From an uncultured Lentisphaeria bacterium (GTDB taxonomy: Bacteria > Verrucomicrobiota > Lentisphaeria > Victivallales > UBA1829), in contig CASDPB010000030.1 in NCBI GenBank assembly GCA_949282305.1, forward strand, positions 1 to 34,427: a DNA stretch of 34,427 nt, in the 5' to 3' direction. Under the pieces are notes generated by a model that saw nothing but the letters and a program-made list of their open reading frames with translations, did no database searches and was not told the DNA's origin. Of the stretch, positions 1 to 34,427 are shown one piece after another (positions within the stretch are counted from its first letter, which is position 1; every line of letters starts with the position of its first letter). A program made the translations under genes and the position numbers.

Positions 1-1
1 C

Positions 2-229
2 GTATTCAAATACGCCGACGAGCGCATCGAACTTCAGAAGGAACTCGACAAACTCCTTTTCGAGCTGAACGAGCTGGATCTGCTCCATGAAGAACGCCGT
101 ATTGAAGTCATGCCGCGTCTCTCGGATTACCTCGACCTCGGAGTCGAAGTGATTGCCGAAAAAGTCGAAATCACCGATGAGCCCGATGAAGAAGATGCCG
201 AGGAGGAAGCTCTTGAGAAGAGCGCCTGA
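2..229 (+). CDS. C-terminal end of an acidic, coiled-coil-like protein (partial)
   Basis: An open frame runs in from the window edge and stops at TGA 227-229, leaving 75 residues with no start codon visible. The first half alternates charged and leucine residues (KELDKLLFELNELDLL) and looks like an amphipathic or coiled-coil helix. The last 20 residues are strongly acidic (repeated E and D), a common solvent-exposed tail. I do not recognise the family. It is followed at 238 by a structured intergenic element and then by three short genes on the same strand, so it is probably the first visible member of a mobile-element accessory operon. The coding call rests on continuous frame, codon use matching its neighbours and position. 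Function unknown. Confidence 0.65.
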   Translation, partial: VFKYADERIELQKELDKLLFELNELDLLHEERRIEVMPRLSDYLDLGVEVIAEKVEITDEPDEEDAEEEALEKSA

Positions 230-237
230 CCAGTCCC

Positions 238-308
238 TCTGTTCTTTGCGCCGCTTTTCCGGCGGACGGATTCCCGTCCGCCGCGCGGCTTCTTTGCGAA
301 AAAACAGA
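238..308 (+). promoter_or_regulatory. Structured leader element, copy A (three stacked helices)
   Basis: The sequence folds as three nested helices. The outer helix is 238-243 with 303-308, extended by 245-247 with 299-301. The middle helix is CCGC 251-254 with GCGG 285-288. The inner helix is a perfect 10-bp stem, 260-269 with 274-283, closed by a 4-nt loop. The right side carries an unpaired CTTCTTTGCG. The same architecture recurs at 1298-1374 with compensatory base changes. It is not followed by a T-tract, so it is not a simple terminator. It ends 38 nt before the ATG of the next gene. A cis-acting RNA (leader, processing site or protein-binding site) is the likely role, by inference. Confidence 0.6.
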
Positions 309-346
309 AGTTCTCAAACTAAAATCAAAATAAGGAGTATGAGAAA

Positions 347-499
347 ATGGCTGCGTATGCAAGAATCTATGGATTTCAGGTTGTCGACGGCAAACACATC
401 AAAGGTCGGGAAGAGGAATTTACCTGCCTCGGTGGTAACTGCTATCTCCCCAATGGCGAATACGAAATGCTTGAGGAAATCCTCGAAAAAGAATTTTAA
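347..499 (+). CDS. Small hypothetical protein, 50 aa
   Basis: The frame starts at ATG 347 and stops at TAA 497-499. AAGGAG at 332-337 lies 9 nt upstream, a good ribosome binding site. The 50-residue product begins MAAYARIYGFQVVDG and ends in an acidic helix (EMLEEILEKEF). It has two cysteines and no membrane segment or signal peptide. The next gene starts 17 nt downstream with its own AAGGAG, so the two are very likely co-transcribed. I do not recognise the family. Small proteins of this kind are typical cargo of conjugative or plasmid-derived elements, which fits the primase and relaxase remnants downstream. Confidence 0.7.
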   Translation: MAAYARIYGFQVVDGKHIKGREEEFTCLGGNCYLPNGEYEMLEEILEKEF

Positions 500-516
500 T
501 CTCAAGGAGTCTGAAC

Positions 517-1260
517 ATGAAAGAAAACATCAAACGGGACAGTGCCATCGATCTGTTCAACGGTATTCTGAAAACGGCGCGCGATGCCGGCGCTTTGCAG
601 GAGCTCGACCGGATTATCGACTACGATTCCGCGTGTGAATTTGAGGAGAAAAATAAACGGCCGATTTCCAATTATGAGTTTAATTGTATCTTCTCTGTCG
701 ATTTCGGCGGTTCGGAAGGCATTTACATTGATGCCTGGCTCAACGGTTATCTGGATGAATCCGGGCATACACAGCGGCTTCATTTCGGTACGATCAAGAC
801 ACTGGAACGCGATCTTGCCGCGATGAAAATCATGGGTGAAGCCTGCGGGATTCTGCAATACTACGCCTCGGCTTATCTCAACAAGAACCTTTCCCGCTAT
901 GAACCCGATCCGACGAAATTGTCGTCATTCCATAATTCGGATACGCCGTTCCGGTGCCGTGCCTGCCAAACAATGGGGAATATCGACGTATTGAAGCGTC
1001 TATGCTCCTGGAATAAACAGATGGAGCAATATGCCTTCCGCTGTGAAAACTGCGGTGCGGAAACCGATTATTTTTCCACGTCCGCCGAGTTGCGCAATGC
1101 CTGGAACAACGGAGAATACTGGATCAGGAAAAGTGACGCGATTCTGGTCAAGCGTGATGCTCTGCAATCCGTTTGTAAACTGCGAGGTCAAGAACCCTGC
1201 AATCTCGACTGTGCCAAATGTCCGTATCAAATCATCCGGGAGTTGCGGCACACGGTATAA
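517..1260 (+). CDS. Zinc-ribbon-containing hypothetical protein, 247 aa
   Basis: ATG 517 is preceded by AAGGAG at 504-509 with normal spacing. The first 130 residues are a mixed alpha/beta region I cannot assign (for example FEEKNKRPISNYEFN and VDFGGSEGIYIDAWL). From residue 147 there is a zinc-ribbon pattern: C147-x2-C150, then C176-x2-C179 (RCENCG). A second cysteine cluster, C228-x3-C232-x2-C235 (CNLDCAKCPY), lies just before the C-terminus. Seven cysteines in such spacing strongly suggest metal binding, either structural zinc or nucleic-acid contact. No enzymatic motif is visible. It belongs to the same gene string as the 50-aa protein and is followed by the second copy of the structured leader. 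Function unknown; a mobile-element accessory role is inferred. Confidence 0.8.
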   Translation: MKENIKRDSAIDLFNGILKTARDAGALQELDRIIDYDSACEFEEKNKRPISNYEFNCIFSVDFGGSEGIYIDAWLNGYLDESGHTQRLHFGTIKTLERDLAAMKIMGEACGILQYYASAYLNKNLSRYEPDPTKLSSFHNSDTPFRCRACQTMGNIDVLKRLCSWNKQMEQYAFRCENCGAETDYFSTSAELRNAWNNGEYWIRKSDAILVKRDALQSVCKLRGQEPCNLDCAKCPYQIIRELRHTV

Positions 1261-1297
1261 AGTCTGGTTATCGAACAACATTTCACGTTAAAAACAA

Positions 1298-1374
1298 AAT
1301 TCAGTTCTTCCGACCGCTTGACCGGCGGATGAAGTCTCATCCGCCGCGCGGCTTCTTTGCGAAAGAACTGAATT
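1298..1374 (+). promoter_or_regulatory. Structured leader element, copy B
   Basis: This is the second copy of the element at 238-308. The outer helix is a perfect 12-bp pairing of 1298-1309 with 1363-1374. The middle helix is CCGC 1314-1317 with GCGG 1348-1351. The inner helix is a perfect 10-bp stem, 1323-1332 with 1337-1346, with a 4-nt loop. The 5-nt left bulge, the single unpaired C on the right and the unpaired CTTCTTTGCG match copy A. Differences within stems are compensated: C-G to T-A, G-C to A-T, and T-A to A-T in the outer helix. The element ends 35 nt before ATG 1410, almost the same spacing as copy A. Confidence 0.65.
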
Positions 1375-1409
1375 CCCCAATAAACCAACAAAAAGAAGGA
1401 ATCAAAAAG

Positions 1410-1844
1410 ATGAACAACACACAGAAAAAGAACAACGTCCGCAATGCCGTCAACACCAATTCCACCAGAAAGTTCACGATCACCGATCCGGACTCACCGG
1501 CAACCGACAACCAGCGCCGCGCGATTGGTCATGCAATCAAGAACGGTTCCTGGAAACGCTTCTCCGCGGAAGACTGGAAGATTCTTACCAAAGGCCGTGC
1601 CTCGAAAATTATCGACCAGATCCGCGCCAAAGAGGGCGATCCGCTCGCCTCCTGGGGACAGAAAAAGCGTTTTCTGGAACTGGTCCGGGAAGGATTCCTG
1701 CGCGGAGTCAAGCGTGAGACCTTCAAGAATCTCCGTAATGAGCAGATCAAGCGTATGATCTACAAAGGCATGAAGAACAAGGAAGCCGGAACTTTCGCCG
1801 GACCGTATCTCCATCCGGACGATCCGACTCCGGCTGCCGCCTGA
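1410..1844 (+). CDS. Basic hypothetical protein, 144 aa (possible DNA-binding accessory protein)
   Basis: The frame is open further upstream, but ATG 1410 has AGAAGGA 9 nt before it, and upstream codons overlap the structured leader, so I choose 1410. The product is lysine/arginine rich. A central segment (TDNQRRAIGHAIKNG, then WKILTKGRASKIIDQIRAK) recalls the small DUF3072-like pattern of an open helix followed by a 'T-K-x-x-A-S-x-x-I-D' helix; this is only a resemblance. The region around residues 85-125 is very basic (RGVKRETFKNLRNEQIKRM) and could bind nucleic acid. No catalytic motif is seen. It is the last gene of the left operon, with a clear terminator 12 nt after the stop. Confidence 0.75.
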   Translation: MNNTQKKNNVRNAVNTNSTRKFTITDPDSPATDNQRRAIGHAIKNGSWKRFSAEDWKILTKGRASKIIDQIRAKEGDPLASWGQKKRFLELVREGFLRGVKRETFKNLRNEQIKRMIYKGMKNKEAGTFAGPYLHPDDPTPAAA

Positions 1845-1856
1845 ACCGCCTCATTT

Positions 1857-1894
1857 CCCGGCTGTGAAACACATCTTACAGCCGGGATTTTTCT
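1857..1894 (+). terminator. Rho-independent terminator
   Basis: A 9-bp perfect stem CCCGGCTGT (1857-1865) / ACAGCCGGG (1878-1886) with a 12-nt loop is followed directly by ATTTTTCT. It ends the operon of small accessory genes. Confidence 0.85.
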
Positions 1895-1979
1895 ATTCTT
1901 TGTTACGATCTGCCGAGAGTATTTCACGAACTCCATCCATCAAAGGAATCAAAGTCCGGTATGGTTGAGGAGGATCGTT

Positions 1980-2715
1980 TCCGGCGGCCAAGGTCAATCC
2001 CGCTACGTTGAAGGGGGATGCAGCATCTTTCAGACGACCATCAATCCCGAAATCAACCTGGAAACGAAGTCCCGCTTTTCATACTGGGCGTAGACGAATC
2101 CTGCGAACAGACCCGCAGGATATTGGCGATGCAGCGCCAATATCACACCTTGGAGGCACTGAAAGACCAATCCGCCAAAGAATGAATCATTCGTAAGCAT
2201 CACTCCTTCCAACGCTTGTTGGAACCATGCACTGTGGTCAATCCTTATGCCGAAGAAATTTTCTACGAAGACGACCGTCTCCAAGCCAGAAGAAACCAGC
2301 CCAAATTCCTGAATTTGTGTAAGGCAGTAGCCTTCCTCAACCAGATGAAAAAGCCCCTGAAAAACTACAATGGCATTGACTACCTCGAAGTTTCAAGGGA
2401 AGACATCCAACAAGCAACCAAACTCACTTCCGAGTTACAGGGAATCTCCCTCGACAACCTCTCACTCCCCGCCCGGAACCTCCTCCAGCTCCTGTTGGAG
2501 ATGAACCGGAAGACCTTCACCTGAAAAGAAGTGATGGACCACACCGACTGGACCAAAACCCGCCTCCACATATCCATCTCACAGAGTTAATCGAAATGGA
2601 ACTGGTCCTCCCCGAATCCACGAAGAAAAAACAGCTCCAAACCTACAAACTCCTCTACAACGGCGAAGACCAAGACGGACGCCGATTCGTGCTCGGTTTA
2701 CACGGTGTTCAGTAG
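1980..2715 (+). pseudogene. Decayed C-terminal part of a primase/helicase-like mobile-element protein
   Basis: A protein can be followed across three frames. Frame A (from 1980) gives GGQGQSRYVEGGCSIFQTT then INPEINLETKSRF. Loss of one T near 2076-2079 moves it to frame B, ILGVDESCEQTRRILAMQRQ. A TGA at 2183-2185 interrupts frame B, which resumes as SFQRLLEPCTVVNPYAEEI and DDRLQARRNQPKFLNL. TGA at 2522-2524 interrupts it again before KEVMDHTDWTKTRLHIS. Loss of one base near 2584 shifts it to LIEMELVLPESTKKKQL and YKLLYNGEDQDGRRF, ending at TAG 2713-2715. The pattern (INPE..LE..SRF, 'DE..EQTR', 'RLLEP..VVNPY', 'D.LQ.RR.Q.KFLNL') matches, from memory, the C-terminal part of CHC2-primase-associated helicase-like proteins of integrated elements. 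That family assignment is tentative. The four lesions are directly visible. The left boundary is uncertain and may lie near 1910. Confidence 0.75.
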
Positions 2716-2733
2716 GTATTCACCTAACGCATT

Positions 2734-3006
2734 TTAACGGTTTTCATATTCTTTTATCCAGTCCCATGCTTTTTGGGGCAACCATCCGTTTCGATTTTGT
2801 CGTGTAATATTAACAACAATAAAGGAATCATTGGAATTGATTGTAGCACTAATCTTTTGTTGCCATACTCCCACATCCTCTTGAGTATATATTAACCATG
2901 TGGAGTTCAAATAATGCCACCAAGAGGGTGCGCTTTTTAATAAATCATACAAAGCATCATAATTGGCATTAGGTGTCTTTAAATCATAAGATATAAGGAG
3001 AATCAT
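2734..3006 (-). CDS. Small Cas2-fold / SinR-family-like protein, 90 aa
   Basis: The 90-residue product starts MILLISYDL, with Asp8 in the position of the conserved aspartate of the Cas2/VapD ferredoxin-like fold. The second strand reads WWHYLNSTWLIYT and a third NDSFIVVNIT, followed by a C-terminal WLPQKAWDWIKEY helix. This order resembles small proteins usually annotated as SinR family. AAGGAG lies 8 nt before its ATG, inside the end of the upstream gene. The two genes overlap by four bases (ATGA), so they are translationally coupled. The DNA is visibly more AT-rich than its neighbours, a sign of separate origin. A nuclease or interferase role is possible by fold analogy but not shown. No cas genes or CRISPR array are nearby. 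Confidence 0.75.
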   Translation of the reverse strand: MILLISYDLKTPNANYDALYDLLKSAPSWWHYLNSTWLIYTQEDVGVWQQKISATINSNDSFIVVNITRQNRNGWLPQKAWDWIKEYENR

Positions 3007-3755
3007 TGTCCATTCTCCTTTCTACTTTTAAATTCTTGTTCAGAAATTGCTCTTATATTAAAGCATTGTTTATTGTCCAAATGTTGCCATGAACAACCCT
3101 TCTTCCAAAAAACTTCGATATACTCCGTTACTGGAGATACATCATCCGCATAGACCTTCAGCTCAAAAATATAGGTTCCCGGCATCAATGAGAGAGATAT
3201 ATTTTTTTGCGAAAAGCAAAAAATCATAGACATTGATGTTGGGTTACTCTGAGTCTGATTTGAATTTGAGCTATCTGCGCTATTATTAGAGTTCATTTCT
3301 TCCTGTACATGCAAAAGACGAATATAAGACGACATTCCTTTGCGAATATGAAAAGAATCACTGTCGTTGAGCCATAATAACGGAACAGAAAAAAGCCGTT
3401 TTTTCAACTCCCAAGAATTTCCATCTTCTCGCTGTTCGTAAACCTCATCAATACTTGCTTGACAATTTTTGGCAGTCGCTTTTCCTGCATTGTTAACGCG
3501 AATATGATAGTCGCGGATATTTCTACTTTGACTATCTTCAGGACTTGGAACATCGGTTTCTTTATCGGAGGTGGTGTTCTTCTTCAAATCAACCTCAAGT
3601 GTCAATTTAGGTTTTATAAAAAAAGACCTGATGTAGACACCAAAAATACCTACTACAACAGCACCAATGGTTCCAATGGCAATCAAAGTGTCTAGCGCTA
3701 TAGACAGCTCATCTTTGTATCGCACAATAAAGTTAGGGTCTGGTAAATCTGACAT
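3003..3755 (-). CDS. Single-span membrane protein with beta-rich exposed domain, 250 aa
   Basis: I start at ATG 3755 (MSDLPDPNF) because GAGG lies 5 nt upstream; an ATG 45 nt earlier has no such site. Residues 19-42 (ALDTLIAIGTIGAVVVGIF) form one transmembrane helix. The rest is polar and beta-rich: the segment YHIRVNNAGKATAKNCQASI has the 'V-x-N-x-G-x-A-x-x-C' look of an immunoglobulin-like/CARDB-type strand pair. A serine/asparagine-rich linker lies near residues 165-180 (NSNNSADSSNSNQTQS). It overlaps the downstream Cas2/SinR-like gene by 4 bp, so the two are expressed together. The region is AT-rich and flanked by decayed genes. I do not recognise a named family. A two-gene defence or toxin module with a membrane-anchored partner is an inference from the arrangement. 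Confidence 0.75.
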   Translation of the reverse strand: MSDLPDPNFIVRYKDELSIALDTLIAIGTIGAVVVGIFGVYIRSFFIKPKLTLEVDLKKNTTSDKETDVPSPEDSQSRNIRDYHIRVNNAGKATAKNCQASIDEVYEQREDGNSWELKKRLFSVPLLWLNDSDSFHIRKGMSSYIRLLHVQEEMNSNNSADSSNSNQTQSNPTSMSMIFCFSQKNISLSLMPGTYIFELKVYADDVSPVTEYIEVFWKKGCSWQHLDNKQCFNIRAISEQEFKSRKENGQ

Positions 3756-3848
3756 TTTATCCTCATAATTATAATGATATATCAAAAATATACCATACAT
3801 CTGTTCTTTTTCAAGTCCTTGAATTCTAATAGCAAACTATTCTCTATA

Positions 3849-4691
3849 TCATTTTGCTTTTTCCATAAACTTCATTTCCACTCGGTCAAATACGCGCGGA
3901 ATATAGGAATCCGCCCTTAAGACCTTCTGACCGGAGCAGAACTTCTTCTGGTTAATCGCATTGACCGTGGTTTTGGCGATTTCAGCGGTATGCGTAATGG
4001 TAATGACCTCGGTTTCGGCCAAGACCTGTCTGCCAGATTTCAGAGTGTAGATTTTTGCCTTCTCGTCGAATCGCTGAATGGTATCCCATGCGGCTTGCAG
4101 GGTTAGTTTGCCGAGCTCGTAATCCCAGCGCATGTAGACGAGGTATTGGGCTTTCTCTTCCAATGAGTGGCCGGCGACTTCCGCTTGACAGGCTTTGCGG
4201 AGGGTGCGGATGATCTTCGCATTGGCTTTCAGGAGCGTTGCTCGCTTTTTCTCGTATCGCAATCGGAGTTGTTCGAGCCGGACATTTTGCAGTTCGGTAA
4301 TGTTCTGGCGTTTGGTTGTCAGCTTTTCTTGGAGTTGCACCTTCTCTTCATCCGTGTCGACCAATGACAAACACTGGTGCATGTCATGATTCAGGATTTG
4401 CCGCTTATCTTTGTAGACGGCCTTGATTTTGCGGACTTCCGCTTCGTAGTCTTCCTTCAGGCGGTCTTCGGATTGCAGTTTGTTCGTGTCCCGCGACGGC
4501 AGGTCGAATTCCAGACACGCGCAATATTCGGGCCAATGTTCAATGACCTTGCCTTCGAAGAGGACGACCGTATGCTTCAGCTTTCCAGCGCGAAAAGTAC
4601 GCTTTCGCAAGGCATCCAATGCGGCGGCATCGGGAGCAGGAAACAGCTTCGCTACCGGATGTTGCTCTAATTTCTTCTGAACTTTCGCCAT
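3849..4691 (-). CDS. Coiled-coil hypothetical protein, 280 aa
   Basis: ATG 4691 has GGGGA about 9 nt upstream. The protein has no signal peptide or membrane segment. Residues 1-70 contain a short mixed region (TVVLFEGKVIEHWPEYCACL). Residues 75-175 are long charged helices (KLQSEDRLKEDYEAEVRKIK, then LEQLRLRYEKKRATLLKANA), a likely coiled coil. The C-terminal 80 residues are alpha/beta with YTLKSGRQVLAETEVITITH. It is not part of an obvious operon: the next gene on this strand is about 95 nt further on and has a different base composition. I do not recognise the family. Coding is supported by length, ribosome binding site and steady codon use. A structural or partition-like role in a mobile element is possible but unproven. 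Confidence 0.7.
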   Translation of the reverse strand: MAKVQKKLEQHPVAKLFPAPDAAALDALRKRTFRAGKLKHTVVLFEGKVIEHWPEYCACLEFDLPSRDTNKLQSEDRLKEDYEAEVRKIKAVYKDKRQILNHDMHQCLSLVDTDEEKVQLQEKLTTKRQNITELQNVRLEQLRLRYEKKRATLLKANAKIIRTLRKACQAEVAGHSLEEKAQYLVYMRWDYELGKLTLQAAWDTIQRFDEKAKIYTLKSGRQVLAETEVITITHTAEIAKTTVNAINQKKFCSGQKVLRADSYIPRVFDRVEMKFMEKAK

Positions 4692-5110
4692 TAGCGATTG
4701 TCCCCGCTTGATATTTACAAAGAAATATAATATTGTTATGTTGTAAAGTCAAGCAGAGAAAAGAGATGCATAAGTTTTTTTAAAATATTGGGTTCATCAA
4801 CAGACGCTCCGAAGTGAAGACCGCAGCGCAAGCAATCTTGCGCTCACGTTGAATCTTGACTCTGATTTTGAAAATATACTCTGCAGTTGGGATTGAGTCT
4901 TCTCCCGGTTCAAATATTTCGGATACTCTTTCCGATTCAGGATTATCTCCTTCTTCCTGTAAGTATCTATATTGTATCTTATATAAAAATCAATTAGTGC
5001 TATTAAAATGCCTGTGACGATTCTGGTTGCACTTTTCATAAGCTATATAATCCCAATCAAAATTTGCTATGTCTTTCCTCAATCGCAACAGAACTTGAAG
5101 GCGAACGAAA
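4692..5110. other. Intergenic stretch without a supported gene
   Basis: About 420 bp holding only short overlapping open frames on both strands. None has a convincing ribosome binding site together with recognisable protein sequence. Its composition is AT-rich. It is probably eroded DNA between the coiled-coil gene and the frameshifted gene at 5111. Confidence 0.5.
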
Positions 5111-5444
5111 ATGGAAGAGTTCATCAACAAATTGTATCCGGCAGAGCGGAAATATCTGATAAATCCAATCCCCCAAAAAGCATTCATATCTGCGGCGGTC
5201 AATTCGCCAATCGGCAATTGACGAATTGATCGAATCCTGTTTTTACCAAGGATTTATCTACCCCAAGGCTTCCTTTCATGGTAAGAATATTATCGCCCTG
5301 AAATTCCTTCCCTCTTCCCCAAAAAGCTGTCGCATATATTTGATATTGCAGGGAGAAAAGCCTTGTAAAACCGGCAAATCCCCCTGCAGTTCTCCGATAA
5401 ATTCTTCGATGGCTTTTCCTCATTCCGCATTCACAGAAATATAA
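5111..5444 (+). pseudogene. Frameshifted gene of unknown function (mobile-element type)
   Basis: ATG 5111 is preceded by GAAGG with good spacing. It opens a frame reading MEEFINKLYPAERKYLINP and QKAFISAAVNSPIG, which stops at TGA 5219-5221. In the next frame, starting at once at 5220, the sequence continues as DELIESCFYQGFIYPKASFH and KNIIALKFLPSS and runs to TAA 5442-5444. The two halves look like one conserved globular protein split by a single-base indel close to 5215-5220. The C-terminal third (after about 5330) is less protein-like and may be a second drifted part. I do not recognise the family. The pattern of one good start, two plausible frames and an abrupt stop fits a recently broken gene. 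Confidence 0.5.
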
Positions 5445-5483
5445 CAGTTGATATAAGTGTATAATAACTTGAAAAAGCAACTG

Positions 5484-5846
5484 TCACTCTTGATTTGCTG
5501 ATGCTTTTACATTCACGCCATCGACCGGATAAATACACCGGACACGCTCAAGCTGCAACATACCGTAGAGTTGCTTCTGCGGAGCTGCCGCCGCAATTGT
5601 GAACGAGACTCCAAGCGAAGTATGAATCGCGATCACTCGGAAAGAGCGGTCAGACTTCACCAGCGCCACATGCACCCACGGAATCAGAAAATCCTCCAGT
5701 TCCGTCACGATCCGCAGACGCGGCAGGACATGGGCGCTCCTCTGCCAGCAGACACTCGAATCCAATTCCCCGTCAATCGAATCCCATTCCGTGTCCGGGC
5801 TTACTCCGGCGCTGCCGTTTTGTTCGTTCCTGTTCTCTGTTTTCAT
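5484..5846 (-). CDS. Hypothetical protein, 120 aa, overlapping the relaxase tail
   Basis: ATG 5846 has GGAGG 6 nt upstream, one of the strongest ribosome binding sites in the window, although it lies inside the end of the relaxase gene. The overlap with that gene (which ends at 5773) is 74 bp in another frame. The product begins MKTENRNEQNGSAGVSPDTE. It contains a beta-rich core: RLRIVTELEDFLIPWVHVAL, then SFRVIAIHTSLGVSFTI and RVRCIYPVDGVNV. There is no signal peptide or membrane helix. I do not recognise the family. Tight overlap with a conjugative relaxase suggests that it belongs to the transfer module. Because the relaxase is truncated, this gene may now be transcribed from the duplicated promoter at 7449-7477. 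Confidence 0.65.
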   Translation of the reverse strand: MKTENRNEQNGSAGVSPDTEWDSIDGELDSSVCWQRSAHVLPRLRIVTELEDFLIPWVHVALVKSDRSFRVIAIHTSLGVSFTIAAAAPQKQLYGMLQLERVRCIYPVDGVNVKASANQE

Positions 5847-7358
5847 TGTTTACCTCCGTTCCATATTTTTGATAGAATTGACGCTCGAAATCTTCCAGTT
5901 CACGTAATTCGGTATCTGTTTTCGGGTTGACTTCTTCCATTTGAACACCGGACTTTTCCGGCACGACTGCCAGTGCATCCTTCTTTTGTAAATCCTCCTC
6001 TTCCTGCCGGACGACTGTCTGGCGGTTCTGATAGAACCCGTTCAGCAACAGCATCTTTGAAAGCGCCGCCCTGGTTCTCTTCGTGATTTTGTGCAGGACA
6101 TCCCGGAGTTTGTCCTGCCAGCGTTTCCGCACCAGCTGATGCGGATCAGGCCGACACTCCTGCGTGATCTGCTCCGCGGATTTCCGAACCGGGATCTTCG
6201 TTATTTCGCCCGAGGCAAGCAGGTCATGAACGGAAAGACGTTCCGTCCGAATCGCCATCAGTTTCTTTTTGAAATACTCCTTCTCCGGCACATGCAACGC
6301 CAGGTTGAACTTTCCGCGCGAACAGCCGACATAAAACGCCTGTTTCGACATCTTTTCCGCCGCGACAACCACATTTTTTGAGGTCATTCCCTGCGACGCA
6401 TGGGAAGTCATCACCCAGCCGTATTTCAGTCCGCGGAAATTCTTCGGCAGCCGGATCGTGGTCAGTTCCCGCCGGTTGGAATCCAGCAGAAGATATTCGT
6501 TCCGATTACCCGTCGCAATCGCCAGACTGCCGTTGTTGATCTTGTATTCCGGTGTCCGCAGATTCACCGTAAAACGGACAATATCGCCTTTCCCGACCGG
6601 CAGGGAAACAGCGTTTCCGGCATCGATGCTGCTGCGGATTGCAGACGGCTTCACCGTTTTGCCGTTGCTCAAAACGAGCTTGCCATCTTCAATTTTCACA
6701 ACCTCCGCCATCTCGCCCGGTTTGGCGACGTCCCTGACTTTCGTATTGAAGAATATCTTCATGCCGACCTGATAATTTTCGATGTTGCCGAGCTGCGGCT
6801 TGGTCCAGCCCCAGGAACGGAACGACTCCACCGGATTGGCTTCATCGTTCACGATCCGACCGGCGGCTTTCATTTTCTGCCGGATCATATCCGTCAAAAG
6901 ATCGCACTCCCTGTTGGTCGGCGAAACCGCGATGCAGTCCAGCGGACGTCTGCCGTCGTCAGTCAGTTTTACAAAATCCTCAGCGGCGCGTTCCAGATAA
7001 TCCGCCCTGTCCTCGTGAATGTAACCATGTTCATCCAGATGCTTGAAGCCATCCAGAGCGCTTCCCGCCGAGATCAGCTCAATCCCCCTCCGGTATTCCC
7101 GCACCTGCTGACGGTGAATCTGCGAAAGGCAGGTCTTCGTGATGTTGGAATGACCTTCCAGCAGACGGAAAAAATCGCCCGCTTCCACCGAGGAATGCTG
7201 GCGCTCATCGCCGACAAACAGCACCCGGTATTCGTTCTCCATTGCAAGTTTCATCATCTCCGTTCCCTGCCTGAGCGAGTTCAAGCCGGATTCGTCAATA
7301 ATCAGATACGTGCCTTTCGGCGGCAGCTTGTCCTTGTTCTGCAAAAACATCGCCACCG
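5773..7358 (-). pseudogene. TraA/MobF-type conjugative relaxase-helicase, 5'-truncated
   Basis: The frame carries helicase motifs of the RecD-like half of MobF/TraA relaxases in order: Walker B TYLIIDESGLNS near residue 17, GDERQ (motif III) near residue 54, TSHASQG (motif V) near residue 320 and FYVGCSRGKFN (motif VI) near residue 345. A charged C-terminal tail of about 150 residues follows. The N-terminal relaxase domain, with its tyrosine and three-histidine motif, and the Walker A loop are missing. Full-length members are normally about twice as long. The break falls at 7358/7359, exactly where the inverted repeat begins; the first in-frame GTG (7356) has no ribosome binding site. The remnant cannot nick or pump DNA, so it marks a dead conjugative element. 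Confidence 0.85.
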
Positions 7359-7517
7359 TGCAGATACAAGGGCAAGGCTGATTTTCTCAAAGGTTGTATA
7401 TCTGTCAGTACCATATCTCTGTGAACCTCGTTACTATGCTTTAATATGATTATATATCAAAATATATTAATCGTCAAGAGTAAAATGGATTTTTTTTCAT
7501 TTTTTTTACTCTGAACG
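7359..7517 (-). repeat. Inverted repeat, left copy: duplicated regulator promoter and 5' end
   Basis: This 159-bp segment is the reverse complement of 8000-8158 with three mismatches by my count (7479, 7482, 7508); weaker similarity continues to about 7535. It contains a complete copy of the regulator promoter, ribosome binding region, ATG (7414) and first 18 codons. Beyond codon 18 the frame runs on into relaxase DNA out of frame and ends at 7295, giving a 39-codon hybrid peptide. The outer edge of the repeat coincides with the truncation of the relaxase gene. Confidence 0.95.
7449..7477 (-). promoter_or_regulatory. Duplicated sigma-70-type promoter facing the relaxase remnant
   Basis: On the minus strand TTGACG (7477-7472), a 17-nt spacer and TATAAT (7454-7449) mirror the regulator's own promoter exactly. 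It would transcribe the 39-codon hybrid frame, the relaxase tail and the overlapping 120-aa gene. Confidence 0.7.
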
Positions 7518-7999
7518 GAAATTCGGAAGAGAATGTTCACGCCCAATAATGACGATTAAGCCGAACATGAGGTGGCACAGGAATTTCCAAATATTCTTTC
7601 ACTCTGACATGACGTTCGGCATGGTTGTCTTTTTAAACCGGATTGATTCGCCCGACCGCTTTCCCGAAACAATCTTGCGTTTCGCCTAGTCTCTTTTGAA
7701 CTTAATTTTTCGGTCTATTCCTGTAGCAGACCTTCCCACAACTGATGATCGCAGTTGAATCAAGGCATGCATATCCAACCAACTTGTCTGTTATTTGTGT
7801 GTTCAGGAAAAATGACATTGGTCATGTCACAAAATATGTACTGCTTTATGAAACCTTGCTCATGTCGTGACCATTCTGACTGCAGGGCTGTTCACATGAT
7901 AAGCATGAGTGGGAACTTCAGAAAAAGCCTTTCGTTTCTGAGCATGGTCAGAGAGCATGGCTTTCTAAATATGTAAGTAAACTTTTTCTCTCGAATTCC
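7518..7999. other. 482-bp spacer between the arms of the inverted repeat; no supported gene
   Basis: It contains a 73-codon open frame at 7755-7976 without ribosome binding site or recognisable protein. Other contents are a 7-bp inverted pair GCCGAAC/GTTCGGC near 7564-7615, the imperfect palindrome TGACATTGGTCATGTCA near 7812 and a repeated GAGCATGG near 7940-7960. The origin of the segment is unknown. Confidence 0.5.
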
Positions 8000-8158
8000 T
8001 GTTCAGAGCAAAAAAAATGAAAAAAAATCCATTTCACCCTTGACGATTAATATATTTTGATATATAATCATATTAAAGCATAGTAACGAGGTTCACAGAG
8101 ATATGGTACTGACAGATATACAACCTTTGAGAAAATCAGCCTTGCCCTTGTATCTGCA
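8000..8158 (+). repeat. Inverted repeat, right copy (parental: regulator promoter and 5' end)
   Basis: This arm is part of the intact regulator gene and promoter, so it is likely the source copy. It pairs with 7359-7517 across a 482-bp spacer. Its outer end lies at codon 19 of the regulator. Confidence 0.95.
8040..8068 (+). promoter_or_regulatory. Near-consensus sigma-70-type promoter of the plus-strand cluster
   Basis: TTGACG (8040-8045), a 17-nt spacer and a perfect TATAAT (8063-8068) lie 35 nt upstream of the regulator ATG at 8103. An A-tract (8010-8028) just upstream could act as an UP element. Confidence 0.8.
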
Positions 8159-9182
8159 GGTGCGGGATTTGGTCATGCGCAAAATTCTGAGTCAGGAATG
8201 GCGTCCGGGCGAACAGCTTCCGACCGATCGGGAATTGTCCGCTCTTCTGGGGATCAATCATATCACGCTTGGCAAGGCATTGAATATGCTGCGCGATGAG
8301 GGCTTTCTGGTCAGAACCAGGGGAAATGGCACATTTGTTGCCGAACGGCAGGCAGGCGCCGCATCCCATGCAAATCCCGTCAGGCGCGATATTGCGGTTC
8401 TTTACGATGAACTTAACCCCGATACATTTTCCTCGGATCTTTTTGCAGGAATTTTCACTGCAATGGATGCCCTTAATCTTTCCATGCACTTGTTCGATGT
8501 GGAAAATTCCGGTGAAAAACAAGCCGATATGCTTTTGGATTTATTCCGGAGCGGCAAATTTGACGGTGCAATTGTCTGGTCTGTGATGGATGAAATACAA
8601 ATCCGCAGAATTTTTCAGGAAAAACCGGATGACTTCCCGCTGGTTTTTCTCGACCGCTTAAGCGGCGGATTCAAAGTTGATTGGAGCGGTCAGGATGACT
8701 ATCGTGCCGGCTGGCTGCTGGGAGATCTGATGAAGCGGCGCGGCCTGAAACGGGGAATTGTACTCCAGATTACAGAAAGTACTTCGCTCAGCACTGAACA
8801 GCGAAGGGTATGCGGTTTCTCTGATGCGTTTGGAGGGCTTGTTGCAATAAAACTGATTGATAATGATGAACTGGGACTTGCTTCCGTGCAGACTGTCATT
8901 CATGAAATTGCCGCGGATGCCGATACGGTTCCGACAGTTCTCTTTTCGACTTCCGATGTCTCGGCGCATTATGTCTATCGGCTCCTGAAGAATGATGCGG
9001 TTCTGCGGAATAAGCTGAGTTTCTGCTATATTCAAGGACAGTTTGTGCTGCCGGTATCTCGCGTTTACATGAATCTGAGGGATATGGGAACCGGTGCGGT
9101 GAAGATTTTGCAGGAACGTTTGAACGGCAACCGGAGCAGACAGCTTATCTATGAGAGCAACTGTGAACTGATTGAAGTTTAA
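8103..9182 (+). CDS. GntR-HTH transcriptional regulator with LacI/PBP1-like sensor domain, 359 aa
   Basis: The N-terminal 80 residues form a GntR-type winged helix: PLYLQVRDLVMRKILSQEW, then GEQLPTDRELSALLGINHIT and GFLVRTRGNGTFVAE. Residues 95-355 resemble the periplasmic-binding-protein-like sensor of LacI/AraR-type regulators (DIAVLYDELNPDTFSSDLFA, FPLVFLDRLSGGF, LFSTSDVSAHYVYRLL, TGAVKILQERLNG). Such proteins bind a sugar and release, or more rarely gain, DNA binding. It sits first in the plus-strand cluster behind a strong promoter, GAGG lies upstream of ATG 8103, and it probably controls itself and the genes to 20719. Its first 18 codons and promoter are duplicated in inverse at 7359-7517, so any operator inside that segment is duplicated too. 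Ligand unknown. Confidence 0.9.
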   Translation: MVLTDIQPLRKSALPLYLQVRDLVMRKILSQEWRPGEQLPTDRELSALLGINHITLGKALNMLRDEGFLVRTRGNGTFVAERQAGAASHANPVRRDIAVLYDELNPDTFSSDLFAGIFTAMDALNLSMHLFDVENSGEKQADMLLDLFRSGKFDGAIVWSVMDEIQIRRIFQEKPDDFPLVFLDRLSGGFKVDWSGQDDYRAGWLLGDLMKRRGLKRGIVLQITESTSLSTEQRRVCGFSDAFGGLVAIKLIDNDELGLASVQTVIHEIAADADTVPTVLFSTSDVSAHYVYRLLKNDAVLRNKLSFCYIQGQFVLPVSRVYMNLRDMGTGAVKILQERLNGNRSRQLIYESNCELIEV

Positions 9183-9227
9183 ACTGATGGCAGAAATTAC
9201 GCACAGAAAGGATATGGGGATGATAAT

Positions 9228-9341
9228 GGTTTCACTTTTATCGAATTTCTAATTGCAATTATGATCATTGTCATTCCTGTTGCCATATTGTTGCTGCTTT
9301 TGCAAATTTTTATGAGTGAAAAATATATTTACTGCAATTAA
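9228..9341 (+). pseudogene. Orphan pseudopilin N-terminus (prepilin signature remnant)
   Basis: The frame reads GFTFIEFLIAIMIIVIPVAI followed by more hydrophobic residues, ending at TAA 9339-9341. This is the type IV pilin-like N-terminal helix with Gly(-1)/Phe(+1) and Glu(+5), close to the FTLIELL motif of the three intact pseudopilins in this window. There is no start codon in frame. A short AAAGGA plus ATG cluster at 9207-9223 lies in other frames, suggesting a lost start by indel. The globular domain is absent. It sits just after the regulator, the same place where an intact pseudopilin sits after the minus-strand regulator, so it may be the relic of an equivalent gene. Confidence 0.55.
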
Positions 9342-9441
9342 ACGCTGATTCTTTTGTTATCATATCATACTGACACAAAAGAAAATGCAAAAATTAACGC
9401 TGGAAGTTGCGGTTGAAATAAAACGTAAGGATACAAAAATA

Positions 9442-10410
9442 ATGACGAACAATCAACAACTGCTCCCCCGGGAATCGTTTATACGAGCTCTCCGGCGAGA
9501 CCCACCCACTGGGCAGGTTCCTCATTTCGAGCTGGTATTTTTTCTGACGATGGAGGTCTTGGGTAAAGTGCATCCTTCTCATCGCAACTATGAACAGTGG
9601 ATCCAGATGAGTGAAAAAGAACGGAATCTGCATCGGAATGAAATGGCAGACATCTTTATTGACATTGCAGAAAAATATCATCACAGTGCCATTTTCATTC
9701 ATCCCAATCCATGCACAGAAGAAGAAACTGTCCGAATGGTCAATCTGATTCGGGAAAAAACCGGTTACAAATATTTTCTTATGCTACATGGCGACAGTAC
9801 ATTTGCCATTCCCCCGGGAGATCGTTTTGCCGAGTTTATTTACCGGATAGCCGATGAACCGGAAAAGATTCTGGCGGAAGCCGCTGTCAATAATGAAAAC
9901 GCGCTTCTACGTGCAGAACGTCTGAAAAAAGAATGTGATCTGGACGGTTTTGCCTTGTGTTCAGATTACTGCATGAATGAAAACCCCTTTCTGCCGCCGG
10001 AACAATTTGCACGTTTTATCACACCGTATCTGAAAGAATTGATTGAGGGATACCGCAGTATGGGATATTATACCATTAAACATACCGATGGAAATATTAT
10101 GCCGATTCTTGATCAGCTTGTCGATTGCCGACCGGATGCTCTTCATTCACTTGATCCGCAAGGCGGTGTGGACATTGCCGAAGTAAAACGTCTTTACGGA
10201 GATCAGCTTTGCCTGATCGGCAATGTGAATTGCGGGCTGATGGATACAGGGACTGATGAAGAAGTCATTCAATCCGCCCGCTATGCACTGGAAAAGGGAA
10301 TGCCCGGCGGGGGGTATATCTTTTCGACCAGCAATTGCGTTTATACGGGCATGCGTCTGGAACGTTATGAACTAATCCATAAGGTATGGAATGAACTAGG
10401 ATATTATTGA
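9442..10410 (+). CDS. Uroporphyrinogen decarboxylase (UroD)-family protein, MtaA/CmuA-like, 322 aa
   Basis: ATG 9442 has AAGGA 10 nt upstream; an earlier in-frame start at 9385 lacks one. The protein has the UroD-type TIM barrel: FIRALRRDPPTGQVPHFEL near the N-terminus, HTDGNIMPILDQLVDCRPDA in the middle and IGNVNCGLMDTG plus GGGYIFSTSNCVYTGM near the end. Length is typical. True UroD decarboxylates a haem precursor. Members with this 'HTDGN' and late cysteine pattern are usually methylcobamide:CoM-type methyltransferase relatives of unknown substrate. No corrinoid protein or haem gene is nearby. Its location between a sugar regulator and glycoside hydrolases recurs in Lentisphaerota-type clusters from memory. 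A role on a methylated sugar or its aglycone is inference. No signal peptide, so cytoplasmic. Confidence 0.85.
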   Translation: MTNNQQLLPRESFIRALRRDPPTGQVPHFELVFFLTMEVLGKVHPSHRNYEQWIQMSEKERNLHRNEMADIFIDIAEKYHHSAIFIHPNPCTEEETVRMVNLIREKTGYKYFLMLHGDSTFAIPPGDRFAEFIYRIADEPEKILAEAAVNNENALLRAERLKKECDLDGFALCSDYCMNENPFLPPEQFARFITPYLKELIEGYRSMGYYTIKHTDGNIMPILDQLVDCRPDALHSLDPQGGVDIAEVKRLYGDQLCLIGNVNCGLMDTGTDEEVIQSARYALEKGMPGGGYIFSTSNCVYTGMRLERYELIHKVWNELGYY

Positions 10411-10670
10411 TTCTCGGAATTAATGAGAACGCATATCGGCATCCCGGCGGATTTTCGGGCAGCACATTCCCCGAATGACTGAAAACGTTCAGCAGCAAAA
10501 ATGAAAATAACAGACAAGGAGGGAAGTATTCAGAATTTCAGTATTTTTTGGAAAAGTCACATTTTATGTGCGAAGTGAGGCATAAGCAAATGGACTGTTA
10601 CACGGAAAAGAGCTGATATGCAGGAATTGGCTCTCATTATAATTGATTTGTAACAATGGGGATACACATT
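10411..10670 (+). other. 260-bp leader with operator-like imperfect palindrome
   Basis: It holds CTGAAAACGTTCAG near 10480-10493, an imperfect dyad with an AACGTT core like LacI-type operators, and a GGAGGG followed by no convincing gene. No terminator with a T-tract is seen, so read-through from the UroD-like gene is possible. Confidence 0.3.
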
Positions 10671-13040
10671 ATGACAGCAAAGACCCTCGGAAGTATTTCC
10701 GCCGGAATGTTACTGCTGGCTGCTGAAGCCGGAGAGTCACCTTCCAAAAATCTCGCATGCAATGCACCCGTAACTCTGATAACCGCCAGTGCCAATCCGA
10801 GTAAAGATGCCCGGAAACTTACAGATGGACTCTTTGCACCGGGAACACCAATCAGTGGCAGTCCGGAATCCACCCTCAGTTATTTCGGCTGGTCGCCTTT
10901 TCTGTTTCAGGTTGATCTGGGCAAAGTTCAATCCATTGGCGGTATCGCTCTGCATTCGCAGGTCGATCAGAATACTCCGTTGGATTGTGTTTTTATCTGC
11001 GGCAGCAAAGACGGCAAAACCTGGTATCCCGTTGCAGAAATCAGTACACCTGACAATCCGAAAGCACCCGGTTATCCACGCTGGGTTTACCGGGACATGA
11101 ACTTAAACAGCCAGGCCCGATACCTGAAAGTGGCATTGATTGCCCGAAGTCTTCCGCAGACTTATTATTTCGACGAATTTGAAGTATACCCGGCATCCAC
11201 CTCCAAAGCAACGGAAACACCCGCTGGAAGCACTGATTATACAGCATTGCTGAATGATACACTGACGCGGACCGGCAGCAGAAAACGTCTGGCAACCGAC
11301 CTTGCAACACTGCGGAAGATTGTCGGAAACAGTTATGAAAATGAAATTCAGGCTCTGGAACGTCAGAAAACAGAATTCAAGGCACCCGGCGCCAAAAATT
11401 TCTCCAGCATATATCCGCAAAATACTGTACAGAAAGGTATTTATCAGGTTTTTGCCCGTTACCTGCGGGATACCAGGAAAGGTGACTGGTTTCTCTGGAG
11501 TCCCTACCGCTATCACTTTGCAACTCCATTTGATCTGCCCGGAATTCCTTTTTCCACATGGAAATTCAAGGTCCTTGGCGGAGAATCCCATACAGAAATA
11601 CTGACCCTGCTCAATGCCGGACCAGAAGAACGCCGCATCACCATTGAAGTTTCAGGATCTCCTGAAGCGTTGAAGCAGCTCAGTGTCCATGAGATGCCAT
11701 GGACCGATACTGCCGAAGGAATCAGTGTATCAACCATCATGCGGCCGATTACCCTGCGTGAGAATCGTTTTGACATGAGTCTTCCAAGTGGGCTGAGCTC
11801 CCGTCTGGCATTCACATTTGATGGCGGCAGACTGCCGGCGGGGACCTACCCGCTGCAATTGAAAATTAACGGCCGTCTTTATACTGTCGCCGCGGAGGTA
11901 TCTCCAGTCCGCCTTCCGGAAAAACAGAAACTGCTGGTCGGCACCTGGGATTATACAGATAAACTGCCGGCATTGGGATTGACCGAGAAAAATGTTGCCT
12001 CTGCCATTCGTTTGATGGATACAATGCGCATCAATGTCCCATGGGGTGGAGGTTCCATTGCATTCCCTCAGGAATCTGACTTTAATTCCAAGGGAGATTT
12101 CATCGGAAATCTGAAGAGCGAAAAATTTGAGCAGTGGCTCCGCCAGCGTCCGGGAAAGCCCATGTATTGCGTATTTATCAATGTGGAAGCGGCTGATCGC
12201 AACAATATCGGTTCATACCGTTTTGGAACGCCAGGTTTTGAAGTGCGGGCGGCAAACTGGATCCGGGCATGGGATCAACGCCTGCAACAACTGGGCTTGA
12301 AACCCGGGCAAGTGCAGTGGCTTCTGGTTGATGAGGTTTGGGATGACCACAAAGCAGCCATTCAGACAGCGTGGTCCAAAGCATTCCAGGCGGCAAAAAC
12401 CGTTGTCCTGCGTAATTGGAACAACCCTGTTGTCGATGTCAGAGAAAAACGTTTTGCGGAAATGATTGAGCTGATCGACAGCCTCTGTTCGTCGCGTGAC
12501 CGCCAGTATGAAAAAGAATATCTGCCGTTTTATCTGAAGCAGCAGGCAAAAGGGAAAGAATGGTGGACCTATTCCTGCAATGGACCATCGCGCCTGTTTG
12601 ATCCTTTCAGTTATTACAGAATGCACGGACTGGGATCGTGGAAAGATGGAATCCGGGGAATCGGCATCTGGTCATTTGGGGATAACGGCGGAGCTCCGGC
12701 ATGGAATGAATACCTGTTGCGCTGGGCGATTTTTGCTCCGACGGCAATTACCGAAACAGAAGTACTGCCGACGCTGGCTCTGGAAGCATTCCGGGAAGGG
12801 ATCGAGGATTTTGAATTGTTCTCGCTCCTGGAACAGCGGGTACCACAGCTGCCCGAACAGGAACGCTCTCAGGCAAAAGCCCTGCTGGAGGAACTGCGCA
12901 AGTACATTGTTGCCAATACCAATGTCCACATCAAATGGTATGACGCTGAAGCGAAACTGGATCGGCGCGGAGTAGACAAGTTACGTCTTCGCGCAATCAC
13001 CCTCCTGGAATCAGCGGTAGGGAAAAATAACAAAAAATAA
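10671..13040 (+). CDS. Secreted F5/8C + DUF4091 (GH123-like) glycoside hydrolase, 789 aa
   Basis: I choose ATG 10671 because GGGGA lies 8 nt upstream; an ATG 15 nt earlier has no site. Residues 1-20 (MTAKTLGSISAGMLLLAAEA) are a weak signal peptide. Residues 28-170 form a discoidin-like F5/8C carbohydrate-binding module (LTDGLFAPG, SYFGWSPFLFQVDLGKVQSI, YFDEFEVYPAS). After a helical linker, the C-terminal 380 residues are a TIM barrel of the DUF4091/GH123 type: LLVDEVWDD contains D554-E555, the Asp-Glu pair used by GH123 beta-N-acetylgalactosaminidases in substrate-assisted catalysis. EWWTYSCNGPSRLFDPFSYY and ALEAFREGIEDFELFSLLEQ are typical of the family. Substrate is likely a GalNAc- or similarly N-acetylated terminal sugar, but this class is diverse. 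A leader of 152 nt separates it from the pseudopilin that follows. Confidence 0.85.
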   Translation: MTAKTLGSISAGMLLLAAEAGESPSKNLACNAPVTLITASANPSKDARKLTDGLFAPGTPISGSPESTLSYFGWSPFLFQVDLGKVQSIGGIALHSQVDQNTPLDCVFICGSKDGKTWYPVAEISTPDNPKAPGYPRWVYRDMNLNSQARYLKVALIARSLPQTYYFDEFEVYPASTSKATETPAGSTDYTALLNDTLTRTGSRKRLATDLATLRKIVGNSYENEIQALERQKTEFKAPGAKNFSSIYPQNTVQKGIYQVFARYLRDTRKGDWFLWSPYRYHFATPFDLPGIPFSTWKFKVLGGESHTEILTLLNAGPEERRITIEVSGSPEALKQLSVHEMPWTDTAEGISVSTIMRPITLRENRFDMSLPSGLSSRLAFTFDGGRLPAGTYPLQLKINGRLYTVAAEVSPVRLPEKQKLLVGTWDYTDKLPALGLTEKNVASAIRLMDTMRINVPWGGGSIAFPQESDFNSKGDFIGNLKSEKFEQWLRQRPGKPMYCVFINVEAADRNNIGSYRFGTPGFEVRAANWIRAWDQRLQQLGLKPGQVQWLLVDEVWDDHKAAIQTAWSKAFQAAKTVVLRNWNNPVVDVREKRFAEMIELIDSLCSSRDRQYEKEYLPFYLKQQAKGKEWWTYSCNGPSRLFDPFSYYRMHGLGSWKDGIRGIGIWSFGDNGGAPAWNEYLLRWAIFAPTAITETEVLPTLALEAFREGIEDFELFSLLEQRVPQLPEQERSQAKALLEELRKYIVANTNVHIKWYDAEAKLDRRGVDKLRLRAITLLESAVGKNNKK

Positions 13041-13045
13041 AAAGA

Positions 13046-13076
13046 TCAGAAATGCCGGGCTGCGTTTTATTTCTGA
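13046..13076 (+). other. 8-bp stem-loop after the DUF4091 gene
   Basis: TCAGAAAT (13046-13053) pairs perfectly with ATTTCTGA (13069-13076) around a 15-nt loop, a few bases after the stop at 13040. No T-tract follows, so it may shape mRNA stability rather than terminate. Confidence 0.4.
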
Positions 13077-13192
13077 AGGCAAGACATTTTCCGCAACAGA
13101 GAAGAACGTGCCTGGCAGAGCTGAGCTTCATATAATGAATGTCAGACGTAAACACAGAAAATACAGATTGGCAACAGAGAAAGGACAGCAGT

Positions 13193-13846
13193 ATGAAGAA
13201 AATTTTGACCCTTATAGAGCTCCTGGTTGTCGTTGCGATCATCGCGATTCTGGCGGGTATGCTTTTGCCGGCACTGTCAAAAGCCAGAGAGAAGGCGCAG
13301 GCAATCAAATGTACCAGCAATCTTAAACAATACGGAGTTCTGGTGAGTTTCTATGTCGGAGACAACAATGATCAAATGCCATTTTTTCATGATGGCAGTT
13401 CTAGTTATGACTGGACTAGCTACTGGATGGGAGCTTTACAACCCTACGTCGGGCGAATCGAAGCTACAGATCCGAAAGAAGTGCTCGCACGCGATTTTCT
13501 CGGCTGTCCCATTTCCAAAACGATAACCGGAGGAGTTCGTACCTGGAGTTACGGCTATCCTACGAGTGAGATTGATGTACGTGACATTTCACGCCATAAA
13601 ATAACTCGTTTAAAGCCTAATCGTCTGTTGATTGGCGACGCAGCAAACTTAGTGATTTATACTTATGCCAACTTTTGGACTTCCGTAACGTCGTATACTC
13701 CGGACAACGGTTACTATGCTTATGGTATGCAATTTATTCATAATAAAGCAACCAACCTTGTACGTATTGGCGGAGACGTCAGCAGAATTCCCCTGCTCGA
13801 AATGAACAGCATCTGGGATACGGAACTGGTTCCGAACATTGAATAA
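13193..13846 (+). CDS. Pseudopilin-type protein with degenerate processing and H-X9-DG motifs, 217 aa
   Basis: ATG 13193 has AAGGA 7 nt upstream. The N-terminus [20 protein letters not shown] is the type IV pilin-like helix with Glu(+5). Position +1 is Leu rather than the usual Phe, and no Gly(-1) is present. The globular part has the family's [15 protein letters not shown] after the helix and [15 protein letters not shown]. The C-terminal H-X9-DG motif appears as [13 protein letters not shown]: spacing is kept but Asp-Gly became Gly-Gly. These proteins are expected to be exported and assembled, or membrane-held, through a type II secretion/type IV pilus-like route; their function in these bacteria is unproven. 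It lies 16 nt before GH38 and is surely co-transcribed with it. It is more divergent than the two minus-strand pseudopilins. Confidence 0.9.
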
Positions 13847-13862
13847 AGGCGTAGCAACAGAA

Positions 13863-16661
13863 ATGATTAAACGAGTCATATTGGTACCGCACACCCACAC
13901 CGATCTGGGGTATACAGAACTGGCGCACAGAGTGGCGGGATTGCAAAACCGTTATCTGCTTGATGCCGCAGCCTTCTGTGAAAATACAGTTGCGGCTCCG
14001 GCAGGAGAATCTGTCAAATGGTCAGTGGAAGCACTGACAGTTTTCCGGAACTGCTGGAAATATGCATCCTCAGCGGAACGCAGGAAACTGCTTCGTCAGA
14101 TCCTGAACAGGAATATTGAATTGACGGCTTTTGATGAACAGGTACAGACCCAACTTCTGGATATTCACTTGCTTGATGAGGAATTCAAATATGCGCGAAT
14201 CCTGGCGCAGGAACTGCAAGTTCCGATTGAAACTGCAGTCCTGGATGATATCGGCGGTTTCTCCTGGAACCTGCCTCAACTGTTGCGGAAAAGTGGAATG
14301 AAATACTACTCCATGGGGGTCGGAGCATGGCGTGTGATGACCCCGATCGCACCGTTGCCGCATTTATTCCGTTATCGCGGGGTTGATGGTGCAAGCGATA
14401 TTTTAGTTTATCTGCCCGGACTCGGTAAAGGAGGCAGACCGCAAATGGTGAAATTTCTCCTGGCACAATACGGATTCGGAGTCATTTACCTATTGTTTCC
14501 TTTCCGCGGGACGCTGCCGGGGGACTGGCGCGAAATGTCCTCGGAACAGAACGGCGATGAGATGCTGATGCAGTTGATTCGGCGTTTTGAAGAAGAAGGC
14601 TATCCATACGACACTCTGATGCTTCAAAGCGGTTCCGACAACGCAGGTCTCTGGTGCGATATTGATGTTGCTTTGCGTGACTGGAATCAGCGGCACCCTG
14701 AACTGCGGCTTGAACTTGGTACTTTCCACGACTTTTTTGCTTACATAGAAGCCCGCTATGACAAAGAGATTCCTGTGATTGAAGATGGCGAAATCACCTG
14801 TTCCTGGTCGGAGCATGTGCTTACACACGGTTACGGCACCATTGCCTACCGTAATGCAAGGCATCAGCTGCTCCGGGCGGATATGCTCTGGCATATCTTC
14901 CGTACCGGCGCATCGGCGCATCGCGAATATCTCCGGCGCCGCGAACAGGTGATTCAGAATATGAAGCTCTTCTGTGATCATACTTTCGGCATGCAGAACT
15001 GGAAATTTCGCCAGACCATGCGTAAGACAGGACGTATTCATTCCGGCGGGCATGCCCATGACAAAGTACGCTCCAGCTGGTATGACAAGCAGAATTATGC
15101 AGTTCAGGCGCAGATCGAGGCGCAGGCACTCGGGAATGAACTGGAACAGCGCATGATTCAGAGAAACTCGGCACCAGTGGACTGGAGCACCCGTTTCTGT
15201 TATCCGCAATGTCCCAATCCGGAAGTATCATTTGTCAATCCGCTACCCTATCATTCGCAAAGCGGTTTCCTGGAATTCTACGGAGAATATCTGGACGAAG
15301 TGAAACTGAAGATTGGACGGAAGTTTTATCCATGTGAACGAGTGCAGCAAAGTGAAAGTACTTCCCTGTATACTTTCAACCTGGGGCGTCCTCTGCATGC
15401 CAACGAAGTTCTTCACGCAAAAATCTTTTCCGCTCCGAAAGCACCTGTATTGCCTGAAAATTTTGCTCTTCGGAAAAGTGCCGGAGCATATACTATTTCC
15501 TGGGCTGGGGATGCTGAGCTCAGTATTGACTGGAAAAGCGGTTCCATTTTGTCTTATCGCGTCGGCGGTCGTGAATTGCAGGACTCCAGCTGCGGCACTG
15601 CCATCAATGATTTTGCAGCGCATTATGTCAGGAATGTATCTCCTACACCGACTGAGCTCGGACTGACAGAGCATGTCGAATTCTGCCCCCGACCGCTGAC
15701 TCATGCTCAAGTTTGCCCTGTCCAGCTGGGAAGAGACACGGCAATACTGCAGCTGGAACGCTGTTACGGCAAAGGCAGCAACCGCATTGTAGTAGAAAGC
15801 GAATACACTCTTCGCGCCGGAGAACCACAGATCTATATTCGGAATCGAGTTCGCAAAATCACGGAATTTGCACATGAATGCGGGCATTTCATATTTCCAT
15901 TCCGGATTGCCGCCGGACAATGGCGTCTCTTAACGGGACAACAGGGATACATCCATGATTACCGGGCGGAAAAAGCTCCTGGCGCAGCATGGGAAAACTT
16001 TGCTTTTCAGGATTTTGCCGTACTGCAGGATAATACAGCTGCAGTACATCTTGTCAGTGCACAAGCAATCATCATGAGTGTCGGACAGGGAGTAAAATAC
16101 TTCTCCGAACAGCAGCAGTATGACCCTGCAGAAAAACCGCATTTGTATATGTACTGCTACAACAACCTGTGGGAAACCAATACTCCGGCGGAACAACTTC
16201 ACGGCGATCTGTTTTTTGACTTTACAGTTACACCGCTTGCCGCTCCGGCAGCGGATCCTGCCGAATATTTTACTCTCAGCAGGCAGATGCTTCAACCTGC
16301 GGTTGCCCTCGGCTCCCATGTGCGCGGATCCCGTAAATTCCTTCAATTGGACGATCCCGGGTTCGACTGGTATTTCATCACGGAGAACGGAGTTGAACAA
16401 CTTGCACTGGTAAACATGAGCCGTTCGCCAAAGCTATTGAAACTTGAACTTAACGGCTCGCCACTGCAGTTGCATTTCTCCGGGTCGGAAATCCGCAAAC
16501 TGCCACTTACCGTAAAAAAGAACAGTTCAGAGGAAAAGCTGTTCTGGGCTTGTCCGGAAAAGCAAAATCAAATTCATGTGAACTCAGCTTTTCGCGGTAA
16601 TCGTCATTCCCCGGAATGGCATCGGCATCATACTGCGGCTGCGTCTGATGAAACAAAATAA
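13863..16661 (+). CDS. Glycoside hydrolase family 38-type alpha-mannosidase, cytoplasmic, 932 aa
   Basis: I prefer ATG 13863 over an upstream TTG (13839) that would overlap the pseudopilin; AAAGG lies upstream of 13863. The N-terminus VPHTHTDLGY holds the metal-binding His10/His12-x-Asp14 of GH38. LDDIGGFSWNLPQLL contains Asp129 at the place of the catalytic nucleophile (family 'IDPFGHS'). GGHAHDKV (His399-Asp400) supplies the distal metal ligands. GSDNAGLW and SWSEHVLTHGYGT lie between. The C-terminal 450 residues are the usual beta-sandwich domains. Length fits the family. There is no signal peptide, so it acts inside the cell, unlike the large enzyme 17 nt downstream. It would cleave alpha-mannosides, but GH38 members with this short variant of the motifs (DUF5054-like) may have other specificity. 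Confidence 0.88.
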   Translation: MIKRVILVPHTHTDLGYTELAHRVAGLQNRYLLDAAAFCENTVAAPAGESVKWSVEALTVFRNCWKYASSAERRKLLRQILNRNIELTAFDEQVQTQLLDIHLLDEEFKYARILAQELQVPIETAVLDDIGGFSWNLPQLLRKSGMKYYSMGVGAWRVMTPIAPLPHLFRYRGVDGASDILVYLPGLGKGGRPQMVKFLLAQYGFGVIYLLFPFRGTLPGDWREMSSEQNGDEMLMQLIRRFEEEGYPYDTLMLQSGSDNAGLWCDIDVALRDWNQRHPELRLELGTFHDFFAYIEARYDKEIPVIEDGEITCSWSEHVLTHGYGTIAYRNARHQLLRADMLWHIFRTGASAHREYLRRREQVIQNMKLFCDHTFGMQNWKFRQTMRKTGRIHSGGHAHDKVRSSWYDKQNYAVQAQIEAQALGNELEQRMIQRNSAPVDWSTRFCYPQCPNPEVSFVNPLPYHSQSGFLEFYGEYLDEVKLKIGRKFYPCERVQQSESTSLYTFNLGRPLHANEVLHAKIFSAPKAPVLPENFALRKSAGAYTISWAGDAELSIDWKSGSILSYRVGGRELQDSSCGTAINDFAAHYVRNVSPTPTELGLTEHVEFCPRPLTHAQVCPVQLGRDTAILQLERCYGKGSNRIVVESEYTLRAGEPQIYIRNRVRKITEFAHECGHFIFPFRIAAGQWRLLTGQQGYIHDYRAEKAPGAAWENFAFQDFAVLQDNTAAVHLVSAQAIIMSVGQGVKYFSEQQQYDPAEKPHLYMYCYNNLWETNTPAEQLHGDLFFDFTVTPLAAPAADPAEYFTLSRQMLQPAVALGSHVRGSRKFLQLDDPGFDWYFITENGVEQLALVNMSRSPKLLKLELNGSPLQLHFSGSEIRKLPLTVKKNSSEEKLFWACPEKQNQIHVNSAFRGNRHSPEWHRHHTAAASDETK

Positions 16662-16678
16662 TACAGGGAGATTCTCTG

Positions 16679-19600
16679 ATGAGGACTTGGATGTTTCTGC
16701 TTGGATTCCTGGCTGTTTCGACACAGGCGGAATCCGTTAAACTGCTGCAAGATAGACACCAGGCTGTCATAGATACGACAACGGGGCGAGTTACAGCATT
16801 TGGCCGGACTGGATCGGAACAATATTTTTCCAATACCGATCTCTATAGATTCGGCGGCAGGGAAAGTGATGAAACATTCGACCTGATGACGGTACGGCAG
16901 CAGAACAGCAATACTCTGGTGCTCGAAGGAGAAAATCGTAAAATTGGTCTGCTGATGCGCAAAGAATATCGCCTGGAAAACGGCGAACTGATAAAAATAG
17001 TTTCTTTCAGGACGGATTCCGGAGAACGGCAACTATTTGAATTGTCAGGACACACCAGGTTTACTGCGGCAATGGCGGAAAAGGGATATTTTTTCCTTAA
17101 TATTGATGACGGTTACAAGGTACAGACTCTCCCATATATCCGGGTAAACCGGGTGCAACAGCCGACCGGATGGAGTGTGGCACGCGGAGCCCTGGTTTAT
17201 TACCATCCTGCCGCCAATGAAACATTGAGTTATTACCGTTACAGGATCAACGGGCGCTATATTTACGGGGAAAGCAACAAATCCATCGACTCTCGCTTAT
17301 TGCCCGATGGTGCAGTAACAGCTCTTGCATCGGATTTTCTGGAACCTGGCAGTAAGACCACGGTCGAATCCCGCTTTATGGCGGAGTCGGGCGATCCTCG
17401 AACCTATCTGCGCAGAATTTATCATCAGGAGCCATTCACTTCTTACCGGAACCGTCCTGTTCCGGCATGGTTCCGCAATACCCTGATGTATTTCCCGCCC
17501 GGTGGAAGCGGTGATATGTTGATTAACCACAGAGATGAACTTCTGAGCGATCTCCGGAATATTCTTCCGTTACTTGCGGAAGATCAATATCTGATGATCT
17601 TTTTCAATCACTGGGGCACCAGCGGCGACTATCCCTCCTCGGGGATGATACGATATTTGAAAGGCAGCGGATGGAGCGAACCGATTCCGGCGGAAGCAAT
17701 GAAAAAAGCGATTCAAGAGGTCAAGGCTCTGTCGCCGAAGATCAAACTGGGAGCCTACTTTTTCTTTGCCCCTGTTGCCGACAGTCCAATCGTCCGGGAA
17801 CATCCGGACTGGTTCATCCACAATGCCGACGGCAGCATGGAACAGGGCGGCGACGGAATCGGAAGCTGTTATTTTCCCGACATGTCGAGTGGATACCGCG
17901 AATATCTGCTGCAGCAACTCAAGGATGCCGTTTCGGTCTATGGAATGGACTGGCTGCATCTGGATGCCAATATGTATGAAAACACGAATTTCCGCACCCG
18001 TAATGTAGTACAGACTGCTGATTGGGCAGAACTTTATCAGAAGTTGGCAGAGTTTACTGTTGACAAAGATGTCGCCATTGTCCAGAATGTTGCCTGGACC
18101 AATTTTCTGTGGTCCGACGGGACCTATTTCGAGTGCCAGCAGCCGGATCGCTGGGAAAGGAAAGACTGGCGGATCATGGGAGTCAGTGCTTATTTGGCAG
18201 CTCTAGCACGAACTTATCGCCCCGGAGTTTGGTCCAATCTATGTTATGGAGGACTTGGAGCCTGGGGACTGCGCAACACATTCTGCGGTATGAAAGGCTG
18301 GGTGCGCGACTGTCGCACTTGGTGTCTGCAACTGCCTGCCAGTCTGGAACGGGAGCACGTTGTCTCCGAACTGCTGCAAACTCGCCTGGCAGAAATTGAG
18401 ATTAAGCCCGACTGGTGGAGACTGGAAACTGAAAACCTTGAAATACTGCCTCTCCAAGCGGGAGAGGCGCTCGTTCTTTCCATTTTGGAACATGGGGATA
18501 AGCCTGCGACCGAAACCATAGAACTGAATCCGCAGCAGATTCCCGGTTTTCGTCCGGAGGCGCTGCTGTTTCGGCATACGTCAGAACTACGTCCTCCTGA
18601 ACCGTGGGACCTGGCAGATGGAGAGGTGCCGGTTGAACTCAATACCATCCTTTGGAGTACATTTGCCGCTGGAATGACCGATTCTTCAAAATATCGTCAT
18701 GAACTGACACTGAAGCCATTGACCAATGTTTATCACATTCTTTCCCAAGTCCCCGGGTGGATCTATGAAGTCAATGGTCGCCGCACAGCTTTGCCTTTGC
18801 CGGAAAATCACGGCGTCAAAATGAATGGTAAGGTACTTCCCGATGCGAAACAGTATACACTGACTGCGGAAAATTCACAGAAAAGTGCAAAAGCTCTCCT
18901 CTGGCTTCCAAACGAATGGACTGGCGCAAAGGTGACGGTAAACGGTGCGAAAATGAAAATACAGCGGATCAAGCGTGGAAAAGACAATTTTGCTTTGGTC
19001 CCCCTGCCTGTTGGACAATCTCGGATTGAAGTCGCGGAAGCGGCGAAACCAACGGAAGTGGCGCAGCCCTATCGGGAATTTCGATGGCCTCACTGGAAGC
19101 AGATGGTACACAGAATGAGTGTTTCCGGAATCAGCCGAAAGGAAATTGGAACGGAGAACGGAAGCAACTGGATGAGTCTGGAACTGTCGCAGCCTGTCGC
19201 TTCAGCGGAACTGGCGCTCTATCTCACCCCTGTCCGTTGCAAAGAAATTGAGTTTTCCATTCGGGGCAATAACAGCGGAATGAAAATTCAGACACTGCCT
19301 TCTGGATTCTCTATAACGGATAATTTTGTCGGTTGGAAACGTTTCACTGCTCCTGTCCCAAAAGCAAACCAGGAACTCAACCGGATTAGTTTCCAGCTGG
19401 TTGGAAAACCGGGCGATCGGGTGGTAATTGGCGGACTGCGGCTGCTTCCCGCACCACTTCCGGAGGCGAATGCGGCTCCAGTTCGGCGGCAAGTGACTGC
19501 CAGGCGGATAGCGCAGCCGGTTCCGTTGTCCGCAAAAACCGGAAAACTGTGGCAGAGTTGTGACAGTGCCACCGGCTTTTACAAACTTTCGTCCACGCAG

Positions 19601-20719
19601 ACTGCAGATGGCGTTACAGATGTTCGGCTGATGTATGATGAAAAGTATTTGTATGTACTGTTCCAGAATTTTGAACCGATTGACGATCTCGGGATACGTG
19701 GTGAGCGTGACAGTCAGATCTGGGGGAAAAACCATATTGAGCTCTATTTACAGCCCAAACCGGATTCCTCTGAATGGTTTCAGATTCTGGTTGATCCTGC
19801 AAAGACCATTCAGGATATTCATTATACAGAACTGGGAAATTCTCCTGCATGGAATGGGGTATTTGACCTTGACACCGCACTTAACTGGAAAGTTGCTTGG
19901 ACGGCATTGCTCCGTATCCCGTTTTCTACCCTGAATGCCGTTTCCCCGCGTCCCGGGGATCGCTGGCTGATAAACTTTGCTCGTCTTGATCTGACCGGCG
20001 AATGGTCGAATTGGTCTTCAAGTTCAGGGGATTGGTTGGATACAGCCGGATTTGGTGAACTGGTTTTTGGGAATGAACAAGGGCAAAAACCATTGCCGAA
20101 TGGTCTAACGTTTCATTGTCCGCTGAATGGAACGGTAGCCCCTGTCTTGTCTTCATCCGGTTCAGAAAAGACAGTGGGAAAAACAGAATTTATTGCAGAT
20201 GAAAAAGAAAAAGGGCTGATAATCGCACATGACCGCAGTGTAGTTTATCCGGCAGAGGGCCATTTACAGCCGCAAGCAGGCACAGTGGTGTTCAGAATCA
20301 AACCACTGGACTGGAATCGTTACGATCACAACTTTCACCATTTTTTTACCGTGCCGGCAGTTGCTCCGGGAGGTTTTGACTTAATTATTTACCGTTTTGG
20401 TGATTGGGACAGTCTGATTGTTTATAGCACCTCTCTGGGCTTAGTCAATTCGGCAATCCCCCAAGTGGATCTTAATGATTCCTGGACAGATTCCTGTTGG
20501 CATAAAGTGGCTTTCGCATGGGATCAAAAAACAGCATTTCTGTATCTTGACGGTCAAATCTCGGAACATGCAATTGCACCGGTAACAGCTTCACCTCCCA
20601 AAGTGTTCCGGATTGGTGGACCGTATTTTGTATCCAATAGCGCACGGACGGCAATTGCGGATCTGATGATTTTTTCCCGCAAGTTGTCTCCTCGTGAAAT
20701 CGATACCTGTTTGCCATAG
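16679..20719 (+). CDS. Giant secreted TIM-barrel glycoside hydrolase with CBM9-like and LamG-like modules, 1346 aa
   Basis: GGGAG lies 8 nt before ATG 16679. Residues 1-18 (MRTWMFLLGFLAVSTQAE) are a signal peptide. Residues 20-260 are beta-sandwich. A TIM barrel spans about 265-560: LMYFPPGGSGDMLI, LMIFFNHWGTSGDYP, KLGAYFFFAPVADSP and GMDWLHLDANMYEN. Asp429 in the last is placed like the clan-D (GH27/31/36) nucleophile. Residues 940-1130 form a CBM9-like module (LMYDEKYLYVLFQNFEP, HIELYLQPKPDSSEW, WKVAWTALLRIPFSTL). Residues 1143-1346 form a LamG/concanavalin-like module (FAWDQKTAFLYLDGQ, ADLMIFSRKLSPREID). It is the last gene of the plus cluster. It probably acts on polymeric glycan outside the cytoplasm. 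Exact family and substrate cannot be told from sequence alone. Confidence 0.85.
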   Translation: MRTWMFLLGFLAVSTQAESVKLLQDRHQAVIDTTTGRVTAFGRTGSEQYFSNTDLYRFGGRESDETFDLMTVRQQNSNTLVLEGENRKIGLLMRKEYRLENGELIKIVSFRTDSGERQLFELSGHTRFTAAMAEKGYFFLNIDDGYKVQTLPYIRVNRVQQPTGWSVARGALVYYHPAANETLSYYRYRINGRYIYGESNKSIDSRLLPDGAVTALASDFLEPGSKTTVESRFMAESGDPRTYLRRIYHQEPFTSYRNRPVPAWFRNTLMYFPPGGSGDMLINHRDELLSDLRNILPLLAEDQYLMIFFNHWGTSGDYPSSGMIRYLKGSGWSEPIPAEAMKKAIQEVKALSPKIKLGAYFFFAPVADSPIVREHPDWFIHNADGSMEQGGDGIGSCYFPDMSSGYREYLLQQLKDAVSVYGMDWLHLDANMYENTNFRTRNVVQTADWAELYQKLAEFTVDKDVAIVQNVAWTNFLWSDGTYFECQQPDRWERKDWRIMGVSAYLAALARTYRPGVWSNLCYGGLGAWGLRNTFCGMKGWVRDCRTWCLQLPASLEREHVVSELLQTRLAEIEIKPDWWRLETENLEILPLQAGEALVLSILEHGDKPATETIELNPQQIPGFRPEALLFRHTSELRPPEPWDLADGEVPVELNTILWSTFAAGMTDSSKYRHELTLKPLTNVYHILSQVPGWIYEVNGRRTALPLPENHGVKMNGKVLPDAKQYTLTAENSQKSAKALLWLPNEWTGAKVTVNGAKMKIQRIKRGKDNFALVPLPVGQSRIEVAEAAKPTEVAQPYREFRWPHWKQMVHRMSVSGISRKEIGTENGSNWMSLELSQPVASAELALYLTPVRCKEIEFSIRGNNSGMKIQTLPSGFSITDNFVGWKRFTAPVPKANQELNRISFQLVGKPGDRVVIGGLRLLPAPLPEANAAPVRRQVTARRIAQPVPLSAKTGKLWQSCDSATGFYKLSSTQTADGVTDVRLMYDEKYLYVLFQNFEPIDDLGIRGERDSQIWGKNHIELYLQPKPDSSEWFQILVDPAKTIQDIHYTELGNSPAWNGVFDLDTALNWKVAWTALLRIPFSTLNAVSPRPGDRWLINFARLDLTGEWSNWSSSSGDWLDTAGFGELVFGNEQGQKPLPNGLTFHCPLNGTVAPVLSSSGSEKTVGKTEFIADEKEKGLIIAHDRSVVYPAEGHLQPQAGTVVFRIKPLDWNRYDHNFHHFFTVPAVAPGGFDLIIYRFGDWDSLIVYSTSLGLVNSAIPQVDLNDSWTDSCWHKVAFAWDQKTAFLYLDGQISEHAIAPVTASPPKVFRIGGPYFVSNSARTAIADLMIFSRKLSPREIDTCLP

Positions 20720-21206
20720 TTGTTGCTTTCTGCAAAACATGTTCCATTATGTTTCATTCATACTGTGATCGTTCAGATTTTGGTTATTCCCGAAAACTGG
20801 ACAACTTGACCAGATGTTAAATACCCGTTAAATTATCATAAGAACCAGCCGGATTTGAAAAAAGAGGTAACAAGATTACATTGAATTTTAGAACACCATG
20901 CGTCGTCCTCATCGCAAACTGCAAATCTGCCTCTGGATGGTTTTGAACGCAGTTCGTGGCTTAATGGAATACAAAGCCGCGTGCAAATATTTAGTAATCC
21001 AGTATTTCACTGAGGATAACGTCCGGAAAATTGCGCCCATTGCTGCCCAATGGCAGCGTTGCGGAAAAATCCATTTCGACTCTGGAAAACAGGAACTCCC
21101 GAAACATCTGAATTTTTCCCGACGATGCGGATGTTTCATGCAACATTCAGGGCAGAATCTGCCTCAAAAGCCTGGACTTATCAATTGACAGACTATATCC
21201 GGAAAA
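20720..21206. other. Convergent intergenic region between the two enzyme clusters
   Basis: About 490 bp separate the converging 3' ends (20719 plus, 21207 minus). No strong stem plus T-tract is seen for either side. A 96-codon frame at 20898-21188 (plus) begins MRRPHRKLQICLWMVLNAVR; AAAGAGG lies about 30 nt before its ATG, too far for a normal ribosome binding site, and I recognise no family. It could be an eroded gene. The stretch may also mark the seam where two formerly separate clusters were joined. Confidence 0.45.
20806..20834 (+). promoter_or_regulatory. Possible promoter in the convergent region
   Basis: TTGACC (20806-20811), 17 nt, TAAATT (20829-20834). It would read toward the 96-codon frame at 20898 and then antisense into the 3' end of the GH42-like gene. 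Weak -10 match, no supporting gene. Confidence 0.3.
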
Positions 21207-24200
21207 TCACTTCTCCGGAACCGTAAGACACTCAAAAATACGTGTCTCCGGAAACAGGCTGGAGAATTCTAAATCCTTGATTTTTCCGTATTCCTTCACT
21301 TCGGGATAAAGCTGACGGACAAACATCGGAGCGGGGAATTTAATTTGGCGCGGACCACAGGATTTGCCGGTATGCACGGCAAGCAATTCACCTGTATGAT
21401 AAAGGGCATCGGAACTTGTCATATAAATATGAACTCCAGCATCCTGTGCTAAAGAGCGTAAAACTTTTGGAGAAAAAAATGGAAATGATGCGAAATAGAT
21501 GGTAGTGTTTCCACGCTTTTTTCGTGCAAATACTACTTCCCCGCTGTTATCAAGTGTTCCGAGCGGTTCTGCTTGCGGATCATCTACGACATAAAAACAA
21601 TCCAGTGTATCTCCGGCAAACATTCCGCTGCGATCCTGGAGCCTGTTCCCGTGGAAATCCAGCTTGAAGTTGATTTGCAGAGGTCCTTTCCAGTTATATA
21701 CAGCCTTCAGATTCATGCCAAGCAGTCCGCACATATTGCGGAGATCAGGTTCACTTGAGTCTCCTACCAGTCCCGGAGCATACAGGAACAGAGCGGAAGC
21801 TCCATTTTTTTCCAGTTTTCGCAGGATTGCATCCCGTTCGGCTGCGGTAAGAGCATAAGTATTGAGGAAGATGTAAAATTTATGATCCGGCATTTCCCCG
21901 TTTAAGAAGCTGGAGACAAGATACTCCGTAAAGGGTGCTCCGATCCGGGCTATGCTCTCCCGCATGTAAATGGCTCTGGTTTCCGGGACATTACGCTGAA
22001 TATAGCGTTGTTTCTGATTCAAATGGTTCAGAGTATGGTCGCTGGTGATAACAGCAATCTCACTGGCAGGTGTCAGATCCCTGTTTCTGGCAATGTAAGC
22101 GGCCAGTTGATTCAATCTTCCAATGGCATCAAGATATTCCGGATCATCAAACCAGTTACGTGTGTCTGTGCCGAACTCATGCAGATACATCCCGGCTCCG
22201 TCGCAGATCGTCTTGGCAAATTCTCTGGACAATACAGCAATGCTTTGCCAGGGCAGCCGAATGGTGTAGGCATATTCGCGAGGGAAAAGATGAGTGCGTA
22301 AATCATCTTCCTGAACTGCTATTTTTCTGTGCAGTCGCAAAGAGCCGCTGGGAGGAAAATCTATGCTGGATGTTCCGCCAATGTCGCGAAATTCCGGACG
22401 GTATGACAGGGGACCGGCAAAACCGTCAATGTCGGGATTATTCAGAAGATCCTGCTGTTTCAGGTAGCCGCCCAGTTCCGCCAGATATCCATCTCCGACA
22501 TCCATAAGATGTCCGTAATAAGCGAAAACCAATGCCCGGTTCCCGGTTGCTTTCTTGATAATTCCTGCGTAAAATCCCAGTGCATTGTTTACACAGTCGG
22601 ACAGGTTTTCACCGTAATCAATTGCCGCTTGGTCTGCAGCCGTACGAAACATACCGTTATGGTGGGGGCGTACCCGTTGTTTCCTTGGTGGTATCTCTGC
22701 ATTTTCAAATGTGACATCGGGATTATTCCAGGCCTTTTGCAGAGCTGCATCCGTATGGTATTTTCTTCTTAGGAAATTGCGAAAATAATTCAGCATAGCT
22801 GGAGAATAATCACTGAGGCTGCCGTCTGTTTCCGGATTGCTGCTGCCCCAGTGATGGAACCATTGACCTTCTTCACCTGCCAGAACAAAATATCCAATGA
22901 TTCGATCTGCATAGGGTGAGTTATGAATATGTTCTATCAGTTTTTCCAGCATCTGGCCGGAGATTTTCTGCCACACTTTTGAAGCATGAGAAGGATAGGG
23001 CAGTTTTTTCAGGTTGTCAAGAGTGCAGAGTTCATCCGGGAATTGTTCTGCAAAACCGGAATAAAGCTGGTTGACTGTCACTTTCAGAACAATAAATGCC
23101 GCCGGATTATCGGTTAAGGTGCCGCTTACCACCCTGTCTATGCCTGTGAAATCGAATTGATCCGGACTGATGATCCGCGGAGTTACAAATATCTGGGCAA
23201 TATTGCATGCGGCTTTTCCGAATTCACGGTTCATCAGCTTCTGCGTGGCCCGTCCTGCCATATAGGGAACAGTATACCAGATGGAGCGGTTTACCTGTCC
23301 CGCGATTTCAATGGCTGACACTCCGTTGTGATTGACAATCTTGGCTGTTGTGAATTCGGGACGGTGTTGATTGACAAGAGTGATGACACCTTTCCACGGC
23401 TTGCCATTGCAGATCACTTCATAGAAAGGAACCTTTAACTCAACGTCATAGTCCCCTGGAATAAAAAACCTGTTGAGTTTCAAAGGATAGACCAGTTCCA
23501 TAGAACCATCTTTCTTCTTCTTGAAGAACTCTTCCCGGGTAATGGTATCTTCATAAAAGATTTCACCATTTCGACTGATCTGCAAAGTCAGCGGTTTGAT
23601 CTTTTCAAGTGGATCAGGGGATATGAAATGAAAGCACAATTCAGTCATGCGTTCCGCTTCAAGTGTTTCCGGCAAAGTCACAGACAGAAGTTCAAGCGGT
23701 ATCCGGCGTGAATTCATTACATAAGGAATTTCTCCCCATGGACCGAAAGGCGGGCGGGCTGTTGCCACAGAATTTGCCCATGCCCGATCGTCGAAACCGA
23801 CTGTATTCCAATTGGCTGGAACGGGCAAAAGAGCCGTTTTCCATTGCGGATCACTGATGATTTTCTGTTCACTGCCATCGGCATTCAACAGATCAAATTC
23901 TGCCAGCAGTCCGGCTGCATAACGTTCATTTTTTACGATTGCGGCCAGAACATTTTCGCCGGGGACGATTTTATCCTTAAGTTCTTCGCCGGGAGAGATG
24001 GCATGACCATTTAAAAACAGCTGCAGACTGTCATCGCCACGTCCTTGAATGACCGCGTGTACTGGTAATGTGTCAACCGTGAAAATCCGTCGGAATGCTC
24101 GTGACACAAACTCTTCATAATTTGCAGTGGAACTCTGGTCCTTGGCCCAAATCCAATAGGCCTGCCAATTTTCACGTTTTTCCGGCTGGATGAAATAACG

Positions 24201-25175
24201 CAGCTCCGCAATTTCATGATAAGGCAATGGGAAATGTATTTTTAATTTACGGGTTGCAGGAAAACTTCCGGAAAGCAGGTATTCTGCAATTCCCTTATGA
24301 CTGTTTTTTCCTGGTTTTATTTCCTGAGCCTTGATGAATTCTCTCTTTTCATCATCCCAGCAGGCAATCTGCAGGGGCTGAGGCTGTTCATTGTCATTGC
24401 TGAGTTTGACAACCAGACGGGCGGGCAGTTCTTTTTTCCCATGGGAAAGTTCCAGGTATGGGGTTTGATCATTTTCATCCGGTATCCAGTAACTTTCATA
24501 ATCTCCATCTGTTAAAATTGAATTGAGATTCACATATGGATTTTGAGTGCTGCTTCCTTTGATGTAGAGACGGTCGGTGTAGGCATTTTCAGAGACGCCG
24601 GCAGGTTTGAAAAGTGCCGGTTCGGTATTTTCCCACTCGCGAAGCTTGATCTCGTCAAACCAGGCAGTTCCGGATTCCCCGGCGGCTCCTGCTGCCGCTT
24701 GCAGCAGAATTCTCACCGTGACAACATGCTCTGGCATTTCTTGAGGTTTCAGCTCAATGCGGGCACGTTCCCACTGGTCCAGCTTTACCATGTTTGACTC
24801 CTTCGCCATGACAAAATTACCTTGTTTGTCATACATTGCCAGATACATGCAGCTGTAGCTTGTGACCTGTCCGTTGGTTTTGATTTGCCCCGTAAGCAAA
24901 TATCCTTTGCCCTGTTTCAGTGACAGTGGTTTGCTGACAGCATGATTTCCTGCTTCAGAACTTTGATCGACAACCTTCAAAGAACCGGAAGTCCTGTATC
25001 CTTCCTTATCCCAAATACCCCCATGCCAGCTGCCTGTCCCTGAGGTAAAGTCATCTTGAAAAACCACAGAAGATTCCTGTAAATTCCGGGAGTTCTGGGC
25101 AAAAAGACCTTGCTTCATTCCCCATCGGAAAGCAACCCAGAGTAATACTATTGCCAATAGCCAGATGAATTTCAT
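21207..25175 (-). CDS. Giant exported GH42-like (clan GH-A) glycoside hydrolase, 1322 aa
   Basis: AAGGAGA lies about 9 nt before ATG 25175. Residues 1-20 (MKFIWLLAIVLLWVAFRWGM) form a signal anchor. Residues 40-180 are a CenC-like carbohydrate-binding jelly roll (DDFTSGTGSWHGGIWDKEGY, GTAWFDEIKLREW). Residues 340-470 contain ENWQAYWIWAKDQ and RAFRRIFTVDTLPVHAVIQG, the pattern of an alpha-rhamnosidase-type N-terminal sandwich. A TIM barrel spans roughly 640-1030: YFVLAGEEGQWFHHW (Glu768/Glu769, candidate acid/base) and later IAVQEDDLRTH and MYLHEFGTDTRNWF (candidate nucleophile region). Residues 1040-1230 resemble the trimerisation/glutaminase-like domain of GH42 beta-galactosidases (ASEIAVITSDHTLNHLNQ). 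It is the last gene of the minus cluster. Activity on beta-galactosides is a family-based guess. Confidence 0.8.
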   Translation of the reverse strand: MKFIWLLAIVLLWVAFRWGMKQGLFAQNSRNLQESSVVFQDDFTSGTGSWHGGIWDKEGYRTSGSLKVVDQSSEAGNHAVSKPLSLKQGKGYLLTGQIKTNGQVTSYSCMYLAMYDKQGNFVMAKESNMVKLDQWERARIELKPQEMPEHVVTVRILLQAAAGAAGESGTAWFDEIKLREWENTEPALFKPAGVSENAYTDRLYIKGSSTQNPYVNLNSILTDGDYESYWIPDENDQTPYLELSHGKKELPARLVVKLSNDNEQPQPLQIACWDDEKREFIKAQEIKPGKNSHKGIAEYLLSGSFPATRKLKIHFPLPYHEIAELRYFIQPEKRENWQAYWIWAKDQSSTANYEEFVSRAFRRIFTVDTLPVHAVIQGRGDDSLQLFLNGHAISPGEELKDKIVPGENVLAAIVKNERYAAGLLAEFDLLNADGSEQKIISDPQWKTALLPVPANWNTVGFDDRAWANSVATARPPFGPWGEIPYVMNSRRIPLELLSVTLPETLEAERMTELCFHFISPDPLEKIKPLTLQISRNGEIFYEDTITREEFFKKKKDGSMELVYPLKLNRFFIPGDYDVELKVPFYEVICNGKPWKGVITLVNQHRPEFTTAKIVNHNGVSAIEIAGQVNRSIWYTVPYMAGRATQKLMNREFGKAACNIAQIFVTPRIISPDQFDFTGIDRVVSGTLTDNPAAFIVLKVTVNQLYSGFAEQFPDELCTLDNLKKLPYPSHASKVWQKISGQMLEKLIEHIHNSPYADRIIGYFVLAGEEGQWFHHWGSSNPETDGSLSDYSPAMLNYFRNFLRRKYHTDAALQKAWNNPDVTFENAEIPPRKQRVRPHHNGMFRTAADQAAIDYGENLSDCVNNALGFYAGIIKKATGNRALVFAYYGHLMDVGDGYLAELGGYLKQQDLLNNPDIDGFAGPLSYRPEFRDIGGTSSIDFPPSGSLRLHRKIAVQEDDLRTHLFPREYAYTIRLPWQSIAVLSREFAKTICDGAGMYLHEFGTDTRNWFDDPEYLDAIGRLNQLAAYIARNRDLTPASEIAVITSDHTLNHLNQKQRYIQRNVPETRAIYMRESIARIGAPFTEYLVSSFLNGEMPDHKFYIFLNTYALTAAERDAILRKLEKNGASALFLYAPGLVGDSSEPDLRNMCGLLGMNLKAVYNWKGPLQINFKLDFHGNRLQDRSGMFAGDTLDCFYVVDDPQAEPLGTLDNSGEVVFARKKRGNTTIYFASFPFFSPKVLRSLAQDAGVHIYMTSSDALYHTGELLAVHTGKSCGPRQIKFPAPMFVRQLYPEVKEYGKIKDLEFSSLFPETRIFECLTVPEK

Positions 25176-25251
25176 GAAAATATCTCCTTGCTGAATCTGA
25201 AATTTGCTGAACTTTTCAGGTAAATTTCTTTATTTCTGATCTGTGCCGCAC

Positions 25252-25277
25252 AGAAAAGCAGAATACTGCATTTCTGT
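25252..25277 (-). other. Strong hairpin between pseudopilin and GH42-like gene
   Basis: On the minus strand CAGAAATGCAG pairs with CTGCTTTTCTG (one T-T mismatch) around a 4-nt loop. In the plus direction the hairpin is followed by TTTTT, but no plus gene ends here. On the minus strand it sits in the 141-nt gap downstream of the pseudopilin, where it could protect the 3' end of a processed pseudopilin mRNA and set unequal expression. Confidence 0.45.
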
Positions 25278-25316
25278 TTTTCCTGATACTTTATCCATAC
25301 TCAGATTTTATACCCG

Positions 25317-26015
25317 TCAGCGACAGTTTACGATTGTATTATTGATTACTGCATTCACAGCCGCATACGGAACTTCAGCATCGGCTGAAGCTGCAACCAG
25401 CTCGCTTTTGCCGCATCCTTGTCCATGCCCGTCAAAGAAGAAGGCGTTGCATCTTTGGCTATGACGCATATGAAACAATCCTCCTGTGGCATGGGGAACA
25501 ATCGTGTGAGACTGTACCTGTGTCGTCGTATCCCGCAGGGAATCTGCCAGCATAATTGAAATACTGGATCTTGGTATTCTCGTAATGCGTATGAAGGTCT
25601 TGCTGTGATCAGCGAAACGAACCACCGCAGCTGCAGGAAAACTTGTGGTGTCAAATGGCATGCCATATACCTGATCTTCCCGCGAATATTCCGGTTTCAC
25701 GGGGACACTTGGACAATGGAATATCTGATTTTTCTGTTCAAATAATTTCTGCAGCCCCGGATTCATTCCTTCAGAATAATAAATATTCAGCCAAGGCCAT
25801 TGAGGCGACAAATAGGCTGGCGCTATGATAAAATCATTATTTTCCATTGCATACATCTGAAAATTCATGCCAAGCTGTTTTTGATTATTCAAACATGTTG
25901 TTGATCTGGCTTTATCTCTTGCACTTTGCAATGCCGGAAGCAGCATTGCCGCAAGAATTGCAATAATTGAAATAACGATCAGTAACTCTATCAAGGTAAA
26001 ATATTTCCTGCACAT
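25317..26015 (-). CDS. Pseudopilin-type protein with H-X9-DG motif, 232 aa
   Basis: I start at ATG 26015 ([20 protein letters not shown]) because GAGGAGG lies about 8 nt upstream; the frame is open 57 nt further but without a site. The pilin-like helix has Phe(+1) and Glu(+5); Gly(-1) is replaced by Tyr, as is common in these proteins. The C-terminal [15 protein letters not shown] is a perfect H-X9-DG motif. It is a close relative of the pseudopilin at 31932-32648: both share a YGMxFDxTSxP segment, an ITRI..SS....L.DSL segment and an IVPH..G/E....RH segment. Exported, held in the inner membrane or assembled as a pseudopilus; role in glycan use is inferred from position between GH78 and the GH42-like gene. 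Confidence 0.92.
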
Positions 26016-26167
26016 CCCGAAATCCTCCTCGTATAATAGAAAGTCTAAAGTTGGAAACCTTGATTTCTGCATTTATTTTTCAAAAGATACCTTTCTTTAC
26101 CGGATACTGTTGTTTTGTGCTGCACCTGCCTTCCTTTCGTATGGGTCCAGATCAGATGATTGATGAA

Positions 26168-27985
26168 TCAAACAACTGTATTGGATGAACAGTTCAGTTT
26201 ATGTGTCCGGATCAGGTGATATAGAACGTGGGAACTCCAGGCATGACAGTCCGAACGGGGATTTTGAAATTCCTCGGGCAATGTCGTCAACCCTTCATTC
26301 TGGAGCGCCTTCCATTTTGAAACACGTTTTTCTGCGAGCTCATCCAGTCCGCATCGACGACATGCCTCAAGATAATAAAAAGAAAAATAGATGCTGCATT
26401 CAGGCAACTTATATTTCTTCAAACCGTCAATGACAGGGGCATATGGGTCCACCAGCAAAGCAAGAACCTGCGAATGCTCAGAATAGTATTTCTGATTCAA
26501 ATCGATTGCATACAGCCCTTTTGAAGGATTGTAGTAACGCGAATGAATCTCCTGTCTTAATTTACCGGCATATTCCAAAAGGCCAGGACGAACATTCAAT
26601 TCTGCCATTTTTTCGAGGACCTGCACGAAAAGCCAGTTCATAATACTGTTCGGTGAATCCCCCGGCGGAGTACCCTGTGTCCATTCTTTGCACCAGTCAA
26701 TAAAATTCCAGCCAGGCAGGGACAAAAGCCCATTTTCCATATGAGACAACAGATAATCCAGAAGCCTGTTCACACAAGGCTGCAGCTCCAATATCAGCTG
26801 ATCTCGTCCATGGCGTTCATAATAGTCATAAAACATCAGCAGATAAATCAGCATGAAGGAAGGAATAATCTGCTTTGATTTGGACGGATACTGTGAAAAC
26901 AGGGAGCCATCCACCTGCTGAGACAGCGATAAGAGACGCAGTGCTTTTGCGGGAAGACGGTGGTCATCCGTGATCTCATAAGTGCAAAGGGCTTCCAGGC
27001 GTGAATCTCCAATATACATGAGCTGTTCATAATAAGGGCAATCCATGTAGGTCTCAAAAGAACATGCCTGAAGAGTCTCGAAAGCCATTTCGTAAAGTTT
27101 GGAATTGTTCCTGCAGGGCGGATAAGGATACCCGGTCCGATGGAAATGAGCCTCATACTGGACATCTCCTTCTGTCATGATTTCCACATAGTGACCCGCC
27201 CGCCACCAATAATCGTACCAGATTAATTCTCCGTCAATGTCAAAGATATCACAATTACCGACAAAGTGTGTTCCATTCCGTTTTCCTTTGATTCCTTTTA
27301 AGGCAATCGGATCATATTCAGACGTCGTATAAGGTGCTTCCAACCAGCGGATTTTTATACGACCATGTCCGGTGAACCGATAATCAGCCCAGACACAGAG
27401 ATAATGCTGAAAAAACAAAATATCTCCCTTTTTGTGATCGGGGACAACGGGCTCATAAAGCATCAACGGCAGATCCGGAGCATGAAGAATGCGTTCATCT
27501 TCAAAATAGGAAACTTGTTTCCAGCCGTCTCCCCCTCCGGACAGGATTTCCCTGTTATAGGTGACATCAACATTAACACGTGGAAATGTTCCCCAGTCGG
27601 GAAAAGGATATTCGTAATAACATCCCTTTTCAATCTGATATTCCCAGTGGTTCAGATAACCGCTGACATCTTCGAAATAGAATCCATGCTTAATGGACAT
27701 CTGGGCATAAGCTCTGTATTTACGGCCGAAACAAATTACACGTGCGGTAAGAACGTGGCGTCCTCTTCCTGTATGAAACAGCCCATTCTGATAATACCAC
27801 CTTTCCGGAGTGCCCCGTTCCGGTCCATCAATCAATCGTTTGCCGTCAAGGAAAAGCTGTGCTCTTTCATCAGCGCTGAAACGGAATGCCAGTTCCATTT
27901 CTTCCGGCAAAGAAAAGACACAACGGTATACCACGATATACGGGCTTGCGGTATCTTCATCCGGCTGCATCCATAACAAACTCAT
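26168..27985 (-). CDS. Alpha-L-rhamnosidase-like glycoside hydrolase (GH78), short form, 605 aa
   Basis: The N-terminal 270 residues are beta-sandwich (VYRCVFSLPEEMELAFRFSA, AQLFLDGKRLIDGPERGTPE), as in GH78 domain N. The (alpha/alpha)6 barrel begins near residue 295: TYMDCPYYEQLMYIGDSRLE holds D315-C316-P317 and E320, the 'DCPxRxE' catalytic signature with Tyr at the usual Arg. Later LPGWNFIDWCKEW and SDCHAWSSHVLYHLIRTH are diagnostic. The protein stops about 12 residues after the last motif, so the C-terminal beta-sandwich of most GH78 enzymes is absent. No signal peptide: cytoplasmic. GGAG lies about 13 nt before ATG 27985. It follows the DUF6259-like gene by 37 nt. It probably removes terminal rhamnose or a related sugar from imported oligosaccharides. 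Confidence 0.88.
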   Translation of the reverse strand: MSLLWMQPDEDTASPYIVVYRCVFSLPEEMELAFRFSADERAQLFLDGKRLIDGPERGTPERWYYQNGLFHTGRGRHVLTARVICFGRKYRAYAQMSIKHGFYFEDVSGYLNHWEYQIEKGCYYEYPFPDWGTFPRVNVDVTYNREILSGGGDGWKQVSYFEDERILHAPDLPLMLYEPVVPDHKKGDILFFQHYLCVWADYRFTGHGRIKIRWLEAPYTTSEYDPIALKGIKGKRNGTHFVGNCDIFDIDGELIWYDYWWRAGHYVEIMTEGDVQYEAHFHRTGYPYPPCRNNSKLYEMAFETLQACSFETYMDCPYYEQLMYIGDSRLEALCTYEITDDHRLPAKALRLLSLSQQVDGSLFSQYPSKSKQIIPSFMLIYLLMFYDYYERHGRDQLILELQPCVNRLLDYLLSHMENGLLSLPGWNFIDWCKEWTQGTPPGDSPNSIMNWLFVQVLEKMAELNVRPGLLEYAGKLRQEIHSRYYNPSKGLYAIDLNQKYYSEHSQVLALLVDPYAPVIDGLKKYKLPECSIYFSFYYLEACRRCGLDELAEKRVSKWKALQNEGLTTLPEEFQNPRSDCHAWSSHVLYHLIRTHKLNCSSNTVV

Positions 27986-28022
27986 TTTATCTATAAACTC
28001 CTGTCAATAATTGCGTATTCAA

Positions 28023-31000
28023 TCATTTCGCTTCTCTGGATACGGCTCCGATCCCCTGCGGCGGCAATGTCAGGGAAAGGAAAGCCATGCCATTTTTAAT
28101 TTCCGGTGTCAGAACACGGTCATTCCATAAATCGCGATATACGGCTCCTTCTATATGTGGAACAGCCAGCATCGTGCCGGAGCGTGTTACAGGGGCGGCA
28201 TTCAGTAAAGTCCAGACGGTCCTGGTTGTTCCGGGAAAACGATTGGCATAAATGCTGCCCATCAAGGTTTGCACCCTGGGTTTCGGATTTGCAGTCAGAA
28301 AACAATCTTTGTATTGATCCTTGATTGCCAAGGCCCGGTTGACTCTTTTGCGGACATTGCTTTCATGCAGGAACCAAGTGACCTCATGGAAAACTTCTCC
28401 ATTGAAGAAAATAGAATCCACTTGTGAAGGTTTGTTTCCTGCCTCAATACCAGTGGGAAGCGCAAACAGTTTATAATAGGGAAGAAGATAACGGACTGCC
28501 GCAAAAGGTGCTGCAAACTCACGTTCATTCCTTCTGTCATCAATATCATAGACGGGAGCATAATGTTCATTCAGCTCCATGAAATAATAAGAAATGAAGC
28601 CATCGCAATAAACAGAAGCGGAATCGGGCAGACCATACTCCGTCCAGAACGCGGTATCATCCGGCAGTGCTGCCCGGAGCCGGCTTATGAACTTGATGTC
28701 TCCCTTAATGGAATTTGAAGGTATTTCATGCCCATGGGAAGGATTGTAACACCTGGTTGCATTAAAGGAGCTCAGCACATCTGAATACAGAATCCTGGCT
28801 CCGGTTTCCTGCATTAATTTCTTCAAATCGGATACGGCATAATTTACCCATGAATCGTCATTCAGGCAGGTGTAAGTTTCGTTATCATTGGCCATAAGAC
28901 TTCCATTTTGATAAGTTAATGCAGATTTTCTGATGGGAAAATCAGACGGCATGTCTGCATTGATATAACGGTCACTGATTGTATAAAGAGAGATCGGAAT
29001 GTGTTTCACGTCTTGAAAATAGTGGATGGCTTCTTTGAATTTCTGCAATCCCCCTGCCTGGCGGTAGAATGGTTCGCTGGACCAGTTGCCATATTGAAAA
29101 CGCTTCTGATCATCACTGTAGGACCACCACAGATGTGCAAAATCAGGAGTGCGTCCCAAGTGCTTTTTCTCAAAATCCAGTAATTCATCAATGTGATAAA
29201 CGGATTTGTCTTTTGAGAGAATCGGAGGCACGTGAAAGAAACTCCATGAAAGCGTATGAGTCGTATGGTAGCATGTATTGACCAGAGTATTCAGAAAATA
29301 ATCTTTGTTCTGCGCTTTGACCGGTTTGTAGAAGCTATTGAGAAAACGGCGGTAAATGAGCAATGCTGAGTGCCAGTCTCCTTCATGCGGCTGCCAGCGG
29401 ATTTCCGGCAATGAACGGGTCTGCCCGGGGGCAAGATCTGCAAACTCTTTTTGCAGATAGACATAACCGGAAAGTCCGGTGTTACGCTTGGCTGCGTAAT
29501 ATTCATTTTTGGCGTGATCCCGGTTGTCGCAGAGTATCATCAGCCCCCGTTTTTCCTGTGAATTGAAGAAATCAAAGAACATGTGCAGGAACTCCATTCC
29601 ATAAGCTGCCCGATAAGTTGCGTTCTGACTGGAGATTTCAGCACGGGAGCGCGGGAAGAAAACCATGTCTTCATCTATGTTTCCAATCTTCAGATCCTTG
29701 ATGAAACCTGATGCACCGGATACAGTAATTGTTTTTGTGCCATTGTTTTGCAGTTGACCTGTCCAGACTAGATCACCGGTTTTCCCTGGGCGTATGCGAA
29801 GTAAGACAGATAAATCGCGAATGCCGTCGGCATTTCCCTGCAATAGAATTTCTGCGACACCATTGGCAATATGCTTTTTTACCACAGAAAAACAACGTCC
29901 GGTGAAAAAATCACCATTCACCCTGAGCAGTAGCCCCGATGCCGGATGTATTTTGGCTCCTGGAATTGTTTTTACTGACAAACCGTTCTTTAAATCAATG
30001 CAGTATTTTCCTATCTTTAAAAGATGGTTGGAAATGGATATTTCAGCAGGTTGAGCGGTCGGCAGTACTGGTTCAAGCTCTGGAGTTGGAGAGGGACTGC
30101 GAATAAAATCCAGAAGGTGGCCATTGGTTCCCAATGTCAATGCCGCCAGATAGAAATCAATTCCGTAAGAAGGGAAATGCAGAATGATTTCTTTCAGTTC
30201 CCGATCAGGATCTAACGGCACGGCATAAACCCCGGCGGTCCGTCCGGAAATATAGAATGCACGATTTTCCACGGAATATGGAAATGCCTTTGTTCTCATG
30301 CCATCGGCATAAACTGCTTCAATATGGAAATTTTCCATGTCATCAAGTCTTAATGGACGACTTGCCTGTGCAAAACGCATCTGTGCCGGATTATTGATAC
30401 CGAAAAGTAACAGATAAGCTTCTCTTGCCTGCTTCCCTACTGGAATCGTGATTTTGTCCTTTCGAGAGATCGGAGCTATGTTTTTCCGTGTTCCTGTTTC
30501 TCCGAGGAATGGGAACTGTGTTTTATTGGCAGAATCATCAAAGGGGGGTTTTACAAGATTTTTCCCCGCTTTCTTTATTTGGAAGGGAATTCCTGCCCAG
30601 GTAAATTCCGAAGTGGAAAAATCTGGCAGGGCGTCTTGTAAAAGACCATACTTTTTCAGTCCTTCCCGATAGATTGCAGTCAAATTGGTATTGAACATTT
30701 CGTCGATAGGGATAAATTCATACCCTTCGTTGGAAACAGGTTCCTCCGCACTTGTCAGCGGAAGTTCCGCAAAAAAAGCGAGATCCGCGATCTCAAGTCG
30801 TGCCAGAGAGTGATTGGTTTTCAAGTTGACCTGAAGTTCTGCAGCAGTCATGCCTTCAGGAATCATTCCTGTTGCACTGTGGAATTCTCCGTCATCAAAT
30901 ATAGTTGCCGAGTTTAATAAATCATAAGTCAATGGTTTTCCTGCGGCGTCTGTCCCTTTCAATTGAACGACACCTTCAGCAGGAGCTGTTCTTTGAATTC

Positions 31001-31871
31001 CTTTCCCTCGATATTTTATTGTATAATATTGTAAATTATTCATGAAACGCGGCGGTTCTAACACCTTTTCCCACGTCATGGCTCGGACTTCACCTGCCTC
31101 GCCATTCACCGTAAATGCAACCATATTGCTGGATTCTTTGACAAAATAAGGTTCATTTGCCTGAATCTGAGAACCATCTGTCATGTGAATCACTGACGGC
31201 ATAATATTGGACGCGATAAGTTCGGATCTTGGTTTCCATCCGGAAAACCAGGATACGGGTGTCTTTGTGAACGCAACCGCTTTTTTGGTCTCCGATCTGC
31301 TGCCGATCCTGAGATCTTTGAAATAAACTTCTCCCGCACAAGTTAAATCCAGACGGATACGTAATTTTTCAGAACCTTCAGGAACCCTGAATTCTCCGGC
31401 AATGGTATGCCATTCTCCAATGATCTTATTTTTGTGCAGAATGTGCGTCAGCAGGGTTGGTTTCCCTTTTGCATCAAAACTGAAGATCTCAATTCCAATG
31501 TAGTCACCGGGAGGAAAACCGGAATGTCTGACATTGACACTTGCCTGATAAGGACCACCAGGCGGTAATTTTACTTCCGGACGCATTTCCCAGGATGCGA
31601 AACTGCCATCTTTTGTCTTTCCCCGGATGCCGATACAGCCCTCATTGGAAATGGCATAATTGACGATTCCTGTAAAATTTTCATGGTTGCTGGTAAAAAA
31701 TACATAACCATTGGGAGCAGATTTTTCAGGTTCAATGGTCAGCTCGGAACGTCCCACAAGCCCGGAAGTATTCTCATCAGCTGCATATCCACAGAGATTG
31801 CAGCATACCGCAAGTTTTAAGAACAGATTCCAAATCCTGTATCTTTGCGGGGCGAAATTCTTAAATCTCAT
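28023..31871 (-). CDS. Giant exported DUF6259-like TIM-barrel protein, 1282 aa
   Basis: The frame opens at TTG 31913, but two ATGs follow (31883 and 31871). GAAGGA lies only 2 nt before the first and about 14 nt before the second. I choose 31871 because it gives a cleaner signal peptide (MRFKNFAPQRYRIWNLFLKL, then AVCCNLCGYA). Residues 40-190 look like a carbohydrate-binding sandwich (GIRGKTKDGSFASWEMRPEV, GEVYFKDLRIGS). The C-terminal half (about 780-1230) fits the DUF6259 pattern as I remember it: GDWHSALLIYRRFLNSFY, FAHLWWSYSDDQKRFQY, GARILYSDVLSSFNATRCY (Asp in 'LYSDVL' is a candidate catalytic residue) and WTEYGLPDSASVYCDGF. The family's activity is not established to my knowledge; a hydrolase on polymeric glycan is inferred from context. 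Confidence 0.75.
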   Translation of the reverse strand: MRFKNFAPQRYRIWNLFLKLAVCCNLCGYAADENTSGLVGRSELTIEPEKSAPNGYVFFTSNHENFTGIVNYAISNEGCIGIRGKTKDGSFASWEMRPEVKLPPGGPYQASVNVRHSGFPPGDYIGIEIFSFDAKGKPTLLTHILHKNKIIGEWHTIAGEFRVPEGSEKLRIRLDLTCAGEVYFKDLRIGSRSETKKAVAFTKTPVSWFSGWKPRSELIASNIMPSVIHMTDGSQIQANEPYFVKESSNMVAFTVNGEAGEVRAMTWEKVLEPPRFMNNLQYYTIKYRGKGIQRTAPAEGVVQLKGTDAAGKPLTYDLLNSATIFDDGEFHSATGMIPEGMTAAELQVNLKTNHSLARLEIADLAFFAELPLTSAEEPVSNEGYEFIPIDEMFNTNLTAIYREGLKKYGLLQDALPDFSTSEFTWAGIPFQIKKAGKNLVKPPFDDSANKTQFPFLGETGTRKNIAPISRKDKITIPVGKQAREAYLLLFGINNPAQMRFAQASRPLRLDDMENFHIEAVYADGMRTKAFPYSVENRAFYISGRTAGVYAVPLDPDRELKEIILHFPSYGIDFYLAALTLGTNGHLLDFIRSPSPTPELEPVLPTAQPAEISISNHLLKIGKYCIDLKNGLSVKTIPGAKIHPASGLLLRVNGDFFTGRCFSVVKKHIANGVAEILLQGNADGIRDLSVLLRIRPGKTGDLVWTGQLQNNGTKTITVSGASGFIKDLKIGNIDEDMVFFPRSRAEISSQNATYRAAYGMEFLHMFFDFFNSQEKRGLMILCDNRDHAKNEYYAAKRNTGLSGYVYLQKEFADLAPGQTRSLPEIRWQPHEGDWHSALLIYRRFLNSFYKPVKAQNKDYFLNTLVNTCYHTTHTLSWSFFHVPPILSKDKSVYHIDELLDFEKKHLGRTPDFAHLWWSYSDDQKRFQYGNWSSEPFYRQAGGLQKFKEAIHYFQDVKHIPISLYTISDRYINADMPSDFPIRKSALTYQNGSLMANDNETYTCLNDDSWVNYAVSDLKKLMQETGARILYSDVLSSFNATRCYNPSHGHEIPSNSIKGDIKFISRLRAALPDDTAFWTEYGLPDSASVYCDGFISYYFMELNEHYAPVYDIDDRRNEREFAAPFAAVRYLLPYYKLFALPTGIEAGNKPSQVDSIFFNGEVFHEVTWFLHESNVRKRVNRALAIKDQYKDCFLTANPKPRVQTLMGSIYANRFPGTTRTVWTLLNAAPVTRSGTMLAVPHIEGAVYRDLWNDRVLTPEIKNGMAFLSLTLPPQGIGAVSREAK

Positions 31872-31931
31872 TTTTACTGTCATTTCCTTCTCTTTTCTTC
31901 TGCCAGCAGACAAGTTGACTTCAGTTTATGT

Positions 31932-32648
31932 TCATCTGACTTTTATAAGGGTGCCGTCTTTAAGCGTAGCATAAACAGCTTCATTGGGTGCTGCTGCTCC
32001 TTTGGAAATTTCTACGAGTTTGTATCTGTCAGAAGCCTCTGCATGACCGTCAATATAAAACAAATTTGTTCTCACGTCATGGCGAAGGCAATAGGTCATT
32101 TCCGATGAGTGCGGAACGATCGCAGGATATGGAATTTTGACAGCGGTCCATAAAGAATCACCTAACAGTGCCACCTTCGAGGAGTTTTTAATTCTTGTGA
32201 TTTTAATATAATTGGCGGGATTTGATTCTGTTGCTGCTGTAACAACTCCTACTGGCATGCTGGTTACATCAAAAGTCATTCCATAGCATTGATTGTAATC
32301 TTCAAGAGAGGATAATTTATCGAGGTGCGGGGGGTCCGATGGACAAAACAGAGTGCCATTTTTTGAATTCTTGATTCCCTCAAAGTAGGGATTGGAACCG
32401 TATGAACTATGGCTATTGATTATTACCCAAGATGCATTAAGGTAAGATGGAGCTTTTACATAACCGTCTGAATCGTCTGCATAAAACAGAAATGAAGTGC
32501 CAAGTTGTTTTAGATTGTTCAAACATGCGATTGCACGAGCTTTTTCTCTGGATTTGCTTAAAGCTGGAAGCAGCATCCCTGCCAAAATTGCAATAATGGC
32601 AATAACAACCAGAAGCTCTATCAGCGTGAATTGTTTTCTTCTTTTCAT
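31932..32648 (-). CDS. Pseudopilin-type protein with H-X9-DG motif, 238 aa
   Basis: AGGAG lies 9 nt before ATG 32648. The N-terminus [20 protein letters not shown] is the canonical class III-like prepilin helix with Phe(+1) and Glu(+5). [20 protein letters not shown] follows. The C-terminal [14 protein letters not shown] is a perfect H-X9-DG motif. It is a paralogue of the pseudopilin at 25317-26015. It begins 42 nt after the regulator gene and ends 60 nt before the DUF6259-like gene, so all are likely in one transcript. First structural gene of the cluster, comparable in position to SusD-like binding proteins in Bacteroidota loci; that functional analogy is speculation. Confidence 0.93.
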
Positions 32649-32690
32649 TGCCTGTTCTCCTGTTTTATATTGTTTGTTGACATCTATTCC

Positions 32691-33737
32691 TTATTTGCGG
32701 GCAATGGAACTTCCGCGCACTAAAAGTCTTGGAGATACTGTGTAATGCTGCAAGGAAACCGGCTGTCCCAAAAGTATTTCTTTGGCAAGTCTGAATAGAA
32801 TATCTACTGCTTCCGGTGCATTTTCGGAAAATGTGCTCAGTTGCGGATAAACGGTCTGGCAAAATCTCTGATCATCAAAACCTATTACAGCCAGATCTTC
32901 CGGAATTGAGCAGGAATGTTTTACAGCATAAGCATAAACTCCGAGCGCGATAATGTCATAGGATGCAAATATCCCGGTAATGCAGGGATCGGTCTGCAGC
33001 AATGTTTCCACCGCACTGCAAGAGGCTTCTGTTGCTTCCAGCATCTCAGGGATTTCTGCAATGGTCAACTTGATATTTTTATGCGCTGCGGCATATTCGC
33101 AGGCGCCCTCATAACGGAGGCGGAAACAACTGTATGTATAGTTGATCTGCGTGGCAAGCATTCCGATGTGAGTATGTCCGCATTCCTCCGCAAGATAGGC
33201 TAAAGCCTTGTAGCCCGCTTTTCGACTGTCAGATGCGACATAATGATAACGCTTGTCAGCATGGTTCAGTTTTATGATATTCTTCGGATGGCAATAATTC
33301 TTCAAGATTTCCAGAACGGAATCGTCACAGTAATTGACGACAATAATGCAGTCCGGCAGAAAACCGCATTCTTTGAATTGTTCCAGTGAAACAAACACAT
33401 GAAAACAGAGATAAATCGAACTGAAAGCCTTGTTCAGATTTTCCAGCACGGTAGCATAAAACGGTTGTGAAAGCGTTGAAAGCGTTGCAAAAACTACAAT
33501 GTTCTTGTGAAAATAAGGATTTCCAACAGCTTTCGGATTGGCACGAACATATTTGCCTTGTCTGCCATCAACCAGATCCCAATCACGAAGCTGGGAAAGC
33601 ACCCGTTTGATTGTTGCGGGACAGACACCGAACTCTTTGGAGAAACTTGCGATAGATGGCAGAATATCCGGATATTGCCCGGTTTTGATTCTTTCTGCAA
33701 TAGTGTTTGCTAGATTTATGAATCTGGTTTCTGACAT
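32691..33737 (-). CDS. GntR-HTH transcriptional regulator with LacI-like sensor domain, 348 aa
   Basis: Residues 5-68 are a GntR-type winged helix (ILPSIASFSKEFGVCPATIK, RDWDLVDGRQGKYVRANP). Residues 75-345 follow the LacI/AraR sensor pattern: NIVVFATLSTLSQPFYATVL, CGHTHIGMLATQ, GIFASYDIIALGVYAYAVKH, AVIGFDDQRFCQTVYPQLST and the terminal VSPRLLVRGSS. GGGGAA lies about 5 nt before ATG 33737. It leads the minus-strand cluster and is followed after 42 nt by a pseudopilin, so it is probably autoregulated and controls genes down to 21207. It shares architecture with, but is clearly diverged from, the regulator at 8103-9182, so the two likely sense different sugars. Confidence 0.93.
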   Translation of the reverse strand: MSETRFINLANTIAERIKTGQYPDILPSIASFSKEFGVCPATIKRVLSQLRDWDLVDGRQGKYVRANPKAVGNPYFHKNIVVFATLSTLSQPFYATVLENLNKAFSSIYLCFHVFVSLEQFKECGFLPDCIIVVNYCDDSVLEILKNYCHPKNIIKLNHADKRYHYVASDSRKAGYKALAYLAEECGHTHIGMLATQINYTYSCFRLRYEGACEYAAAHKNIKLTIAEIPEMLEATEASCSAVETLLQTDPCITGIFASYDIIALGVYAYAVKHSCSIPEDLAVIGFDDQRFCQTVYPQLSTFSENAPEAVDILFRLAKEILLGQPVSLQHYTVSPRLLVRGSSIARK

Positions 33738-33782
33738 ATATTCCCCGAATAGGTCTTCAATAACTTGGCTAGCTATATTGAT

Positions 33783-33810
33783 ATTATAAAGGATTTTTCT
33801 TCTTTGTCAA
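33783..33810 (-). promoter_or_regulatory. Consensus sigma-70-type promoter of the minus-strand cluster
   Basis: On the minus strand a perfect TTGACA (33810-33805), a 16-nt spacer and a perfect TATAAT (33788-33783) lie 45 nt upstream of the regulator ATG. An A/T-rich tract precedes it, as in the plus-strand cluster. Confidence 0.85.
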
Positions 33811-34099
33811 GAGTCCAAATCAAAAAAAACAATTTTTTCTGGGGATGCCATTTGAAAAAGTAAATGTACGTCCTTTTTCAAGGTAGCGTGCATTAAGTAT
33901 GACAAATTGAAATATTATCAGTAGATGTGCTATCATTACTAAATAGTTCATTCCCCCTCCCGGGAGGGGGCGCGTTTACTATGACAAATTTCAAAGGAGC
34001 AAGTATGGGACATCAAACTGGTCAAGTCCAACATAAATTCCACTCCTGTTCTACATACATCCAATATACTCTGTCAAAATTGAAAATCAAGCACATGAA
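33811..34099. other. Intergenic flank without a supported gene
   Basis: It contains two near-direct copies of TATGACAAATT (33899 and 33980 regions), the GC palindrome at 33953-33970, and AAAGGAG followed by ATG 34005. That start opens a frame (MGHQTGQVQHKFHSC) which soon runs antisense to the membrane-protein remnant. The start may be genuine and its body lost. Confidence 0.45.
33953..33970. repeat. Perfect 18-bp GC palindrome
   Basis: CCCCCTCCC followed at once by GGGAGGGGG is a perfect dyad with no loop, standing out in AT-rich surroundings. No T-tract follows. It could be a protein-binding or recombination site. Confidence 0.6.
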
Positions 34100-34285
34100 C
34101 TATCCGTTCTTCCACCACCGCCATATGCGAATGCAACAGAACACGAGAAAGACAATTCCGGCGATGCAGAACATCACGATTCCGAGCGGAAAGCCAGAGA
34201 TACATCACCCCAGTCCGGCGGCGATGCTTCCGAACAAGCACGCCAACACAATCAGTCCAGCGAGCTTGATCTTCTTGGCGGTCAT
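34100..34285 (-). pseudogene. Small two-helix membrane protein interrupted by one TGA
   Basis: From ATG 34285 the frame reads MTAKKIKLAGLIVLACLFGS then IAAGLG, meets TGA at 34207-34205, and continues in the same frame as CISGFPLGIVMFCIAGIVFL and VFCCIRIWRWWKNG to TAG 34102-34100. Both halves are clear transmembrane helices with a basic C-terminus, so one 61-residue protein is implied with a single stop, most simply TGG (Trp) to TGA. TGA is the normal stop of other genes in this window, so recoding is unlikely. No strong ribosome binding site is seen. Confidence 0.6.
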
Positions 34286-34311
34286 TTTACAGATTCGGCA
34301 ATTAACATTAC

Positions 34312-34339
34312 TTGTATTTTCTGATTTGTGGTGTATAAT
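34312..34339 (+). promoter_or_regulatory. Promoter of the edge gene (near-leaderless)
   Basis: TTGTAT (34312-34317), 16 nt, perfect TATAAT (34334-34339). The ATG at 34351 is only 11 nt further, so the transcript would begin a few bases from the start codon. Confidence 0.55.
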
Positions 34340-34350
34340 ATCTACTTATT

Positions 34351-34427
34351 ATGAGTAATTGCACAGCCCATCAAATAGATTCCGTCGCACTTGCCGAAAG
34401 GCGAGAGCAAGCCGTTCGCCTTTATCA
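34351..34427 (+). CDS. N-terminus of a probable transposase / HTH protein (partial)
   Basis: ATG 34351 opens a frame to the window edge, 25 codons: MSNCTAHQIDSVALAERREQ, then AVRLYQ. The segment 'LAERREQAVRLYQ' resembles the first helix of the HTH in IS630-type transposases and related helix-turn-helix proteins; this is a weak match from very little sequence. No Shine-Dalgarno is present, in line with the near-leaderless promoter. Its position beside eroded genes fits an insertion sequence, but its end is outside the window. Confidence 0.4.
   Translation, partial: MSNCTAHQIDSVALAERREQAVRLY

Follow-up and report, generated by a model that had tools for sequence, protein, structure and literature searches.

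Conserved three-helix hairpins before small genes of a MobF mobilizable element in Lentisphaerota: possible single-stranded DNA promoters

Introduction

Two copies of a three-helix element precede small genes at one end of a 34,427-nt stretch of DNA from an uncultured Lentisphaeria bacterium. This whole stretch is referred to below as the window. In a preliminary description, the copies were regarded as a selected RNA structure, perhaps a leader common to the genes of one mobile element. The locus raises the question of whether the shape is maintained by selection, on which of the two strands it is used, and what it does there. Single-stranded promoters have been established experimentally in enterobacterial plasmids. 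A survey from 2024 reportedly extended the Frpo-like candidates by means of sequence similarity and sigma-70 boxes.

The two elements and their genes

Element 1 (234..312) and element 2 (1297..1377) are given here in plus-strand coordinates, the minus strand being the proposed folding strand of both. Element 1 contains an outer stem (238-247/299-308), a middle stem (250-254/285-289) and an inner stem (260-269/274-283), with the 9-nt unpaired segment TTCTTTGCG at 290-298. The outer, middle and inner stems of element 2 lie at 1298-1310/1362-1374, 1313-1317/1348-1352 and 1323-1332/1337-1346, respectively, and its unpaired TTCTTTGCG at 1353-1361. The common nested helices and bulge sizes of the preliminary description were found in both copies, and its three compensated pairs (267-276 C-G versus 1330-1339 T-A, 269-274 G-C versus 1332-1337 A-T and 240-306 T-A versus 1303-1369 A-T) are correct. 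The outer stem contains GTTCTTT/AAAGAAC or GTCCTT/AAGGAC. Element 1 has a C.A mismatch at 244/302 and element 2 has C.A at 1310/1362 and A.C at 1313/1352, all of which are G.T or G.U on the opposite strand. The two elements form the top direct-repeat family of the window in a repeat search (93 nt, 75% identity), and their folding z-scores are -5.4 and -5.9, with no shuffled sequence folding equally well. The structure had been said to belong to no named family, and no Rfam family was matched at the gathering score in the window or at E<=5 in positions 150-1450.

The gene order is methylase/helicase 3' end, element 1, P0001, P0002, element 2, P0003 and terminator. The 3' end of a giant Eco57I-methylase/SNF2-helicase gene (2..229, +) is cut at the contig end, and the same sequence is found downstream of the full gene in genome G052. 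P0001 (347..499, +) encodes a 50-aa acidic protein, P0002 (517..1260, +) a protein of 247 aa with a Cys-rich, zinc-finger-like stretch at residues 144-222, and P0003 (1410..1844, +), the second gene behind an element, a protein of 144 aa. No confident family was obtained for any of the three from Pfam, PHROGs, NCBIfam or PADLOC. An ordinary intrinsic terminator (1856..1887, +) is located 3' of P0003. The elements end 38 nt before the ATG at 347 and 35 nt before the ATG at 1410, as described earlier, and the absence of a T-tract 3' of both was confirmed. No sigma-70-like promoter was recognised in positions 1-2000; the promoter consensus of the host may differ. The 3.6-kb stretch at 1897-5503, between P0003 and a relaxase remnant, is missing from contig C87 of the same genome, which otherwise matches (blastn), and its minus-strand open reading frames (265 aa and 280 aa) have no match in Pfam, NCBIfam or PADLOC.

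Further copies and covariation

A core-pattern search identified six further copies, one each on C26 and C87, which are contigs of the window's genome, and two each in G038 and G052. A covariance model was built from these six and the two of the window. When the 137 genomes of the order were searched with this model, held-out copies were recovered in G005 (64 bits) and G109 (46 bits), and with filters off contig C36 of the window's own genome yielded a copy that has diverged strongly (49 bits). Each of these three, all highly diverged, lies directly 5' of a P0001 homologue. The family therefore contains 11 copies, two in the window and nine in the same genome and in G038, G052, G005 and G109 of the same order. 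The covariance model that the preliminary description had envisaged for Lentisphaerota thus did reveal more copies, with compensatory changes and before element genes. Homologous loci of P0001 outside the window number four (G038, G109, G005 and contig C36), and an element is located directly 5' in 4/4. A second covariance model added no copies among 198 genomes of the class, which indicates that the family is narrow. No matches were obtained in viral contigs searched with P0003, the P0001 alignment and the core pattern, or in plasmids and phages. Weak covariance-model matches in other genomes (E 0.009-1) look like chance, the best seven on inspection being a terminator, an intergenic hairpin or coding sequence. 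A loose mechanical structure descriptor applied to all loci was dropped because chance matches were too numerous.

The spacing to the start codon is 35-43 nt across the copies, with a Shine-Dalgarno sequence. A T-tract after the stem is absent in 10/11 copies; in the remaining one, from G052, TTTTTTAA follows. The G109 element (L100/L053, 5' of the P0001 homologue) carries a 35-bp internal duplication in which TTTGGACCGCTTCCCAGACGGCCGGAGTCCCGACC occurs twice, 31 nt apart, possibly as the product of template switching.

Two-sided compensatory changes were found at 11 of the 25 pairs in the 11 copies (shuffle mean 3.2), a number reached in none of 500 shuffles. The covariation score is 0.212, compared with 0.088 in shuffles (0/500) and at most 0.113 with slid partners, and 93.3% of cells are paired across the copies. 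The duplication was spliced out of the G109 row in the manual alignment, and the covariation counts use the unspliced segment only. In the C36 copy, the sequence of the outer stem is largely replaced and its complementarity retained. The asymmetric unpaired segments are conserved as well (2 nt opposite 9-10 nt, and 5-6 nt opposite 1 nt), which would not result if template switching had made an inverted repeat perfect. The secondary structure of the hairpin is under selection and its shape has been conserved by evolution.

The strand that folds

The noncanonical cells of the 11 copies, read in plus orientation, comprise nine A.C, nine pyrimidine-pyrimidine, two G.T and no purine-purine combinations. 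After collapsing by eye to independent events, about 17 remain in the main family (seven A.C/C.A, eight pyrimidine-pyrimidine, one or two G.T and no purine-purine), and the strand asymmetry is based on these. Seen from the minus strand, the mismatches become better-tolerated kinds, namely wobbles (G.T/G.U) and G.A, A.A or G.G pairs. Binomial p-values are 0.035 (7/8) or 0.09 (7/9) for the wobbles and 0.0003-0.001 for all events (15 of 16-17). The folding energy of the minus strand is lower than that of the plus strand in 11/11 copies as DNA and in 10/11 as RNA. G.U-tolerant pairing was not found on the transcribed plus strand, where one or two G.T events of the main family stand against seven A.C/C.A. 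The fold is thus supported as being kept on the minus strand, the template of the downstream genes. The mismatch pattern and the folding energies favour a role of the template strand over an mRNA leader. The selected structure of the preliminary description is upheld by the covariation; its leader is probably wrong in view of the strand mismatch pattern.

Mobile element and direction of transfer

The C-terminal remnant of a MobF/TrwC relaxase-helicase is encoded at 5773..7356 (-), and a complete copy is present in contig C87. The relaxase matches TrwC at E 5e-66 and MobF above cut-off. The elements are thus part of a mobilizable element of Victivallis-type gut bacteria whose relaxase is a MobF (TrwC) protein, in keeping with the mobile-element part of the earlier reading. 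The copy in the window may be a relic, its own relaxase being truncated.

Among the upstream regions of related relaxases, 16 contain a perfect hairpin, 4-7 bp long and variable in sequence, followed after 2-4 nt by ATTGC[GC]TYT. The arrangement is on the relaxase-sense strand in all 16, with TTTGCGTTT in place of the motif in one. This candidate oriT lies about 95-167 nt 5' of the relaxase start in loci L108-L119. A nic candidate considered in front of the relaxase gene, the F-like GGGGTGTGTGG, was superseded by the conserved hairpin-ATTGCSTYT arrangement, which could help to locate MobF oriTs in Lentisphaerota. In MobF systems, an inverted repeat bound by the relaxase is located immediately 5' of nic (PMC6362355). 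Together with the polarity of the conserved arrangement, this suggests that the relaxase-sense strand, the minus strand of the window, is the transferred strand (T-strand). The genes behind the elements would then be templated by the T-strand and point toward oriT like the leading genes of F. The orientation of the elements relative to the relaxase gene or remnant on the same contig fits in the window, C87, G052 and C36, with nic a candidate site. The assumption that the relaxase side enters last, at odds with an Frpo-like role, was given up on account of the conserved motif polarity. The relaxase gene is usually found outside the leading region (PMC11541004). The polarity deduced here would place it in the leading, early-entering region, which is unusual. 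On the far side of oriT, a conserved gene encoding 158 aa (L106:4577-5053, +) has an array of TTACGCAC repeats upstream. It has no Pfam match and perhaps encodes a relaxosome accessory repressor like TrwA.

Gene units between the elements are gained and lost. In G052, DUF488 and Fic genes are located between two element copies, and this unit is missing from the window. In C26 and C87, the P0001-P0002 unit is missing and a hybrid element is present, the left part of which is of type 1 and the right edge of type 2, and which continues into the downstream gene of the type-2 element. Homologous recombination between the 80-bp repeats would suffice for this turnover, and a site-specific cassette system would be unneeded. 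Recombination between repeats has been noted for Frpo1/Frpo2 (PMC9849209).

Analogous hairpins in related elements

The corresponding region of related elements contains an ArdC operon (ArdcN E 4e-27) or a ParB-like gene, which matches the parB domain of NCBIfam at E 6e-6, short of the cut-off. Hairpins before these genes have the same orientation as those of the window and end 18-40 nt 5' of the start codon. In G057, G020 and G104 the orientation of such hairpins fits as well. The ParB-like leaders contain a hairpin of 11-13 bp in six close relatives and one more distant relative, with compensations between copies. Those of L153-L159 are short, and GTG(A) forms the 3' edge of their loops. One further C.A change is common to two copies of the ParB leaders. 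The ArdC-operon leader hairpin is located at L137:5532-5612 (+) and in the homologous stretch of L138 (-). In G057 and G020, it is a long hairpin with a layout like that in the window and unrelated sequence, in which the outer stem is 14 bp and 1-2 nt are opposite about 9-11 nt. The hairpins of the two genomes differ by two compensated changes, three C.A and no G.T in the main helices, in line with the strand asymmetry of the main family. The two strands have about equal DNA folding energies in this two-member family and in some of the ParB leaders. In most analogous hairpins, and likewise in the majority of the window-family copies, GTG(A), GCG or ATGA stands directly before the outer stem's right arm. 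Hairpins of -17.5 kcal/mol or lower occur in 19 listed leader genes and in 0/35 control genes (best -16.0), a descriptive comparison only, as the leader-gene list was partly picked after the hairpins were seen. A bulged hairpin also precedes a gene of 60 aa that is related to the small gene before ArdC (L146 reverse complement, about 3789-3897).

Discussion

The elements are interpreted, tentatively, as structured T-strand sites of a mobilizable element of MobF type, with Frpo-like ssDNA promoters as the most likely kind. A stable ssDNA hairpin of the transferred strand, as in Frpo, was found, in that the minus strand, the putative T-strand, folds better in 11/11 copies. No -35/-10 boxes reconstituted by the stem are recognisable (the host consensus may differ), so the elements are not filed as members of Frpo but may work like one. 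The proposed mechanism would begin with the compensation-conserved three-helix hairpin, which has an unpaired segment of 9-10 nt and lies 35-43 nt 5' of start codons. The template of the downstream genes is the minus strand, and this strand is also supported as the one keeping the fold. According to the oriT polarity it would also be the T-strand, so that the genes would enter early and the incoming strand would serve as template. In the recipient, the hairpin may provide a double-stranded platform for RNA polymerase or a dedicated protein. The start of the RNA would lie in the unpaired GTG/GCG segment, at the outer-stem base or close by, and the RNA would continue into the downstream gene, before synthesis of the complementary strand. 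Its products would serve in establishment or anti-defence. ArdC and the ParB-like protein are encoded behind analogous hairpins in related elements, and the small proteins P0001 and P0003 would be candidates for such factors.

It is conceivable, if rather doubtful, that a new class of ssDNA promoters precedes each early gene unit in Lentisphaerota mobilizable elements and is defined by common architecture, not sequence. Such an architecture, equally doubtful, would consist of a long outer stem, an unpaired segment ending in GTG(A) or GCG against the right arm, and optional inner hairpins. Canonical -35/-10 boxes would then not be needed for the host or the element to initiate transcription on ssDNA as it arrives. 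If true, this would suggest that genes are widely expressed early from incoming DNA and that this has escaped notice, and the class would be recognisable only by structure and strand-specific mismatches, in a remote phylum. The question of which strand keeps the wobble pairs provides a general computational test.

The nearest rivals to the ssDNA promoter are a priming site on the same strand and an RNA leader. In a single-strand initiation site, the T-strand hairpin would prime complementary-strand synthesis after transfer, with a primer made there by primase or RNA polymerase, and the place near genes would be secondary. The evidence for the same strand and for the T-strand applies equally, and Frpo is both promoter and primer site according to literature cited in a passage of PMC9849209. 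One site would do, however, and several copies per element at a constant 35-43 nt from a start codon with Shine-Dalgarno sequence make this reading unlikely. A cis-acting mRNA leader (riboswitch, attenuator, protein-binding or stability element) would explain the would-be 5' UTR position and the constant start-codon distance, and the plus strand folds strongly too; as that strand is nearly devoid of G.U and has many A.C and pyrimidine-pyrimidine mismatches, and no Rfam family is matched, a leader is no more probable than a priming site.

An antisense or small RNA made from the minus strand is decidedly improbable. The retained fold with its G.U-compatible changes would suit such an RNA, but no promoter-like site was found on the minus strand in 1-2000, nor a conserved downstream terminator. 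Still less probable is that the elements are recombination sites, belonging to a cassette or integron-like system, or small mobile elements with inverted repeats. Gene units are indeed gained or lost between neighbouring elements in C26, C87 and G052, but RYYYAAC/GTTRRRY boxes and an IntI-like gene were not found, no target duplication was seen, the copies keep one start-codon distance, and homologous recombination between the 80-bp repeats is enough. A decayed terminator of the upstream gene, which TTTTTTAA after one G052 copy might suggest, is just as improbable as the recombination site, given that 10/11 copies have no T-tract and that element 1 and the C36 copy differ in upstream context and precede the same downstream gene.

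Comparison with known systems

The elements share covarying helices with the structured RNAs of Rfam, but no family matches them. Like integron attC sites, they show bottom-strand folding, conservation of structure over sequence and unit-wise gain and loss of genes; unlike attC, they lack RYYYAAC/GTTRRRY core boxes at the outer ends, and an integrase was not found. The MobF oriT of R388 and F has an inverted repeat by nic, and a hairpin likewise lies 5' of the conserved nick-like sequence here, whereas the elements of the window are kilobases away from oriT and are not oriT themselves. Compared with Frpo, by description, the elements are short (about 75 nt), have no recognisable -35/-10 and occur in a Lentisphaerota host, and the relaxase gene would here itself be in the leading region. 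In common with Frpo1/Frpo2 of F and ssi2/ssi3 of ColIb-P9, they are stable stem-loops of the (here probable) T-strand, several per element, directly before genes that the T-strand would template, with genes of anti-defence type (here in related loci) and recombinable repeats (PMC9849209, PMC11541004).
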